64,000 nucleotides of DNA from Citricoccus muralis (GTDB lineage Bacteria > Actinomycetota > Actinomycetes > Actinomycetales > Micrococcaceae): assembly GCF_029637705.1 (NCBI RefSeq), contig NZ_CP121252.1:434001-498000 (forward strand), written 5' to 3'. Positions within the stretch are counted from its first letter, which is position 1, and each line of letters begins with the position of its first letter. Below the pieces are notes generated by a model. It did not search any database. It saw only the letters and a program-made list of their open reading frames with translations, and had not been told where the DNA came from. Positions 1 to 64,000 of this stretch are shown here, in pieces. The translations under genes were made by a program, and so were the position numbers.

Positions 1-647
1 TCTTCTTCTGGATATGCGTGCCCTTCATCGCCGAGATCCCGTGGGTCGCCGATAACGTGAGCTTCCTGGGCACTATCAACGATGCCCAAGTGGCCATGGC
101 CGCAGCCATCGCGTGCTTCATGGTGCCCGCCCAGCGTCGTCGTGACGACCGCACCGGCGCCCCGCTGCTGCGCTGGTCTGCGGCCAAGGAAATCCCTTGG
201 GGGCTGCTGTTGCTCTTCGGCGGCGGCCTCTCACTGTCTGCCATGTTCACGGCTACCGGGTTCAGCGAGTGGGTCGGCGAGCAGGTCAGCGGTCTGACTG
301 CTATGCCGTCGTGGGTGATCATCGTCGCCGTCATCGTTGTCGGCCTGATCCTCACCGAGCTCACGTCCAATACGGCTACTGCCGCGGCGTTCTTGCCGAT
401 TTTCGGTGCCGTGGCCATCGGTGTGGGTATCGATCCACTGTTCATGACCATCGCGGTGACCCTGGCCGTCTGCTCCGCTTACATGCTCCCGGTGGCAACC
501 CCGTCAAACGCAGTGGCCTTCGGATCTGGAGAGATTACTATCAAGCAGATGGTCCGCGCTGGTCTCTGGCTGAACCTGATCTCCCTGGCTTTGATCATGG
601 TGGTCATGTACACCTTGGTCCCCATGGTGTTCGGTATCTCGTTGTAA
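1..647 (+). CDS. SLC13/DASS-family carboxylate transporter, C-terminal part
   Basis: The gene is cut by the window start; its frame is open from base 3 and about 214 residues remain. The product is an inner-membrane secondary transporter, probably for di- or tricarboxylates. Visible family signatures are ELTSNTATAAAF (an SNT substrate/Na+ site) and PVATPSNAVAFGSG near the end, with hydrophobic helices between them. It shares this layout with the complete SLC13-type gene at 20611-22146, so the window carries two paralogues. The substrate cannot be read from the sequence. It is followed after 46 bases by the muconolactone-isomerase-like gene, which may be co-transcribed. Confidence 0.85.
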   Translation, partial: FFWICVPFIAEIPWVADNVSFLGTINDAQVAMAAAIACFMVPAQRRRDDRTGAPLLRWSAAKEIPWGLLLLFGGGLSLSAMFTATGFSEWVGEQVSGLTAMPSWVIIVAVIVVGLILTELTSNTATAAAFLPIFGAVAIGVGIDPLFMTIAVTLAVCSAYMLPVATPSNAVAFGSGEITIKQMVRAGLWLNLISLALIMVVMYTLVPMVFGISL

Positions 648-693
648 TTCCGACATCGCCGACACCACACGTTTCCTCAACGAAAGGACACCC

Positions 694-999
694 ATGCTTT
701 TTCTTGCCCGGATGGACGTGCGCTTCCCTGAATCCATGGATGCGCAGACGAAAGCTGACTACCAAGCCCAGGAGAAAAGCTACTCCGCGGACCTTCAGCG
801 CCGCGGCGTGTTGAAAGGGATTTGGCGCGTGGTGGGGGAGTACGCGAACTATTCCATCTACGACGTCGACGGTCACGACGAGCTACACGCGATCTTCCAA
901 GGGTTCCCGATGTTCCCCTATATGAAGGTGCAAGTAACTCCGCTCGCACAGCACCCCAATGCGACGGCGGATGAATTCTTCGCGCCACCATCCACATGA
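694..999 (+). CDS. muconolactone delta-isomerase family protein
   Basis: This 101-residue protein matches the small muconolactone isomerase (CatC) family over its full length. It starts MLFLARMDVRFP, has the core LKGIWRVVGEYANYSIYDV, and carries the F-PMFPYM segment followed by a conserved HP near the end. Family members isomerise muconolactone to 3-oxoadipate enol-lactone in the catechol branch of the beta-ketoadipate pathway. A GAAAGGA ribosome site lies 7 bases before the ATG. No other cat genes are visible nearby, so the true substrate may be another lactone. The neighbouring carboxylate transporter suggests a small-acid catabolic role, which is inference. Confidence 0.75.
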   Translation: MLFLARMDVRFPESMDAQTKADYQAQEKSYSADLQRRGVLKGIWRVVGEYANYSIYDVDGHDELHAIFQGFPMFPYMKVQVTPLAQHPNATADEFFAPPST

Positions 1000-1128
1000 C
1001 GACGGACACAAATCTGCAGATCTGAAGGGAACGGAATACTCTAGGACCACGAGGGTGTTCCTACGGCGGGAGACAATACCAAGGAAAGAACACCTGCTCC
1101 GAGCGCAATCCCGGAAGTAGTTGACTGA

Positions 1129-3591
1129 GTGGACCGTGAGACCGACCTCCGTGTGGAGCGCGTCTTGGCGGAGATATCCTCATCCGCCCGCGTGCTGTGT
1201 CTCAATGCGCCGGAAGGCAGTGACTTCGAGCCGGTGGTTGAGGCATGGCTGAATGCCAGCGCACCGCTGGAGCCGGTGGATGTTCAAGATCCTGCTATCG
1301 TCTCATTTCTGGCAGACACGGGCTCGACCGTGGAAGAATCGCTCGTGGATCAGTATCCCGGCGCTCTCGTGCTGCACACCCAACAGACCGGGATCACCGG
1401 CCACCACATGGAGCAGCTGCTCGACGCCCTGCCGAAGGCGCGCATCGCCTTCATCGTGACCATCGCCGCTGTGGCGGTGGAATCCTCCGAAAAGCTCTAT
1501 TCGCGAGATGACACGGTGATCCTGTTCCCCGAGTCGCTATACTTCACCGCATCTGAGCTTACCGAGATGCTGGGTGATGCCGATCTCGGCCAGCAGTGCT
1601 TCCACGCCACCCTCGGTTGGCCGGCCGCGGTGCGCATCTGGCGCCGTCGTGGGGAGGACCCAGGCTATTCAGCGTTCCCGTTGATGCGCGCCTGCGCTTT
1701 GGCCATGTCACGTTGGGTGCGCCCGCTACCACTGGCCGGTCGTGAGCTGATTTTCCAGCTGGCCTATATTCCTCGCTTCAATCGGACGGTCTGCGAGGAA
1801 CTGAGCACGACGAGGCACATGAGCATCGAGTCGGCACAGGTGCTGGAAAATCTCGGTCTGGCTCGTCGCGTTGACACGACGACGATGCATGATGATCAGC
1901 CCTCCGGCCGTTGGTGGGCCATGCCCCCGATGATGGCCGAGGCGCTGCGCAGTCGGATGCGAACGGTCGATCCTGAGCTGGGCATGAACTACCGACATGA
2001 TGCCCTGATGGCCCTGGCCGCAGGAGGCGGATGGAATGAAGCCATCACTCGCGCCGTCGAATGGCACGCTGTAGACACCGGCACCGCACTGATCCTCGAG
2101 TACTGGGCGATTGCGGCCATCGACGATGAGGAACGGTTCTTGGGGAACCTCCGGACGTACTTCAGCAACGGGTCCGTCTCGGCCTCGCGCATGGATGTCC
2201 AGCATCTCGGCGCCTTTCTGGCCGGAGCCTTCTCGGGGAGCGACGAGTCGGTGTTCGAACGTTTCCGCTCCGCTTTCGCCAGCGCTGATGCTGAGGAACG
2301 GGACATTGCCGGACAGGGCATCTCGCCCCTGTTGTCGCGGCTGCTCGTGCTTCTGGTCACCAGAACAACGGGCACGGCCGAACGGGCACATGAGCACGCC
2401 GTCGAGCTGGCCGAGCTGTTGCAGTACGAAGCGGCGCCATCCGAAAACTCCTCGAAGCTGCGTCACGCGGAGTTGGCCCTGATCTGGCAGCAGCTCGGAT
2501 ACACGTTCCTGCTCACCTCAGACGGCCCGCGTGCGCTGAACTGTTACCGCCGCGCCATTCACATCAGCGCGGCTCAGGGATTCGGCGAACTGCGGCAGAA
2601 ATGCCTGGCCCAACTGCGGCTGGTCCAGTCCTCGCTGGAAATGCTCTTCCCCGGCCAAACCATGGTGGGGGCGCTCACGGCACTGAACTTGGAGGATGCC
2701 GGCGGATACTTTACTCGGGCCGGTCACGACGCGGTGTTGCTGGCCCAGGGATTCGACGCGCTGTGGGACCTTGACGGCGAACGGCTGCACGCCGTGCTCG
2801 ATGACTTCGCCCCCACCGCGCAATCCGGTGAGCTCTGGCCCTTCAGTGCTTTTCTCACGGTCGTTTATGAATCCATTTTTGGCGACAAGGTGCGCGCCCG
2901 CCGCCTGCTGCGGGATTATGCTCCTACCCGTGGAAACGACCAGGGCACCTGGGCGCAGCTCCTCGACTGCGCCGAAGTGGTGTACCTGCTGATGGAAGGC
3001 TCCCACGCAAAAGTCATCGACCTCACGCGCCACATCGACGCCCGCCGGGCAACGGTGATGCTCGCGGCGCGCACCGCCGCACAAATGGCGCTCGGCGACT
3101 TTGATTCCGTGCGCCGGGTGCGCCTGCCCGGACCCGCGATGCGCGACGACGATGCTCTGCTGCCCGCCACCACCATCGACGTCCTGCGTGCCTATGCCGA
3201 CCACATCGCTGACGGAACCGATGCGGCCGAATCGCTCGACGGGCGCCTGCCCAGCGATATGCCGCTGTTCGTCACGCTGTACTTGTGGGTGATGGGCGCG
3301 TCCGAAGAAGACATCACCAGCATCTTCGATCTCGATGACGAACGCCGTGCCCGCCTGCGCGGAATCCGCCGTGGCACGGAGATCCCGCCCCAGGTGCGCC
3401 CGCAGCTCACAGAACGCGAACGCGAAATTATCGGGGCCCTGGCCCGGGGCATGGACCGTACGGAAATGGCACGGACCATGTTCCTGTCGGTGAACACCAT
3501 CAAAACGCAGCTGTCTTCCGCCTACCGCAAGCTCGGGGCGTCCAGTCGGCAGGAAGCCCTGGAGGAGGCTGCACGTCGGGGTTACGTGTGA
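1129..3591 (+). CDS. large LuxR-family transcriptional regulator (MalT/LAL-like)
   Basis: The product is 820 residues. A LuxR-type helix-turn-helix occupies about residues 760-820 (LTEREREIIGALARG, then SVNTIKTQLSSAYRKLGASS). The middle is an alpha-helical, TPR-like region rich in Ala and Leu, as in MalT/LAL activators. The N-terminal position of the usual STAND NTPase holds RVLCLNAPEGSDFEPVVEAW, so the expected GxxxxGK[ST] Walker A motif is lost. The start is GTG; its ribosome site is weak, so a slightly later start is possible. The gene stands alone between the isomerase and purA. Its target is unknown. Confidence 0.8.
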   Translation: MDRETDLRVERVLAEISSSARVLCLNAPEGSDFEPVVEAWLNASAPLEPVDVQDPAIVSFLADTGSTVEESLVDQYPGALVLHTQQTGITGHHMEQLLDALPKARIAFIVTIAAVAVESSEKLYSRDDTVILFPESLYFTASELTEMLGDADLGQQCFHATLGWPAAVRIWRRRGEDPGYSAFPLMRACALAMSRWVRPLPLAGRELIFQLAYIPRFNRTVCEELSTTRHMSIESAQVLENLGLARRVDTTTMHDDQPSGRWWAMPPMMAEALRSRMRTVDPELGMNYRHDALMALAAGGGWNEAITRAVEWHAVDTGTALILEYWAIAAIDDEERFLGNLRTYFSNGSVSASRMDVQHLGAFLAGAFSGSDESVFERFRSAFASADAEERDIAGQGISPLLSRLLVLLVTRTTGTAERAHEHAVELAELLQYEAAPSENSSKLRHAELALIWQQLGYTFLLTSDGPRALNCYRRAIHISAAQGFGELRQKCLAQLRLVQSSLEMLFPGQTMVGALTALNLEDAGGYFTRAGHDAVLLAQGFDALWDLDGERLHAVLDDFAPTAQSGELWPFSAFLTVVYESIFGDKVRARRLLRDYAPTRGNDQGTWAQLLDCAEVVYLLMEGSHAKVIDLTRHIDARRATVMLAARTAAQMALGDFDSVRRVRLPGPAMRDDDALLPATTIDVLRAYADHIADGTDAAESLDGRLPSDMPLFVTLYLWVMGASEEDITSIFDLDDERRARLRGIRRGTEIPPQVRPQLTEREREIIGALARGMDRTEMARTMFLSVNTIKTQLSSAYRKLGASSRQEALEEAARRGYV

Positions 3592-3729
3592 GCCAGCATG
3601 TGTCGGCCACCACTGGTAAAATCGAGTTCTGAGAGACCTCGGGCGCTTTCGTCTCGAGGGCTTTCGCATGTCGAGGACCGTGAGGTCGCCGAAACGGCGT
3701 CCCGTGCGGCCCAAAGGGAGAGATAGTCA

Positions 3730-5025
3730 ATGCCAGCAATAGCGATCGTCGGTGCCCAGTGGGGCGACGAAGGCAAGGGTAAAGCAACCGATCTGCTCGG
3801 TGGCCGTGTCGACTACGTCGTCAAGCCCAACGGCGGCAACAACGCCGGTCATACCGTCGTCGTCGGCGGTGAGAAGTTCGAGCTGAAGCTGCTGCCCGCT
3901 GGCATCCTGTCCCCGAACGCCACCCCGGTGATCGGCAACGGCGTGGTGATCAACCTCGAGGCGCTCTTCGAAGAAATCGACGGCCTCGAAGCCCGAGGAC
4001 ATGACTGCTCCCACTTGAGGATCTCGGCCAACGCGCACCTGGTCGCCCCGTATCACCAGACCCTCGACAAGGTCACCGAGCGGTTTCTGGGCAAGCGCGC
4101 CATCGGCACCACCGGCCGCGGCATCGGCCCCACCTACCAGGACAAGGTGGCCCGACTGGGCATTCGCGTCCAAGATATCTACGACGAGTCCATCCTCCGG
4201 CAGAAGATCGACGGGGCGCTGCGCCAGAAGAACGAGCTGCTGGTGAAGCTCTACAACCGCCGCGCCATCACCGTGGACGAGATCGCCGAATACTTCCTCT
4301 CCTACGCCGAGCGGCTACGCCCCATGGTGGTCGACACCACCATCCTGCTCAATGACGCGCTCGACCGCGACGAGCTGGTGCTGATGGAGGGGGGTCAGGC
4401 CACCTACCTTGACGTCGACCACGGCACCTATCCATTCGTGACTTCCTCGAACCCGACCGCCGGCGGCGCCTCGGTGGGGGCGGGCATCGGCCCGACCCGC
4501 TTCACCCGCACCATCGGCATCGTCAAGGCGTACACCACCCGCGTGGGTGCCGGCCCGTTCCCCACGGAGCTCTTCGACGAGATCGGTGAGCAACTGCGCA
4601 TCAATGGCGGCGAATTCGGTGTGAACACCGGCCGCCCGCGCCGCACCGGCTGGTACGACGCCGTGATGGCCCGCTACGCATCCCGCGTGAACGGCTTCAC
4701 CGACTACTTCCTCACCAAGCTCGATGTGCTCACCGGGCTCAAAGAGATCCCGGTGTGTGTGGGCTACGACGTCGACGGCGTGCACCACGATGAGATGCCG
4801 ATGACCCAGACCGGATTCCACCATGCCAAGCCCGTGTACCGGACCTTCCCGGGCTGGACCGAGGATATCTCCGGCGCCCGCACCCTGGAGGACCTGCCGC
4901 AGAACGCCCGCGACTATGTGCTGGCCCTGGAGGAGCTCTCCGGCACCCGGATCTCCGCTATCGGCGTGGGCCCGGGGCGTGACGAAGTGGTCCAGATCCG
5001 CGACCTCGTCGTCGACGAGGGCTGA
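3730..5025 (+). CDS. purA: adenylosuccinate synthetase
   Basis: This 431-residue cytosolic enzyme joins IMP and aspartate using GTP, the first committed step from IMP to AMP. The family signature GDEGKGK lies at residues 12-18 (catalytic Asp13) and NGGNNAGHT at 34-42 (catalytic His41). The GTP-binding and IMP-binding segments follow in normal order and the length is standard. The ATG has an AGGGAGA ribosome site about 9 bases upstream. A TAAAAT hexamer near 3615 in the preceding 138-base gap is a plausible -10 box. The gene seems to be its own transcription unit. Confidence 0.98.
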
Positions 5026-5082
5026 CCTTTCGCACGCACCCGGTCTGGTCCGGTTGTCTCAGCATCGTTGATCGGAGCGCAC

Positions 5083-6723
5083 ATGGTGACAGTGGCCGAA
5101 CAGGTCGGGACGTTCCTGGCTCGGTTGGGAGTCGGGCACGTTTTCGGTGTGGTGGGCAGCGGCAATTTCGCCGTCACCAACGCCCTGCGAGCTGCCGGTG
5201 TGCCCTTCACCGCCACCCGCCACGAAGGTGGAGCGGCGACCATGGCCGATGCCTACTCGCGAATGAGCGGTAAGGTCGGGGTGGTGTCGGTCCATCAAGG
5301 ATGCGGGCTGACCAACGCCGGCACGGGCATCGGTGAGGCGGCGAAATCGCGCACCCCGATGATCGTGTTGGCCGCGGAGACGGTTGCGCACCAGATTCAC
5401 TCGAATTTCGCGATGGACCAGCGCGACTACACCCGGTCCCTGACGGCCACTCCGGAGCGCATCCATTCGGCCGAGTCCGCCATTGCGGATACTCTGCGAG
5501 CGTTTCGCACCGCGGTGCGGGAGCGCCGCACCGTGGTGCTCAACTTGCCACTGGATGTGCAAGCCACTGAAGCGGTCGGCGAAGTTCCCGAGCTCACCGT
5601 GGAACCCCGGGCAGAAGTCGTTCCCTCGGAAGTACAGCTCACCGCGCTCGCGGACGCTATTGCCCGCGCCGAGCGTCCCGTCTTCATCGCCGGACGCGGT
5701 GGGCGGACGGCAAAGAACGAGATTCTCGAGCTGGCCCGCCACGTGGGCGCGCTGGTGGCCACCGGGGCGGTGGCGAAAGGGCTGTTCAACGAGGATGACT
5801 TCGACCTGGGGATCTCCGGCGGCTTCTCGTCGCCTGTGACGGCCAGCCTGATTACCGGCGCGGATCTGATCGTCGCTTTCGGATCGGCGCTGAACATGTG
5901 GACCACGCGCCACGGGAACCTGATCGGAGCCGATACGACGGTCGCCCAAATCGATATTGAAGATTCAGCTCTGGGCGCGCACCGTCCCGTGCAGATCCCG
6001 GTGCTCGGCAGTTCCGCAGCCACCGCCGCGGCCCTGCTGAGCCGTCTGCGCGACCACGGTGGAATCCGCTACCGCACTGAGGCGGTCCGTGAAGAGATCA
6101 GCAACGGCGCCCGCTGGAAGGACGTGCAGACCGAGGACCTGGGGGAGGACGGCTCCGCCATCGACCCCCGCGAACTGAGCAAAGCGGTGAACAACATGCT
6201 TCCGGCCGAGCGGATCGTCAGCATCGATTCGGGCAACTTCATGGGCTACCCGAGCCAGTATTTCGACGTCCCCGACGAATTTGGGTTCTGCTTCACCCAA
6301 GCGTTCCAAGCCATCGGTCTCGGGCTTTACACCGCCATCGGCGCAGCCCTGGCCCAACCGCAACGGATGCCCGTGCTCGGTACCGGAGACGGTGGTTTCC
6401 TGATGTCGGTTCAGGAACTTGAGACCGCAGTTCGCCTGCGTCTTCCCCTGGTGACCGTGGTCTACAACGATGCTTCCTACTCAGCAGAAGTCCATCACTT
6501 CGGGCCGGACCAGGACATGGGCGCGGTGACGTTCCCCGACACCGACATCGCCGCCATTGCGCGCGGATTCGGAGCCGAAGCTATCACCGTTCGTTCCGTT
6601 GATGATCTGAAACCGCTCGAGCACTGGGTGGCTTCGAACCCTCAGGGTCCCTTCGTGATTGACGCGAAGATCGCTAGTGATGGCGGCTCCTGGTGGCTCA
6701 AAGAAGCCTTCAAAGGGCACTGA
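5083..6723 (+). CDS. thiamine-diphosphate-dependent enzyme, acetolactate synthase-like
   Basis: The 546-residue product has the three-domain ThDP decarboxylase/carboligase fold. The N-terminal domain carries the catalytic glutamate in ATRHEGGAATMADAYSR. The C-terminal domain carries the ThDP-Mg2+ motif beginning GTGDGGFLMS and ending at YNDASY. I chose ATG 5083 because a GGAG site sits 5 bases before it; a TTG at 5068 would lie upstream of that site. The subfamily (acetolactate synthase, benzoylformate decarboxylase or another oxo-acid enzyme) is not decided by the visible motifs. It is followed closely by the interrupted cyclase gene, and the pair may act on one substrate. Confidence 0.8.
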   Translation: MVTVAEQVGTFLARLGVGHVFGVVGSGNFAVTNALRAAGVPFTATRHEGGAATMADAYSRMSGKVGVVSVHQGCGLTNAGTGIGEAAKSRTPMIVLAAETVAHQIHSNFAMDQRDYTRSLTATPERIHSAESAIADTLRAFRTAVRERRTVVLNLPLDVQATEAVGEVPELTVEPRAEVVPSEVQLTALADAIARAERPVFIAGRGGRTAKNEILELARHVGALVATGAVAKGLFNEDDFDLGISGGFSSPVTASLITGADLIVAFGSALNMWTTRHGNLIGADTTVAQIDIEDSALGAHRPVQIPVLGSSAATAAALLSRLRDHGGIRYRTEAVREEISNGARWKDVQTEDLGEDGSAIDPRELSKAVNNMLPAERIVSIDSGNFMGYPSQYFDVPDEFGFCFTQAFQAIGLGLYTAIGAALAQPQRMPVLGTGDGGFLMSVQELETAVRLRLPLVTVVYNDASYSAEVHHFGPDQDMGAVTFPDTDIAAIARGFGAEAITVRSVDDLKPLEHWVASNPQGPFVIDAKIASDGGSWWLKEAFKGH

Positions 6724-6769
6724 CACGACCGACCGACACCGTCCTACTCCTTCACCTAGAGGAAACGTC

Positions 6770-7546
6770 ATGACCACACTGAATTCCTTGATGGCTGGCC
6801 TGTCCGATGGCTCCATCCGCGTCATCGATCTCACCAACAAGCTCTCACCCTCCACCCCGACGTTGCGGCTCCCGGAGCCCTTCGAGAATCTCATCGACTT
6901 CAGCCTGGACGAGGTCAGCGCCTACAACGATCCCGGGCCCTTCTAGAAGCACCACAACATCCACACTGGTGAGCACATCGGCACCCACCTTGATGCACCG
7001 ATCCATTGGATTTCGGGTCGCGAAGGACACGACGTCTCGACCATCCCGGTCGAGCGTCTGATGGGACCCGCGGTCGTGATCGATGTGAGCGAGCAGGTGG
7101 ACGAGAACCCCGACTTTCTGCTCGAGACTGACGATGTCACAGCCTGGGAAGCCGAATACGGACCCCTGCCGGAGAATGGATGGCTGCTGCTGCGCACCGG
7201 CTGGGACCGCTACTCTCAGGACCAAGAAGCCTTTCTGAATGCCGACGAGACCGGTTCTCACACTCCCGGAATTTCCGCCGAGGCAGCACTGTGGCTAGCC
7301 ACGGAGACCAAGCTGTCCGGCGTCGGTGTCGAAACCGTGGGTATCGACGCCGGACGCGGTGCGGAACTGGATCCGCCGTTCCCGGTGCACTATCACTTCT
7401 TGGGCAACGACAAGTACGGCATCACCTCGCTGCAGAACCTCGATCAGCTACCGCCGACCGGTGCGATGCTCGTGGTGGCACCCCTACCGATCACCGGTGG
7501 CACCGGTAGCCCCACCCGGGTGCTGGCCCTGGCAGAGAACGCCTAA
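6770..7546 (+). pseudogene. cyclase-family (kynurenine formamidase-like) hydrolase interrupted by one TAG
   Basis: Translation from ATG 6770 (AGAGGAA ribosome site) gives a full-length 258-position cyclase-family protein if one in-frame TAG at 6944-6946 (codon 59) is read through. The frame continues without any shift. The metal-binding signature HTGEHIGTHLDAPIH follows 5 codons after the stop. In relatives the stop position is usually an aromatic residue, so TGG to TAG is the simplest change. The next in-frame ATG, 7061, would lose the metal site. It follows the ThDP-enzyme gene by 46 bases, suggesting one operon. It is probably inactive unless the stop is suppressed or is a sequencing error. 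Confidence 0.8.
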
Positions 7547-7561
7547 CCTCGACCGGCCAGC

Positions 7562-8902
7562 TCAGACGTGCTGGTGCGTCTTTGCCTTCTTGGGGATCAT
7601 CGCGACGAACAGGGCGGCCATCGCGCCGACGATGGCGAACACGATGAAGTTCCACTCAAAGGGCAACTCGAGAGAGGCGATCCAGCCTCCCAACAGCGGC
7701 CCAACAATCGCGCCGATGCGTGCGAAGGACAGCGCCCATCCGGTGGCCGTAGCCCGAGCGTAGGGCGGGTAGTAGTCGGCCACCCAGCCCGTGAGCACGA
7801 GTGAGGTGGCAATGGTGCCGACGCCGGCGACGGCCACGAAGAGGTAGTTAATGACGATGCCGTTCGGGAACATCAGCATCAGGATGCCCAGTGCACCGAG
7901 AAGGTAAAACGTCACCAGGATGATTTTCTTACCCCACTTGTCAGCGGCGCCTCCGATGAAGACCCCACCGATGGCTGAAGCCAGCGAGAACACGGCGAGG
8001 AACGTGAGTGAAGAACCCAGCTCATAGCCGGCCGATTGCATGATGTTAGGCAGCCAGGTGTTCAGTCCGTACACCAGCAACAAGCCGCAGAAGAGGGCGA
8101 TCCAGAAACCGACCGTTGCCAGGGCGAAGGGGCCGGAGAACATCACGGAGAAGGACTTCTTCCAGTTCGCTTTCTCGCCTGACTCGGTGGCCACGCTCCA
8201 ATCGGAAACCCGGAACGGGGCGATGCCCAGTCGTTTCGCCTGAGAGGCGGCTTCAGAATGCTTGTCTTTGGCGACCAGGGTTTCCAACGATTCCGGCAAC
8301 TTCCACAGCAGCAGCGGAATGAGTAGGACGGGGATCGACCCGAAGCCCACCACCCAGCGCCAGCCCAAGTGCTCCACGGTGGCCAGTGCGATCAGCGCCG
8401 CCACCAGAATGCCAAGTGAGTACCCGGAATACATCAGACCGTAGTTCAGTGACCGCTTCTTCGGGTGCGAGTATTCGATGGTGAGCGCGGCGGCGACCGG
8501 AATCAGGCCGCCCATGCCAAGCCCGCCCAGGAAGCGGAACAGCGCGAAAATTTCGGGTGTGGGGGCCAGTGCGGCTCCGAGCTGCGTGGTGGTGAAGATG
8601 GCTACCGCAGTGATGAGCATCTTCTTACGGCCGAGACGGTCGGAGAGGCTGCCGATGAGCATCGCGCCGATCATCATGCCGAAGAGGGCGGCTGAGCCCA
8701 GCGCGCCGGCCTGCAGGGGATCCAAACCCCACGGTTCGTATGCCATCAATGAGGGCATCACCGCACCCAAGACGCCGACGTCATAGCCTTCGGCCAAGAT
8801 GGTGGCCCAGCACAGTGTCAGGACAAGGTTGGTGGTGCGGTCTGGTACTGGCCAGCTGGATTCGCTGGTGGCCGGGGGAGAGGTTGCCGCTGGTGTGGTC
8901 AT
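7562..8902 (-). CDS. MFS transporter, aromatic acid:H+ symporter-like
   Basis: The predicted protein is a 12-helix major facilitator of about 446 residues. Helix 1 contains ILAEGYDVGVLGAVMP, like the D-G-(Y/F)-D motif of the AAHS family (PcaK, BenK, MhpT relatives). Loop 2-3 holds GSLSDRLGRKK, the MFS A-motif. It probably imports an aromatic or other organic acid for the neighbouring catabolic genes, to which it is convergent with only 15 bases between stops. ATG 8902 gives a conventional short N-terminus; ATG 8938 is also possible, and neither has a clear ribosome site. Its upstream region is gene debris. Confidence 0.85.
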   Translation of the reverse strand: MTTPAATSPPATSESSWPVPDRTTNLVLTLCWATILAEGYDVGVLGAVMPSLMAYEPWGLDPLQAGALGSAALFGMMIGAMLIGSLSDRLGRKKMLITAVAIFTTTQLGAALAPTPEIFALFRFLGGLGMGGLIPVAAALTIEYSHPKKRSLNYGLMYSGYSLGILVAALIALATVEHLGWRWVVGFGSIPVLLIPLLLWKLPESLETLVAKDKHSEAASQAKRLGIAPFRVSDWSVATESGEKANWKKSFSVMFSGPFALATVGFWIALFCGLLLVYGLNTWLPNIMQSAGYELGSSLTFLAVFSLASAIGGVFIGGAADKWGKKIILVTFYLLGALGILMLMFPNGIVINYLFVAVAGVGTIATSLVLTGWVADYYPPYARATATGWALSFARIGAIVGPLLGGWIASLELPFEWNFIVFAIVGAMAALFVAMIPKKAKTHQHV

Positions 8903-9013
8903 GAGCAGACAGTATGTCGCAAAAGGTGAGCTGATCATTAACCGGAGACGAAGATGTCGCCACCCGTTGAGGCTCGCCTCTGACCAAGAATGCGAAGAAT
9001 CCTTGGCACCCCT

Positions 9014-9317
9014 TCAGGCGGAGCGCAGGGACTTTTCCATCGTGCGCAGCAGATGCGCGCGCTTCTCCCAAAGTCATGGGGGCATGCTGGTACAGGGCGT
9101 TCACCGAATACAGCATCGACCACAGCAGGGTGTTGATCCAGACCGACGGTAGCTGAGGGTCGATGGAACCGTCGTTGTGACCGCGGGCTACCACGGCGTC
9201 GATTGCCGGGTCGTAGAGATCGTCAGTCTCCGATGCAGTGTCTGTCGATTCCGTTCCGGAGGCGTCGTCGAAAGGCTGCAGCCACCAGCCGAAAACATTC
9301 AGCGCCAGGCTCCCCTC
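9014..9317 (-). pseudogene. TetR-family regulator remnant, C-terminal ligand domain only
   Basis: Reading leftward, one frame encodes DGSIDPQLPSVWINTLLWSM and continues to QHAPMTLGEA. This resembles the last helices of TetR-family regulators. The expected final helix, RAHLLRTMEKSLRSA then stop at 9014, is present but one frame away. The shift falls in a GCGCGC run near 9055-9062, a likely slippage site. The DNA-binding N-terminus is absent because the sequence is replaced by an ABC-ATPase fragment. It may once have regulated the adjacent permease. Assignment rests on helix pattern only. Confidence 0.5.
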
Positions 9318-9416
9318 GGAGCGGTGCTCACCATTGCTCACCGCCTTTCCACGGTGGTCGACGCGGACCAAATTGTGGGGATGGACGGGGGCCACGTGGC
9401 CGCCGGCGGCCGCCGC
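9318..9416 (+). pseudogene. ABC-transporter ATPase fragment (H-loop region)
   Basis: About 33 codons on the + strand read VLTIAHRLSTVVDADQIVGM followed by DGGHVAAGG. This is the characteristic H-loop/D-loop end of an ABC-exporter nucleotide-binding domain (IAHRLST with the switch histidine). No Walker A, signature motif or membrane domain is present on either side, so it is an internal shard of a larger lost gene. Confidence 0.7.
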
Positions 9417-9476
9417 CTTGTCGATCGATGGCGGCGACCAGTCCTCGGCTCCGGAAACAGGCTGAACCGAAGGGCC

Positions 9477-11183
9477 TTAGCGCTTCGAAGCGCGGTAGCC
9501 GGCTGCCGCGGCGGCGGACGTCGTCTTGAAGCACTCCTCCGGGGTGGTGCGTGAATAGAACGCGCCCGAGGGGACGTGGTACTTCCAATCGGTGCCATCG
9601 GTCGGGCGGTTGCCCTTGATCGGATGGCTCGCCGGGCAACTCTTGCCGGAAGCGGTGATCCGGCTGGAAGTCGTCGCCTTCTTCTTGGCGGCCGCCTTCG
9701 GTTTCGGGGCCGCCTTCACCGCAGCGGTGCGCGCCGAGGTCTTGGTGAGGGTGGTGTAGCCGCCCTTCTTGCCGGCGACCCGCACCGAGATGCGCTTTCC
9801 GGCGTCAGCGGAGGTCAGCTTGTACTTCGTGCCCGTGGCCTTGGCGATCGGCTTGCCGTTGCGCAGCCACTGCTGGCTGAGCGTGGTGCTCTTCGTCCAG
9901 GTCCCGCGGGTGACGGTGAGCGTTTTGCCCACGGTGGTGGTCCCCGTGATGCGCGGGGTGGCTCCGCTGAGGGTTCCGGCCGCTGCTTTCTTGGTCTTGG
10001 CAGACGTCTTCGCCGTGGTGGTGTAGCCGGTCTTCTTGCCCGTGACCTTCAGAGAGAGGGCCTTACCCCGGTCGTTTGCGGTCAGGGTGTAGGTGCGCTT
10101 GGTGGCCTTGGTAATGGGCTTGCCGTTGCGCAGCCACTGGTAGCTGAAGCTGGTACCGGAGGTCCAGGAGCCCACCCGAGCATTGAGGGTGCGGCCGACC
10201 ATGGCGGTGCCCACGATCGTCGGTGTGGACGTGGCGAGCTTGGCGCCGGCAGTCTTCTTGGTCTTGGACGAGGTCTTCGACACGGTGGTGTAGCCGGACT
10301 TCTTGCCCGTGACCTTCACCGAAAGGGAGGAGTTGTGATCCTTGGCGGTCGCCTTGTAGGTGCGGTTGGTGGCCTTGGCGATGGGCTTGCCGTTGCGCAG
10401 CCACTGGTAGCTGAAGCTGGTGCCGGAGGTCCAAGAACCGACGCGGGCGGTCAGGGTCTTGCCCACCGCGGCGGTGCCTATGATGGCCGGGGTGGCAGCG
10501 GCCAGGGCTGCACCCTTGACCGTCGTGGAACCGGCAGCGGCACTGGAGACCTGGTGCGTGAAACAACCGGCGATGCTACCGGTGACGCGCACGGTGACCT
10601 TCTTGCCCAGGTCTGCAGCGGTGAGATTGTAGGACGATGACGTCGCCTTCGCGATGTTTGAGCCGTTGCGCTGCCACTGGTAGCTCAGCTTGGTGCCGGA
10701 AGGCCAGGTGCCGGTCCGGGCGGTCAGGGTCTTGCCCACGGTGGCGGTGCCGTAAACGGTCGGAGCGACGACGGCGGAGACGGGGTAGCCGACGCGCTCG
10801 GTTTCCGCGCTCGTCGTGGTGTCCGCGCCAGAGTTGGCGGGCGGGGTGACCCGCATCGACATCCGCTTGCACACGTCGGCGTGAACGAGGCGGTACGAGG
10901 TGGACGTGGCGCCAGAAATGGCCGCTCCGTCGCGCAGCCACTGATACGTGCTGCCGGAAGGAGCCTCAGCCCGAGCGGAGAGGGTCTGACCGAGCACGGT
11001 GTTGCCCTGTACGGAGACGGTCACGGGCTCGGCCGTGGTGGAGGAAACAGGGGTGGATGTCGAGGCCGACAGTGGAGCAGAAGACACGGCTGCCTGAGCC
11101 GGAACCACGGTGGAAACCGCGAGCGCGCACACGAGTGCCACAGTCCCCAGAACGTGCTGGAGACGAGGTGAAGAGTGAGTCAT
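9477..11183 (-). CDS. secreted protein with five Ig-like repeats and a C-terminal sunset domain
   Basis: The 568-residue protein begins with a signal peptide (MTHSSPRLQHVLGTVALVCA... AQA), so ATG 11183 is the likely start although the frame stays open upstream. Five tandem repeats of roughly 80-90 residues follow, each with a VGKTLT core, an SYQWLRNGKPI core and a xxVTGKKxGYTT end. A lysine/alanine-rich linker leads to a final domain (SCPASHPIKGN, SGAFYSRTTPEECF, AGYRASKR) matching the actinobacterial sunset domain. Repeats 3 and 4 are nearly identical. It probably acts at the cell surface or in the medium; no catalytic residues are evident and its ligand is unknown. Confidence 0.85.
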   Translation of the reverse strand: MTHSSPRLQHVLGTVALVCALAVSTVVPAQAAVSSAPLSASTSTPVSSTTAEPVTVSVQGNTVLGQTLSARAEAPSGSTYQWLRDGAAISGATSTSYRLVHADVCKRMSMRVTPPANSGADTTTSAETERVGYPVSAVVAPTVYGTATVGKTLTARTGTWPSGTKLSYQWQRNGSNIAKATSSSYNLTAADLGKKVTVRVTGSIAGCFTHQVSSAAAGSTTVKGAALAAATPAIIGTAAVGKTLTARVGSWTSGTSFSYQWLRNGKPIAKATNRTYKATAKDHNSSLSVKVTGKKSGYTTVSKTSSKTKKTAGAKLATSTPTIVGTAMVGRTLNARVGSWTSGTSFSYQWLRNGKPITKATKRTYTLTANDRGKALSLKVTGKKTGYTTTAKTSAKTKKAAAGTLSGATPRITGTTTVGKTLTVTRGTWTKSTTLSQQWLRNGKPIAKATGTKYKLTSADAGKRISVRVAGKKGGYTTLTKTSARTAAVKAAPKPKAAAKKKATTSSRITASGKSCPASHPIKGNRPTDGTDWKYHVPSGAFYSRTTPEECFKTTSAAAAAGYRASKR

Positions 11184-11330
11184 GGTCAGATCATAAGTGC
11201 AATCTGGTTCAACTGTTGAAGCGGCACCTTTAAGACATTCTATGACGACGTGGACCGCAGTCGACAGGGGTGCCGTGCTGGACGTCGAGGTGGATAGAGT
11301 AGGACTGACATCGACGATCCGAGGAGCAGC

Positions 11331-12128
11331 ATGCGCATCAGTGTTGGACAGTTCAGCCCCACCGGCGTCGTGGCCGAAAATTTGGCGACGATCCGATCCC
11401 TGGCCGAGCGCGCGGTGGACGACGACGCCGAGCTGCTGGTGCTGCCGGAAGAGTCGATGTTCACGGTGCGCCACGTGGATGGCCCGCTGGAGGAAGCCGT
11501 GGCCGGGGGCTGGTCGCTCTTCGTCTCAGGGCTCGGCGAGATTGCCGCCGAGCTCGATATCGCGCTGGTCGCCGGAGGTTATGAGCCCTCCGACTCCGAG
11601 CGGCCCTTTAACACGCTGGTCGCTTTGGGCGCCGACGGCCGAATTGCCGGCACCTACCGCAAGCTGCACCTCTACGACGCGTTCAAACACAAGGAATCCG
11701 ACCGAATTACCCCCGGGGACGCCGGGGTGACTGTGGTCGAGCTGGGTGGGCTGCGTTTCGGGCTGATGACCTGTTACGACCTGCGCTTCCCCGAGATGGC
11801 CAGGGCGTTGGCGGTGCGTGGAGCTGACGCGCTGTTGGTGCCGGCCGCCTGGTTCAAAGGCGACCACAAGATCGACCACTGGAAGACCCTGCTCAAGGCG
11901 CGCGCCGTCGAGAACACCGTGTGGGTCGTGGCTGCCGGAACCTGCAGCAACAACACCATCGGGTACTCGGGCATCGTTGACCCGTTGGCACTGCCCGTGG
12001 CCACCCTTGATGAGGAGACCGAGGCCATCGCCACCGCCGAGGTGGACCGGGAGCGCCTCGACGAGGTGCGGGAATTCCTGCCATTGCTGGAGAACCGCCG
12101 CACCGACGTCGAGGACCTGCGCTCCTGA
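11331..12128 (+). CDS. carbon-nitrogen hydrolase (nitrilase superfamily)
   Basis: The 265-residue cytosolic enzyme has the Glu-Lys-Cys triad of the nitrilase superfamily. Glu lies in LVLPEESMF, Lys in TYRKLHLYD and the nucleophile Cys in MTCYDLRFPE. Relatives hydrolyse amides such as omega-amidase or deaminated-glutathione substrates. Conserved end features VDPLALPVATLDEE and a family-typical length indicate a complete gene. The ATG has a GAGGAG ribosome site at a good distance. The gene is divergent from the sunset-domain protein and ends one base before the stop of the convergent AtoE-type transporter, so no shared terminator is possible. Confidence 0.88.
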   Translation: MRISVGQFSPTGVVAENLATIRSLAERAVDDDAELLVLPEESMFTVRHVDGPLEEAVAGGWSLFVSGLGEIAAELDIALVAGGYEPSDSERPFNTLVALGADGRIAGTYRKLHLYDAFKHKESDRITPGDAGVTVVELGGLRFGLMTCYDLRFPEMARALAVRGADALLVPAAWFKGDHKIDHWKTLLKARAVENTVWVVAAGTCSNNTIGYSGIVDPLALPVATLDEETEAIATAEVDRERLDEVREFLPLLENRRTDVEDLRS

Positions 12129-13520
12129 TTACAGGGACACGATGAATAGCGTGGCCCCGAACACCACCCCGGAGGCGATCAGCACGATGGTGGTGTAGCC
12201 CAGGATGTCGCGCATCTTCAGTCCGGCGATCGCCAGCAACGGGATGGCCCAGAACGGCTGGATCATGTTCGTCCACTGGTCGCCGTAAGACACCGCCATC
12301 ACGGTGATGGCCGGATCCACGCCCAGCTCGGCGCCCGCAGAGAGCATGATCGGCCCCTGTACGGCGAACTGGCCCCCACCGGAGGGCACGAAGAAGTTCA
12401 CCAGCCCGGCGGAGAGGAATGCGAGCACACCGAACGTGGTCGGCGTCGAGATCTGCACGAACATATCCGAGAAGATCTGTACCAATCCGGAGCCGACCAT
12501 CAGTCCCAGGATCCCCGCGTACAGCGGGAACTGCAACAGAATTTCGCCCACATTCGACGCCGCGTTCTTCGTCAGGTGGATCAGCTCGAAGGGGTTGCGC
12601 ACCAGCAGCAGAATCAGCGCCAGGAACGACCAGTTCACGGTGTTCAGGGTGAGGGTGCCGCCGCCAGCGAAATGCAGTGCCAGGTAGGCCACCAGCATCA
12701 GCCCCAGCAGCAGGGTCACGATGCGGCTAGCGTCCAGGCGGTCGGCCGGGGTGACCACTTCTTCCTGCCCGTCTTCAATGGCTTCGCGGGCATCCACGGA
12801 GAGCTGATTGATCTTGTCGCCCTTGCGTGGGGCCACCAGATACAGCGCTAGGCCCACCACCAGCACGGTCACCACGGCGGCGATGATGTTCCACAGCGAA
12901 AACACCGTCTCGGTGATCGGCAGTGGGGTTCCGCCCAGCGACTCCTGCAGGAACGAGCCCTCGGTCGCCGCCGTCAACGGGCCCGAAGCGGAGTAACCCA
13001 TGTGCCAGACAACGAACCCGGCGAACCCGGCGGCCACCAGCATGGGGAAGTGCAGCTGCAGCCCGCGCTCGCGGCCCTGGTAGGCGACTTCACGTGCCAG
13101 CAATCCGCCAACCACCAGACCCAGTCCCCAGGTGATGAGGCTGGCGACGGCCGCCACGAAGAACACGAACACATAAGCGGTCAGCTCGGTGCGTGGAACG
13201 CTACCCAAAAACGCCAGTCCTCGGCGCACCGGTCCGGTGTTGGCCAGAATGTGGCCCAGCAACAAGATCAGCGCCATCTGGGTAATGAAATCCAGCAGTC
13301 CGGCCAGGCCGTCGCCCCAATACACCACCAGGTCTCCGGGTGCCGTATCGGTGAGGATCAGCGCCAGAATCGCGACGATGAAGGTCAGCAGGATGGAGAA
13401 CACCAGCGCCGAGGGGATGAAGCGCTCGACGACGTGATTGATGGGGCGCATGGCCCGCGAAATGACGGTGCCCTCTTTACGGGTGGTCGTGGTGCTGGGG
13501 CCCGTCTCAGCGGTGGGCAT
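12129..13520 (-). CDS. short-chain fatty acid transporter, AtoE-like
   Basis: The roughly 463-residue membrane protein belongs to the AtoE/short-chain fatty acid transporter family. It has about a dozen hydrophobic segments and family-typical stretches such as GLLDFITQMALILLLGHILA, GGQFAVQGPIM and GDQWTNMIQPFWAIP. ATG 13520 is chosen because an AGGAGG site lies 7 bases upstream; the frame is open further. It probably imports acetoacetate, butyrate or similar acids. It is convergent with the nitrilase gene and stands alone otherwise. The link to the fatty and branched-chain acid genes at 44-60 kb is only functional. Confidence 0.88.
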   Translation of the reverse strand: MPTAETGPSTTTTRKEGTVISRAMRPINHVVERFIPSALVFSILLTFIVAILALILTDTAPGDLVVYWGDGLAGLLDFITQMALILLLGHILANTGPVRRGLAFLGSVPRTELTAYVFVFFVAAVASLITWGLGLVVGGLLAREVAYQGRERGLQLHFPMLVAAGFAGFVVWHMGYSASGPLTAATEGSFLQESLGGTPLPITETVFSLWNIIAAVVTVLVVGLALYLVAPRKGDKINQLSVDAREAIEDGQEEVVTPADRLDASRIVTLLLGLMLVAYLALHFAGGGTLTLNTVNWSFLALILLLVRNPFELIHLTKNAASNVGEILLQFPLYAGILGLMVGSGLVQIFSDMFVQISTPTTFGVLAFLSAGLVNFFVPSGGGQFAVQGPIMLSAGAELGVDPAITVMAVSYGDQWTNMIQPFWAIPLLAIAGLKMRDILGYTTIVLIASGVVFGATLFIVSL

Positions 13521-13650
13521 GGGGGATCCTCCTGCGGTGCGGCGGACGGCGTGGTGTGCCGTCCGATGGTGTGTGTGATGCACCTCATGGAATCACAGTG
13601 ATCGGGCATTGACCAGGTTATCGCCCCAGGGGCCGCGTGTATCGACTGAG

Positions 13651-15135
13651 TTAGTTGGTGTGATCGGCCAGCACCGCACGGGAGGCCCACAGTCCGGGCA
13701 TCCCGTGGACGCCGGCACCCGGAGGAGTGGACGACGAAGCGAGGTAGAGTCGCGGCCCGCCCGGTATCTCGCCGAGCCGGTGCGGTTCCGCGGTCAGTCC
13801 CGGGCGTAGCAGGGCTTGGAGTCCCGTCATGGACCCTCCAGCAATATCCCCGCCCACCAGGTTTGGGTTCCACGCCTCGAGCTGGGCCGGGCTCACCTCA
13901 TGCCGGGCCACAATGCGGTCGCGGGTGCCGGGGGCGAAACGCTCGAGCTGGTCGAGAATCAGCTCGGCCACTTCACCCGGGCGTTGCTCGCGGTAACCGT
14001 GGGGCACGTGGGCGTAAGTCCACACAACAGTCTGGCCGGCCCGGGCGCCGGACGGCATCCGCGTCGGATCGGCGCCCTGCTGTTGGCACACCATCACGAA
14101 GGGGCGGCGCGCCAACCGGCCGCGTGCGGCTTCGCGCTCTGCGGCCACCAGGTCCTCCGGGCTGCCCACCACATGCACGGTGCCGGCTCCGGCCACACGC
14201 TCATCCCGCCACGGCAACGGCCCGTCCAGCAGTAAGTCGAGCTTGTAGGCGGCGGTGCCGTAGCGCCAGCTGGAGAGACGACGGCGGGTGCCGCGGCTGA
14301 GCCCGCGATCGGGGAGGCCGCCTAATTGCATGACCTGCCCCGGGGTCAGGTTCAGCACGACGGCGTCCGCCGGTGGTAGCTCGCGTAGATCCGACACCGG
14401 GGTATTCAGGTGCAGTCGGGCGCCGTGCGTCTCGAGTACTCGCACCAACGCATCCACCACCGCGCCGGTGCCGCCGCGGGCCACCGGCCAGCCCGAGGTC
14501 ATCCCCAGTGCGCCGAACAGGGCGCCGAACGCGCTGGTGAACGGATGCTGCAGGGGTGCAATCGCGTGCGCCGCGGAACCCATGAAGAGCGCCTTGGCTG
14601 CCGGGGTTCGGAACATCGAAGCGGTCACCGTCGCCGGCGGCAGCGCCAGCGGGCCGAACCCGGCCAACCGTAGCGGATGTGCCGGCCAACCCAGCATCGG
14701 CGCCAGTAGATTCTCCACGTGATCGCCGATGTGCTCGGTCAGTCCGCGGTGCAGCCGCGTCCACGCAGTCTTGTCCTCGCCCAGCCCCGACGCCGTCGCG
14801 TTGAGGTTCTGCCTCAGCAGTGCGGCGGGTGTATCCGGTAGCGGGTGTGCCATCGGGAACTCGGGGTGCAACCATTCCAGGCCGTGATTCGTCAGCTCCA
14901 GTTCACGGAATGCGGGACTCGCGACGCCGAAGGGATGCCCGGCTGCACCCTGGTCCACCACCACGCCGTCGCCAAAGATCGACGTCGTCGACGCCGCTGC
15001 GCCACCGGGGTGGGGGGACTGCTCAAAGATCTGCACGTCCCATCCTGCGCGCGCCAACAGGGCGCCGGCGGTGAGTCCGTTCGGGCCGGATCCCACCACG
15101 GAAACATGTCCGGGGCTGCGCGCAAGAGTGTTCAC
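13651..15135 (-). CDS. FAD-dependent phytoene dehydrogenase-like oxidoreductase
   Basis: The 494-residue protein opens with a dinucleotide-binding fold, SVVGSGPNGLTAGALLARAG, followed by an acidic residue in QIFEQSPHPGGAA. This matches the NAD(P)/FAD-binding amine-oxidase/CrtI-like superfamily. The C-terminal PPGAGVHGMPGLWASRAVL is the usual FAD-binding end of these proteins. Relatives include carotenoid desaturases and retinol saturase-type enzymes, but no other carotenoid genes are present, so the substrate is unknown. The length is typical and the gene is monocistronic, divergent from the tannase gene across a 494-base gap. Confidence 0.85.
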   Translation of the reverse strand: MNTLARSPGHVSVVGSGPNGLTAGALLARAGWDVQIFEQSPHPGGAAASTTSIFGDGVVVDQGAAGHPFGVASPAFRELELTNHGLEWLHPEFPMAHPLPDTPAALLRQNLNATASGLGEDKTAWTRLHRGLTEHIGDHVENLLAPMLGWPAHPLRLAGFGPLALPPATVTASMFRTPAAKALFMGSAAHAIAPLQHPFTSAFGALFGALGMTSGWPVARGGTGAVVDALVRVLETHGARLHLNTPVSDLRELPPADAVVLNLTPGQVMQLGGLPDRGLSRGTRRRLSSWRYGTAAYKLDLLLDGPLPWRDERVAGAGTVHVVGSPEDLVAAEREAARGRLARRPFVMVCQQQGADPTRMPSGARAGQTVVWTYAHVPHGYREQRPGEVAELILDQLERFAPGTRDRIVARHEVSPAQLEAWNPNLVGGDIAGGSMTGLQALLRPGLTAEPHRLGEIPGGPRLYLASSSTPPGAGVHGMPGLWASRAVLADHTN

Positions 15136-15270
15136 GTTTACGACTCTATCCGCTGGACGTGAGGGGAGGGTGAGAGCGCACGGTGCGACTCAAGGGCGGA
15201 AGGCCATCTCTCGACGCCACGGCATCGCTCCAGGTCAGAGCCTTGTTTAGGCACAGGTTATTAAGGAAAC

Positions 15271-15315
15271 GTGAATTTGCTAAATAGCGCTTAGGGTGAC
15301 CTAAGCAGAATTCAC
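15271..15315. promoter_or_regulatory. nested palindrome of unknown function
   Basis: An inner perfect inverted repeat, GCTTAGG-GTGA-CCTAAGC (15289-15306), is enclosed by imperfect outer arms (GTGAATTTGCT at the left, GCAGAATTCAC at the right). The inner part recalls half of a DtxR/IdeR iron box but is 14 bp (TTAGG..CCTAA) rather than the 19-bp consensus. It could be a repressor operator or a hairpin. It lies about 135 bases upstream of the oxidoreductase start. Confidence 0.5.
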
Positions 15316-15360
15316 AGGGTTCTTTCAGGTTAACCCCTGGTGCTTGGCTTCCCGGGCCCT

Positions 15361-15462
15361 TAGGCTGTAAGTACCTCATCAAGGTGCGAGTGATGACAGG
15401 GCCCCGGCCTCGACAATATGCGTTCCCCTCACGCAGTCGAGACCGGGGCCCTATTCCTTTAA
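15361..15462 (+). repeat. TAGRST-box hairpin repeat, copy 1
   Basis: The element has TAGGCT at 15361-15366, then GTACCTCATCAAGGTGCGAG and TGATGA to 15396. A 17-bp stem follows (15398-15414 with 15436-15452, one mismatch; AGGGCCCCGG arms) closing a 21-base loop, then ATTCCTTTAA. It is the most diverged copy, but the spacing of box, conserved segment and stem is kept. It lies between two divergent genes, so it is not the terminator of a flanking gene and may be an independent short transcript. Confidence 0.75.
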
Positions 15463-15561
15463 GTTTCGGCTCGCGTCAAGGCATCTTCTCTGCCGATCGT
15501 TGTCACTGCAAATTATTGGCCGAATCAAGAGCCCTGAGTAACATGGCGACCGTTACCCGCT

Positions 15562-15577
15562 TGTGATGTGGCTCACA
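15562..15577. promoter_or_regulatory. CRP/GlxR-type operator upstream of esterase
   Basis: The sequence TGTGATGTGGCTCACA is a perfect TGTGA-N6-TCACA match to the cAMP-receptor (CRP/GlxR) consensus, extended to TTGTGA..TCACAA. It lies 52 bases before the tannase-family ATG, where a regulator could act on that promoter. No cAMP-receptor gene is in the window. Confidence 0.65.
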
Positions 15578-15629
15578 AGGCCCCTGGGCGTGGTAGCACT
15601 CGTTTGCTCCTGTAGAAGGAAGATTCGCC

Positions 15630-17630
15630 ATGCCATTCTCTGCACGCCCTCGACGCCTCCGTCGGCTCCTCGCCGCGGGCCTGACGGGCATCATTTCCGC
15701 CGCAGCTTTGTCTCCCGCCGGCGCCACCCCCACCGACAACGCTCCCACCTCCGACCTGGATTGCGCAGCTCTGGTCGAGTTCGAATTCGAGAACACCACC
15801 ATCGAAGCGGTGGAGGCGGTGGCCGCGGGCGAGCTCTCGCACCGTGGCTCCCCGGTTAATGCGCACTGTCTGGTGACCGGACGGATGAACGAGCGCGTCA
15901 GCGACGTCGACGGTGAAACCTACGCCATCGGCTTCGAGATGCGACTGCCCCACGACTGGGACGGCCGGTACTTCTACCAGGCCAACGGCGGTCTCGACGG
16001 TGCGGTCACCCCTGCACTGGGCGCCGTCGGCGGAAGCGAGAGCGCCCTGCAGCTCGGCATGGCCGTGATCAGCTCCGACGCCGGACACAGCGGCGCGCAG
16101 AATCCGACCTTCGGGCTGGATCCGCAGGCACGCCTCGACTACGGCTACCAGGCCGTCGGTACCCTGACCCCGATGGCCCGGCAGCTGATCGAAGACGCCT
16201 ACGGTGAAGCTCCCGCCTATTCGTACTTCGGCGGCGGGTCCAACGGCGGTCGACACGCCATGGTCGCCGCCTCCCGCTATGCCGAGGACTACGACGGCTT
16301 CCTCGCCATCGCCCCCGGGTTCAATCTGCCCCAAGCGGCTACCGCCCAGATCTGGGGTGCGCAACAGTGGATCACCGTGGCCACCGACGAGGCCGACCTG
16401 TCCACCGCGCTCACCACGGAAGAGCGCGAGCTGCTCGCCGGGGCTATCTTGGAACAATGTGACGACCTCGACGGGCTCGCCGACGGCATGGTCCAGGCGC
16501 AATCAGACTGCCAGGACACCTTCTCGGTCAGCGAGCACGTGCCCACCTGTGAAGCCGATCGCGACGGCACCTGCCTGACCGACGAGCAGAAGGCCGTCGT
16601 CACCACGGTCTTCGCCGGTGCCACCACCTCCACCGGTGACCCGATCTACTCTTCTTTCCCGTACGATCCGGGGCTGGCCGATGCGAACTGGGCCGACTGG
16701 AAGTTCAACGCACCGATCACCCGTGACTCCGCTGCGCTGGGCTACATCTTCTCCTCGCCGCCCTACGCCCCAGAGTTGCCCCAGCTGCGCGACTTCGTGT
16801 TCAGTGTCGATATCGATGAGGCCGATAGCTCCCTCTACGCCTCCAGCGAGGTCTACCAGGAGAGCTCCATGGAGTTCATGACGCCGCCGGATCTCACCTA
16901 CCAGGATCTGGCAGAGCAGGGCGGCAAAATGATCGTCATGCACGGCGCCTCCGACGGAGTGTTCTCCATGCAGGACACCGCTGACTGGTACGCCCAACTC
17001 GAGGGTGCTGCGGCAGAGTCGATCCGCTACTTTGAAATCCCCGGCATGGCCCATGTCCGCGGCGGACCCTCCACCGATCAGCACAACTCGCTGGCCGCCC
17101 TGATCTCCTGGGTTGAGGAAGAAAACCGTCCGGAGCAGCTGGCGGCCTGGGTCAACCCGGAGAACGCCTCGCTGCCAGCCGAGTGGTCCACCGAGCGCAG
17201 CCGCCCGCTGTGTGCTTACCCCGACGTGGCGTACTACGTTGACGGTGACGTGGAGTCTGCGGACAGCTTCGCCTGTGCAGCCGAGGCGCCGGTCGATCCG
17301 GAACCGAGCCCAACCGCGACAGCTGAGCCTAGCCCGACTGATTCAGCCGAATCGACCGACCCGACGGATTCGGCCTCGTCGGATCCCACGGACGATCCGA
17401 CGGCGACGCCGACACCGACCGAGGCCCCTTCGACGGCGCCGAGTGATCCAGGGGAGCCCTCCGCCACGGACCCCGGCGCTGATGACGTGTCCGCTTCGGA
17501 CCGCGGCGATCTGGCTGCCACCGGATCCAGCGGCGCACTGATGATGACGGCGCTCGCGGTCCTGCTGCTGGTGGTCGGTGCGGCGATCCTGATCCTGCGG
17601 AGGCGCCGCCACGGGCACCATGCCGGCTGA
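15630..17630 (+). CDS. tannase/feruloyl esterase family protein, sortase-anchored
   Basis: The 666-residue protein has an Arg-rich signal peptide (RPRRLRRLLAAGLTG...), then a tannase/feruloyl-esterase alpha/beta-hydrolase. The nucleophile region is YFGGGSNGGRHAM (Gly-x-Ser-x-Gly-Gly type). A late Asp in MHGASDGVFS and His in IPGMAHVRGGPST complete a plausible triad, with paired cysteines typical of the family. Residues about 550-630 are a Pro/Ser/Thr/Asp-rich stalk. The end has LAATG, a hydrophobic helix and an RRRR tail, matching an LAxTG sorting signal. It likely releases phenolic acids from esters at the cell surface. GAAGGAAG precedes the ATG. Confidence 0.88.
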   Translation: MPFSARPRRLRRLLAAGLTGIISAAALSPAGATPTDNAPTSDLDCAALVEFEFENTTIEAVEAVAAGELSHRGSPVNAHCLVTGRMNERVSDVDGETYAIGFEMRLPHDWDGRYFYQANGGLDGAVTPALGAVGGSESALQLGMAVISSDAGHSGAQNPTFGLDPQARLDYGYQAVGTLTPMARQLIEDAYGEAPAYSYFGGGSNGGRHAMVAASRYAEDYDGFLAIAPGFNLPQAATAQIWGAQQWITVATDEADLSTALTTEERELLAGAILEQCDDLDGLADGMVQAQSDCQDTFSVSEHVPTCEADRDGTCLTDEQKAVVTTVFAGATTSTGDPIYSSFPYDPGLADANWADWKFNAPITRDSAALGYIFSSPPYAPELPQLRDFVFSVDIDEADSSLYASSEVYQESSMEFMTPPDLTYQDLAEQGGKMIVMHGASDGVFSMQDTADWYAQLEGAAAESIRYFEIPGMAHVRGGPSTDQHNSLAALISWVEEENRPEQLAAWVNPENASLPAEWSTERSRPLCAYPDVAYYVDGDVESADSFACAAEAPVDPEPSPTATAEPSPTDSAESTDPTDSASSDPTDDPTATPTPTEAPSTAPSDPGEPSATDPGADDVSASDRGDLAATGSSGALMMTALAVLLLVVGAAILILRRRRHGHHAG

Positions 17631-17704
17631 GGCGTCCAGGGGACTCGCCAGATTTTCTGACGTCCGTCCCAGCCCTACATCAGCCTGTGCACACCTTGGT
17701 GTTT

Positions 17705-17788
17705 TTAGACTGGAGTTGCCTCTTCCAAGGTGTGAGTGAGTGAGTACTGCGGGTCGTTGATGAGAAATCATCAACGACCCGCAGTCAT
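17705..17788 (+). repeat. TAGRST-box hairpin repeat, copy 2
   Basis: TAGACT (17706-17711) is followed by GTTGCCTCTTCCAAGGTGTG and GTGAG repeats to 17744. A perfect 18-bp stem (17746-17763 with 17768-17785) closes a GAAA tetraloop. The stem sequence is unrelated to the other three copies. It lies 75 bases after the esterase stop and could terminate that gene, but it carries its own promoter-like box. Confidence 0.75.
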
Positions 17789-17821
17789 GTCTGGGCCCGT
17801 TGCTCCCCGCCGGGTGCGCAC

Positions 17822-18217
17822 CCCGAGATCGAGTTTCGTGATCAAGCGGAATATATCGGTGCTGCCGGGCTACTCAACCGCATCGTTGTTTGCTACGTCA
17901 CTGATTCAGTCCACTCCTTCGACGCCGCCGAACACCTGGCCAATCTCTGGTTAGCCGAGGGAAATGTCAGCGACCAGCTCGGAATCTTTGCGGAGTAGCT
18001 CTGGCCCACCGTGGATCGGGCGAAGACCCTATACTCATCCGAACACATTCAGGGCGTGGCGGAAGCGGCCACCGGGCTGAGTGGCGAATTTTTGGAGCAC
18101 GGCGGCGGGCACCTTAAGCTCACCCACGGGGTGTTCGTGATCGAGCGCGGGCAGGCGATCTTCCGCTACCGAAACTGCCACGTGCAGACCGGACTGCTGG
18201 CGGGTTTTGCGGCGTGA
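17822..18217 (+). pseudogene. unidentified coding remnant with internal TAG
   Basis: One frame runs from about 17822 to the stop at 18217, interrupted by a TAG at 17996-17998. The first half reads EFRDQAEYIGAAGLLNRIVV and the second half contains HGVFVIERGQAIFRYRN. Both have the residue pattern of real protein rather than random frame. The second half weakly resembles the end of a thioredoxin-fold (AhpC/TSA-like) protein and the first half a helical peroxidase-like domain, but I cannot name the family. No start codon or ribosome site is evident. Confidence 0.35.
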
Positions 18218-18320
18218 TTGTCTGCCCTGCAGACGCCCACCGTTCATCGTTCCCACGCTTCTCTCAGGAATCTCACCCTCGTTCTCCAGGTGAACCAATG
18301 GTGGTGCTCAGCATCGATCT

Positions 18321-18402
18321 TTAGAGTGGTAACTACCTCTTCAAGGTGTGAGTGATGAACAGGCAGAGCCCCGACGGTCCATAGACCTCGGGGCTCTGCT
18401 CA
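18321..18402 (+). repeat. TAGRST-box hairpin repeat, copy 3
   Basis: TAGAGT (18322-18327) is followed by ACTACCTCTTCAAGGTGTGA and GTGATGA to 18358. The stem pairs 18363-18379 with 18384-18399 (GCAGAGCCCCGA arms, one bulged base) around a CATA loop. The conserved segment is identical to copy 4 over 27 bases while the stems differ. Confidence 0.8.
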
Positions 18403-18507
18403 TGCGTGAACCCGGACGCAGGACCATACCGGACTGACGAATCGGCCATCGCCGGACATTGGCAGGCAGTGAACAGCCGAACCCAAGCCCCGTCCCAGGT
18501 TCGATTC

Positions 18508-18590
18508 TTAGAGTAGGTACTACCTCTTCAAGGTGTGAGTGATGAATAGACGGAGCCCCGGTGGTCGATCGACCACCGGGGCTCCGTTCT
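18508..18590 (+). repeat. TAGRST-box hairpin repeat, copy 4
   Basis: TAGAGT (18509-18514) is followed by ACTACCTCTTCAAGGTGTGA and GTGATGA to 18545. A perfect 17-bp stem (18550-18566 with 18571-18587) closes a GATC loop. The hairpin sits 21 bases past the stop of the leftward CoA-binding gene, so it may also terminate the metY operon from the other side. Confidence 0.8.
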
Positions 18591-18608
18591 TGTCCTCACG
18601 TGGTTCGG

Positions 18609-19124
18609 TCAGCGGTCCAGCTGCTGGCGCTTTGAGGAGATGACGCCGGTGTTGAATCCGGCGAGGTTGAGACCACCGTGGAACCGAGCGTGCTCGATCT
18701 TCACGCAGCGGTCCATCACGATGTCCATGTCGTAGCTCTCGGCCAGATGGGCGGCGTCCTCGTTCCAGATGCCCAGCTGCAGCCACACGGTCTTGGCACC
18801 GACGGCGTGGGATTCTTCCACGATGCCGGGGGTGTCTTCGGCTTTGCGGAACACCTCCACCAGGTCTGGCACGACCGGCAGATCCGCCAGTGAGGGGTAC
18901 ACCTGGTGGCCCAGGATCGTTCCGCCCTTCTCGGCCAGAATCGGATTGATGAAGTACACGTCGTAGGTGGTGGAACTCAGCAGGTAGGTAGCTACGAAGT
19001 ACGAGGCGCGGGCCGGCTTGTCCGAGGCGCCCACGATGGCGATGGACTTCGTGCGGCGCAGGATGTCCAGTCGTTGCGGGGCGGACGGGCCGGTCCAGGT
19101 GCGGTCGGGAATCGCGGTGCTCAT
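18609..19124 (-). CDS. CoA-binding domain protein (YccU-like)
   Basis: The 171-residue protein is a single Rossmann-type CoA_binding domain. Near the N-terminus it has KSIAIVGASDKPARASYFVA, a glycine-rich nucleotide-binding loop, then YDVYFINP and a late VMDRCVKIEH segment with the conserved Cys found in the family. The biochemical role of these proteins is not established. ATG 19124 overlaps the metY stop as ATGA, so translation is coupled to metY; the frame is open further upstream inside metY. A hairpin of repeat copy 4 lies just past its stop. Confidence 0.85.
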   Translation of the reverse strand: MSTAIPDRTWTGPSAPQRLDILRRTKSIAIVGASDKPARASYFVATYLLSSTTYDVYFINPILAEKGGTILGHQVYPSLADLPVVPDLVEVFRKAEDTPGIVEESHAVGAKTVWLQLGIWNEDAAHLAESYDMDIVMDRCVKIEHARFHGGLNLAGFNTGVISSKRQQLDR

Positions 19125-20446
19125 GCGGAGACCTCCTCGTCGTCGTGGGTGGAAGCGTCGGCGTTCACGGCAGCGGTGAGGGCCTGGTCGAGATCCCACA
19201 GGATGTCCTCGACGTCCTCGATGCCCACCGAAATGCGGATCATGTCCTCGGGGATGCCGGCCTGCTCGAGCTGTTCTGCGGTGAGCTGCTGGTGTGTGGT
19301 GGATCCCGGGTGCAGCACCAGGGTCTTGGCATCGCCGATGTTGGCCAGGTGGCTAGCCAGCTGCAGGTTCGCGATGAACTCTTCGCCGGCAGCGCGGCCG
19401 CCCTTCACCCCGAAGCTGAACACGGAGCCCACGCCCAGCGGCAGCAGTTCTTTGCCGCGCTCGTGGAACGGGCTGGAGGGCAGCCCGGCGTAGTTGACGT
19501 AGGCCACGCGCTCGTCGGCCTCGAGCCATTCGGCAACACGCTGGGCGTTGGCCAGGTGGGCGTCCATGCGCTGGGCGAGGGTCTCGATGCCGATCATCAG
19601 CTGGAACGCCGACTGCGGTGCCAGCGACGGGCCGAAGTCGCGCAGCTGCTCGGAGCGCAGCTTGGTGAGGAAGCCGTACTCGCCGAAGTTGCCCCACCAG
19701 GACACGCCACCGTAGGAGGGCACCGGTTCCGTCATGGCCGGGAACTTGCCGTTGTCCCAGGGGAACAGGCCCGACTCGACGACGACGCCGCCCAGGGTGG
19801 TGCCGTGGCCGCCCAGGAACTTGGTGGCGGAATGGATGATGATGTCTGCGCCGTGCTCGAAGGGGCGGATCAGGTACGGCGGGGTCAGGGTGGAGTCCAC
19901 GATCAGCGGCACTCCGGCGGCGTGCGCGACGTCAGCCAGCCCGCGCAGGTCCACGATGTCGCCTTTGGGGTTGGACACGATCTCGGTGTACACCGCCTTG
20001 GTGTTCTCCTGAATGGCTGCTTCGAAGTCAGCGGCTTCGGTGGAGTTGACGAAGGTGGTCTCGATGCCGAAGCGGCGCAGGGAGACATCCAGCTGCGTGA
20101 CGGTACCGCCGTACAGCTGGGAGGAGGCCACGATGTGGTCCCCGGCGCCGGCGAGGGCGGCGAAGGTGACGAATTCGGCGGCCATGCCGGAAGCGGTGGC
20201 GACCGCGCCGATCCCGCCCTCCAGAGACGCCATGCGCTCCTCGAAGGCTGCCACTGTCGGGTTGCCGATGCGGGAGTAGATGTTGCCGTACTTCTGCAGG
20301 GCGAACAGGTTGGCGGCGTCGTCGGCCGACTCAAAAACGTAGGAGGTGGTCTGGTGAACCGGGACGGCGCGCGAACCGTGGACGGCGTCGGGGACGGCCC
20401 CGGCGTGGAGTGCTCGCGTGCGGAAACCGAACTGGTGCTCTGCCAT
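19121..20446 (-). CDS. metY: O-acetylhomoserine sulfhydrylase family PLP enzyme
   Basis: The 441-residue enzyme belongs to the Cys/Met-metabolism PLP family. It matches MetY from FGFRTRALHAGAVPD through VHQTTSYVF to the end. The PLP lysine is in IHSATKFLGGHGTTLGG. MetY makes homocysteine from O-acetylhomoserine and sulfide in the cytosol. ATG 20446 has a GGAAGGA site at a proper distance. It heads a two-gene operon with the CoA-binding protein (ATGA overlap). The 164-base gap to the divergent SLC13 gene shows no SAM-riboswitch core. A related gamma-lyase activity cannot be excluded. Confidence 0.9.
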   Translation of the reverse strand: MAEHQFGFRTRALHAGAVPDAVHGSRAVPVHQTTSYVFESADDAANLFALQKYGNIYSRIGNPTVAAFEERMASLEGGIGAVATASGMAAEFVTFAALAGAGDHIVASSQLYGGTVTQLDVSLRRFGIETTFVNSTEAADFEAAIQENTKAVYTEIVSNPKGDIVDLRGLADVAHAAGVPLIVDSTLTPPYLIRPFEHGADIIIHSATKFLGGHGTTLGGVVVESGLFPWDNGKFPAMTEPVPSYGGVSWWGNFGEYGFLTKLRSEQLRDFGPSLAPQSAFQLMIGIETLAQRMDAHLANAQRVAEWLEADERVAYVNYAGLPSSPFHERGKELLPLGVGSVFSFGVKGGRAAGEEFIANLQLASHLANIGDAKTLVLHPGSTTHQQLTAEQLEQAGIPEDMIRISVGIEDVEDILWDLDQALTAAVNADASTHDDEEVSA

Positions 20447-20610
20447 GTGGATCCTTCCGTGGGGTGATCTCCTCCCATTGTTCACGACGTCGGCCATTCC
20501 CGCACTCGAACATGACGGCAGGAGTCGCCCGGAGGACACGGGTGAGCGTTCGGGTACCGACCTGGGTAGGCTCGAAGGGTTTTCGCGCATCCAGACCGAA
20601 GGGGACACCC

Positions 20611-22146
20611 ATGAGGGCCACTGACCTGCACGATCTTTCGGAGGGCCAGCTCGACGCCGGCCCCGGACAGCGGGCGCGCACCGTGCGCTTCACCGGGCTG
20701 GCCCTAGGCCTGGCCTTGGCGGTGCTCAGCGGGCTGGCCCTGCCGGAATCCCTGGAGCTCGACGCGCGTGTGACCGCCAGCGTCGTCGTGCTGATGGGCA
20801 CCTGGTGGGTGACCGAAGCGGTGCCGCTGCCGGTGACCGCCCTGGTGCCGCTGGTGGCGTTTCCGATGTTCGGGGTGTCCGCGATGGAAGAGGTGGCTGG
20901 CTCCTATGCGAACCAGATCATCTTCCTGTTCCTGGGCGGATTCCTGTTGGCGCTGGGGATTCAGCGCTGGAACCTGCACCGGCGCATCGCGTTGCTGATC
21001 GTGCTGGCGGTGGGCACCCGGCCCACTCGGATGATCGCCGGGCTGATGATCGCCACCGCCGTGCTGGGCATGTGGGTGTCCAATACCGCCACCGCGCTGA
21101 TGATGGTGCCGCTGGGCACCTCGCTCGTGGCACTCGTGGAGCAGGAAGCGCGGCGGGGCAGGGGAGCAGACACCGACGGCACCGCCGACAACGCCGCGGC
21201 GGATCAGCGCAAGCACTCCAGGTTCGGCATCGGATTGATGCTGGCGATTGCCTATTCGGCCACCTTCAGCGCCTTCGGCACGATCATCGCTTCTCCGGGC
21301 AACATCTTCGTCGTCGGGTATATTCGCGACACGCTGGGCTACGAGGTCACCTTCCTGCAGTGGATGCTGTTCGGGATGCCGCTGCTGGTGGTGTTCCTGT
21401 TCCTCGGCTGGCTGGTCATCGCGAAGTGGCTGTGGCGGCCGGAGGTGGACGATCTGCCCGGCGGGCGCGAACTCTTCGCCCGCGAGCTGGCGAAGCTGGG
21501 CCGGATGAGCGCCGGCGAGGTGGGGATCAGCGTGGTCTTCGCGATGACGGCTCTGGCCTGGATCCTGGTGCCGGTGCTGTTCGAGGAGCCGTGGGCCACC
21601 GACGCGGTGATCGCGATGATGGGCGGGATGACGACGTTCCTCATCCCCGCGTCGCCCCGGCGCGGAGTGATGCTGATGAACTGGGACACCGGGCTGCGCA
21701 CCCCTTGGGGAGTGCTGATCCTCTTCGGCGGCGGTCTGGCGCTCTCGGCTCAGGTCACCGGCTCCGGGCTGGCCGATTGGATCGGGGAATCCCTCGGCGT
21801 GCTCGGCGGGATGCCCGTGTGGGTGCTGGCCCCGATCGTGGTGATTCTGGTGCTGATCTTCACCGAGTTCACCTCATCGATGGCCACCATCGCCACCTTC
21901 GTGCCGCTGGTCTCTGGTGTGGCGGCGGGATTGGGCCACGACCCGGTGATCTTCGCGATCATGGTCACCCAGGCCTGCCAGTGCGCGTTCATGCTCCCGG
22001 TGGCCTCGGCGCCGAACGCGATCGTCTTCGCGACCGGGTCGATGGAGATCCGTGACATGGTGCGCACCGGGCTCTGGATGAACGCGGTGGGGTTCGTGCT
22101 GGTGACCCTGTTGGCCCTGTGGGGATTGCCGTTGGTGCTGGGCTAG
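20611..22146 (+). CDS. SLC13/DASS-family carboxylate transporter
   Basis: The 511-residue inner-membrane protein has about 12 hydrophobic segments. Typical SLC13 features are TWWVTEAVPLPVTALVPLV near the N-terminus, WVSNTATALMMVPLG (first SNT motif), EFTSSMATIATFVPL and PVASAPNAIVFATG (second half). It should carry di- or tricarboxylates with Na+ or H+. ATG 20611 follows AAGGGGA by 7 bases; longer frames starting near 20410 overlap the metY start and are unlikely. A hairpin terminator follows at 22185-22221. It is a paralogue of the truncated gene at the window start. Confidence 0.9.
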   Translation: MRATDLHDLSEGQLDAGPGQRARTVRFTGLALGLALAVLSGLALPESLELDARVTASVVVLMGTWWVTEAVPLPVTALVPLVAFPMFGVSAMEEVAGSYANQIIFLFLGGFLLALGIQRWNLHRRIALLIVLAVGTRPTRMIAGLMIATAVLGMWVSNTATALMMVPLGTSLVALVEQEARRGRGADTDGTADNAAADQRKHSRFGIGLMLAIAYSATFSAFGTIIASPGNIFVVGYIRDTLGYEVTFLQWMLFGMPLLVVFLFLGWLVIAKWLWRPEVDDLPGGRELFARELAKLGRMSAGEVGISVVFAMTALAWILVPVLFEEPWATDAVIAMMGGMTTFLIPASPRRGVMLMNWDTGLRTPWGVLILFGGGLALSAQVTGSGLADWIGESLGVLGGMPVWVLAPIVVILVLIFTEFTSSMATIATFVPLVSGVAAGLGHDPVIFAIMVTQACQCAFMLPVASAPNAIVFATGSMEIRDMVRTGLWMNAVGFVLVTLLALWGLPLVLG

Positions 22147-22184
22147 CTGATTCTTCGTCGGGACGTCGAGGGGTCGTGGATATG

Positions 22185-22221
22185 CCAGAGGCCCGGTCGG
22201 TGAAAACCGCCGGACCTCTGG
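22185..22221 (+). terminator. hairpin terminator after SLC13 gene
   Basis: CCAGAGGCCCGGTCGGT pairs with ACCGCCGGACCTCTGG around a GAAA loop, with small mismatches, followed by TAAAAATCT. It lies 38 bases after the transporter stop. Confidence 0.75.
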
Positions 22222-22308
22222 TAAAAATCTAACAGGGAGACCTGCCCCTGCTTTCACCCTCAAGTATACGCGGAATCTGCGAGCAGGTCGATTGAGCGGA
22301 GACGGCTG

Positions 22309-22989
22309 TTGTACGACACTCTTGAACCACACCTCACCGCAATGCGACTCACGCCTTATCTGGCTGCTGAGAAGGGCCACCGTAAGAACGCAATCCGCCT
22401 CTACCAGTGGAACATTGAATTATCTGGTGCGGTGTATCAGGCGTTGCACGTTGTGGAGGTTGTGCTCCGCAACGCTATCGATGAGCAGTTATGCCGTTGG
22501 AACGCCACTCAAATCAATTCTCGAACTGGATCACCATTACGTTCCGAATGGCTTCTTGACCCGGCCCCACTATTGACAAGACTCGTTCGCGCGAAAGAAC
22601 TTGATGTTTCCCGGAGGCGCGCTGAACAAGCTGTTCGCCAGCAAAAGCGCCCTGTAGCTCATGCTGACTTACTGGCGCAGTTGTCGTTCGGAACATGGCG
22701 CTTTCTCTTGCCTGACAAAGACGCCGGGCGCAAGCTGCTTTGGGAAGAAGCAACCAAAGACGCGTTTCCGTACTTGGAGCGGAGCCCCGCTGAACTCGTG
22801 AAGTCCATTGACGGTATCTATAGACTCCGGAACCGAGTCGCGCATCTTGAACCGCTTCTTAACAAGGGCAATGTTCGCAAACAGTTCGAGAACATGCGAA
22901 CGGTACTCAGAGAAATCGATCCGGACGTTGAAAAATGGTTCGTGAGCATTCAGAAAGTGACCACGGAACTGCGGAACAGCCCGCGTTAG
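22309..22989 (+). CDS. Abi-like protein with HEPN motif
   Basis: The 226-residue protein resembles Abi-family (AbiD/F-like) abortive-infection proteins. After a helical N-terminus (YQWNIELSGAVYQALHVVEV, then VLRNAIDEQL) it has FGTWRFLL and, at residues 174-179, RNRVAH. This is a perfect RNxxxH HEPN ribonuclease motif. The start is TTG with GGAG 7 bases upstream; ATG 22342 is an alternative. Codon use is less GC-biased than in the neighbours, suggesting acquisition. It is a single gene and overlaps the end of the convergent transporter by four bases. A role in phage defence is inference from the family. Confidence 0.75.
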   Translation: MYDTLEPHLTAMRLTPYLAAEKGHRKNAIRLYQWNIELSGAVYQALHVVEVVLRNAIDEQLCRWNATQINSRTGSPLRSEWLLDPAPLLTRLVRAKELDVSRRRAEQAVRQQKRPVAHADLLAQLSFGTWRFLLPDKDAGRKLLWEEATKDAFPYLERSPAELVKSIDGIYRLRNRVAHLEPLLNKGNVRKQFENMRTVLREIDPDVEKWFVSIQKVTTELRNSPR

Positions 22990-24011
22990 CTCTGCACGGT
23001 GGGCTGCTGCGCTGCCGCCTTTTCCTGGCGGGCGGAGCGGGCGCGGAAGAACAGCGCCAATAAACCGCCGGAGATGTTGTGCCACACGCTGAACACCGCG
23101 GCCGGTAGGGCCGCCACCGGGCTGAAGTGTGCGGCGGCCAGCGTGGCGGCGAGACCGGAGTTCTGCATGCCGACCTCCACCGCCGTCGTGCGTGCCACCC
23201 GCTCCGGGTAGCGGAACAGCCGGGCCGCGACGTAGCCGAGCATGTAGCCGAAAGCGTTGTGCAGCACCACGACGAGCAGCACCAGCAGCCCGGCTTCCAC
23301 GATGCTGTCCGCCGAGCCGGAGACGACAGCCACCACCACGTAGGAAATGCCCAGCACGGACACCCACGGTAGCGCTGGCAGCACCCGGGCAACCCAGGAG
23401 CGCAGCAGCCAGCGCACCAGCAGTCCCGCCACGATCGGGATGAGCACCATCTGCACGATGGACATCGCCATCGCCCCGGCGTCCACCGGCAGCAGCGTTC
23501 CGGCCAGCCACAGGGTCAGCAGCGGGGTGAAGATTGGGGCCAGCAGCGTCGAGACCGAGGTCATGGTCACCGACAGCGCCACGTCGCCCTTGGCGAGATA
23601 GGTGATGACGTTCGACGACGTGCCGCCCGGGGCGCAGCCCACCAGAATGACACCGATGGCCAGCTCGGCCGGCAGCTGGAACACGAAGACCAGGGCCACC
23701 GCGATGCTGGGCATGATCACGTACTGGGCCACCACGCCGAGCAGCACGGGCAGCGGTCGCTTGGCCACCAGGGCGAAATCGGGCAGGGTCAGGGTGATCC
23801 CCATGGCGAACATGATGATCCCCAGTGCCACCGAGGTGTACTGGGCCAGCGGCGCGGTCTGGGCCGGGAAGAGGAAACCGATGAGGAACGCGACGATGAT
23901 GATCGCCGGGAACAGGGTGACCGCAATGCGTGCGGAACGGTCTTCGCCGTCGCGCGATGCCGGTGGGGCCGGGGCGCCGGTATCGGTGCTGGGTGGAACC
24001 GGGTGCGTCAT
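22986..24011 (-). CDS. bile acid:sodium symporter family (BASS) transporter
   Basis: The 341-residue membrane protein matches the BASS family. It has about ten hydrophobic segments, the conserved VGCAPGGTSSNVITYLAKGD (crossover region with the substrate and Na+ site) and an EVGMQNSGLAATLA segment. The N-terminal 30 residues are polar and Pro-rich. Bacterial relatives carry organic acids such as pyruvate, pantoate or glycolate; the substrate here is unknown. The 3' end overlaps the Abi gene by four bases. It is followed upstream by the leftward D-lactate dehydrogenase gene, 126 bases away, so the two could belong to one lactate-related unit. Confidence 0.9.
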   Translation of the reverse strand: MTHPVPPSTDTGAPAPPASRDGEDRSARIAVTLFPAIIIVAFLIGFLFPAQTAPLAQYTSVALGIIMFAMGITLTLPDFALVAKRPLPVLLGVVAQYVIMPSIAVALVFVFQLPAELAIGVILVGCAPGGTSSNVITYLAKGDVALSVTMTSVSTLLAPIFTPLLTLWLAGTLLPVDAGAMAMSIVQMVLIPIVAGLLVRWLLRSWVARVLPALPWVSVLGISYVVVAVVSGSADSIVEAGLLVLLVVVLHNAFGYMLGYVAARLFRYPERVARTTAVEVGMQNSGLAATLAAAHFSPVAALPAAVFSVWHNISGGLLALFFRARSARQEKAAAQQPTVQS

Positions 24012-24137
24012 CGTCTCTCCTTGAGCGTCTGCAGGTGTGATGAGTGCATACTCTCAGATCAGCGCGTCATGGTCCGGTGATCCACGTAACGTGATGTCCC
24101 CGTCCATTGCCGATTTCACCGGACCTGGCTACCGATT

Positions 24138-25850
24138 TCACCGGGCCCAGTCGCGGTGCGGCGAGGTACCGCCGAGGCCCGGATTGAACGTGTTGGTCGG
24201 GTCGAGGGCGCGGAAATGCTCCTCCAGCTCCGAGGGCAACTCGTAGAGACGCCCGTAGTTGTGCTCGGCCGGGATCGCCGCCCCACGGGCCTCGAGCAGC
24301 GCCGTCATCTGCTTCTTCAACGCCACCGGGTCCACACCCTTCTTCGCCACGTGATCCTGGTGTAGCACGTGGCAGAAGAAGTGCCCGTAATAGGAGCTCA
24401 CCGACAGCTGGTCGGCGATCTCGGCGGGCAGGACCTCCAGCCAGTCTTCGTCGTCGCGACGCAGGGCGACGTCGAAGGTGATCATGTCGGAGGAGCGCTT
24501 GCGATTCAGATTGAAGTACCGGGTCATGGCGCTGGCGGCACCGAAACGCAACAACATCGCTGACTGGGCCTCATCGGGAGTGCACTCGAAGAATGCGCCC
24601 AGATTTTCGGCATCGTGGAAGAAGCTGCTGAGGAGCTCGGTCGTCGCCTCGCGATCCGAACCGCTGACCACCATCACCAGGTGGTGCTCAAAGCGTTCGC
24701 GATACTCGAGCAGTCGCTGGGGCAGCTGCTGAGGCAACAGAGCGAAAGCCTTCTGGGCGATGGTGTCGGCGGTGGTGGGCCCGAAGAACGGCAGCTTGGC
24801 GAACACGCCGTTGGCCCAGCTCTTCAGCGCGAACAGGCGCCGCACCTGACGGCTGCTGGCGTGCTTCAGTCCCATGAATGTGTCTTTGCCGTACTCCGCG
24901 GCCAGGTCGAAGGCGCCGCGGCCCATGTATTCCCCGGAGATTGGCAGCTGATTCTCGGACGCCAGGATCTCGCGGCGCAGTCGTTCCAGCTCGGCAGGGC
25001 TGTTGGTTCCGATGTAGAAAGTGGCGGTGTTCTCCTCGCGCGGGAAGGTGCGGGTGCGCACGGCGAAAATCATGATCTTCCCAGCGCTGCCCGACGCCTC
25101 CTTGAGGAACGTGGGGTCCGCATTGAACCGGGCCGGGCTGGGCGCGATCTGCCGCACGTGATCGGCATAGCCGGTGGCGCGGGTGTCCTCTGGAGCGGGG
25201 GAAACGTCCTCCGGATCCCACCGTCCCTGCTGCAGGGCGTCCAGCAGCTCTTCGGGATCCTCGCTGAGAGTGATGCCGAGGTGATTGACCAACTCAAGCT
25301 CTCCCGCCTCGGTCACCCGGGCGTAGACGGCGTGTTCCGTGAACGCTGGCCCCTTGCGCACCTGGCTACCGCCGGAGTTGTTGGCGATGCCGCCCACCAC
25401 CGATGCGCCGATGGAGGTCGAGCCGATCACGGAGTGCGGCTCACGATGGTGCGGGGCCAGGGTCTGCTCGAGATCCATCAAGGTGGCCCCGGCCAGGCTC
25501 ACCGCCTCACGCGCGTCGTGGAGGAGGTGAATCCCGTTGATGCGCAGGGTGGAGAAGACGACGACGTCGCGATCGTCGCCTTGGTCTGCCGGACCGGAGC
25601 CGCCGGTGAGTCCGGTGTTGGCGGCCTGAGGGATGACGGCGAGGCCGTGCTCGACGCACACCTGCAGGGCGCGCCACATCTCGGTGAGGGTGCCGGGGCG
25701 CAGCACCGCGAGCACCCGACCGGAGCCGAACCGGTTGCCTTTCACGTAGGGGGCGGTGGCGCGCGGGGTGGTGAGCACGTGCGCGCGGCCCACGATCGTC
25801 CTGAAGGAGGCGACGGCTGGATGGGCTGGTGCGGGACGGGACGGGCTCAT
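24138..25850 (-). CDS. dld: quinone-dependent D-lactate dehydrogenase
   Basis: The 570-residue flavoprotein matches the Dld type (about 571 residues in E. coli). The FAD-binding half holds QAANTGLTGGSGP and GSTSIGASVVGGIANNSGGS. The C-terminal membrane-binding half holds SYYGHFFCHVLHQDH and ends HFRALDPTNTFNPGLGG. It oxidises D-lactate to pyruvate and passes electrons to the quinone pool at the inner face of the membrane. The start ATG 25850 gives a conventional N-terminus, though the ribosome site is weak. Its stop lies 126 bases from the downstream BASS transporter, which could import lactate or a related acid. Confidence 0.92.
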   Translation of the reverse strand: MSPSRPAPAHPAVASFRTIVGRAHVLTTPRATAPYVKGNRFGSGRVLAVLRPGTLTEMWRALQVCVEHGLAVIPQAANTGLTGGSGPADQGDDRDVVVFSTLRINGIHLLHDAREAVSLAGATLMDLEQTLAPHHREPHSVIGSTSIGASVVGGIANNSGGSQVRKGPAFTEHAVYARVTEAGELELVNHLGITLSEDPEELLDALQQGRWDPEDVSPAPEDTRATGYADHVRQIAPSPARFNADPTFLKEASGSAGKIMIFAVRTRTFPREENTATFYIGTNSPAELERLRREILASENQLPISGEYMGRGAFDLAAEYGKDTFMGLKHASSRQVRRLFALKSWANGVFAKLPFFGPTTADTIAQKAFALLPQQLPQRLLEYRERFEHHLVMVVSGSDREATTELLSSFFHDAENLGAFFECTPDEAQSAMLLRFGAASAMTRYFNLNRKRSSDMITFDVALRRDDEDWLEVLPAEIADQLSVSSYYGHFFCHVLHQDHVAKKGVDPVALKKQMTALLEARGAAIPAEHNYGRLYELPSELEEHFRALDPTNTFNPGLGGTSPHRDWAR

Positions 25851-25957
25851 GGTACTCCTGGGACCTCGGGGGTGTGTCTCCCACCGATTGTGCCCCGTTG
25901 GCGCTGGTGATGTCGATGGTCATGGTCGCCCTGATTTCGGGGTGATTAAATTGTGTT

Positions 25958-26229
25958 ATGACGCTGTAGCTGGAGTATGACGAGGCACTGCGGCACGCAG
26001 AGCATGCGCGATTGCGTCGCAGCCAGCCGGCCATCAGCTACCAGATTGCCCGAGAACGCACCGACGGGGCCCGCCTGAGCGAGCTCATCGCGGCGATGAT
26101 CGGCCCGCGTCAGACCTTGATCTACTGGTTCAACCGCCCGTCGACGCAGACATCTCCGACATCGTGAGCTACCGCGGACTGGACCTGCATCTCGACCAGG
26201 ACATTCTTCGAGACAAGGTCTTGGTTTGA
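25958..26229 (+). pseudogene. decayed antitoxin-like gene before hepT
   Basis: A possible ATG at 25958 is followed by ACG CTG and a TAG, then an open frame LEYDEALRHAEHARLRRSQP leading to LSELIAAMIGPRQTLIYWF. One frame away, the last 28 codons read VDADISDIVSYRGLD and end ILRDKVLV before TGA 26227. That tail matches the end of MNT-type nucleotidyltransferases (VDvvdL...IlrdgvvL). The catalytic core (GSxARG, DxD) is absent. The TGA overlaps the hepT ATG as TGATG, the arrangement expected of an antitoxin directly before its toxin. The identity of the first part is uncertain. Confidence 0.45.
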
Positions 26230-26585
26230 TGGAGGTCAGAGTGGTCAAAGAGCTTCTGCATATTCAGCGATGTTTGTCTGTATCGGCGTCGATGGTCGTT
26301 CACGGCAAGGCGGCTTACGACGAAGATCCAATCGCACAAGAAGCGGGGGAGTCAGTCATGATGAACATCGGTGAGGCCTTTACGACGCTTGTCGCGCTGG
26401 GTGCTACAGCACCTCCTGGGGTCCGTTGGAGTGACGCGGCCAAGAATCGCGAGAAGATCGCTCATCACTATTCCGTCATTGTTCGGGAACTGACGTGGCG
26501 CACGCTCGCTGAATCGCTTCCACGGTGGGAGAAGTCGCGGTCTCCACTTTTCGAGGAAGCTGGTCGAACTTTCGACGGAATCTGA
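26229..26585 (+). CDS. HepT-like HEPN ribonuclease (DUF86)
   Basis: The 118-residue protein matches the HepT/DUF86 toxin family. Helix 2 reads DPIAQEAGESVMMNIGEAF, and then comes the HEPN active-site motif RX4HXY as REKIAHHY (Arg74, His79, Tyr81), followed by RELTWRTLAESLPRW. HepT is the RNase toxin of the MntA-HepT system, in which MntA adenylylates the tyrosine of this motif. The usual Asn after the Arg is Glu here. ATG 26229 overlaps the remnant antitoxin stop. With no intact antitoxin seen, it may be inactive or silenced. Confidence 0.75.
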   Translation: MEVRVVKELLHIQRCLSVSASMVVHGKAAYDEDPIAQEAGESVMMNIGEAFTTLVALGATAPPGVRWSDAAKNREKIAHHYSVIVRELTWRTLAESLPRWEKSRSPLFEEAGRTFDGI

Positions 26586-26668
26586 CCTGGATGAATGACC
26601 AGGTTGGTGTGTGCATGGTGCGAAAGCACTGGTCAACGCCGTCGTGCAGGCACTAAGGTAGAGGATCG

Positions 26669-26764
26669 TAGACCCCGGGGTGCACCGATACTGGTGCTGA
26701 GAGTGCGGAGATGCCGCAGACCCGAATCCACCTGATCCAGTTCGTACTGGCGTAGGGAGTGGTC
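26669..26764 (+). ncRNA. TPP riboswitch (thi box)
   Basis: All core elements appear in order: GGGGTGC, GCTGAGAG, AGACCC, ACCTGATCCAG, and ACTGGCGTAGGGAG, closed by a GACC/GGTC P1 helix (26671-26674 with 26761-26764). The pyrimidine-binding TGAGA and the conserved CTGATC..GGGA thiamine-phosphate regions are intact. It lies about 45 bases before ykoF and should lower expression of the transporter operon when thiamine pyrophosphate is abundant. Confidence 0.93.
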
Positions 26765-26809
26765 CGTTAGCTCTATGTCAGAGTTCCGGTGGTCGGAAAG
26801 GTGCCCACC

Positions 26810-27463
26810 GTGACGGGCCAGACACTCACCCCCGAGCAGATCGGGATCGGGATGCGCATCAGCATCCACCCCCACACCGATGCCTTCGTGGACGTGATCC
26901 TCGCCGCCCTGGAGGAGACCACGACGGCGGCACGGGAGCGCGGCATCCTCGAGAACCTGGTGATCGAGACCGGGGAGGTCTCTACCTACGTGGGCGTGCG
27001 CTCCGGAGCCGCAGCCCAGCAGCTCGCCGAGTACGCCACCACCCTGATCGCTGCGGCGTCCCGTGCTTCCGGGCGGGCGCATCTGACCAGCCACCTGCTG
27101 CTCTCTCGGGGCTGCCCGGGGGAGGCCGCTTGTGAGCTGGTGCCCGGAGAGATGCCGGCGGAGACGCGCGTCGACCTGGAACTCACCGGACTGCCCGCCG
27201 TCGCAGCCTGGTCGCTGTACCCCCTGGCCGACGACGGTCTGCCGCACATGGAGCCCATCATGGCTGCGATCGAGGCGGCAAAATCCAGCGGCATCGACGT
27301 CGTGAGCGAACACTACGCCACCGTGCTGCGCGGGGACCTAGCCGAGGTGCTGGCGCTGGTGGTCAACGCCTGGGGTCGGGTGGGTGAACAGGTGCCGCAT
27401 GTGGTCAGCCACGTGAGCATTTCGCTGGATTCGCCGAGTGCGGGATGGGCGGGTGCCCGATGA
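26810..27463 (+). CDS. ykoF: YkoF-type thiamine/HMP-binding protein
   Basis: The product of about 217 residues has two similar ferredoxin-like halves, each starting near IGMRISIHPHTDAFVDVILA and DLELTGLPAVAAWSLYPLAD. This is the duplicated YkoF fold that binds thiamine or its pyrimidine precursor HMP. GTG 26810 has GGAAAGG about 9 bases upstream; GTG 26789 would add seven residues. It is the first gene after the TPP riboswitch and overlaps ykoE by ATGA, so it belongs to the riboswitch-controlled operon. It is cytosolic and probably hands substrate to salvage enzymes or aids the transporter. Confidence 0.85.
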   Translation: MTGQTLTPEQIGIGMRISIHPHTDAFVDVILAALEETTTAARERGILENLVIETGEVSTYVGVRSGAAAQQLAEYATTLIAAASRASGRAHLTSHLLLSRGCPGEAACELVPGEMPAETRVDLELTGLPAVAAWSLYPLADDGLPHMEPIMAAIEAAKSSGIDVVSEHYATVLRGDLAEVLALVVNAWGRVGEQVPHVVSHVSISLDSPSAGWAGAR

Positions 27464-28089
27464 GCTCAACACAGCAGAAATCTGTTGGGGCAGGCGCACG
27501 CGTGACCAACCCCTATGACAGCCCGTGGCGCTGGCAGCTCAAAGACCTGGTGATGGTGGTGGTGCTGGGCGTCGTGTTCGGGTTCATCTACTGGGCGCTG
27601 GTCCAGGCCTGGAACGGACTAGCTGTGCTGATGGGTCCCGCCGGTGATCTGGCGGGACACGTGATGCTCGGAACCTGGTTGCTGGTGGCGCCGTTGGCGG
27701 TGGCGATCACGCGCAAGGCCGGATCGGGGATTCTGGCGGAGGTGCTGGCCGCCACCATCGAGTTCGTTTTTCTGGGTTCTCCGGTGGGGCCGATGCTCTT
27801 CATTACCGGTCTGCTGCAGGGGCTGGGTTCGGAGCTGCCGTTTGCCCTCGGCGGCTACCGGCGTTTCGGGATCAGCCGCTACGCGTTCAGCGGGCTCTGC
27901 GGTGCGTTTTTCGTGTTCTGGTTTTCGGCCCTGCGCTCGGGCTGGTTCGGGCAGGACATTCTGCTGCTGCGTCTGGGGATCCAGTGCGCCTCCGGAATTA
28001 TTCTGGGTGGGATTCTGGCCTGGGTGCTGGTGCGCGCGGTGAAAGCGACCGGCGTCGTGGACAACTACGCCATCGGGCGTGCGCGATGA
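27460..28089 (+). CDS. ykoE: ECF transporter S component YkoE (thiamine/HMP)
   Basis: The 209-residue membrane protein has about six hydrophobic segments, starting WQLKDLVMVVVLGVVFGFIYWA, and a conserved family stretch FVFLGSPVGPMLFITGLLQGLG with the ELPFALGGYRRFG loop. YkoE is the substrate-capture subunit of the energy-coupling-factor transporter for thiamine precursors. ATG 27460 overlaps the ykoF stop (ATGA), and its own stop overlaps the ykoD start the same way. The operon order F-E-D-C matches the Bacillus ykoFEDC set. Confidence 0.9.
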   Translation: MSSTQQKSVGAGARVTNPYDSPWRWQLKDLVMVVVLGVVFGFIYWALVQAWNGLAVLMGPAGDLAGHVMLGTWLLVAPLAVAITRKAGSGILAEVLAATIEFVFLGSPVGPMLFITGLLQGLGSELPFALGGYRRFGISRYAFSGLCGAFFVFWFSALRSGWFGQDILLLRLGIQCASGIILGGILAWVLVRAVKATGVVDNYAIGRAR

Positions 28090-29537
28090 CGTCCATGGAG
28101 AATCTGGTCGAGCTGCGCGGATTCACGGCGGTGGATCCGCGCAGCGGCCGGGTGCTGCTGGAGGACATCGACCTCAGTGTGGCGCCGGGCGAGCGGGTGC
28201 TGCTGTTGGGTGCCTCGGGAGCCGGGAAATCCACCCTGTTGGATGCGATCCGCGGGGTGGTGCCGCACTCGGTGCCCCTGGACGTGAGCGGGGAATGCCT
28301 GGTGAACGGGGCGCCGGTGTTGGGCTCCACGGTAGCCGAGTTGACGCGGATGATCGGCACCGTGCCACAGGACCCGCACGCCAGCATCTGCCTGCCGACG
28401 GTGGAGGACGAGATCGCCCTGACCCTGGAGAACCACGGGATGAAGCCCGGACAGATCGGGTGGCGGATTGCGGAGGTGCTGGACGAGGTGGGTGCCGGGC
28501 ACCTGAAGGATCAGCGCACCCGGACGCTCTCGGGTGGGTGGCTTCAGCGGATCGCCACGGTGGCCGCGCTCGCGGCACGACCGCGGCTGGTGTTGGCGGA
28601 CGAGCCGACCTCGATGCTCGACGGTGCCGGGGTGGCCCAGGTGATGGAACTGCTCACCCGGCTGACCGGAGACGACGGCGCCCTGATTCTGGTGGAGCAC
28701 CGACTCAACGAGTTGGCCGAAGAATCGGGCGGGCCGGGACTGCCGCCGCGCACCGTGGTCATGGAAGCCGGACGGATTCTGGCCGATGGCCCCACGGATC
28801 AGCTGTTGCAGGAACACGCAGACCGGTTGGACGCCGGTGGCGTTTGGGTTCCGGGTGCCACGATCGGGACGTTCCCCGAGGCCCAGCCGGCGCCATCGGA
28901 GTTGCTGCGCGCCACCGGGCTGACCGTCAAGCCGGACCCGCATGACCCGGAGATTCTCCCCGTATTCGGGGGACTGGATCTCACCGTGCGGGCGGGGGAG
29001 CGGGTGGTGGTGCGCGGGCCCAACGGCTCTGGTAAAACCACCCTGCTCACCGCGCTCGCGGGCCTGGTTCCGCTACGCCCTGGTCGGGCCGGTGGAAACT
29101 CGGGTGAGCTCACCGGGGTGGTCCCGGTGATGGTGTTTCAAAACCCGGAGCACCAGTTTTTGGCCCATACGGTGCGCGACGAGCTCGGGGACGACGACCA
29201 CGGTGCCGAGCTGGCGCGGCTCTTCGGGCTGGAGCACCTGCTCGAGCTCAGCCCGTTCCGGCTCTCCGGCGGGGAGCAGCGGCGACTCTCGGTGGCTCTG
29301 GGACTGTTGGCGGTGCGCCGTCGTGACGAGCCCACGGTACTTCTGGCCGATGAGCCGACGTTCGGTCTGGACCGGGCGAGCACGGTGGCGGTGATGACCG
29401 AGCTGGCCGCCTACGCGGCTTCAGGCGGCGCCGTCGTGGTGGTGACTCACGACGACGACCTCACTGCGGCCTGGGCCAGCCGAGTGCTGCGCCTCCCTGG
29501 GGTCGACGTCTCGCAGGACACGGGGGTGCGATCATGA
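28086..29537 (+). CDS. ykoD: ECF transporter dual ATPase YkoD
   Basis: The 483-residue protein carries two ABC ATPase domains in one chain. Domain 1 has Walker A GASGAGKST (about residue 40), signature LSGGWLQRI and Walker B LVLADEPTSML. Domain 2 has Walker A GPNGSGKTT, signature LSGGEQRRLS and Walker B VLLADEPTFGLD. The fused A/A' arrangement is usual for YkoD. It powers uptake of thiamine or HMP through YkoE and YkoC at the membrane. ATG 28086 overlaps the ykoE stop; the longer frame from 27984 lies within ykoE and is not used. Confidence 0.93.
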   Translation: MTSMENLVELRGFTAVDPRSGRVLLEDIDLSVAPGERVLLLGASGAGKSTLLDAIRGVVPHSVPLDVSGECLVNGAPVLGSTVAELTRMIGTVPQDPHASICLPTVEDEIALTLENHGMKPGQIGWRIAEVLDEVGAGHLKDQRTRTLSGGWLQRIATVAALAARPRLVLADEPTSMLDGAGVAQVMELLTRLTGDDGALILVEHRLNELAEESGGPGLPPRTVVMEAGRILADGPTDQLLQEHADRLDAGGVWVPGATIGTFPEAQPAPSELLRATGLTVKPDPHDPEILPVFGGLDLTVRAGERVVVRGPNGSGKTTLLTALAGLVPLRPGRAGGNSGELTGVVPVMVFQNPEHQFLAHTVRDELGDDDHGAELARLFGLEHLLELSPFRLSGGEQRRLSVALGLLAVRRRDEPTVLLADEPTFGLDRASTVAVMTELAAYAASGGAVVVVTHDDDLTAAWASRVLRLPGVDVSQDTGVRS

Positions 29538-30298
29538 CGCAGCAACAACAGACGGTGAAGCGGTTGCGCATTGTGCACCCTTCCACCCTGGTGAAACCGG
29601 GAGTGCTCACACGGTGGAACCCGTCGGTGAAACTCGTGACCCTGTTCGTGGCGTCGCTGGCGCTGCTGATGGTGTGGGACCCGTGGCGACCAGCAGCGCT
29701 CTGGCTGGGGCTGGTGGCGGTAGCGCTCACCCTCGGCAAGGTGCCATGGCGCTGGCTGGCGCTGGCGCACGTCCCGTTTATTGCCTTCGCGCTGGGTTTG
29801 TTTCTGGTGAATGTATTCACCCGCGACAACGGGGTGCTCATCGGGTTGGCGTTGGCCGGCCGCACCTTGGCAATCGGGGTGGCCTCAATCCTGTTCCTGT
29901 GTAGCACGGCCCCGGTGGAGCTGATGCGTTCGCTGAACCAGAATCTACGACTACCCGCGCCCATCACCTTCGCCGTGCTGGCCGGGTATCAGCTACTGCT
30001 GGATCTGCCGCGGGAATGGCAGACCATCCGGGCTGCGCAGCTGATGCGCAGTGGCACCGGGGTGCAGTTGAGCGACGGACGCGCGCCGAAACTGCGGGTC
30101 CGAGAGGCAGGCCGATTGGCGTTTACCGTGCTGATCGTGGCGTTGCGGCGCTCGGAACGGATTGCCACCTCGCTGGAGAGCCGTGGGTTCGGGTTGAAAC
30201 CGCGCACCGTCTACCGTCCCGTGCGGCTGCGGGCGGTCGACGTCGTCGCCGGAGTCGTGGTCAGCCTTGCCGCGGTGGCCTACTGCTGGCCGTGGTGA
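29534..30298 (+). CDS. ykoC: ECF transporter transmembrane (T) component YkoC
   Basis: The 254-residue membrane protein is the EcfT-type coupling subunit. It has helices around residues 32-120 and 235-253, and two cytoplasmic coupling segments, the second at AAQLMRSGTG and ALRRSERIATSLESRGFG (the ARG-like motifs touching the ATPases). ATG 29534 overlaps the ykoD stop by ATGA. It is the last gene of the TPP-riboswitch operon and is convergent with, and overlaps by 38 bases, the alkyltransferase-like gene. Confidence 0.9.
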   Translation: MTQQQQTVKRLRIVHPSTLVKPGVLTRWNPSVKLVTLFVASLALLMVWDPWRPAALWLGLVAVALTLGKVPWRWLALAHVPFIAFALGLFLVNVFTRDNGVLIGLALAGRTLAIGVASILFLCSTAPVELMRSLNQNLRLPAPITFAVLAGYQLLLDLPREWQTIRAAQLMRSGTGVQLSDGRAPKLRVREAGRLAFTVLIVALRRSERIATSLESRGFGLKPRTVYRPVRLRAVDVVAGVVVSLAAVAYCWPW

Positions 30299-30641
30299 CG
30301 TCGAGTTCAGGGAACCACACGGCCCGACGAACCCGCACGCGTTGTCCATCGGTGGTGAGCGGGCACTTTTCATCGCGCAGCAGTGCGAGGGCGGTCTCGC
30401 GGTGGTGCTGCGGCGGGGAGCCGGCGGCGTTGACGACGCGCCACCATGGCACGGTCGCGCCCGAGGAATCGACGCCCGGACCTCGAGCGAGAACGTGTCC
30501 GACCTGGCGCGGCCCACCGCGGTGGAGAGTCTCGGCGACGATTTCAGCGATCAACCCGTAGGTCATCACACGCCCTTTGGGGATCTGCGCCACCAGGTCC
30601 AACACCGCTGTGGTGTACTCTTCGGACGGTTCTCGTGCCAT
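30261..30641 (-). CDS. alkyltransferase-like protein (ATL, MGMT fold)
   Basis: The 126-residue protein is the DNA-binding domain of O6-alkylguanine transferases. It has IPKGRVMTYGLIAEI (the winged helix and Tyr flipping region) and the active-site loop PWWRVVNAAG. The alkyl-accepting Cys of PCHRV is replaced by Trp, as in ATL proteins, and the following His is also Trp. ATLs bind O6-alkylguanine without repairing it and recruit nucleotide-excision repair. Its 3' end overlaps the ykoC end on the other strand. Confidence 0.85.
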   Translation of the reverse strand: MAREPSEEYTTAVLDLVAQIPKGRVMTYGLIAEIVAETLHRGGPRQVGHVLARGPGVDSSGATVPWWRVVNAAGSPPQHHRETALALLRDEKCPLTTDGQRVRVRRAVWFPELDVTTASSRPPRQG

Positions 30642-30740
30642 CGGACCACCTTATCGTCACGCCGGTGAGTCACCGCAGAAGAGAATTCGAGCGACGGATA
30701 CCTCGCCGGGGGCGGGTTCTCGTCGTCGAGCGTGAGTCGT

Positions 30741-31535
30741 CTACATGGTGAACCCGATGATGAGCAGCGGGGCGATGATGACGACGGCGAAAACGATCAC
30801 CGCGATCCGTCCCTTGCGCGAGCCCACGTTCACCGTGGTTCCGATGCCGTAGCCCTCACGTTTCGGCACCATCATCGCCGGATTGCTCGGGTCGTTGTAC
30901 AGTCCCGACGGCAGCCACAGCGCATCCTCGGCAGCCTCCTCCTCCGTGGGGTGGATCCCCAGCTGCTCCGCGGTGCGATCCGCCCAGCGCAGGTGTGACC
31001 GAAACACCGGGGATAGGATGACGAATATCGCCACCACCAGGGCCACGACCAGCAACATGGTGACGGGAGCCGACCATGTTCCGTCCGAGGCTGCGAGACG
31101 CCACGACTGTGCGTTGAAGCCCACCATCATCAGGGTGATCAGCGCGGTCACCCATCCCAGATATTCGGTGATGCCACGGTGGCCCGCGGTCAACCGGAGA
31201 AGTTCCCACGCGGAGAGATCGGGGGAGCCCGGGCTCATCATCGGGGCCATCGCGCCGAGAGCGGCCATCAGGATGAACAGCCCGGAGGCGATGATCGCCG
31301 TGGTGAACACCGAGCCGAAGCTCTTCTCGGTCCAGCCGCGCACCTCGCCATCGGGTCCCCACCCGGTGGGCATCAACTCGGGCAGCTGGTCATAAATCAC
31401 CGCGCCCCACACGAAAACGGCGCCGAGCATCACCAGGGTCACCACATAGGGGAGCCATAGCCGGGCCCGCCCGTGTCGTGCCGCCACGGCAACGCGGTAA
31501 TGGTCGGAATTCGGCTCGTAATCCTCAGCTCTCAT
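30741..31535 (-). CDS. DUF1648/DUF5808 membrane protein
   Basis: The 264-residue protein has four hydrophobic segments. After the first there is a DUF1648-type loop, YDQLPELMPTGWGPDGEVRG, and near the end a DUF5808-type segment, DALWLPSGLYNDPSNPAMMV, followed by GYGIGTTVNVG and a last helix. SdpI-like proteins with DUF1648 sometimes act in immunity to peptides, but the role here is unknown. ATG 31535 is preceded by GGTGGGG; a GTG at 31541 is also possible. It is read in the same direction as the PIG-L gene 29 bases upstream. Confidence 0.75.
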   Translation of the reverse strand: MRAEDYEPNSDHYRVAVAARHGRARLWLPYVVTLVMLGAVFVWGAVIYDQLPELMPTGWGPDGEVRGWTEKSFGSVFTTAIIASGLFILMAALGAMAPMMSPGSPDLSAWELLRLTAGHRGITEYLGWVTALITLMMVGFNAQSWRLAASDGTWSAPVTMLLVVALVVAIFVILSPVFRSHLRWADRTAEQLGIHPTEEEAAEDALWLPSGLYNDPSNPAMMVPKREGYGIGTTVNVGSRKGRIAVIVFAVVIIAPLLIIGFTM

Positions 31536-31564
31536 CCCCACCAGCTTAGGCCCCGGCCCCTGGA

Positions 31565-32323
31565 CTACATCGGATAGCAGCGGAAGACGACCGCGTGCAC
31601 CGGGGACCCGGTGCGCGCGGTCGCGTCGTCGTCGAGCGTGAATTCTGTGAGCATGGCGCGTGGATCCGGGTGATCGGGCAGGGCATTAAGGTAGCCGCGG
31701 TGGGCCTCCAAGGAGCGGATGCTGCGCTCCAGGGGCTCGCCGGTGACCTCCACCCGGTGGGTGGGGTGCTCGGCTCCGAAGACCAGCAGTGACCCGACGT
31801 GCCAGGCGGGAAGGTGCTGTTCTTCCGCCAGGTCGCGGAACACCCAGGGGTTGTCGGCGTCGCGCAAGGCATCGAGCACGCTGATCCCGGCCGCGCGATG
31901 ATCCGCCTGATTGAGTCCCCACGCGACTTCTTCCGCCCAGCCCATGGTCACGAGAACGGTGGGTCGTAGCTCGCGAATCGTGGCGGCAATGGCGCGGCGC
32001 AACTCCAGGGTGGGTTCGAGCATGCCGTCCGGAAAGTCGAGGATGCGCAGATCCTCGACGCCGACTTCCGCACAGGCGCGGCGCTGCTCCTCGGCGCGCA
32101 TCGGTCCGGTCTGTTCCGGAGGCAGGTTACGGATGCCGGCTTCACCGGAAGTGAGCAACAGGTAGCTGACCGGGATCTCGGCCGCGGTCCACCGGGCCAC
32201 GGCAGCTGAGGTGCCGTACTCCATATCGTCCGGATGCGCGACGATGCACAGCACCCGGTCCTCGGTGGACAGCTCCAGGTCCACTAATGGTTGTGGAGAT
32301 ACCGTGCCAGCTGAGTCACTCAT
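31565..32323 (-). CDS. PIG-L family deacetylase
   Basis: The 252-residue enzyme has the metal-binding start of the family, LCIVAHPDDMEYGTSAA (AHPDD with His and Asp ligands), and the later histidine ligand in NQADHRAAG. PIG-L enzymes remove N-acetyl from sugars, as MshB and Mca do in mycothiol metabolism; this could act on such a substrate. The C-terminus ends in VFRCYPM. It lies 29 bases upstream of the DUF1648 gene and 26 bases after the ABC exporter gene in the same direction, so the three may be co-transcribed. Confidence 0.85.
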   Translation of the reverse strand: MSDSAGTVSPQPLVDLELSTEDRVLCIVAHPDDMEYGTSAAVARWTAAEIPVSYLLLTSGEAGIRNLPPEQTGPMRAEEQRRACAEVGVEDLRILDFPDGMLEPTLELRRAIAATIRELRPTVLVTMGWAEEVAWGLNQADHRAAGISVLDALRDADNPWVFRDLAEEQHLPAWHVGSLLVFGAEHPTHRVEVTGEPLERSIRSLEAHRGYLNALPDHPDPRAMLTEFTLDDDATARTGSPVHAVVFRCYPM

Positions 32324-32349
32324 GCTGAGACCCTAGCAACCCGGCCCGG

Positions 32350-34185
32350 TCAGGACACCAGCTCGTCGTCGACGGCGGTGCTATGTGCGGCCAGGGCGGC
32401 GAAGGCCCCGTCACGCTGCAACAGCTCGGCCGGGGCACCCGACTCGATGATCCGCCCGGCGTCGAGCACCACCACCCGGTCGGCGGTCATCACCGTGTCC
32501 AGGCGGTGGGCGATCATCAGGGTGGTGCGGTGCTCGGCCAGCCGGTCCAGCGCCGCCTGCACGTGGGCCTCCGTGGTGTTGTCCAGGGCGGACGTGGCCT
32601 CGTCGAGCACCAGGATCGGCGGGTTGCGCAGGATCGTGCGGGCAATGGCCAGGCGCTGCTGCTCGCCTCCGGAGAACCGGTAGCCGCGCGCGCCCACCAC
32701 GGTGTCGAGCCCCTCGGGCAGGGCGCGGATGGTCTCGGCCAGTGCGGCATGGTCCAGTGCCGCCCACACCTCGGCGTCCGTGGCGTCAGGCTGGGCCAGC
32801 AGCAGGTTCTCGCGGACACTCGCGTGGATCAGGTAGGTCTCCTGCGAGACCACCCCCACCAGCTGGGCCAGGGAGTCTGGAGCCAGGTCGCTCACGGAGA
32901 CGCCGTCGATCGTTACTGCTCCCGACTGCGGTGCGTAGAGCCGAGGCAGCAGGGCGGCCAGAGTGGATTTTCCGGAACCCGTGGCACCGACGACGGCAAC
33001 GGTCTGTCCCGCCGGCAGACTCAGGTTGATCCGATCCAGCACCGGGGTGGAATCGTACGCAAAGGTGACGTCGCGGAAGTCGACGTCGCCGCGCAGTGTC
33101 TCGGCGTCGAGCTCCACCGGCCGCTCCGGCGGGGTCAGCTCCGGGACCAGGTCGAGGTATTCGAAGATCCGGGAGAAGAACGCCATGGCCGAGACCCACT
33201 GCACCCCGATGTTCAGCAGGCCCATCATCGGGCGGAACACCTGGGCCTGCAGGGCGGTGAACGCCACCACGGTGCCGATGGTCATGCCGGCCGAGGTGAC
33301 CGGCAACCCGGCCGCCACGTAGATCACTGCAGGAATGGCCGCGAACACGATCTGCATGGTGGCCATCCGCCACCGCCCTGCCAGTTGACTGCGCACCTCC
33401 AGGCCGATCAGCCGCTGGGACGTCTCGGTGAACCGGGCCGCATCGCGGTCGGTGGTGCCCAGGGTTTTGGCCAGCCGGGCCCCGGAGACGCTGAGCCCCT
33501 CCTCGACTTGGGTGTGCAGGGCGGCCAGGGCCTTCTGGCGCTCATCGGTGATGGATCGGCGCAGCAGCGCGACCTGGCGTGAGAGCAGCACCGCCGGTGG
33601 CAGCACCACCAGGGAGATCAGTGTGAGGGTGGGGGAGAGGGCGAACATCGCGATGAAGGTGGCTACCGCCGTCGTCAGGTTGGTGGCCACGCCCGTCGCA
33701 GTGGAGGTGACCACCGACTGCATCCCGGCGATGTCGTTCATCAGCCGGGATTGCACCTCGCCGGAGCGGGTGCGGGTGAAGAATCCCAGCGACTGCGCCT
33801 GCAGGTGGGTGAAGAGCTTCGTTCGCAGCGTGTGCATCACCCGCTGACCCATCTGTGTGGACATCCAGGTCTGAATGACGCCGATGACGGCGGTCACCGC
33901 CGCCACAGCGATCATGGCCCCGGCCAGCCACAGCAGCAGCGGCACATCCTGGTTGGGCAGGGCGTCGTCAATGACGCCGCGCAACAAGAATGGCTGGGCG
34001 ATGGTGATGACAGAAGACATGGTAATCAATGCGACGACGACAGCGATGGTGCCGCGGTGCGGGGAGAAGAGGCCGGCGATGCGCCGCAGGGAGACGGGAT
34101 ACTGCTTCAGTTGCTTCCGGTCATCAGGGTTGATTTTGGCCGGGCCGCGCGCAGGGCCTCCGGCAGGGGGTGAAGGAAAGGCCAT
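32350..34185 (-). CDS. ABC exporter, fused membrane and ATPase domains
   Basis: The 611-residue protein has an N-terminal six-helix exporter domain (about residues 30-340) and a C-terminal ATPase. The ATPase has Walker A GATGSGKST, signature FSGGEQQRLA, Walker B ILVLDEATSALD and switch His in MIAHRLDTV. It should function as a homodimer or with a missing partner, exporting a lipid, drug or peptide. It is divergent from the MarR gene across an 81-base gap that contains an inverted repeat, so MarR control of this exporter is likely. PIG-L follows it closely. Confidence 0.92.
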   Translation of the reverse strand: MAFPSPPAGGPARGPAKINPDDRKQLKQYPVSLRRIAGLFSPHRGTIAVVVALITMSSVITIAQPFLLRGVIDDALPNQDVPLLLWLAGAMIAVAAVTAVIGVIQTWMSTQMGQRVMHTLRTKLFTHLQAQSLGFFTRTRSGEVQSRLMNDIAGMQSVVTSTATGVATNLTTAVATFIAMFALSPTLTLISLVVLPPAVLLSRQVALLRRSITDERQKALAALHTQVEEGLSVSGARLAKTLGTTDRDAARFTETSQRLIGLEVRSQLAGRWRMATMQIVFAAIPAVIYVAAGLPVTSAGMTIGTVVAFTALQAQVFRPMMGLLNIGVQWVSAMAFFSRIFEYLDLVPELTPPERPVELDAETLRGDVDFRDVTFAYDSTPVLDRINLSLPAGQTVAVVGATGSGKSTLAALLPRLYAPQSGAVTIDGVSVSDLAPDSLAQLVGVVSQETYLIHASVRENLLLAQPDATDAEVWAALDHAALAETIRALPEGLDTVVGARGYRFSGGEQQRLAIARTILRNPPILVLDEATSALDNTTEAHVQAALDRLAEHRTTLMIAHRLDTVMTADRVVVLDAGRIIESGAPAELLQRDGAFAALAAHSTAVDDELVS

Positions 34186-34214
34186 GATGACTCCTTTCGC
34201 AATCCAACATTGCT

Positions 34215-34238
34215 GAGGTTACCTCATAAAGAGGTTAC
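34215..34238. promoter_or_regulatory. candidate MarR operator
   Basis: The gap between the ABC exporter and the divergent marR-type gene contains GTTACCTC-ATAAA-GAGGTTAC (34218-34225 and 34231-34238, one mismatch), overlapping GAGGTTACCTC. The size and symmetry suit a MarR-family dimer. Binding is inferred from position only. Confidence 0.45.
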
Positions 34239-34266
34239 TGCGCAAAACTCGGGCTAGACTGAGGGC

Positions 34267-34821
34267 ATGTCTGACGTTTCCCCGCTCCCCGAATTAGCGG
34301 ACCAACTGCATGCGATCAACCATCGCCTGCGTCGTCGGTGGACCGCCGAGCTGGCCCCCTACGATCTGAGTCCGCACCAGTTCCGTGCCCTGGTCGCCGT
34401 GGTGCGCTCGGGTCGCCATGCGGTGGACGTCGTCGATGCTGCGGGGCACGACCGCGACACGCACCCGGAGGGGATGCGGCTAAATGAGGTGGCGGAGCGA
34501 CTGCGCATTGCGCCGCGGTCGGCGACCGAGGTGGTGGACCTGTTAGAGGCCAAAGGCCTGGTGCAACGCGGGACTGACCCGCGGGACCGGCGGGCCACCC
34601 GGGTTACCGCCACGGAGAAGGGGCACGAACTCTACGTCGAGGTCCGCGGCCAGAGACAACAACAGGCGGAGGAGTTCTTCGCGGTGCTCGACGACTCCGA
34701 GCGCGCGGAACTCTCCCGCCTGCTGTCGGTGGTGTTGGACGCGAATCCGCGTCCGGATCAGTGCGTTTCCGTGGCCTCTTCGGCCTCCGCCAGGTCGTCG
34801 GCCTCTGCGGCCGGGGCCTGA
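34267..34821 (+). CDS. MarR-family transcriptional regulator
   Basis: The 184-residue protein has the MarR winged helix: LNEVAERLRIAPRSATEVVD (helices 3-4), then LEAKGLVQRGTDPRDRRATR (wing, with the conserved D-x-R-DRR). The wing and C-terminal dimer helices follow. An unusual insert of about 20 residues between helix 2 and helix 3 (RHAVDVVDAAGHDRDTHPEG) and a Ser/Ala-rich tail lengthen it. It is divergent from the ABC exporter, its probable target. The last 64 bases overlap the end of the convergent efflux gene, which may also be affected. Confidence 0.88.
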   Translation: MSDVSPLPELADQLHAINHRLRRRWTAELAPYDLSPHQFRALVAVVRSGRHAVDVVDAAGHDRDTHPEGMRLNEVAERLRIAPRSATEVVDLLEAKGLVQRGTDPRDRRATRVTATEKGHELYVEVRGQRQQQAEEFFAVLDDSERAELSRLLSVVLDANPRPDQCVSVASSASARSSASAAGA

Positions 34822-36257
34822 GTCTGCGCGCCGTTGCGGAGGAAGAACACCCCCACGATGGTGACCAGCGAGATCATCGCCCCGATCACCAGCGCGTTGT
34901 GGACTCCGCTCATCTGAGCGGTCACGGCATCCTGGCCTGAGCCGGCGCCCACCATGGTGGCCACCGTCATCACGGTGATGAACAGGGCGGTGCCGGCACC
35001 GGCGGATACCTGTTGCAGCGTCGACATCAGTGCCGAGCCGTGCGGGTAGAGCCGCGGCGGCAGAGAGCCCAGAGCGGTGGTCATCAGCGGGGAGAACAGC
35101 AGCGCCAGCCCGGTGGTCAGCACCGAGTGCGCACCGACGATCATCCACAGCTGCGTGTTCTCCGCGAACAGGGTCATCAGCCACAGGCCACTGGACGCTA
35201 GCAGTGCACCCGGGATCACCAGCGGGCGAGCACCAATGCGGTCGAAGGCCCGGCCCACGAACCAGCCGAGCACACCCATCAGCAGCCCACCTGGCAACAG
35301 CGCAAGACCGGACTCCAGGGTGGTGTGGCCCAGTACCTGCTGCATATAAATGGGCAACAGGATGATGGTGCCGAAGAGCGACATCATCGAGATCAGCATC
35401 AGCAGCAGCGCCATCGTGAAGGTGCCTACCGAGAACACACGCAGGTCCAGCAGTGCGAAATCCTTCAGCGAGAGCTGCCGCAGTGTGAACACCAACAGCG
35501 CAACGGCACCGATCACCACCGGAATCCAGGGTGCGATGATCGCGTGCCCGGTGGCCGCCTCGCCGATGGACGACAGACCGTAGATCAGTCCGGAGAAACC
35601 GACGGCAGAAAGCACCACCGAGAGCACATCCAGCGGCACCGGCTTGGTTTCGGTGACGTTGCGGATCATCATCCCGCCCAGTACCAGAGCCAGCACGGCG
35701 ATCGGCAGCACCAGCAGGAACATCCAGCGCCACGTCAGCGCATCCAGCACGACCCCGCCCACCGTCGGGCCGATGGCCGGGGCCACCGCGATCACAATGG
35801 AGATCACGCCCATGGTGCGGCCTCGGCGATCCGCCGGCACCACATTGAGCACTGTGGTCATCAGCAGTGGCATCATGATGGCGGTACCGACCGCCTGGAC
35901 CACGCGCCCGGTCACCAGCATCTCAAATGCGGTGGCCGCGGCAGCGATCGCCGTGCCGGCCGTGAAGGTGGACATCGCGATGATGAACACGGTACGCAGG
36001 TTCAGCCGGGTCAGCAGCCAACCCGTGATCGGGATGACCACGGCCATGGTCAGCATGAACGCGGTGGTCAGCCACTGCGCGGTCGCCGCGGGTACCTCGA
36101 ATTCGGCCATCAGGTCCGGTAGCGCCACCGACATGATCGTCTCGTTGAGGATGACGACGAAGGCCGCGGCCACCAGCAGCGAGATCAGCCGGCTGACGCC
36201 CGCCGGCAAGGCGGACGCATCGGTCTGAATCGAGCGGGATTCGGCGGAAGAAGACAC
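34758..36257 (-). CDS. DHA2-type multidrug efflux transporter (MFS)
   Basis: The 499-residue protein has about 14 helices and belongs to the EmrB/QacA (DHA2) group. Helix 1 contains VILNETIMSVALPDLMAEF, and helix 5 AVAPAIGPTVGGVVLD is the antiporter C-motif. GTG 36257 is chosen because GAGGTG lies just before it; ATG 36329 would add a Lys/Arg-rich leader of 24 residues. It should expel drugs or organic cations using protons. Its end overlaps the convergent MarR gene by 64 bases. The 220-base gap to betP carries both promoters. Confidence 0.88.
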   Translation of the reverse strand: MSSSAESRSIQTDASALPAGVSRLISLLVAAAFVVILNETIMSVALPDLMAEFEVPAATAQWLTTAFMLTMAVVIPITGWLLTRLNLRTVFIIAMSTFTAGTAIAAAATAFEMLVTGRVVQAVGTAIMMPLLMTTVLNVVPADRRGRTMGVISIVIAVAPAIGPTVGGVVLDALTWRWMFLLVLPIAVLALVLGGMMIRNVTETKPVPLDVLSVVLSAVGFSGLIYGLSSIGEAATGHAIIAPWIPVVIGAVALLVFTLRQLSLKDFALLDLRVFSVGTFTMALLLMLISMMSLFGTIILLPIYMQQVLGHTTLESGLALLPGGLLMGVLGWFVGRAFDRIGARPLVIPGALLASSGLWLMTLFAENTQLWMIVGAHSVLTTGLALLFSPLMTTALGSLPPRLYPHGSALMSTLQQVSAGAGTALFITVMTVATMVGAGSGQDAVTAQMSGVHNALVIGAMISLVTIVGVFFLRNGAQTQAPAAEADDLAEAEEATETH

Positions 36258-36477
36258 AGTACACCTCAAGAGACGAGAAGTATGGGAGGGGAACTGAAAA
36301 ACCTTACGCCTGTGAGGAGCGATATGCAATCGCGCGCGGCGAAAGAGCTCCTCGAGGGGAATGGATCAATGACAGGTCGCTTTGAGGCTGTTTCAATGAT
36401 TACGTACTGTTGAATTCTTATCACAACGATTCGTTGGCTGAAACGCGAATGCGATATCGACCGAAAAGAAGAGAAGT

Positions 36478-38481
36478 ATGAGCACATCTGAGTACGAATC
36501 CACAGACCCTGGCGAGTCCCCGCCGGGCGACGGTGAGTCCGCCATCGACACCGGAGCGACGACGACGGCTGCGCCCGAGACCGAGGCGCATACCGAGCCT
36601 GAGGTGCACCGCGTCGAAGAGCTCCCGGCTCACCTCCAGATCGAGGAAGACGACACCGACGAGCAGATCACCGAGAAGCTGCGTCGGCAGGGCGTAAAGC
36701 TCGGCAAGGGCAACATCACTCCGCGAGTGTTCTGGCCCGCCATGACCATTGTGGCCGCCATTGCCCTGGCCGGCATGTTCCTGCCCGAAGCTACCGACGA
36801 GGTCTTGCAGGGCATTCAAGGATGGATCGTCGAGCACCTGGGCTGGTACTACGTGCTGGCCATCGCGTTCTTCATCGGGTTCTCCCTGTTCATCTGCTTC
36901 TCCAAGTACGGCAAGATCCGTCTCGGTCGCGATGACGACCGCCCCGAATTCAGCGTGCTGACCTGGTTCTGCATGCTCTTCGCCGCCGGCATGGGCATCG
37001 GCTTGGTGTTCTACGGCGTCGGCGAGCCGCTCACCTACGCCACCATCGACCCGAAGCCCGGCTGGGAAGGCGACGAGGCAGATCTCGCCAAGCTCGCCAT
37101 GGCGCAGACCTTCGTGCACTGGGGTCTGCACCCTTGGGCCATCTACGCCGTGATCGGTCTCGCGGTGGCCTACACGATCCACCGGCGTGGACGTCCCGTG
37201 TCCATCCGCTGGGTCTTCGAGCCGCTGCTCGGCGACAAGGTCAAAGGCTGGGCCGGCGACGTCATCGACGTGCTGGCGATCTTCGGCACGATCTTCGGTG
37301 TCGCCACCTCGCTGGGCCTTGGCGTGCAGCAGATCGGCTCCGGCCTGACCTCGATCGGCATCGTCGACCAGTCGGACAACCTGTTGCTGGTGATCCTCAT
37401 CGTCGTCATCACTTTCATTGCCACCATCTCGGTGGTCTCGGGTGTGGGACGAGGCATGAAATGGCTGTCCAACATCAACCTGTCGATGGCCGGCATCCTG
37501 CTGATTTCCGTGCTGATGCTCGGACCCACCCTGTTCCTGTTCCAGAACCTCATCGAGTCGCTGGGTGCCTACCTGGCGAACTTCATGAACATGACTTTCG
37601 ACGTCGCTGCCTACACCGGTGAGGAAGGTCGCACCTGGGCCTCGGCGTGGACTCTGTTCTACTGGGGCTGGTGGATTTCCTGGGCGCCCTTCGTCGGCAT
37701 CTTCATCGCCCGCATTTCCCGCGGACGCACCGTGCGCGAGTTCATCACCGGCGTGCTGCTGGTGCCGTCCATTGTCGGCTTCATCTGGTTCGCGGTGCTG
37801 GGTGGTACCGGTATTCACCGCCAGCTCTACGGCGACGGCGACCTCGTTCCGGAAGATCCAGCAGAATTCGCGGCCGACATGTCGCTGTTCGATGTGCTGG
37901 GTGGGCTGCCGCTGGGGACGATCTTCTCGTTCCTCGCGATCATCCTCGTGGCGATCTTTTTCATCACCTCCTCGGACTCCGGTTCGCTGGTGATCGATAT
38001 GCTCGCCTCCGGTGGTCACCCGAACCCGCCGACTTGGTCGCGTATCCTGTTCTCCGCGCTGGAGGGCGCCCTGGCGATCGGCCTGCTGCTCGCCGGTGGA
38101 CTGCAGGCGTTGCAGGCTGCCTCATTGGCGACAGCGCTGCCGTTCAGCGTGATCCTGCTGCTGATGTGCTGGGCGACGCTGCGCAACCTGCGTGCCGATC
38201 AGGAACGGCGCGAGGAACAGGTGCTGCAGGACCGGTACAAGCGACTGAGCCGTATGCTGAAGAAGGACTTCGGCGTGCACTTCGGCCCGCAGGTCGATGA
38301 GCGCATCGACTACCGCCTGACGCGCAGCAAGGGTGCCTTCGACCGCAAGCCGGGCCAGACGAAACCGGAGAAACCGAAACGTGACGAGCATCCGGTGCGC
38401 AGCGTCTGGCGCCGCGCCCAGGATGGTTGGAAGCCGAAGACCGACGGTCAGTCCGGTCAGACGGATCCCGGCAAGGACTAG
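36478..38481 (+). CDS. BCCT-family transporter (glycine betaine/choline/carnitine type)
   Basis: The 667-residue protein has an acidic N-tail of about 80 residues, 12 helices and a basic C-tail (about 90 residues) as in osmosensing BetP-type carriers. The family signature is GWWISWAPFVGIFIARISRG followed by RTVREF; FAAGMGIGLVFYGVGEPLTY is also typical. It should import a compatible solute with Na+. The basic tail suggests activation by osmotic stress, which is inference. A pre-insertion terminator once lay beyond its stop; now the ISL3-type element begins 49 bases after it. Confidence 0.92.
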   Translation: MSTSEYESTDPGESPPGDGESAIDTGATTTAAPETEAHTEPEVHRVEELPAHLQIEEDDTDEQITEKLRRQGVKLGKGNITPRVFWPAMTIVAAIALAGMFLPEATDEVLQGIQGWIVEHLGWYYVLAIAFFIGFSLFICFSKYGKIRLGRDDDRPEFSVLTWFCMLFAAGMGIGLVFYGVGEPLTYATIDPKPGWEGDEADLAKLAMAQTFVHWGLHPWAIYAVIGLAVAYTIHRRGRPVSIRWVFEPLLGDKVKGWAGDVIDVLAIFGTIFGVATSLGLGVQQIGSGLTSIGIVDQSDNLLLVILIVVITFIATISVVSGVGRGMKWLSNINLSMAGILLISVLMLGPTLFLFQNLIESLGAYLANFMNMTFDVAAYTGEEGRTWASAWTLFYWGWWISWAPFVGIFIARISRGRTVREFITGVLLVPSIVGFIWFAVLGGTGIHRQLYGDGDLVPEDPAEFAADMSLFDVLGGLPLGTIFSFLAIILVAIFFITSSDSGSLVIDMLASGGHPNPPTWSRILFSALEGALAIGLLLAGGLQALQAASLATALPFSVILLLMCWATLRNLRADQERREEQVLQDRYKRLSRMLKKDFGVHFGPQVDERIDYRLTRSKGAFDRKPGQTKPEKPKRDEHPVRSVWRRAQDGWKPKTDGQSGQTDPGKD

Positions 38482-38530
38482 AACCCCGAGGGGTGAGCCT
38501 GACGGAAGGATCCGGTCCCCACACGAAAGC

Positions 38531-38554
38531 GACTCTTCGCATTTAAGGGGGTAG
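38531..38554. repeat. ISL3 left inverted repeat
   Basis: This 24-base end begins GACTCTTCGCATTTAAGGGG and matches the right end in reverse at 23 of 24 positions. The stop codon of the transposase (38543-38545) lies within it. Confidence 0.93.
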
Positions 38555-39844
38555 CAGGGGTCTGAATCCACCGGCTTCGAGAAGACTTCTGGCGATGTAG
38601 TTCCTCAGATTCCTGAATCCTAGGGCTGTTCCACGTAAGTGCTCGAGTCGACCATTGATCGCCTCAGTAGGTCCATTGCTGGTGCCAGGACGATCAAAAT
38701 ACGCCAGAACATCAACCGCACGTCTTTTCAAAGTACGCCCCAGCTTCCGGATCTCTGTCAACGGCGCTGGTACACCGGCACTGATGTCGGCGATGAGTTT
38801 CTTCATCAACTCCCCACGCTGGCCCGGCTCGGGGTGGCGGTAGGCGGCGATCATGCGTTGATAGACACCCCAAGTGGCTTCCACCTGGACATGACGCTCA
38901 TCAGCGAACACCGCATCAAGCCGGTCACGTTGCTTCTCCGTGAGCAGGACTTCTCCAGTGTGCAGAACCCGGCGAACACCATAAAGCGGATCCCCGGAAC
39001 GACCACGCCGGCCCATGATGACACGCTGGACCCTGCGCCGGCACTCATCCAAGGCATGCCCGGCGAGTTGCACAACATGGAACGGGTCCATCACCGCACT
39101 CGCGTGGGGTACTTCCTCCGCAGCGGCGGTCTTGAACCCTGAGAACCCATCCATCGCGATCGCCTCAACGCGCTTCCGCCAGGCCTCGGGGCGGCCGGCC
39201 AGCCAGGACTTGAAGACTTGTTTCGAGCGTCCCTCGATCATGTCTAGCAACCGGGCTGGTCCGGTACCAGAACGGATCGGTGTCAGATCAATGATCACGG
39301 TGACGTACTTGTCTCCGTACCGGGTATGGCGCCAGACGTGTTCATCGACCCCGATAGTGCTCACATCCTGGAACCGGGCCGGATCATCAATCAATAGTCG
39401 TTTGCCTTCTGCCAGGATCGCGTTGTTCGCGGTATGCCAGGACACGCCCAGCCCTGCAGCAGCTCGAGAGATGGAGAGGTGATCGATCACGATCGCTTCC
39501 AATGCCCACCGGGTCCCTCGGTGGGAGAGTTTTGATCGTGGGATCGCTGCCTGGCTCAGATCTTCACGCCACTGATGCCCGCAATGCAGGCACTGCCAGC
39601 GACGGACCCGGACCAACAGTGTCGTGGGTCGGTGCCCGAAGGGCTCATGAGCCAGACGCCGAGAGATCGTTCCACGAGAGATCGCTTCAGCCCCGCACTG
39701 TTGGCACCACGGGTCAGGATCAACCCGTCGACATTCCAGCACGGCCCTGCCTCGGGTCAGGTGCTGGCCGGTGGCTTCGAGGCCGAGTTCGTTGAGTCGG
39801 CAAAATTTCGTCAGGTCAGGGGTTGAGAACTTATGCTGGGACAT
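38543..39844 (-). CDS. ISL3-family transposase
   Basis: The 433-residue transposase has N-terminal zinc-finger cysteines (WCQQCGAEA and WQCLHCGHQW), an HTH and the ISL3 DDE core. The acidic residues are in TIGVDEHVWRH, MDGFSGF/MDPFHVVQLAG and the last Glu in NGPTEAINGRLEHLRG. The reading frame is intact, so the enzyme may be active. It fills almost the whole element. Confidence 0.95.
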   Translation of the reverse strand: MSQHKFSTPDLTKFCRLNELGLEATGQHLTRGRAVLECRRVDPDPWCQQCGAEAISRGTISRRLAHEPFGHRPTTLLVRVRRWQCLHCGHQWREDLSQAAIPRSKLSHRGTRWALEAIVIDHLSISRAAAGLGVSWHTANNAILAEGKRLLIDDPARFQDVSTIGVDEHVWRHTRYGDKYVTVIIDLTPIRSGTGPARLLDMIEGRSKQVFKSWLAGRPEAWRKRVEAIAMDGFSGFKTAAAEEVPHASAVMDPFHVVQLAGHALDECRRRVQRVIMGRRGRSGDPLYGVRRVLHTGEVLLTEKQRDRLDAVFADERHVQVEATWGVYQRMIAAYRHPEPGQRGELMKKLIADISAGVPAPLTEIRKLGRTLKRRAVDVLAYFDRPGTSNGPTEAINGRLEHLRGTALGFRNLRNYIARSLLEAGGFRPLLPP

Positions 39845-39944
39845 GTCGAGGTCTTTCGGATGGACGGTGTAGGAACTTCCATCATCGGAAGGCCTCGACC
39901 TTTATCCACGGACCGCCACGCCCAACCTCGAGCTCAACGCTGAT

Positions 39945-39968
39945 CTACCCCCTTAAATGCGAAGAGCC
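39945..39968. repeat. ISL3 right inverted repeat
   Basis: The reverse complement begins GGCTCTTCGCATTTAAGGGG, pairing with the left end. It lies 100 bases before the transposase start and probably overlaps its promoter. Confidence 0.93.
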
Positions 39969-39974
39969 ACGAAA

Positions 39975-40009
39975 GCGGGGCACCACAGTTCATCACTGTG
40001 GTGCCCCGC
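39975..40009 (-). terminator. strong hairpin downstream of the small membrane-protein gene
   Basis: GCGGGGCACCACAGT pairs perfectly with ACTGTGGTGCCCCGC around a 5-base loop (TCATC). It serves the leftward gene at 40035 and, before the insertion, probably also betP. The first two bases of the stem come from the insertion-sequence target duplication. Confidence 0.75.
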
Positions 40010-40034
40010 GTCTCTATGTCAGGGCCGCGATCCT

Positions 40035-40478
40035 CTAGCGGGTGCGTCGTGCCAAGATGAGTGCGCCGAGTGCGAGACTCAGGGTCACTGTCAGTGTCGC
40101 CATCCGGGATTGGCGCGTGGGAACACACTGATCCTGCAGCGCAGTATTCGTCTCTTCTTGGATGCTTTCGATGCGCTCAGGGGTGTACGCGGGATCCTCG
40201 TTGTTCTCGAGATCCAGGCTCGGCCAGGTCGTCTCGATCCAGGAACCTCTGGCCTCCAGGTTCGATTCGTTCTGGGTGAAGTCGGGCGAAATATCGGAGT
40301 TTCCGAAGCCGAGCGGTCCACAGGTGACGGTCCCAGCATCCTCCATCAGGGAATAGGACGTCGGGGACAGGAACAGCCAGCCGGCGACGATAAAGAGCAC
40401 GAGACTCACAACAGCGAAGAATTTCTGTCCGCCGGTCCGGCGGGGTTTGGTCTGGACTTCGTGGTTGATCGTCACCAT
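40035..40478 (-). CDS. hypothetical protein with two membrane helices
   Basis: The 147-residue protein has one hydrophobic helix near residues 20-42 (FFAVVSLVLFIVAGWLFLS), an acidic loop of about 80 residues with two cysteines (VTCGPLGFG and LQDQCVP), and a second helix near the C-terminus ending LGALILARRTR. The loop is probably outside the membrane, where the cysteines may pair. I do not recognise a family. ATG 40478 is chosen over GTG 40499; neither has a well-placed ribosome site. A strong terminator follows its stop. Confidence 0.7.
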   Translation of the reverse strand: MVTINHEVQTKPRRTGGQKFFAVVSLVLFIVAGWLFLSPTSYSLMEDAGTVTCGPLGFGNSDISPDFTQNESNLEARGSWIETTWPSLDLENNEDPAYTPERIESIQEETNTALQDQCVPTRQSRMATLTVTLSLALGALILARRTR

Positions 40479-40607
40479 GAGTTGGTGTGCTCCTCGCACT
40501 CGTCAAAACGCGTCTAACGATACAGCGGCGATCAGCGGTATGGAACGGGAGCGTGTCTGGGAATTCGGTGAATAATCCGCCACGCGCCCGTCATCGCGGA
40601 GGTTCGA

Positions 40608-41993
40608 TCACTCTCCTGTCAGGGTCAGTTTCTTTCCTGCGGTCTCCGGGGCGAAGCAGAACATGAGGACCACCGCCACCAGCACCAGGCCTCCGGCCAC
40701 AGCGAACGACGTCGTCAGTCCGAGCGCCGGAACCATCCAGGTGACGAACAGCAGCGGGCCCACACCCGCGGAAATCCGGGAGACCGCGGACGCCCAGCCA
40801 AACCCAGATCCGCGCAGCTCGGTAGGGTAGAGCTCCGAGGCGTAGGCGTAGAGCACCGGGATGGCCACCTGCACCACGAACCCGTAGACCAGCACCAGCG
40901 GGAGCACGGCGGAGGGCACGTGCAGGAACGCGGCCAGCGCGGTGATCAGCGCGGAGGAGACGACGGCGGAGACACCCAGCAGCCAGCGGCGCCCCGTCTT
41001 CTCCACCAGCCAGGCGGCCAGGATGACCCCGAACAGGCCAATGGCAGCCATGCCGCCGGTGGTGAGGAACGCTTGAGTCCGTTCGAAGCCGGCGTCGATC
41101 ATGAAGGTCGGCAACCACTGTAGGCCCAGGTAGTAGACGAACATGATGGTGAGGAACAGGCACCAGATGGCCAGGGTGGTGCGCCAGGAATAGCGCCACA
41201 GCCGGATCAGCTGATCGGCCAGGGCGAGCACGGTCATCCGCGGCGCTTCGGGGACCGGGGGCAACACGTACTCACGCGGCTCGGCGCCGGTCTGGCGGAC
41301 GAGCTGGTCGATGACTTTGCGGGCTTCGGCGTCGCGCCCCTGACGCAGGAGGAACAGGGGAGACTCGGGCACCCAGAGGCGGACGAAGAACACTAGCAGT
41401 GCGGGCAGAATCATGGCCAGCAGCGGCAGACGCCAGTCGCCCCAGGTGGCCACCAGCCAGGCCGAGACGAACCCGCACAGAGCGGCGCCGATGGGCCACC
41501 ACCCGTCCATGGCGGTGAGCACGGTGCCGCGCTGTTTGCGCGGAGTGAACTCGCCGACCAGGGCATAGTCGACGGGGATGCACCCGCCGAGACCGAAGCC
41601 GGCGAGGAACCGGAAGATGGCAAACCAGACGATGTCGCCGGTGAACACCCCGGCCAGGGTGAAGATGGAGAACACCAACAGGGTGATGGCGAAGGCCGAG
41701 CGGCGGCCGATGCGGTCGGCCACGGTACCCCAGAAGAACGCGCCCACGGCCATGCCGATGAGATTGGCGGTGCCGATCCAGGCTGCCTGCCCGGCGGTGA
41801 GTGCCCACTCCTCACGCAGCAGCGGGATCAGCACGCCGTTGAGGGAGACGTCCCAAGCGTCGAACATGAAGCCGAGCCCGCCGATGAGGAAGATCCGTCC
41901 CTGGGCGCGCCACCGCCAGGGCAGGGACTGGACGATGTCCTCACCGGTGGGCAGGCTGGTGCGTGCGGCGGTGGGGGTGTTGATGGAAGACAT
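40608..41993 (-). CDS. MFS transporter, sugar/aromatic acid porter-like
   Basis: The 461-residue, 12-helix protein resembles the AAHS/sugar-porter group. It has GLGFMFDAWDVSLNGVLIP in helix 1, GTVADRIGRRSAF (A-motif) between helices 2 and 3, GFGLGGCIPVDYALVGEF in helix 4 and a conserved ELYPTELRGSGFG late in the protein. The substrate is unknown; carboxylic acids or sugars are likely. ATG 41993 gives a short polar N-terminus; the frame is open farther upstream but overlaps no signal. It is divergent from the Fic gene. Confidence 0.85.
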   Translation of the reverse strand: MSSINTPTAARTSLPTGEDIVQSLPWRWRAQGRIFLIGGLGFMFDAWDVSLNGVLIPLLREEWALTAGQAAWIGTANLIGMAVGAFFWGTVADRIGRRSAFAITLLVFSIFTLAGVFTGDIVWFAIFRFLAGFGLGGCIPVDYALVGEFTPRKQRGTVLTAMDGWWPIGAALCGFVSAWLVATWGDWRLPLLAMILPALLVFFVRLWVPESPLFLLRQGRDAEARKVIDQLVRQTGAEPREYVLPPVPEAPRMTVLALADQLIRLWRYSWRTTLAIWCLFLTIMFVYYLGLQWLPTFMIDAGFERTQAFLTTGGMAAIGLFGVILAAWLVEKTGRRWLLGVSAVVSSALITALAAFLHVPSAVLPLVLVYGFVVQVAIPVLYAYASELYPTELRGSGFGWASAVSRISAGVGPLLFVTWMVPALGLTTSFAVAGGLVLVAVVLMFCFAPETAGKKLTLTGE

Positions 41994-42118
41994 GGGCCCG
42001 AGTGTAGGCCGGGTGCCGGGGGCTGGCGCACCCCGGACACGAACTAAATCCCGGCTGGGGCGGCTAAAGTGTTTTTGAGGGGTTTTCGAGGTGAACGCAC
42101 GGGGAACGAGGTGGTTGA

Positions 42119-43213
42119 ATGCACGGCACATCGTCGTTCTCCGACCGGACGCGCGACCGGCTGGAGCGTACCGCCGTCGCCGTGGCACGCGCCGATGAGC
42201 GTATCGGGGACCGGGGGAGGGGGCTGGAGGGGCTCGTGGCCGCTGGTGAGGGCGGCTGGTCCACCTGGGTGGATGGGGTCTGGGTGCGACCGCAGAACGT
42301 GATGGTGGCGGAAGTGTTCTCCCGCAGCGCCGCCGGCATCAACGCAGAGGTGCTGACCTCGATCCGGGTGATGCAGGCAACCCGAGACGCGGTCGAGTCG
42401 CTGGGGGATCCGAGTCGTCGGATTGGGGTGTCCGATCTGGTGTCGCTGCACGACCGGATTGAACCGGAAGCGCCCGGGCTGCGCCACGAGCCCAGCTGGC
42501 TGGTGCGCTCCGGGCAGGTCGGCGACGGCGTGGCGGTGGCACCGGCCCCCGCCGACCGGCTGCCCGGACTGATGGATGAGGTGGCCCGTTACATGTCGGG
42601 CACTGAGGGCAGCGGGTTAGTGCGATGCGCGATCAGCTACGCCCAGTTGGACTCGCTGCACCCGTTTGAATCGGGCAACGGCCGCACCGCGAGAGTCGTG
42701 TTGCACGCGCTGCTGCGCCGCACCGGGGTGCTGCGCTGGACCCTGCTTCCGGTGAGCACCGGATTCGCCCGCCCGCTGGCGGATTTCGAGCGCGGTATGC
42801 ACCGGTTCCGCCGCGGCCCGGAAGGAGTCGAGGACTGGCTGGAGAGTTTCTGCGCGGCGCTGGAACACAGTGCGCGGCTGGCGCTGGAGCTCGACGCCGC
42901 GGTGGAGGCACTGCGGGGAGCGCTTACCGAGCGCCTGCTGGCCTCGCGGGCGGAGGACGGGCGCTCGCCGGTGGTGCCCCGGGCCGACTCGGTGCTGCTG
43001 GAGATGCTGCGGCGGCTGCCGGCCGATCCGGTGGTGACGGTGGAATCGGTGCGCGAGCACCACGGGATCTCGTCGACGGCAGCCCAGCGGGCCCTCGCGG
43101 AGCTGGAGCGGGCGCGGATTCTGACCCGGGCGCGGATCCCGGGTGGACGGCAGGTCTGCTGGATTGCCGAGGAGTACCTGGTGCTGGTCACGCTGCGCGG
43201 GGTCTACCGCTAG
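42119..43213 (+). CDS. Fic-domain protein with C-terminal winged helix
   Basis: The 364-residue protein has an intact Fic motif HPFESGNGRTAR (His181), the catalytic core for AMP transfer to target proteins. N-terminal to it is the long helical domain typical of class-II/III Fic proteins. The C-terminal 80 residues look like a winged helix (VTVESVREHHGISSTAAQRA, then LAELERARIL). I do not see the inhibitory (S/T)xxxE(G/N) motif at the N-terminus or any separate antitoxin gene beside it. ATG 42119 is near the 3' of the divergent MFS promoter. Target and regulation are unknown. Confidence 0.85.
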   Translation: MHGTSSFSDRTRDRLERTAVAVARADERIGDRGRGLEGLVAAGEGGWSTWVDGVWVRPQNVMVAEVFSRSAAGINAEVLTSIRVMQATRDAVESLGDPSRRIGVSDLVSLHDRIEPEAPGLRHEPSWLVRSGQVGDGVAVAPAPADRLPGLMDEVARYMSGTEGSGLVRCAISYAQLDSLHPFESGNGRTARVVLHALLRRTGVLRWTLLPVSTGFARPLADFERGMHRFRRGPEGVEDWLESFCAALEHSARLALELDAAVEALRGALTERLLASRAEDGRSPVVPRADSVLLEMLRRLPADPVVTVESVREHHGISSTAAQRALAELERARILTRARIPGGRQVCWIAEEYLVLVTLRGVYR

Positions 43214-43226
43214 CCGTCACTCAAGC

Positions 43227-43919
43227 TCACCGTAGGGAGCTCAGCCCCTGGAACTTCTGCACCAGGGACTCCCGCGAGTGCTGATTCATGCGGTGCACTG
43301 CCTGTTCGGCGTCGCCGTCGAGAATGGCTTGCAGAATGCCGCCGTGGCCGATGATCTCGTCGGGCTGCTGGATGGCGGCGTCGAGCCAGGGCAGCATGTT
43401 GCGGATGCGGTAGAGCTCCTCGAGCAGATCGCGCAGCACCTTCTCGGCACGGGAATTGCGGGCCATTTCCGCGATCTTGAGGTGGAAGGCGACCGCGGTC
43501 TGGAACGCCGCCTCCGGGTCGGTTTCCTCTTTCTGCCGGTCCAGCAGTTCGGCGAGCTGAGCTTTCTGTGCCGGAGTACCGCGCTCTGCGGCCTGGCCGG
43601 CCAGGGGTGGCTCGATCATCTGCCGCAGCGCAAACAATTCGGTGACATCCTCCAGGCGCAGTGAGCGCACCAGGTAGCCGCGCCGGGGGATGATCGTCAC
43701 CCAGCCTTCGTGGGCGAGCAGCCGCAGCGCGTCGCGCACCGGGGTCTTCGACACCCCGAACTCCTCGGCCAGATCCTGTTCCAGCACCACCGAATCGGGG
43801 GCGAGGTGGACCGTGAGGATCTGTTCCTTCAGTGCCAAATACACCCGGTCGGTGGCGCTGAGGTTGCGCTCGGCGCCACGGCGGGCGGGGGCCGCGCGGT
43901 CGATCCCTGAGGTGGTCAT
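43227..43919 (-). CDS. GntR-family regulator, FCD type
   Basis: The 230-residue protein has an N-terminal GntR winged helix (VYLALKEQILTVHLAPDSVV and EQDLAEEFGVSKTPVRDAL, wing in IPRRGYLVR) and a C-terminal FCD ligand domain with conserved histidines at AFHLKIAEMARN and NQHSRESL. Such proteins sense organic acids or amino-acid-derived ligands. It is divergent from bkdA across a 135-base gap, so regulation of the branched-chain dehydrogenase operon is likely. A palindromic ATGTAGATCACAT near 43999 is a candidate site. Confidence 0.85.
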   Translation of the reverse strand: MTTSGIDRAAPARRGAERNLSATDRVYLALKEQILTVHLAPDSVVLEQDLAEEFGVSKTPVRDALRLLAHEGWVTIIPRRGYLVRSLRLEDVTELFALRQMIEPPLAGQAAERGTPAQKAQLAELLDRQKEETDPEAAFQTAVAFHLKIAEMARNSRAEKVLRDLLEELYRIRNMLPWLDAAIQQPDEIIGHGGILQAILDGDAEQAVHRMNQHSRESLVQKFQGLSSLR

Positions 43920-44054
43920 GACTGGTTCTCCCTGTGGTTGCCCGGCGCATCGGCGCGCCTGTGTCGATCCTAGGGGTCTTGTCTCGACGGTTCGAAAAAT
44001 GTAATGTAGATCACATCATACCGGAGATATATCACCACTATGGTGAGGGGCGAC

Positions 44055-45260
44055 ATGACTCTGCATGCACAGCAACACGACGGCATCAGCCACGAACTGC
44101 GTGAGGCGATCATTGGCCACGACGGCGACGACCTGCGGACCTCGGACCAGGGCACGACGTTCGTCCAGCTGCTCGATGAGCAGGGGCACAGGCATACCGG
44201 CGGGGTGTTCGGGCGAATCGCTGACGCGCTCAGCCACGCCGAGTTGCGGGAGATGTACCGCGACCTGGTGTTGCTGCGCCGGTTCGACCAGGAAGCCACC
44301 GCCCTGCAGCGCCATGGCGAGCTGGCCTTGTGGGCGCCGTGCCTCGGCCAGGAGGCCGCGCAGGTGGGCCTCGGGCGGGGGCTGCGCTCCCAGGATTTCG
44401 CCTACACCTCCTACCGCGAGCACGGGGTGGCCCTGCAGCGCGGGCTCGCCCCGCGGGACCTGCTGCGGATCTTCCGCGGGGTCAGCCACGGCGGCTGGGA
44501 CCCGCACGCACACAACCTCAGTGCCTACGAGATCATGATCGGCGCCCAGACCCTGCACGCCGCCGGCTACGCGATGGGCGTGAAATTGGAGGGGGCTGCG
44601 GGTACCGGGGACGTGGACTCCGACGTCGCCGTCGTCACGTGTTTTGGTGATGGTGCGACCTCGGAGGGGGATGTGGCCGAGGCGCTCACTTTTGCCGCCT
44701 CGTTCCAGGCACCGGTGCTGTTCTTCTGCCAGAACAACCAGTGGGCGATTTCGGTGCCCAAGCAGGTTCAAACACCGTCGCCGATCTACCGCCGCGGCGA
44801 GGGATACGGCATTCCCGGCATCCGCGTGGACGGCAACGATCTGCTCGCCAGCTACGCGGTGTCTCGATTCGCGCTGGACCGGGTGCGTTCCGGGGCCGGA
44901 CCGCTGTTCGTGGAGGCCTACACCTACCGGATGGGCGCGCACACCACCGCTGACGATCCGACCCGCTATCGCTCCGCCGAGGAGGTCGAGCGTTGGAAAC
45001 GGGCCGATCCGCTGGAGCGGGTGCGCCGCCACCTGCTGGAGATCGGCGCGGCGGACGAGGATTTCTTTACTGTGCTCGACGCCGAAGCCGAGCAGTGGGG
45101 CGCCGGGGTGCGCGAGGCCTGCCTGAGCCTGGAGACCCCCGGACTGGATGCCCTTTTCGACCACATCTACGCCGACTCGCACGCGCTGGTGGAGCAGGAG
45201 CGCGCCGAGTTCCGCGCCTATGAGAATAGCTTCGGTGAGACCGTGGAGGAGGGAGCATGA
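44055..45260 (+). CDS. bkdA: branched-chain 2-oxoacid dehydrogenase E1 alpha
   Basis: The 401-residue subunit has the ThDP motif beginning CFGDGATSEGD and ending near QNNQWAIS, plus the E1 features YREHGVALQRG and AYTYRMGAHTTADDPTRYR. ATG 44055 is chosen because GAGGGG lies 5 bases upstream; ATG 44040 is not preceded by a site. Together with E1 beta it decarboxylates 2-oxoisocaproate, 2-oxoisovalerate and related acids. The beta gene overlaps by ATGA. No E3 gene is adjacent; the cell would use a shared lipoamide dehydrogenase. A pyruvate-type activity is less likely given the neighbours. Confidence 0.92.
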   Translation: MTLHAQQHDGISHELREAIIGHDGDDLRTSDQGTTFVQLLDEQGHRHTGGVFGRIADALSHAELREMYRDLVLLRRFDQEATALQRHGELALWAPCLGQEAAQVGLGRGLRSQDFAYTSYREHGVALQRGLAPRDLLRIFRGVSHGGWDPHAHNLSAYEIMIGAQTLHAAGYAMGVKLEGAAGTGDVDSDVAVVTCFGDGATSEGDVAEALTFAASFQAPVLFFCQNNQWAISVPKQVQTPSPIYRRGEGYGIPGIRVDGNDLLASYAVSRFALDRVRSGAGPLFVEAYTYRMGAHTTADDPTRYRSAEEVERWKRADPLERVRRHLLEIGAADEDFFTVLDAEAEQWGAGVREACLSLETPGLDALFDHIYADSHALVEQERAEFRAYENSFGETVEEGA

Positions 45261-46279
45261 CCACCGCCACCGCGGACACGACCGCTGAAGCGAGCGTGTC
45301 CGCCACGACCATGACGCTGGCCGCCGGGATCAACCGGGGGCTGCGCCAGGCGATGGCCGACAACGAGAAGGTGCTCATTCTCGGTGAGGACGTGGCCGAG
45401 CTCGGCGGGGTGTTCCGCATTACCGACGGGCTGCACGAGGAGTTCGGCGGGCAGCGGGTGATGAACACGCCGCTGGCCGAATCCGGCATCATCGGCACCG
45501 CGGTGGGGTTGTGCGCCCGCGGATTCCGGCCGGTGGTGGAGATGCAGTTCGATGCGTTCTCTTATACCGCGTACGACCAGATCGTGAACCAGGTGGCCAA
45601 ACAGCACTACCGCACCGGCGGGCACCTGCGGATCCCGATGGTGATCCGGATTCCGTTCGGCGGGGGCATCGGCTCGCCCGAGCACCACTCGGAATCACCC
45701 GAGGCGGCGTTCGCCCAGCACGCCGGGCTGCGAGTGATGGCCCCCTCGGACGCGCACAGCGCGTACTGGGGGATTCAGGAAGCGATCACCCGCGACGACC
45801 CGGTGATCTTTCTGGAGCCCAAGCGCCGGTACTGGATGAAGGGTGAGGTGGATCTGGACCCGGCCTCGGCCACACCGGGGGACCGCGCAGTGATCGCCCG
45901 GCCCGGCACCGACGTCACGCTGGTCACCTATGGACCGCTGGTGCCCACTGCGCTGGAGGCCGCTGAGACCGCAGCCGAAGAGGGCACCTCGGTGGAGGTG
46001 GTAGACCTGCGCAGCGTCTCGCCGCTGGATCTGGGCCCGGTGGTCGATTCCGTGCAGCGCACCGGCCGCGTCGTCGTCGCCCATGAGGCCCCCGTGTTCT
46101 TGGGGCTCGGCGGCGAGCTGGCCGCACGGATCCAGGAGCAGGCGTTCTACCACCTGCACGCGCCGGTGCTACGCGTGGGTGCTCCGCACGGACCGTATCC
46201 GCCGGCCCGGCTGGAGCACCACTACATTCCGGACGCCGACCGGATGCTCGACGGCATCGACCGGGTTCTCGACTACTGA
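45257..46279 (+). CDS. bkdB: branched-chain 2-oxoacid dehydrogenase E1 beta
   Basis: The 340-residue subunit contains LILGEDVAELGGVFRITDGL near the N-terminus, the conserved GGIGSPEHHSESPEAAF and the transketolase C-domain VVAHEAPVFLGLG. These match the beta chain of 2-oxoacid dehydrogenases. It starts inside the last codons of bkdA (ATGA) and ends 44 bases before the E2 gene. It completes the ThDP active site and supplies the binding face for E2. Confidence 0.93.
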   Translation: MTTATADTTAEASVSATTMTLAAGINRGLRQAMADNEKVLILGEDVAELGGVFRITDGLHEEFGGQRVMNTPLAESGIIGTAVGLCARGFRPVVEMQFDAFSYTAYDQIVNQVAKQHYRTGGHLRIPMVIRIPFGGGIGSPEHHSESPEAAFAQHAGLRVMAPSDAHSAYWGIQEAITRDDPVIFLEPKRRYWMKGEVDLDPASATPGDRAVIARPGTDVTLVTYGPLVPTALEAAETAAEEGTSVEVVDLRSVSPLDLGPVVDSVQRTGRVVVAHEAPVFLGLGGELAARIQEQAFYHLHAPVLRVGAPHGPYPPARLEHHYIPDADRMLDGIDRVLDY

Positions 46280-46323
46280 CAACGGCCCGAAGCTAACAAC
46301 GACGGAAAGAAGCCCATCCCGCT

Positions 46324-47685
46324 ATGACCACCACCGTGTTCCGCCTCCCCGATGTGGGAGAGGGTCTCACCGAAGCCGACATTCTCGCCTGGACCGTGCA
46401 TCCGGGTGATGAGATCGGCGTGAACGACATCATCGTGGAGATCGAGACCGCCAAATCGGTGGTGGAGCTGCCCAGCCCGACGGCCGGGCGGGTGCAGCAA
46501 CTACTGGTGGAGGCCGGGCAGACGGTCACGGTCGGCACCCCCATCATCGAATTCCGCACGGACGGTGGGGCGGATGAACCCGCGCCGGAGTCAGCAGGGC
46601 AGACGGCATCTGATTCGGAGGCGCAGCCCGGATCCGAGTCCGAGTCTGAATCCAGCGGGGCCACCCTCGTCGGCTACGGCACCCGGGCCTCGACGTCGCG
46701 CCGGGCTCGCCGTCGTGCTCAGCGCGGGGCTGATGCTCCACCTGCACCCGCTCCGGTCACTGAGACGACAGCGGAGGCAGCGCCGGAATCTCCTGCGGCT
46801 ACCGGTCTCGCCCTGGCGAAGCCGCCGGTGCGCAAACTCGCCAAGGACCACGGAGTGGACCTGACGCTGGTACCTCCGACCGGGCCAGTCGGCAACGTCA
46901 CCCGCGAAGACGTGCTCGCCTACCTGGAGGCCAGCTCCGCACGTGACTCTGCCGGTCAGGGTGCAACGACAGCGGTCGGAGCATCGCCGCTGGGCGAGAC
47001 CCGCCAGATCCCGGTGAAGGGGGTGCGCAAGGCCACTGCCCATGCCATGGTTGCCTCTGCTTTCACGGCGCCGCACGTCACCGAGTTCCTCGACGTCGAC
47101 GTCACCGCCACGGTGGAGCTGATCCGAGTGTGGAAGTCCCAGGGCGTGTTCCCCGAGGGCGTGAAGGTCTCACCGCTGACCCTGCTCTCGCGCGCGGTGT
47201 GCTGGGCGGTCGGACGCACCCCGGAGATCAACGCCAGCTGGGGCGAGGAATTCATTACCGTGCACGGCCACGTGAACCTCGGCATCGCCGTGAACACCGA
47301 CCGTGGGCTGCTTGTGCCGAACATTAAGAACGCCCACGCGCTGACCGTGACCGAACTGGCCCGAGAACTCACCGAGCTCTCCGAGACCGCGCGGGCGGGC
47401 AAGGCCACCCCTGAATGCCAGCGGGGCGGGACCATCACGATCACCAATGTGGGGGTGTTCGGGGTGGATGCGGGCACTCCGATTATCAATCCCGGCGAAT
47501 CGGCGATCGTGGCGATGGGCCAGATCAAGCGCCGCCCCTGGGTGGTCGACGACGAGCTGGCCGTGCGCGATGTCGCGACTCTGTCGGTCTCGGCCGATCA
47601 CCGGGTGGTGGACGGTGTCGCGATCTCCCAATTCCTCGCCGACCTGGGCGGCGCCCTCGAAGACCCGCGCGCCTTGCTGCTGTGA
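46324..47685 (+). CDS. bkdC: branched-chain 2-oxoacid dehydrogenase E2 (dihydrolipoyl acyltransferase)
   Basis: The 453-residue protein has one lipoyl domain (lipoyl Lys in EIETAKSVVELP, about residue 43), a Pro/Ala-rich linker, a peripheral-subunit-binding domain (VRKLAKDHGVDL ... REDVLAYL, about residues 165-205) and a catalytic domain. The catalytic signature SADHRVVDG lies near the C-terminus. It transfers the acyl group from lipoyl to CoA, giving isovaleryl-, isobutyryl- or 2-methylbutyryl-CoA. It ends the + strand bkd operon and is followed at once by a strong terminator. Confidence 0.93.
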   Translation: MTTTVFRLPDVGEGLTEADILAWTVHPGDEIGVNDIIVEIETAKSVVELPSPTAGRVQQLLVEAGQTVTVGTPIIEFRTDGGADEPAPESAGQTASDSEAQPGSESESESSGATLVGYGTRASTSRRARRRAQRGADAPPAPAPVTETTAEAAPESPAATGLALAKPPVRKLAKDHGVDLTLVPPTGPVGNVTREDVLAYLEASSARDSAGQGATTAVGASPLGETRQIPVKGVRKATAHAMVASAFTAPHVTEFLDVDVTATVELIRVWKSQGVFPEGVKVSPLTLLSRAVCWAVGRTPEINASWGEEFITVHGHVNLGIAVNTDRGLLVPNIKNAHALTVTELARELTELSETARAGKATPECQRGGTITITNVGVFGVDAGTPIINPGESAIVAMGQIKRRPWVVDDELAVRDVATLSVSADHRVVDGVAISQFLADLGGALEDPRALLL

Positions 47686-47695
47686 GCGGTTCAGC

Positions 47696-47742
47696 GAAGC
47701 GAAACAGCGCGTCAGCGGTTGGCTGACGCGCTGTTTCGCTTC
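47696..47742. terminator. bidirectional terminator between bkdC and etfA
   Basis: GAAGCGAAACAGCGCGTCAG pairs with its complement in a perfect 21-bp stem (47696-47716 with 47722-47742) around GGTTG. It sits between the convergent ends of bkdC and etfA (stop at 47793). Its A-rich left arm and T-rich right arm could work in both directions. Confidence 0.85.
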
Positions 47743-47792
47743 ACGGAGTCCCTCGGTCCGGGCTTAGTGATGGGATATGACTCGTGAGCGGT

Positions 47793-48785
47793 TCACTGAC
47801 GAGCCTTTTCGCATCTCTGAACGAGATCGGGCACCACCGAGGTCACGTTTCCGACGATGCCGAGGTCGGCGATCTCGAAAATCGGGGCGTCCGGGTCCTT
47901 ATTGATGGCGACGATAGTCTGCGCGGTCTGCATTCCGGCCCGGTGCTGCAGTGCACCCGAGATGCCCAGAGCCACGTACAGCTGCGGCGAGACGGTGGCG
48001 CCCGTTTGGCCCACCTGTGCGGCGTGCTCCGTCCAGCCGGCATCAACCGCGGCACGGGACGCGCCCACCGCGGCGCCGAGAGCATCGGCCAGTTGCTCGA
48101 CGAGGCTGAAGTCCCCGTTCAGCCCCCGGCCACCGGCCACCACGGCGGCAGCTTCGGTCAGGGCCGGGCGTCCCGTGGACTCTACCGGAGACCGCTCGAT
48201 CACGGTGACCCGTGGGCCGGAGACCGGTACCTCCACCGGCTGTGGTTTCGGGGTGGTTCCGGCAGGCAGCCCGGTCTCGGGCACGGCGACGACGTTGGGT
48301 TTCACGGTGATGCACACGGTTGACTCTGCGGCGCATCGGGTGGTGTAGGCGCCGGCCAGCACCGACTTCTGTACGCTGATCCCGGCCTCGGCGGCGTCCA
48401 CTCCGACCGCGTGCGTGATCAGCCCGGCCTCCAGGCGCACAGCAACGCGGGCCAGCGCATCGGAGACCTCGCCCGCATCGGAGGCGAGCAACACGGTGGC
48501 TCCGGTCTGGCGCGCTGCGTGCTCGATCAGGTCGGCGAGTTGCTCTGCCGGCACCGCTGCGTCGTGGGCGTTGCTGTCAGTATCCGCGCAGAATACGGAT
48601 CCCAGGTGTAGGCCATCCAGGGCGTTGCGGGTGGTGTCCGCGTCGGCAGCGGTAAGGACGTGCACCGATTCCGGGGATCCGGCCACGGTGTGGGCCAGCG
48701 CGAGTAGTTGTTGATCGGTGGAGCGCAACGGGGCGCCGATCCGATCCAGGACGACGAGGACGGTGGGTGCAGAATTCGGTGACAT
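47793..48785 (-). CDS. etfA: electron transfer flavoprotein alpha subunit
   Basis: The 330-residue protein has the C-terminal FAD-binding domain signature of Etf[21 protein letters not shown], then [20 protein letters not shown] and VGN. The N-terminal half is the usual nucleotide-fold domain. With EtfB it carries electrons from acyl-CoA dehydrogenases to the quinone pool. It lies 37 bases after etfB in the same operon and is the last gene of the leftward leucine-type cluster. Its main partner is probably the acyl-CoA dehydrogenase at 51046-52212. Confidence 0.92.
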
Positions 48786-48822
48786 CGCGGGTACTCCTGC
48801 TCGGTGAGAGGTATCAGTCGGA

Positions 48823-49656
48823 TCAGATCAGCCGGCGGGCGGAGAGAAACTCGACCAGCTCGGTGACGGCGGCGCCGTCGCCCTCATCGGTGAGAATCCG
48901 CCCGGCTTCTCGCGGCGGACGAGGTGCGGCCTCAAGCACCTGCACGCGGTTAGTGAGTTCGGCCGCGTCGAGCCCGATATCGGACAGTGACCAGGTCTCG
49001 GAGGGTTTCTTCTTCGCCGCCATGATCGCCTTGAAACTGGGGTAGCGCGGGGTGTTCGCCTGGTCCGTCACGGTGACGACGGCAGGTAGGAGAGCACTGA
49101 CCCGCTGGGTCTCGGTCTCGGTGTGGCGGACCGCGATGAGGGTGGCGGAAGCAGGGTCCAGTGATACCTCGGTGGTGCGTGTGACGAGTGTCCAGCCCAA
49201 GCGCTCGGCTAACTGGGCGGGCACCGCTGCGGTCTCGCCGTCGGTGGAGGCCATGCCGGTGAGCACCAGCTGTTGCATCGATTCCTCGGTCGTGGACGAA
49301 AGGGTCTCGACGACGTGGCGCAGGGCCAGCGAGGTGGCAGCGACGTCGGCTCCGGTCAGGGCAGAATCGCTGAGGTGCACGGCGTCGTCAGCGCCCATCT
49401 GAAGCGCTTTTTTCACGGCCGCGGCGGCACCGGCGGGACCCATGGTGAGTGCGGTGATGCGCACGGTGGGCGCGGAGTCGGCGGCGTCAGGGGACGTGAG
49501 GGCTTCGCGCAGTTGCAGGGCGGTCTCCAGGGGGTATTCGTCCAGCTCGGAGAGAATGCCCTCACCGCGGTCCATGTGGTGGGAGTCGGTGAGGTGGCGG
49601 GCCTGCTGGGCGTCCGGGGCCCACTTCACCAACACGATCAGGTGCAGGGCGGTCAT
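48823..49656 (-). CDS. etfB: electron transfer flavoprotein beta subunit
   Basis: The 277-residue protein matches Etf[21 protein letters not shown] near the N-terminus, [32 protein letters not shown] and a C-terminal segment [16 protein letters not shown]. The family binds AMP and contacts acyl-CoA dehydrogenases. Its ATG overlaps the stop of the CitE-like gene (ATGA), showing the ETF pair belongs to the same operon as the carboxylase and dehydrogenase genes. Confidence 0.92.
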
Positions 49657-50543
49657 GAGGTCTCTCCTTCGGTACGTTCGGCGCGCTGGACGACGCGCTC
49701 GGCGTGGCGGATCAAAGGGGCGTCCACCATCGCGCCGCGGAACCGGAAGGCCCCGGTGTGCTGGGGCACTTCGGCGAGCAGGGCGCGGGCGTGCTCGAGC
49801 TCGGCGTCGGTGGGGGTGTAGGCGGCGCGGATGGGGGCGACGTGGCTGGGGTGAACGCAGGCTTTGGCGGCGAAACCGCTGGCCGCGGCGTCCTCGGCTT
49901 CAGCGCTCAGCCCGTCCAGGTCGGTGAGATCGGCATAGATGGAGTCGATGGCGGCTGTGCCGTGGGTGGCGGCGGCGAGCAGCACCAGGGACCGGGCGGT
50001 GCGGGCGACATCCCGGTAGGTGCCGGTGCTGTGGCGTGAGGAGCTGCCGCCGAGGGCCGCGACCAGATCCTCCGCCCCCCACATCAGGGCGGTGACCGAG
50101 GGATGGGCGGCAAGCTGGTCTGCTCGGGTGATCCCGGCAGGGGTTTCGCACAGCCCGATGATGCCGACGCGCGGGCCCAGCGCCCGGACGACCTTGTCGA
50201 CGTCGTCGGCGGATTCAGCTTTGGCCAGCATCACGTGGCGCACCCCGGTGCCGGCGAGCACCTGCAGGTCGGCGTCGAGCTCAGCGCGCGTCGCATCCCC
50301 AGCCGGGTTGACTCGGACGATGGTGCGCTCGAGCAGCGCGGCGTCTTCGGCGAGGGTAGCCAGGTGGCGGACCAGGTGCCCGCGGGCGGCGGGCTTGTCG
50401 GCGGGGGCGACCGCGTCCTCCAGGTCCACAATGACCGCATCGGCGCGGTCGGCGGCCTTGGCATAGCGTTCGGGACGGTCGGCCGGGCAGAACAGGATGC
50501 TGGGGCCGAGGGTGAACGGTGGCGGAGTGGACCCAATAGTCAT
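49653..50543 (-). CDS. CitE-like CoA-ester lyase
   Basis: The 296-residue protein belongs to the HpcH/HpaI-CitE lyase family. It has RSILFCPADRPERY-type start (SILFCPADRPERYAKA), ADAVIVDLEDAVAP (metal-binding Glu/Asp), CETPAGI and MWGAEDLVAALGG. In M. tuberculosis a CitE-like enzyme of the same gene neighbourhood cleaves 3-hydroxy-3-methylglutaryl-CoA and citramalyl-CoA. By context this one probably performs the last step of leucine breakdown, giving acetyl-CoA and acetoacetate. ATG 50543 overlaps the maoC stop; its stop overlaps the etfB start. No classical HMG-CoA lyase is in the window. Confidence 0.85.
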   Translation of the reverse strand: MTIGSTPPPFTLGPSILFCPADRPERYAKAADRADAVIVDLEDAVAPADKPAARGHLVRHLATLAEDAALLERTIVRVNPAGDATRAELDADLQVLAGTGVRHVMLAKAESADDVDKVVRALGPRVGIIGLCETPAGITRADQLAAHPSVTALMWGAEDLVAALGGSSSRHSTGTYRDVARTARSLVLLAAATHGTAAIDSIYADLTDLDGLSAEAEDAAASGFAAKACVHPSHVAPIRAAYTPTDAELEHARALLAEVPQHTGAFRFRGAMVDAPLIRHAERVVQRAERTEGETS

Positions 50544-51049
50544 GAGGTGCTCCCGGAACGGTGGGCGGCTTCGGACTCCCAGATCAGCACGGAGCGAATG
50601 CACTCGGCCACCAGCACGCCGTCCTGATTCTCCCCGGTGTGCCGGATACGCACGATCCCTTGACCGGGCCGAGACGACGAGGTGCGGGTGCCGAGGATCT
50701 CGGAGGCCGAGTACAGGGTGTCGCCGTGGTAGAGCGGGTGCGGGAAGCGGACCTCCTCGAATCCGAGATTCGCCACGATGGTGCCCTGGGTCAGCTGCGC
50801 CACGGAGGCGCCCACGATGATGGCCAGGGTCATCATCGAGTTCACCAAGGGCTGGCCGAACGGTTGCGATGCGGCCCAGTGCGCGTCCAGGTGCAACGAC
50901 TGGGTGTTCATCGTCATGGTGGTGAACGAGACGTTGTCGGCTTCCGTCAGGGTGCGCCCGGGGGCGTGGCGGTAGAGGGCGCCGACCTGGAGCTCGTTGA
51001 CGTAGAGGCCGCGCTGCTGGATGACCGGGCGTGCGGCGTCGTGATTCAT
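50540..51049 (-). CDS. MaoC-family enoyl-CoA hydratase
   Basis: The 169-residue hot-dog-fold protein carries the MaoC dehydratase features LTEADNVSFTTMTMNTQSLH with the catalytic Asp/His region, then PHPLYHGDTLYSASEILGTR. In this cluster it probably hydrates 3-methylglutaconyl-CoA, replacing the crotonase-type hydratase of the classic pathway. It is joined by ATGA overlaps to both the acyl-CoA dehydrogenase upstream and the CitE-like gene downstream. Mesaconyl-CoA hydratase activity is an alternative. Confidence 0.85.
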   Translation of the reverse strand: MNHDAARPVIQQRGLYVNELQVGALYRHAPGRTLTEADNVSFTTMTMNTQSLHLDAHWAASQPFGQPLVNSMMTLAIIVGASVAQLTQGTIVANLGFEEVRFPHPLYHGDTLYSASEILGTRTSSSRPGQGIVRIRHTGENQDGVLVAECIRSVLIWESEAAHRSGSTS

Positions 51050-52212
51050 GAGTCCAACCCCAGACTGCGGGCGATCAGCATCAGCTGCACCTCGGTGGTG
51101 CCCTCGCCGATCTCCAGGATCTTCGAGTCGCGGTAGTGGCGAGAGACGACGAATTCGTTCATGAATCCGTAGCCGCCGAACACCTGGGTGGCGTCGCGGG
51201 CGTTGTCCATGGCGGCTTCTCCTGCGACCAGCTTGGCGATGGCGGCTTCGGTTTTGAAGGGCAGCCCGGCGCGCATGCGGGCGGCGGCGTCGTAGTAAGC
51301 CAGCCGGGCGGTGTGGGCGCGGGCTTGCATGCGGGCGATCTTGAAGGACACCGCTTGGTAGGAGGCGATGGGGTTACCGAAGGTGTGGCGCTCGCGGGCA
51401 TAGCGGACCACCTCATCCACACATCCCTGCGCGGCCCCGGTGGCCAGGGCTGCGATGGCGATGCGACCCTCGTCGAGGATGCCCAGGAAATTCGCATAGC
51501 CGCGGCCGCGCACCCCGAGCAGGTTCTCCTCCGGGACACGGACGTCGTCGAAGGTCAGCGGGTGGGTGTCGGAGGCGTTCCAGCCCACCTTGTTGTAGGC
51601 CGGTTCGGCGGTGAATCCGGGGGTATCGGCCGGGACCAGGATGGTGGAGATCTCTTTTTTGACGCTGCCGTCGTCGCGCGTGGTCTCCCCGGTGACGGCG
51701 GTGACCGTGACCAGCGAGGTGATGTCGGTGCCTGAATTGGTGATGAACTCCTTGGTCCCGTTGATCACCCAGTGGCCGTCCTCGAGGCGGGCGGTGGTGC
51801 GGGTGCCCCCGGCATCGGAGCCGGCCTCGGATTCGGTGAGGCCGAACCCGGCGAGCTGCTCACCGGCGGCCAGGGCCGGCAACCAGCGCTGCTTCTGCTC
51901 CTCGGTGCCGTAGCGCAGCAGGGGCATCGCGCCGAGGGAGACGCCGGCTTCCAGGGTGATCGCCACGGACTGGTCGACCTTCGCCAGTTCCTCCAGTGCC
52001 AGACAGAGGGCGAAATAGTCCCCGCCCTGACCGCCGTACTCCTCCGGGACAGGCAGTCCGAACAGCCCCATCTCGCCCATCTGGGAGATCACCTCATAGG
52101 GGAAGCTGTGCTCGGCGTCATGCCGGGCCGAGACCGGGGCGACCACCTCCTGGGTGAATTCGCGCACCGCTTCTACGAGCGCCTGTTCTTCGTCGCTGAG
52201 CTGGTGGCTCAT
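51046..52212 (-). CDS. acyl-CoA dehydrogenase (FadE19-like, branched-chain acyl-CoA)
   Basis: The 388-residue FAD enzyme matches short/branched-chain acyl-CoA dehydrogenases. It has GFGLTESEAGSDAGGTRTTA (FAD loop), LDEGRIAIAALATGAAQG and ATQVFGGYGFMNEF. The catalytic Glu of the common type is present as Glu370 in IGEGTTEVQLML. Isovaleryl-CoA dehydrogenases proper lack Glu there, so this enzyme may prefer isobutyryl- or 2-methylbutyryl-CoA, or simply be a FadE19-type enzyme serving leucine. It overlaps accA and maoC by four bases each and should give electrons to the ETF encoded downstream. Confidence 0.88.
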   Translation of the reverse strand: MSHQLSDEEQALVEAVREFTQEVVAPVSARHDAEHSFPYEVISQMGEMGLFGLPVPEEYGGQGGDYFALCLALEELAKVDQSVAITLEAGVSLGAMPLLRYGTEEQKQRWLPALAAGEQLAGFGLTESEAGSDAGGTRTTARLEDGHWVINGTKEFITNSGTDITSLVTVTAVTGETTRDDGSVKKEISTILVPADTPGFTAEPAYNKVGWNASDTHPLTFDDVRVPEENLLGVRGRGYANFLGILDEGRIAIAALATGAAQGCVDEVVRYARERHTFGNPIASYQAVSFKIARMQARAHTARLAYYDAAARMRAGLPFKTEAAIAKLVAGEAAMDNARDATQVFGGYGFMNEFVVSRHYRDSKILEIGEGTTEVQLMLIARSLGLDS

Positions 52213-54278
52213 GATGCAGTCTCCTCGACATTCTCGGGATCTTCTGTGTGGTCTGGTTGGTCTGAGGCAGCGACGACGGCGAGGACTTGGCCGAGCTTGA
52301 CCGTCTCGCCCACACGCACGTTCAGGGTGACGGCGCCGGGCAGCGGGGCGGTGAGCCGGTGCTCCATCTTCATCGCCTCGATGGTCACCAGTGCAGCCCC
52401 GGCCTCAACCTTGGCGCCGTGGTCAGCGTGAACCTCGATGACGGTGCCGGGCAGTGGCGCGGTGATTTCCGGGGCGGCTTCGGTGAGTTCGGCCTCGCGC
52501 TGACATAGCCGGGCCAGAGTCTGGGCGTGCGGGTCGGCCACGGTGACGGTGCCGGTGAAGCCCGGGGTGGACACCCACACGACGGCGCCCTCCGGGGCTC
52601 GGGAGGCGACGACTGTGCGCTGCCGGGCTGTGGTGACGGCTCCGGGAACGATGTCACCGGGGCTGGTGGCCGGGTCAGACAGGTGCGGCACCGCGATGGT
52701 GGTGAGATCGCCCTCGGGTGCCCGATGAGTGACCAGGTAGTTGGTGGGCACAGATCCGGTGGCGCGCCAGCCGTCGGTGCGCCAGGCGGAGTTGTGGCAT
52801 ATGGCGTCGCCCGCCTGGTTCTCGGTGAGCGCCGCCTCCACCGCGAGGCGCGCGGTGTGCTCATCCGGGCGGGGGAACACCAGAGCCGGCAGCCGCCGCT
52901 CGATCAGGGTGGTGTCGAGTCGGCCGGCGCGGACATCGTCGTCGTCGAGCAACTGCTGCAGGTAGGAGATATTGGTCTCCACACCGAGCACCACGGTCTC
53001 CTCGAGGGCGCGCCGCAGCCGGGCCAGCGCCTGGCCGCGATCCTCCCCGGTGGCGATGATCTTGGCGAGCATCGGGTCGTAATCGGTGCCGATCACCGAG
53101 CCGATGCGCAGACCGGAATCCACGCGCACTCCGGCCCCGGAAGGTTCGTGCAGGGCGAGGATCTCCCCGGTGCTGGGCAGGAACCCCGCCTCGGGCACCT
53201 CCGCGTAGACCCGGGCCTCCACGGAATGCCCGCGCAGCACCACGTCGTCCTGGGTGAGGTGTAGCGGCTGACCGGCGGCAATGCGCACCTGCTGTTCCAC
53301 CAGGTCGACCCCGGTGACCTCCTCGGTGACCGGGTGCTCCACCTGCAGGCGGGTGTTCATCTCCATGAAGTAGAACGTGCCGGGGTCCTCATCGGAAATC
53401 AGGAACTCGACGGTACCGGCCCCGCGGTAGTCCACGGAGCGCGCGGTATTGCACGCAGCTTCACCGATGCGGCGTCGTGTGTCGGCGTCGAGCAGGGGCG
53501 ACGGCGCCTCCTCGATCACCTTCTGGTGCCGGCGCTGCAGCGAACACTCGCGCTCACCGAGGTGGATCACCGCACCGTGGGCGTCGGCGAGCACCTGCAC
53601 CTCAATGTGGCGCGGGGAGCGGATGAGCTGCTCGATCAGCAGGGAATCGTCCCCGAAGGCAGCGAGGGCCACCCGACGCGCGGTGAGCAGAGTGTCGGGC
53701 AGGTCCTCGGGGCGCTCGACCACGTGCATACCCTTGCCGCCACCACCGGCGGAGGGCTTGATGAGTAGCGGGTAGCGGATCTCGGTGCCGAAATTGCTGA
53801 CCGCCTCGATCAGTTCGGCGTCGCTCAGCCCGGGCTCGGACACGCCGCGCACCACGGGAACACCGGCTTCAGCGACGTGGTTCTTGGAGCGGATCTTACT
53901 GCCCATCACCTCGAGTGCGGGGACGTCCGGGCCGATGAACACCACCCCGGCCTCGGCGCAAGCGCGGGCGAACTCGGCGTTCTCGGAGAGGAACCCGTAG
54001 CCGGGATGGATCGCCTGGGCACCGGTGACGCGGGCGGCGGAGAGCACCGCCTCGATGTTCAGGTAGGACTCGGCGGCCGGTGCCGGACCCAGCCGCACCG
54101 CTTCATCGGCGAGGCGCACATGGGCGGCGTCGGCGTCGGCGTCCGAATACACGGCGACGGCGCGGATTCCCATCGCGTGCAGCGTGGCGATCACCCGGCA
54201 GGCGATCTCGCCGCGGTTGGCCACCAACACGGTGTCAAACATCGTGGTCGGGTGCGGGGTCGGAGTCTGACGTGTCAT
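52209..54278 (-). CDS. accA1: acyl-CoA carboxylase alpha (biotin carboxylase plus BCCP)
   Basis: The 689-residue protein has a biotin carboxylase (MFDTVLVANRGEIACRVIAT start, ATP-grasp with KPSAGGGGKGMHVV, EMNTRLQVEHPVTEE) and a C-terminal biotin carrier domain. The biotinylated Lys is in VTIEAMKMEHRL, about 40 residues before the end. With the beta subunit it carboxylates 3-methylcrotonyl-CoA or another branched acyl-CoA. ATG 54278 lies 5 bases after the beta stop; ATG 54242 would start at MFDTV. The gene order alpha-after-beta and dehydrogenase-next match the mycobacterial accD1-accA1-fadE19 locus. Confidence 0.92.
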   Translation of the reverse strand: MTRQTPTPHPTTMFDTVLVANRGEIACRVIATLHAMGIRAVAVYSDADADAAHVRLADEAVRLGPAPAAESYLNIEAVLSAARVTGAQAIHPGYGFLSENAEFARACAEAGVVFIGPDVPALEVMGSKIRSKNHVAEAGVPVVRGVSEPGLSDAELIEAVSNFGTEIRYPLLIKPSAGGGGKGMHVVERPEDLPDTLLTARRVALAAFGDDSLLIEQLIRSPRHIEVQVLADAHGAVIHLGERECSLQRRHQKVIEEAPSPLLDADTRRRIGEAACNTARSVDYRGAGTVEFLISDEDPGTFYFMEMNTRLQVEHPVTEEVTGVDLVEQQVRIAAGQPLHLTQDDVVLRGHSVEARVYAEVPEAGFLPSTGEILALHEPSGAGVRVDSGLRIGSVIGTDYDPMLAKIIATGEDRGQALARLRRALEETVVLGVETNISYLQQLLDDDDVRAGRLDTTLIERRLPALVFPRPDEHTARLAVEAALTENQAGDAICHNSAWRTDGWRATGSVPTNYLVTHRAPEGDLTTIAVPHLSDPATSPGDIVPGAVTTARQRTVVASRAPEGAVVWVSTPGFTGTVTVADPHAQTLARLCQREAELTEAAPEITAPLPGTVIEVHADHGAKVEAGAALVTIEAMKMEHRLTAPLPGAVTLNVRVGETVKLGQVLAVVAASDQPDHTEDPENVEETAS

Positions 54279-54283
54279 GGGGG

Positions 54284-55891
54284 CTACATCCTGAACAGGC
54301 CGAAGCCGGGGTCGGGCAGGGGTGCGTGGGCGCAGGCCTCGAGCGCCATCGCCACCACACGACGGGTGTCGCACGGGTCGATGATTCCGTCGTCCCAGAG
54401 CCGTGCGGTGGAGTAATAAGGCTGACCCTGGTCCTCATAGTTCTGCCGGATGGGGTCTTTGAATCGGGCTTCGTCGTCGTCGCTCCAGGTCTCACCCGCA
54501 GCCTCGAGCTGGTCGCGCTTGACGGTGGCGAGCACCCCTGCCGCTTGTTCCCCGCCCATCACGGAGATCCGGGCGTTCGGCCACATAAACAAGAATCGGG
54601 GGGAATAGGCCCGCCCGCACATCGAGTAGTTGCCGGCCCCGAATGAGCCGCCGATGATCACCGTGATCTTCGGAACCCGGGTGGTGGCGACGGCGGTGAC
54701 CATTTTTGCCCCGTTTTTCGCGATGCCGCCGGATTCGTAATCCCGGCCCACCATGAACCCGGAGATGTTTTGCAGGAACAGCAACGGAATCCCGCGCTGG
54801 TCGCACAGCTCGATGAAGTGCGCGCCCTTCAGGGAGGACTCGGAGAACAGGATGCCATTATTGGCGACGATGCCCACCGGGTGCCCGTCGATGTGGGCGA
54901 ACCCGGTGACCAAGGTGGTGCCGTAGTCGCGCTTGAACTCGTGGAAGGCGCCGTCGTCGACGATCCGGGCGATGACCTCGCGTACTTCGAAGGGCTGGTT
55001 CACATCGGTGGGGATGATGCCGTCGAGGTCCTCGACCGGCAGCCGCGGCGGGAGCGGATCCTGACGCTGCCAGGCGCGCGGGCCGGGGGCAGGGAGGGTG
55101 GAGACGATGTCGCGAACGATCTGCAGGGCATGGTCGTCGTCCTCGGCGAGGTGATCCGCTACCCCGGATTGGGCGGTATGTACGACGGCGCCGCCGAGCT
55201 CTTCGGCGGTGACCACTTCGCCGGTGGCCGCTTTCACCAGGGGCGGGCCGCCCAGGAAGATGGTCCCCTGGTTGCGCACGATCACGGTCTCGTCGCTCAT
55301 GGCGGGCACGTACGCCCCGCCGGCGGTGCACGAGCCGAGGACGGCGGCGATCTGCGGGATGCCGCGGGCCGAGAGCTGGGACTGGTGGTAGAAGATCCGG
55401 CCAAAGTGGTCGCGGTCCGGGAACACCTCGTCCTGCATGGGGAGGAACGCGCCGCCGGAATCCACCAGGTACAAACACGGCAACCGATTCTCGGCGGCCA
55501 CTTCTTGGGCGCGCAGGTGCTTCTTGACGGTGAGCGGGAAGTAGGTGCCGCCCTTCACGGTGGAGTCATTGCAGACGATCATCACCAGCCGGCCGTGCAC
55601 CAGCCCGATCCCGGTGATCAGCCCGGCCGCCGGGGCCGCGCCGTCGTACATCTCCTCCGCGGCCAGCGGGGCCAGCTCCAGGAACGGGCTGCCCGGATCC
55701 AACAGCCGGTTCACACGTTCCCGGGGCAACAGCCGGCCGCGCTCCTGGTGACGCCGTCGTGCTTTCTCTGGTCCGCCGAGGGCGGCGCGTCCCAGCCGCT
55801 GTGTGAGTTCGGCGCGCAGTTGGCCGTTGTGCTCGCGGCGCTGGGCGAAGGTGTCGCTGTGCCGGTCGACGGTGCTGGGCAGCGTCTCCAT
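54284..55891 (-). CDS. accD1: acyl-CoA carboxylase beta (carboxyltransferase)
   Basis: The 535-residue carboxyltransferase matches the methylcrotonyl-CoA carboxylase beta group. It has [57 protein letters not shown] and [15 protein letters not shown], with [20 protein letters not shown] in the second half. These glycine-rich loops form the two oxyanion holes. ATG 55891 follows GGAGG. It is the first gene of the leftward operon, divergent from the TetR gene, which likely controls it. Confidence 0.93.
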
Positions 55892-55977
55892 GCGGCCTCC
55901 CTGGGAATCTCGGGCTGGTGGTGAGTTGTTCGGCGGGGTGTTCGGTGGTGCCCCGGTCGGGTACGATGGTGGACATC

Positions 55978-56014
55978 CAGTTAATGATGACTCACTGAAA
56001 TCCAGGCTAGTGAG
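55978..56014. promoter_or_regulatory. candidate TetR operator between accD1 and the TetR gene
   Basis: The divergent gap has CAGTTAATGATGACTCACTG (55978-55997) and the inverted pair CTCACT/AGTGAG (55991-55996 and 56009-56014). A related AGTTAC-N6-GTAACT palindrome lies before the acyl-CoA ligase at 57903. Shared half-sites suggest one TetR regulator for both promoters. This is inferred from symmetry and position. Confidence 0.4.
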
Positions 56015-56025
56015 GGAGATCACAT

Positions 56026-56649
56026 TTGTCCAGGCCGAGTGCACCCGCCACCCGTCGTCAGGCGGAGAAGAATCAGCGTCGTCAGGATCTGCTCGATGCC
56101 GCCGGGGTGCTCTTCGGGGCGCGCGGCTACGATGCGGTGTCCCTCGACGACGTTGGTAGCGAGGTTGGCGTGACCGGGCAGGCGATTTACCGGCACTTCA
56201 AGGGCAAGCAGGATCTGCTCGGACAGCTGCTGCTCGGGGTCAGTGAACGACTGCTCTCCGGGGCGCAGGACATTCGCGCCTCGGTGCCCGACGTGTCGGC
56301 GCGGGCCCGGCCGTTGATCGAGTTTCAGGTCGAGTTCGCGCTCGGGAACCCCGAGGTGATCCGGGTGCAGGACCAAGACCTGGCTCGGCTGGCCGAGGCG
56401 GACCGGCGGTTGGTGCGTCGCATGCAGCGCGAGTATCTGGATCACTGGTCGGCAGCGCTGGCTGCTCTCCATCCTGAAGATTCCCGCGATGAGCTGCACA
56501 CCCGCGTGCACGGCGTCATCGGGCTGATCAATTCCACCAGTCACTCGCTGAAATCCCGGTATGGCCCCGGGGTGGATCCGCGACGTCGCGCCGACAGCCA
56601 GCGCGCCCTGATCAAGATGGCCCAGGCCGCGGTGTCCGCCCGGCTGTGA
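56026..56649 (+). CDS. TetR-family transcriptional regulator
   Basis: The 207-residue protein has an N-terminal HTH ([20 protein letters not shown], then [24 protein letters not shown]) followed by a helical ligand domain. The start is TTG with GGGAG about 9 bases upstream. It is divergent from accD1 and precedes an acyl-CoA dehydrogenase and acyl-CoA ligase. It therefore probably represses branched-chain or fatty acyl-CoA catabolism and responds to an acyl-CoA. A long C-terminal stretch is not recognised in detail. Confidence 0.9.
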
Positions 56650-56710
56650 CCCGGCCGCACCCGCGCCCGAACCCGCAGTGCACCCGAACCCGAACCGCGA
56701 AGGAGGCAGC

Positions 56711-57871
56711 ATGTTTGCCGGATTCTACGAAGAACTGCACGAGGAGTTCCGCGAGCTCGCCCGGGAGTTTTCCGCCCGCGAGGTCGCCCCCCACTACGCC
56801 GACTGGGAGAAAGCGCACCGCATGGACCGATCCCTCTGGACCGCCGCCGGAGAGCAGGGGCTGCTGGGGTTGGCCGTGCCCGAGGAGTTCGGCGGCATGG
56901 GACTGAATGACTACCGGTTCCGCATGGTGCTCGACGAGGAGCTCTGCCGGGCCGGGCACGAATCGGTGGGCTTGGCCTTCCACCTGCATGACGACTGGGT
57001 GCTGCCCGCCCTGTTGCGCTACGGAAACGATGAACAGCAGAGCCGGTGGCTGCCGCGCATGGTGGACGGCTCGCTGGTGACCTCGGTGGCGTGGACCGAG
57101 CCCGGCTGCGGCTCCGATCTGCGCGGAGTACGCACGAAAGCCGTGCCCGACGGCGAGGTCTGGGTGCTCGATGGGCAGAAAACGTTCATCGGCAACGGGA
57201 TCACCGGCGATGCCGCCCTGGTGCTGGCCCGCACGGACGGCTCCAGTCCCACCGAGCGCGGCGGCGCAAACTCGTTCAGCCTGTTCTTCGTCGAAAAAAC
57301 GGCAGGGTACGACGTCGGCTCCCCGCTCGAAAAAATGGGTCTCACCGCCTCGGATACCGCAGAGCTGTTCTTCACCGGGGTGCGGGTTCCGGGCGCGAAC
57401 CTCATCGGGGAGCTCGGGGCAGGGCTGCGCTACGTGCACGAGCTGCTACCGCAGGGCCGGCTTGCCGTCGCCACGTCTTCTGTGGCGCTGGCCGCCCAGA
57501 CGCTGCGCGCCACCCGGGAGTACGTGAGTCAGCGGCAGGTGTCCGACCGGTCGGTGGATGAGTTCCAGAACACCCGCTTCCGGCTGGCGGACATGCAGGT
57601 CTCTCTCGAGGTGACTCAGCACTATGTGGCGCAAGCGGTCACCCGGTTTAATGACGGCGAGCTGAGCCTGACGGACGCATCGAAGACGAAAATGTGGGCG
57701 AGCGAGCGGGCGAAAGAGCTGATCGACCAGTGCCTGCAGCTGCACGGCGGGTACGGTTACATCCTCGAATACCCGGTGGCTAAGGCTTATCTGGCGGTGC
57801 GGTTGTTCACGATTTTCGGTGGTACTTCCGAAGTGCTGCGGGACACCATCGCCCGGGACCTTGTGAGCTAG
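56711..57871 (+). CDS. acyl-CoA dehydrogenase, long-chain-like, catalytic Glu unclear
   Basis: The 386-residue FAD enzyme has SVAWTEPGCGSDLRGVRTKA, VEKTAGYDVGSPLEKMGL and QLHGGYGYILEYPVAKAYLA, like long-chain acyl-CoA dehydrogenases. At the position of the LCAD base (PQERL in relatives) it reads PQGRL (Gly249). At the MCAD-type position it reads FGGTSEVLRD with Gly370. So neither usual catalytic Glu is visible; another residue may serve or the reaction may differ. ATG 56711 has a perfect AAGGAGG site. It follows the TetR gene by 61 bases and precedes the acyl-CoA ligase. Confidence 0.85.
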   Translation: MFAGFYEELHEEFRELAREFSAREVAPHYADWEKAHRMDRSLWTAAGEQGLLGLAVPEEFGGMGLNDYRFRMVLDEELCRAGHESVGLAFHLHDDWVLPALLRYGNDEQQSRWLPRMVDGSLVTSVAWTEPGCGSDLRGVRTKAVPDGEVWVLDGQKTFIGNGITGDAALVLARTDGSSPTERGGANSFSLFFVEKTAGYDVGSPLEKMGLTASDTAELFFTGVRVPGANLIGELGAGLRYVHELLPQGRLAVATSSVALAAQTLRATREYVSQRQVSDRSVDEFQNTRFRLADMQVSLEVTQHYVAQAVTRFNDGELSLTDASKTKMWASERAKELIDQCLQLHGGYGYILEYPVAKAYLAVRLFTIFGGTSEVLRDTIARDLVS

Positions 57872-57902
57872 GTCACGTTTTGCTAGGTTCGAGGCGGAAT
57901 CG

Positions 57903-57920
57903 AGTTACAACTCAGTAACT
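57903..57920. promoter_or_regulatory. palindrome before acyl-CoA ligase gene
   Basis: AGTTAC-AACTCA-GTAACT is a perfect 6+6+6 palindrome 24 bases before the ligase ATG. Its halves resemble the AGTTA/ACTCA pieces in the accD1-TetR gap, so the TetR protein at 56026 is a candidate binder. Confidence 0.45.
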
Positions 57921-57943
57921 GAACCGAGCGGCGGGAGTGCCCC

Positions 57944-59641
57944 ATGACCACACCCCAGACCCACCTCACGATGTCCCACGACGTCGGACCTACCGAACCG
58001 GCCTTGATCGAGCAGACCATCGGCGAAAACCTCCGCGCCACCGTCCAGCGTTTCGGTGACCGGGATGCGCTCGTCGACGTCGCCGCCGGGCGTCGCTGGA
58101 GCTACACCGAGTTCCGCCGCGATGTCCGCCGCCTGGCCACCGGGCTACTGCGCGCCGGCGTGGAGGTCGGGGAGAGAGTGGGCGTCTGGGCGCCGAACCG
58201 CTGGGAATGGACTCTCACCCAATACGCCACCGCCGAAATCGGCGCGATCATGGTCAACATCAATCCGGCATACCGGCAGCATGAGCTCGAATACGTGCTG
58301 CAACAGTCCGGGATCACCGTCGTCGTCGCCGCCGATGCCCAGCCCACGGCGGACTACCCCGGCATGCTGGCCCGCGCCGAGATGAACCTGGGCGCGCTGA
58401 AGCACACGATCATCATGGGGGAGGATTCCTGGCGCCAGGTCGCCGAAGTGGAGGCCGACGACGCCGGCCTCGACGCGACCGCCGCCCAACTGTCCCCGGA
58501 CGACCCGATCAACATCCAGTACACCTCCGGCACCACCGGCTTCCCCAAGGGCGCGACCCTCACGCACCGGAACATCCTGAACAACGGATTCCTCGTGGGC
58601 GAGATCTGCCGGTATACCGAGGAAGACCGCATCTGCATCCCGGTGCCGTTCTACCACTGCTTCGGCATGGTGATGGGCAACCTCGCGGCCACCTCCCACG
58701 GGGCGGCCATGATCATTCCCGGGCCGGTCTTCCACCCCGGTGCCGTGCTGGACACCGTCGAGCAGCAGCGCTGCACCAGCCTGTACGGGGTCCCCACCAT
58801 GTTCATCGCGGAGTTGGAGCTGGACGGCGAAAAAACCGTCGTCGACTATGACCTCTCCACTCTGCGCACCGGGATCATGGCCGGCTCGCCCTGCCCCGCC
58901 GAGGTGATGCGCCAGGTGATCGAGACCATGCACATGGCGGAAGTGACCATCTGCTACGGGATGACCGAAACCTCACCGGTGTCCATGCAAACCCGACCCG
59001 ACGATGCCCTGGAGCTGCGGGTCGGCACGGTGGGCCGGGTGTCCCCGCACGCCGAGGTTAAGATCATCGACCCCGCCACCGGGGAGATCCAGCCGGTGGG
59101 CGAGACCGGGGAGCTGTGCACCCGCGGTTACCTGGTGATGGACGGTTACTGGGGCGAGCCGGAGAAGACCGCCGAAGCACTCGACGCCGAGGGGTGGATG
59201 CACACCGGTGATCTGGCCACCATGGATGCGGAAGGCTACGTGCGCGTGACCGGGCGCATCAAGGACATGGTGATCCGCGGCGGCGAGAACATCTACCCGC
59301 GCGAAATCGAGGAGTTCCTGTACACCCACCCCGACATCATTGATGCCCAGGCGATCGGTGTGCCCGATGAAAAATACGGTGAGGAGGTGATGGTGTGGGT
59401 GCGGCTGCGCGCAGGCGCCGAACCGCTGACCGCCCAGGCGCTGCACGCGTTCTGTGATGGCCAGCTGGCCCGGTACAAAATCCCGCGGTACGTGAAGATC
59501 GTGGACGAATTCCCGACGACGGTCACCGGCAAGGTGCGCAAGGTGCAGATGCGCGATGACGCCGCTGCCCTGCTGGCCAGCGGTGCGACCGGCGACGTCG
59601 ACGACTACCGCCGGCCCCGGACATCGCCCCGAGAATTCTGA
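57944..59641 (+). CDS. acyl-CoA ligase (AMP-forming, fatty-acyl type)
   Basis: The 565-residue enzyme has the AMP-binding P-loop [20 protein letters not shown] (about residues 191-210), [15 protein letters not shown] and the hinge [20 protein letters not shown] with the C-terminal catalytic Lys in [13 protein letters not shown]. It is much longer than PaaK-type phenylacetate ligases, so it is probably a medium- or branched-chain fatty acid ligase feeding the neighbouring acyl-CoA dehydrogenases. It begins 72 bases after the dehydrogenase and precedes the thioesterase by 10 bases. Confidence 0.9.
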
Positions 59642-59651
59642 GGAGACCCCG

Positions 59652-60068
59652 ATGAGCCCCTGCTATTTCGAACGCATCGATGCGCACACCTTCCAGCCCA
59701 CACCACACACCTCCGGTGCCTGGAACGTGACCGAGCAGCACATCGCCCCGGTGTTCGGCCTGCTCACCCACGCGCTGGAGACGGATCGAGACAGTCGGCG
59801 CGGCGCAGGCACGGGCGAGGAGCCGCTGCCGATCACCCGGATCTCCTTCGACATTCTCGGCACCCTGACAGTAGCCGACCCCATGGAGATCAGCTGCCGG
59901 GTGATCCGTCCCGGGCGCGCGCACTATTGGGCGCGCACCCCAGTGGAGCTGGTGGCGGACGAACCGGTGAGCGCCACCGGCCACGGGCTCACCTACAGTG
60001 TCCTCCACGACGTCGAGGGTCCGGTGGGTGCGGTGAGCCAGGCGCTCACCGTGCGGCCGCTGGGCTGA
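59652..60068 (+). CDS. acyl-CoA thioesterase-like hot-dog protein
   Basis: The 138-residue protein begins MSPCYFERIDAHTFQPTPHT and contains ITRISFDILGTLTVADPMEI, resembling the N-terminal half of TesB/4HBT-type thioesterases. Full TesB enzymes have two such domains, so this is a single-domain relative. ATG 59652 has GAGGAGA upstream, 10 bases after the ligase stop, so the two are co-transcribed. It may hydrolyse excess acyl-CoA from the ligase. It is convergent with the paa-linked hydratase, with 3 bases between the stops. Confidence 0.7.
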   Translation: MSPCYFERIDAHTFQPTPHTSGAWNVTEQHIAPVFGLLTHALETDRDSRRGAGTGEEPLPITRISFDILGTLTVADPMEISCRVIRPGRAHYWARTPVELVADEPVSATGHGLTYSVLHDVEGPVGAVSQALTVRPLG

Positions 60069-60071
60069 ACG

Positions 60072-60869
60072 TCAGCGCAGCGGGCGCCCGGTGAATGCCG
60101 GTTTCCGCTTCTGCTGGAACGCGGCGAACCCCTCGGCATAGTCCTCGGTGCCGCACAGCTCGCCCTGCAGCCGGTTCTCGTGCTCCACCGACTCCCACAG
60201 TCCGATCCGCTGATCGCGCACCTGGGCCACCAGCTCGCGGGACGCGAGGAAAGCAGCGGTGGCGCCCCGGGCGACCTTTGCCACCGTGGCGCGGGTGAAG
60301 TCCAGCAGCTCGGCGTCATCCACCGCACGGGAGAACAATCCCGAACGCACCGCTTCCGCCCCCGACATCAGCTCGGCGGTGTAGATCAGATCCAGGGTGC
60401 GGTGCGCCCCGAGCCGCTCGGTGAACAGCGCGTGTCCGCCTGAATCCAGGGTGGCGCCGAGATTCGCGAACGGCGAGCCGATCTTCGCGCCCTCGCCCAC
60501 GTAGACGACGTCGGTGGCGATCGCTAGCCCCAGGCCGACTCCCAGGCACGCCCCCTGCACGGCGGCGAAGGTCGGCGCCGGGAACCCCGCCATCTGCTTC
60601 AGCACCGGGGTGACCCGTTCACTGAGATACCCGTAGGCGTCGTCGGTGGCGGGGGTGACGTTCGAGATATCCCGGCCCGCGCAGAATCCGCGGCCCTCAC
60701 CGCGCAGCAGCAGGGCGCGCACCTGCCCGGCCTCTACCGCGCGGGCGGCCTGGGCGTAAGCCTCGGAGAGTTCCTGTAGCGCGGCCTCGTCCAGCGAATT
60801 CATCTTCTGCGGGGCATTGAGCACGACCTCGGCGTATCCGGCGTCGTCGTGCAGTGTCAGCTCGATCAT
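60072..60869 (-). CDS. paaG: enoyl-CoA hydratase/isomerase, PaaG-like
   Basis: The 265-residue crotonase-fold protein has GEGRGFCAGRDISNV (oxyanion hole), AAVQGACLGVGLGLAIATDV and GAKIGSPFANLGATLDSGG, where the Asp of LDSGG fits the isomerase catalytic residue. It ends RKPAFTGR as usual for these enzymes. In phenylacetate operons PaaG converts ring-epoxyphenylacetyl-CoA to oxepin-CoA. It lies 12 bases after paaE and ends the operon. A general enoyl-CoA hydratase role (PaaF) cannot be excluded. Confidence 0.8.
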   Translation of the reverse strand: MIELTLHDDAGYAEVVLNAPQKMNSLDEAALQELSEAYAQAARAVEAGQVRALLLRGEGRGFCAGRDISNVTPATDDAYGYLSERVTPVLKQMAGFPAPTFAAVQGACLGVGLGLAIATDVVYVGEGAKIGSPFANLGATLDSGGHALFTERLGAHRTLDLIYTAELMSGAEAVRSGLFSRAVDDAELLDFTRATVAKVARGATAAFLASRELVAQVRDQRIGLWESVEHENRLQGELCGTEDYAEGFAAFQQKRKPAFTGRPLR

Positions 60870-60881
60870 GATGATCTCCAG

Positions 60882-62036
60882 TCAGGCGTCGAAATCGACG
60901 ACGAGGGTGTCCGAGGTGGGGCGGGTCTGGCAGGTCAGCACGTAGCCGTGGTCGACCTCGTCTTTTTCCAGCGCGTAGTTCTCCTCCATCTCGAAGTCCC
61001 CGGAGATCACCTTGGCGCGGCAGGTGCCGCACACCCCGCCCGCGCAGGCGAACGGGGTATCGGGGCGCACGCGCAGCGCGGCGTTCAGCACGGTCTCCCG
61101 GGCCGAGGCGGGTGATTCGATGCGGGAGGACTGACCGTCGAGGTTGAACTCGATCGTCACGTTCTCACCCTCGGGGTCGGCGACGACAGCCCGGCCCTGA
61201 TGCCCGGCCGGGCGATCGGGCTTGCCGGTGGTGAACAACTCAAACCGGATCTTCTCCGCAGGCACCCCGCGCGCGGCCAGGGTGTCGCGGCACATCTGCA
61301 CCAGCTCGAAGGGACCGCACAAGAACCACTCGTCGGTGGAAGCCACCGGGATGATCTGATCTAGCAGTTCGTTGAGTTTCTCCTCGTCGATCCGTCCCGA
61401 CATCAGCGGAGCGATGCGCTGCTCGCGCGAGAGCACATGGTGAATGGCCAACCGGGAGGGGTACTTGTCCTTCAGATCGCCCAGTTCCTCAGCGAACATC
61501 ACATCCATGGCGGAGCGGTTGGCATAGACCAAATCGAACGACGACGACGCCGAGGCCCCCAGTACCGCCTTCGCGATCGCCATGATCGGGGTGATTCCGG
61601 AGCCGGCCGCGAACGCCACCAGGTGGGTGTTCGGGTTCTTCGCGACTTCCGCCTCCGCCAGCTGTTCGGCGTCGTTCATCGACGTGATCTGCATTTTCGA
61701 GGTGAACGCGCCCTGGGGATTCATGACCTCCAGGGTGTCTCCGGCGGCGAGCTCCTCGTTGGCCCAGGTAGAAAAGATCCCGCCCAGGTCCTTTTTAATA
61801 GCCACGCGGATTTCCCCGGGCACCGGCTCCGTGCAGATCGAGTACGACCGGCGCACCTCCTGCCCGTCGAGGGTGGCCCGCAGCGCGACGTACTGGCCCG
61901 GCAGATAATCGTAGTCGTCCTGCAGTTCCTCCGGAATCGCGAAGGTGACCTCCACCGAATCGGCGGTCAGCTTGCGCACCTCGGACACCGTGAGCGAATT
62001 GAAGGAGGCGCGGCGTTTGGTGAGTGTCTCAGTCAT
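60882..62036 (-). CDS. paaE: phenylacetyl-CoA epoxidase reductase PaaE
   Basis: The 384-residue reductase has an FAD domain (RRSYSICTEP), an NAD(P) domain (AAGSGITPIMAIAKAVL) and a C-terminal [2Fe-2S] ferredoxin domain with cysteines in PFACAGGVCGTCRAK and VLTCQT. PaaE supplies electrons to the PaaABC oxygenase core that epoxidises phenylacetyl-CoA. It is 10 bases after paaD in the same operon. The domain order and length are as usual. Confidence 0.95.
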   Translation of the reverse strand: MTETLTKRRASFNSLTVSEVRKLTADSVEVTFAIPEELQDDYDYLPGQYVALRATLDGQEVRRSYSICTEPVPGEIRVAIKKDLGGIFSTWANEELAAGDTLEVMNPQGAFTSKMQITSMNDAEQLAEAEVAKNPNTHLVAFAAGSGITPIMAIAKAVLGASASSSFDLVYANRSAMDVMFAEELGDLKDKYPSRLAIHHVLSREQRIAPLMSGRIDEEKLNELLDQIIPVASTDEWFLCGPFELVQMCRDTLAARGVPAEKIRFELFTTGKPDRPAGHQGRAVVADPEGENVTIEFNLDGQSSRIESPASARETVLNAALRVRPDTPFACAGGVCGTCRAKVISGDFEMEENYALEKDEVDHGYVLTCQTRPTSDTLVVDFDA

Positions 62037-62046
62037 GATGGTCCCC

Positions 62047-62565
62047 TCAGTGAACCTTGAAGTAGTCGAACGGCTCCAGGCAATCCCGGCAGCTGTAGAG
62101 CGCTTTGCAGGCGGTGGAGCCGAAACGGGTGAGCTCTCGGGTGTTGAGCGAATGACAGCGCGGGCACTTCACGCTCAGCCCCATGAGCACCGGTCCCTGG
62201 CGCACTGCCGAGGCGCCCGACGGTGGAGCGATCCCGTACTCTTCCAGTCGGCGTCGTCCCTCCTCGGTGATCCAGTCGGTGGTCCACGCCGGCTGCAGCA
62301 CCAGCTCTACCCGGGCATTCTGATAACCGTCTGCACGCAGGGCATGACCCACATCCTCGGTTATCGTGCCCATAGCGGGGCAGCCGGAATAGGTGGGGGT
62401 GATGACGACGACGGCGGTCCCGTCGGCTTCCACTCGGGCGGCGCGCAGGATCCCGAGGTCGGCGATCGAGAGCACCGGAATTTCCGGATCCGGCACCCGG
62501 GCGGCAACGTCCCACACCCGGGCGGCGTCGACGTCGGCGGGTCGCAGCGTGGTGGCGGTGGTCAT
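62047..62565 (-). CDS. paaD: phenylacetate degradation protein PaaD
   Basis: The 172-residue protein has an N-terminal DUF59/MIP18 domain (VPDPEIPVLSIADLGILR, SGCPAMGTI) and a C-terminal zinc-ribbon (CPRCHSLNTRELTRFGSTAC and YSCRDCLEPFDYFKVH). PaaD is needed for maturation of the epoxidase, probably for its iron centre. It lies 24 bases after paaC. Confidence 0.93.
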   Translation of the reverse strand: MTTATTLRPADVDAARVWDVAARVPDPEIPVLSIADLGILRAARVEADGTAVVVITPTYSGCPAMGTITEDVGHALRADGYQNARVELVLQPAWTTDWITEEGRRRLEEYGIAPPSGASAVRQGPVLMGLSVKCPRCHSLNTRELTRFGSTACKALYSCRDCLEPFDYFKVH

Positions 62566-62589
62566 CGGTCTCTCTCCCCTCGGAATTCT

Positions 62590-63423
62590 TTACCAGGTGG
62601 CGCCGGGATGCTGGCGGGCCAGCACCTGCATTTCGGCCAGGATGTGGCCGCGGTGCTCGCTGAACTCCCCGGAACGGTCCCCGCCCCAGGCACCGGGCAG
62701 ATCCGGGACCTCCAGCTCCGCCTCGGCCAGCAGCTCAGCAATGCGACGGTCGAAGTCCGCGCGCAGGCTCGACGGCAGCACCGCGATGCCCCGTTCGGAC
62801 AGGTCTCGGGTGAGGTCGTCGTCGTGAAACAGCTCATCCACGTAGGGCCACAGGTAGTACAGTCCCTTCTGCATGCGCTCGTGCGACTCTGGGGTGCCGA
62901 TCCCGAGGCGCAGCACCCACTGGGCGGCGTGATCCTGGTGGTACTGCACCTCTTTGAGCGCCTTGTCCGCGATGGCCGACAGCGTGGCATCATTCGAGTC
63001 CACCAGACGCCGGAACAGCTCATGCTGGTAGTACGAGAAGATCAGCTGACGGGCGATGGTCTGCCCGAAATCGCCGTTCTCCTGCTCCACGAGGCGGCAG
63101 GAACGGAACTCCTCCTCGTCGCGGAAATATGCCAGGTCATCCTCGGTTTTGCCCCAGGCGGTGCCCGCATAGGTGAGCAAGAACCGGGCGTGGCCGAGCT
63201 GGTCGAGGGCGATGTTGGAGAGAGCGATGTCCTCCTCCAGTTCCGGGGCGCGGGCGATCCACCAGCCCAGGCGCTGTGCGAGCATCAGGGCGTCATCGCC
63301 GAGATACAGCGCGTAGGTGGCGACGTCGGGTTCCGCAGTGGCACCTGAGGCGGCGATCTCCTCGGCGCTGATCGCGGAGCCAGCCGAAATCTTGGTGGCG
63401 GAGTCGTGGGATGCGAAGCTCAT
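62590..63423 (-). CDS. paaC: phenylacetyl-CoA epoxidase structural subunit PaaC
   Basis: The 277-residue helical protein matches PaaC: LALYLGDDALMLAQRLGWWI, LSNIALDQLGHARFLLTYAG and LKEVQYHQDHAAQWVLRLG. It is the inactive ferritin-like partner of PaaA in the di-iron epoxidase and stabilises the complex. The paaB stop and the paaC start overlap by ATGA. Confidence 0.95.
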   Translation of the reverse strand: MSFASHDSATKISAGSAISAEEIAASGATAEPDVATYALYLGDDALMLAQRLGWWIARAPELEEDIALSNIALDQLGHARFLLTYAGTAWGKTEDDLAYFRDEEEFRSCRLVEQENGDFGQTIARQLIFSYYQHELFRRLVDSNDATLSAIADKALKEVQYHQDHAAQWVLRLGIGTPESHERMQKGLYYLWPYVDELFHDDDLTRDLSERGIAVLPSSLRADFDRRIAELLAEAELEVPDLPGAWGGDRSGEFSEHRGHILAEMQVLARQHPGATW

Positions 63424-63743
63424 AGGTGCTTCACCCCTTCAGACTTGGTGTAATAGGTGGCGTGACGGTAAGCCTTGCCCTGCGCGGACTCGAAGTAGCC
63501 GCCCTTGGAATCCGGATCCGAGGAGGCGATGACCGCAGACGGAACCACCCACACGGAGGTGCCTTCGTTGCGGCGGGTGTAGAGATCGCGGGCGTTGCGC
63601 AGTGCCATGGTGGCGTCGGGGGCGTGCAGTGAGCCGGCATGCACATGGGAGAGTCCGCGCGAGGAACGCACGAATACCTCCCAGAGCGGCCATTCGGTGG
63701 TGGTGCCGGTGGTTCCCTCGGTGCTGGTGATGTCAGTGGTCAT
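63420..63743 (-). CDS. paaB: phenylacetyl-CoA epoxidase subunit PaaB
   Basis: The 107-residue protein contains WPLWEVFVRSSRGLSHVHAG and HAPDATMALRNARDLYTRRN followed by SVWVVPS, which identify PaaB. It bridges the PaaA-PaaC heterodimers in the epoxidase. ATG 63743 follows the paaA stop by 2 bases; the longer frame to 63983 lies inside paaA. It ends by ATGA overlap with paaC. Confidence 0.95.
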   Translation of the reverse strand: MTTDITSTEGTTGTTTEWPLWEVFVRSSRGLSHVHAGSLHAPDATMALRNARDLYTRRNEGTSVWVVPSAVIASSDPDSKGGYFESAQGKAYRHATYYTKSEGVKHL

Positions 63744-63745
63744 GA

Positions 63746-64000
63746 TCAGGCTCCGATCAGCTGGCGGTCGGTGCGCTCTGTCTGCTCTGTCTGCTCGGCG
63801 GCGCGCTCGGCCATTTTCGCGGCATAGGCGACGGCCGCCTCTCGGACCCAGGCCCCCTCGGCATGAGCCTGACGACGGCGCTGCATGCGCTGCACGTTGC
63901 AGGGCCCAGCCCCGGAGAGCACCGTCTTGAACTCGTTCCAGTCCAGCGCGCCGTAATCGTAGTGGCCGCGCTCCTCGTTCCACTTCAGATCAGGGTCGGG
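63746..64000 (-). CDS. paaA: phenylacetyl-CoA epoxidase catalytic subunit PaaA, C-terminal part
   Basis: The last 84 codons of the gene lie in the window and run off its right edge. They read [19 protein letters not shown] followed by [20 protein letters not shown], matching the C-terminus of PaaA, the di-iron oxygenase subunit. The end is extended by a Glu/Gln/Arg-rich tail. Active-site ligands are outside the window. It is the first of the paaABCDE genes seen here. Confidence 0.92.

Follow-up and report, generated by a model that had tools for sequence, protein, structure and literature searches.

A predicted family of PhoP-activated small RNAs with a conserved 5′ head in the Micrococcaceae

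Four copies of an intergenic element lie in the window analysed here (the whole stretch of 64,000 nucleotides from Citricoccus muralis, contig NZ_CP121252.1, positions 434,001 to 498,000). The explanation that we regard as probable is that they represent a Micrococcaceae-specific set of sibling trans-acting small RNAs (sRNAs), activated by PhoP, which occlude ribosome-binding sites. The computations establish a conserved family, its structure, a repeat array that it has in common with phoP and a complementarity to a leader. A sequence-only reading of the window had reported all four copies and each of them is present. Their features are given below, where the PWM scores of the arrays are to be read against the 5% quantile of family members (20.7) and the hairpins come from folding.

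15308 to 15360, plus strand: copy 1, predicted PhoP-box array of four 11-bp-phased TTCNCAGC-like repeats (PWM 22.0; logo)
15361 to 15366, plus strand: copy 1, -10 box TAGGCT
15373 to 15396, plus strand: copy 1, conserved head ACCTCATCAAGGTGCGAGTGATGA, the predicted RNA 5′ end
15398 to 15452, plus strand: copy 1, terminator-like hairpin with C-rich loop UUCCCCUCA
17653 to 17705, plus strand: copy 2, degenerate PhoP-box array (PWM below 6)
17706 to 17711, plus strand: copy 2, -10 box TAGACT
17718 to 17743, plus strand: copy 2, diverged head GCCTCTTCCAAGGTGTGAGTGAGTGA
17746 to 17785, plus strand: copy 2, perfect 18-bp hairpin
18269 to 18321, plus strand: copy 3, predicted PhoP-box array (PWM 30.5)
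18322 to 18327, plus strand: copy 3, -10 box TAGAGT
18335 to 18358, plus strand: copy 3, conserved head ACCTCTTCAAGGTGTGAGTGATGA, complementary to the phnD leader
18362 to 18400, plus strand: copy 3, terminator-like hairpin
18456 to 18508, plus strand: copy 4, predicted PhoP-box array (PWM 43.5, near the top of the family)
18509 to 18514, plus strand: copy 4, -10 box TAGAGT
18522 to 18545, plus strand: copy 4, conserved head, identical to that of copy 3
18549 to 18588, plus strand: copy 4, perfect 18-bp terminator-like hairpin followed by TTCTTGT

Across the family the conserved unit runs from four repeats through a TANNNT -10 box and 6-8 nt to the head and then to a variable hairpin. The layout of hexamer, head and hairpin had been recognised from the sequence but the four phased repeats upstream had been overlooked; copies 1, 3 and 4 have them in recognisable form, whereas in copy 2, which scores 28.1 bits with model R1 (E 6e-4), they are degenerate. 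The distance between -10 box and head had been described as fixed, a constancy that does not stand, the spacer being 6 nt in copies 1 and 2 and 7 nt in copies 3 and 4. In an alignment of 140 non-redundant copies on the -10 box, TANNNT is present in 99%, in agreement with the earlier view of TAGRST as an actinobacterial -10. The logo of the same copies displays four 11-bp-phased repeats of consensus nTTCNCAGC, with CAG at -46, -35, -24 and -13 relative to the start of the -10 box. The 24-nt head (ACCTCWTNAAGGTGYGAGTGATGA) is nearly invariant, the part within it of which this is true being GGTGYGAGTGAT, and as RNA it reads ACCUC...AAGGUGYGAGUGAUGA. The proposed ACCU-loop-AGGU mini-hairpin, with which the head begins, holds up, with a stem that varies so little that the alignment cannot decide for or against it.

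The head is followed by one or two hairpins of free sequence, and for the folding of the next 80 nt the median z is -5.1. Compared with dinucleotide shuffles, the folds of all four C. muralis transcripts have z values of -4.6 to -7.4. The tiny transcript closed by a terminator-like hairpin, as first suggested, stands as a prediction. A clean U-tract is missing after several of these hairpins. Selection on stem pairing, also suggested at the outset, is borne out in an Arthrobacter-type subclass, in which 11 of the 12 terminal-stem pairs show compensatory changes and 98.5% of cells are paired, a result equalled by none of 500 shuffles. C-rich loops (for example UUCCCCCAA) occur in 67 of 142 copies as against 15 expected, and in one subclass the loop carries UUUCACCUCCUU or CGCCUCCUUGU, near the anti-Shine-Dalgarno sequence that is carried by the 16S rRNA tail. 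A conserved small peptide starting from an AUG at the end of the head was considered and rejected, as lengths and sequences are unrelated among copies.

The spread of the element was determined with a covariance model of promoter and head built from 78 copies, a search that the sequence-only reading had proposed. In the C. muralis genome (3.13 Mb) it finds exactly four copies, all within the window, and it matches 362 of 395 Micrococcaceae genomes and all 32 genera, with between one and nine copies per matched genome. The head pattern with up to three mismatches is present in 97 of the 395 genomes while the reversed pattern gave no match in any listed genome; together with the model matches this places the element far above chance. 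A scan of GTDB genomes yielded 110 such stretches, whose titles include Arthrobacter, Glutamicibacter, Paeniglutamicibacter, Micrococcus, Citricoccus, Zhihengliuella, Kocuria, Yaniella, Enteractinococcus, Auritidibacter, Tersicoccus and others. All titles were of Micrococcaceae except for one 'Vibrio cholerae' contig, on which the genes neighbouring the copy are Arthrobacter-like. No copy was found in 273 other genomes of the same order outside the Micrococcaceae, and in a class-level search the Micrococcaceae alone scored, save for one marginal match (E 0.004). The element is convincingly found nowhere outside this family. Within it, the RNA is missing from most genomes of one genus (g5). Viral and plasmid sequences held no copies and an origin from phage or plasmid was rejected on this ground.

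The RNA family does not seem to have been described previously, as had been supposed from the sequence. An Rfam search of the window returned a TPP riboswitch alone, and one of 16 loci at permissive thresholds gave no relevant match. 6C RNA (RF01066) is an actinobacterial sRNA with C-rich hairpin loops; here, by contrast, it is the 5′ head that does not vary, the C-rich loops being optional, and the element reached the gathering cut-off neither of 6C RNA nor of any other Rfam family. The exact head sequence was absent from the literature searched, in which no study of Micrococcaceae sRNAs was found either.

The position of a terminator-like hairpin directly after a promoter would suit a cis-acting leader or attenuator, that is a 5′ leader in which the terminator would govern the gene downstream, and copy 1 does lie approximately 170 nt upstream of a co-directional gene. 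Among the fetched loci, however, the next downstream gene is on the same strand in 72 and on the opposite strand (convergent) in 78, which argues that the element is no cis leader. Copies 3 and 4 of the window themselves point towards a convergent gene, tandem copies occur, and the neighbours vary by genus (proC, trkA/trkH and topoisomerase; purA; sulfate permease; aldo/keto reductase). This reading is largely refuted and we hold it to be very improbable. The multi-copy, intergenic, palindromic and clustered nature of the elements could also recall a mobile repeat of the REP or MITE kind, or a plain terminator repeat, with no sRNA function. Conservation is found in the promoter and head and not in the palindrome, however, the stems differ among copies of one genome, and an element kept in 32 genera at such low copy number, with no viral or plasmid copies, makes an explanation of this sort hardly credible.

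OmpR-family regulators bind 11-bp direct repeats. The PhoP site of Mycobacterium tuberculosis is TCACAGC-N4-TCACAGC and PhoP binds tri- and tetrameric sites more tightly (PMC4832192). The half-site nTTCNCAGC at its 11-bp period is of this type, namely TCACAGC direct repeats with a 4-bp spacer. The C. muralis genome has nine PF00486 matches, among which the PhoP orthologue (NZ_CP121252.1 853786-854490) matches M. tuberculosis PhoP at 1e-84. Their recognition helices (SIVESYISYLRRKID and NVVESYVSYLRRKID respectively) are nearly identical, differing at two residues (N212S and V213I). A PhoP orthologue of 73-100% identity was present in all 54 genomes tested; since it also occurs in genus g5, from which the RNA is mostly missing, presence alone does not tie PhoP to the RNA.

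A closer tie comes from the phoP promoter. Of 30 phoP loci, 28 have their best three-repeat array 47-90 bp upstream of the matched start (approximately 0.5 expected by chance), against 3-10 loci for other repeat periods. The same array test was negative at all 26 pstS loci and at all 28 loci of other response-regulator genes, and the pstS promoters examined carry GTTCACC repeats instead. A strict triple-repeat pattern for whole genomes was dropped as the sites are too degenerate to find. As judged from sequence, one predicted binding motif is common to the sRNA promoters and the phoP promoter, as would be expected of a PhoP that controls both its own gene and the sRNAs, and sRNA transcription is probably PhoP-dependent. 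Several related sRNA genes with a common, regulator-bound promoter are what is found in sibling sRNAs of the LhrC/OmrAB kind, and the copies of the present family have the four-repeat array and -10 box in common, with binding predicted.

Targets were sought by searching 14 genomes for 12-nt stretches complementary to the head. The C. muralis match lies in the leader of a gene for a 317-aa substrate-binding protein (PF12974, phosphate-phosphite-phosphonate family) that is followed by ATP-binding and permease genes, the phnDCE phosphonate-transport operon. Before the phnD start codon (NZ_CP121252.1 1097955) the leader reads CAUCACUCACACC-UGAAACUCA-CCUUGAAGAGGU-CUUACCG-AUG. With the exception of its last base, the whole head shared by copies 3 and 4 is complementary to the outer two blocks of this leader, so that pairing is possible over approximately 23-25 bp, and the second complementary block holds the likely Shine-Dalgarno sequence GAGGU. 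The duplex has an energy of -36.9 kcal/mol, compared with -30.3 for the best other non-sRNA window among 83,066 (mean -13.8, sd 2.9 kcal/mol). With intramolecular structure taken into account, copies 3 and 4 have a modest net gain on cofolding (-15 to -16 kcal/mol); that of copies 1 and 2 is -10 to -11 kcal/mol. On the opposite strand the PWM does not exceed -20.8 (compared with the +20.7 quantile of real copies); this lack of a PhoP array means that the site is not another sRNA gene, and it might descend from an sRNA copy. Since a GTTCACC box overlaps the leader, the transcription start of phnD is uncertain.

Among the 14 genomes searched, the phnD complementarity was found in that of C. muralis alone. 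Other exact 12-nt complements in these genomes included none with both a start-codon context and a duplex near -37 kcal/mol with its own variant, the second C. muralis complement being inside a transposase-like frame. A distant phnD on an Arthrobacter plasmid was considered as a second target and rejected for want of complementarity. For base pairing near a Shine-Dalgarno sequence the phnD leader is the one strong candidate and, with the C-rich loops and the UUUCACCUCCUU subclass, it lends weight to the anti-Shine-Dalgarno that had been put forward as a possibility.

Two alternatives accept a conserved RNA and differ over its regulator or its action. The sRNAs could be activated by another OmpR-family protein (RegX3, MtrA or an L176-type regulator) rather than by the PhoP orthologue, as these too bind 11-bp direct repeats and MtrA and RegX3 are found throughout the actinobacteria. 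The PHO boxes of Corynebacterium glutamicum PhoR and Streptomyces PhoP are likewise 11-bp-phased direct repeats (PMC3353115, PMC4415409), and the PhoR site reads TTCACAGG on its other strand. These boxes, however, drive protein genes of phosphate starvation, whereas here pstS has the separate box GTTCACC in the same genomes, a difference from the arrays on which the phosphate regulator RegX3 was rejected. The MtrA motif is GTAAC-like, and the L176-type regulator, to which its helix had first drawn suspicion, was rejected because partial matches of about 53-61% also occur in some genomes that lack the RNA. Given in addition the array upstream of phoP and not of other regulator genes, we consider another activator unlikely. 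The head might alternatively be a decoy (sponge) that binds a protein or the ribosome and not an antisense sequence. It is almost invariant while the remainder varies, it resembles a Shine-Dalgarno plus start region, and some Citricoccus and Micrococcus copies have a tandem duplication of AGGTGCGAGTGATGA, in the manner of binding sites in sponge RNAs. The C-rich and anti-Shine-Dalgarno loops and the bipartite phnD complementarity nevertheless favour pairing, and there is no known protein partner; we regard a decoy as a minority possibility, rather improbable on present evidence.

In the PhoP-activated antisense reading, the four elements would be sibling genes for trans-acting RNAs of approximately 70-130 nt. 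Transcription would be switched on by the PhoP orthologue, an OmpR-family response regulator, two dimers of which would bind the four 11-bp-phased TTCNCAGC repeats, the last of these being placed approximately 10 bp upstream of TANNNT in the usual place of a -35 box. The RNA would begin at or beside the head, its first nucleotides folding into the ACCU-loop-AGGU 5′ hairpin, and would end in the terminator-like hairpin, which is GC-rich and free in sequence. The head, along with extra C-rich loops in many members, may then pair with Shine-Dalgarno regions and so repress translation, in C. muralis through pairing of the copy 3/4 head with the phnDCE leader. Transcription, PhoP dependence and repression are in each case what we infer.

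Comparable arrangements have been described. Mcr7 is a PhoP-dependent ncRNA of M. tuberculosis that has been proposed to occlude the ribosome-binding site of tatC (PMC4038636). It thus resembles the present RNAs in its regulator (here predicted) and in its proposed action. Mcr7 is set apart by size and copy number, being approximately 350 nt long, at a single locus and confined to the M. tuberculosis complex, whereas the Micrococcaceae RNAs would be 70-130 nt, multicopy, and built of a PhoP array, a fixed 24-nt head and variable hairpins. LhrC1-5 of Listeria are five sRNA copies under the LisRK two-component system that repress target translation (PMC4132741). They share with the present family, by description, multiple copies under one two-component system (here predicted), although they are Hfq-binding and from a Firmicute. 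The likeness to Mcr7 and LhrC1-5 would be one of regulator or mode of working, and no homology with either is claimed.

To our knowledge few actinobacterial trans-acting sRNAs have been characterised and Mcr7, in the M. tuberculosis complex, is the sole known case of a PhoP-to-sRNA circuit. If the present explanation is true, that circuit would be extended to a whole family of environmental bacteria. The RNA family occurs in nearly all Micrococcaceae, which are soil and skin bacteria, including the easily grown Arthrobacter, Glutamicibacter and Micrococcus, so that regulator, targets and mechanism are directly testable in strains that are harmless, and its copies supply sequences for a new Rfam family. 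More tentatively, and with rather less conviction than doubt, we suggest that PhoP may act family-wide as the switch of a modular RNA regulon, in which one to nine siblings per genome, each with a fixed antisense head and exchangeable anti-Shine-Dalgarno loops, would reprogramme translation, including that of phosphonate uptake, under PhoP-sensed stress.

Variation was seen in the head of the predicted sRNA, the conserved segment of about 24 nt that follows the TANNNT -10 box. In several copies of Citricoccus/Micrococcus type (loci L033, L036, L043, L092 and L102) the head carries the 15-mer AGGTGCGAGTGATGA as a tandem duplicate, as if this 15-mer were a functional unit. A different head, ACCTTCTCAAGGTGCGAGTGATCA, marks a paralogous sRNA subclass (L044, L050, L052, L057, L064, L076, L108, L111 and L119) in which the loop has UUUCACCUCCUU or CGCCUCCUUGU, a sequence similar to the 16S anti-Shine-Dalgarno. 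An Arthrobacter-type sRNA locus was also present on a contig whose record is titled Vibrio cholerae strain 35D (L112; WNZI01000012.1); the genes adjoining it are Arthrobacter-like, and the record is likely to be mislabelled or contaminated.

Also recorded in the window:

15630-17630, large secreted protein that ends in a sortase signal of LAETG/LAVTG type at its C-terminus; its gene sits immediately between copies 1 and 2 of the sRNA
26666-26776, TPP riboswitch, the sole Rfam match within the window

Between copies 2 and 3 (17800-18235) there may be a decayed gene, and no open plus-strand frame of at least 80 aa was found in this interval. The sequence there has a coding-like look despite this.

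In the source genome, the head of copy 1 is matched by another strong complement, the second, at -36.4 kcal/mol (L299; G000:C1:2709728). This site falls within a transposase-like reading frame and is probably due to chance, though odd.

GTTCACC repeats were found in the promoters upstream of pstS at L230, L237 and L242, which share with the sRNA promoters the layout of a repeat array plus TANNNT. The repeats at pstS are a separate PHO-box regulon within the same genomes.
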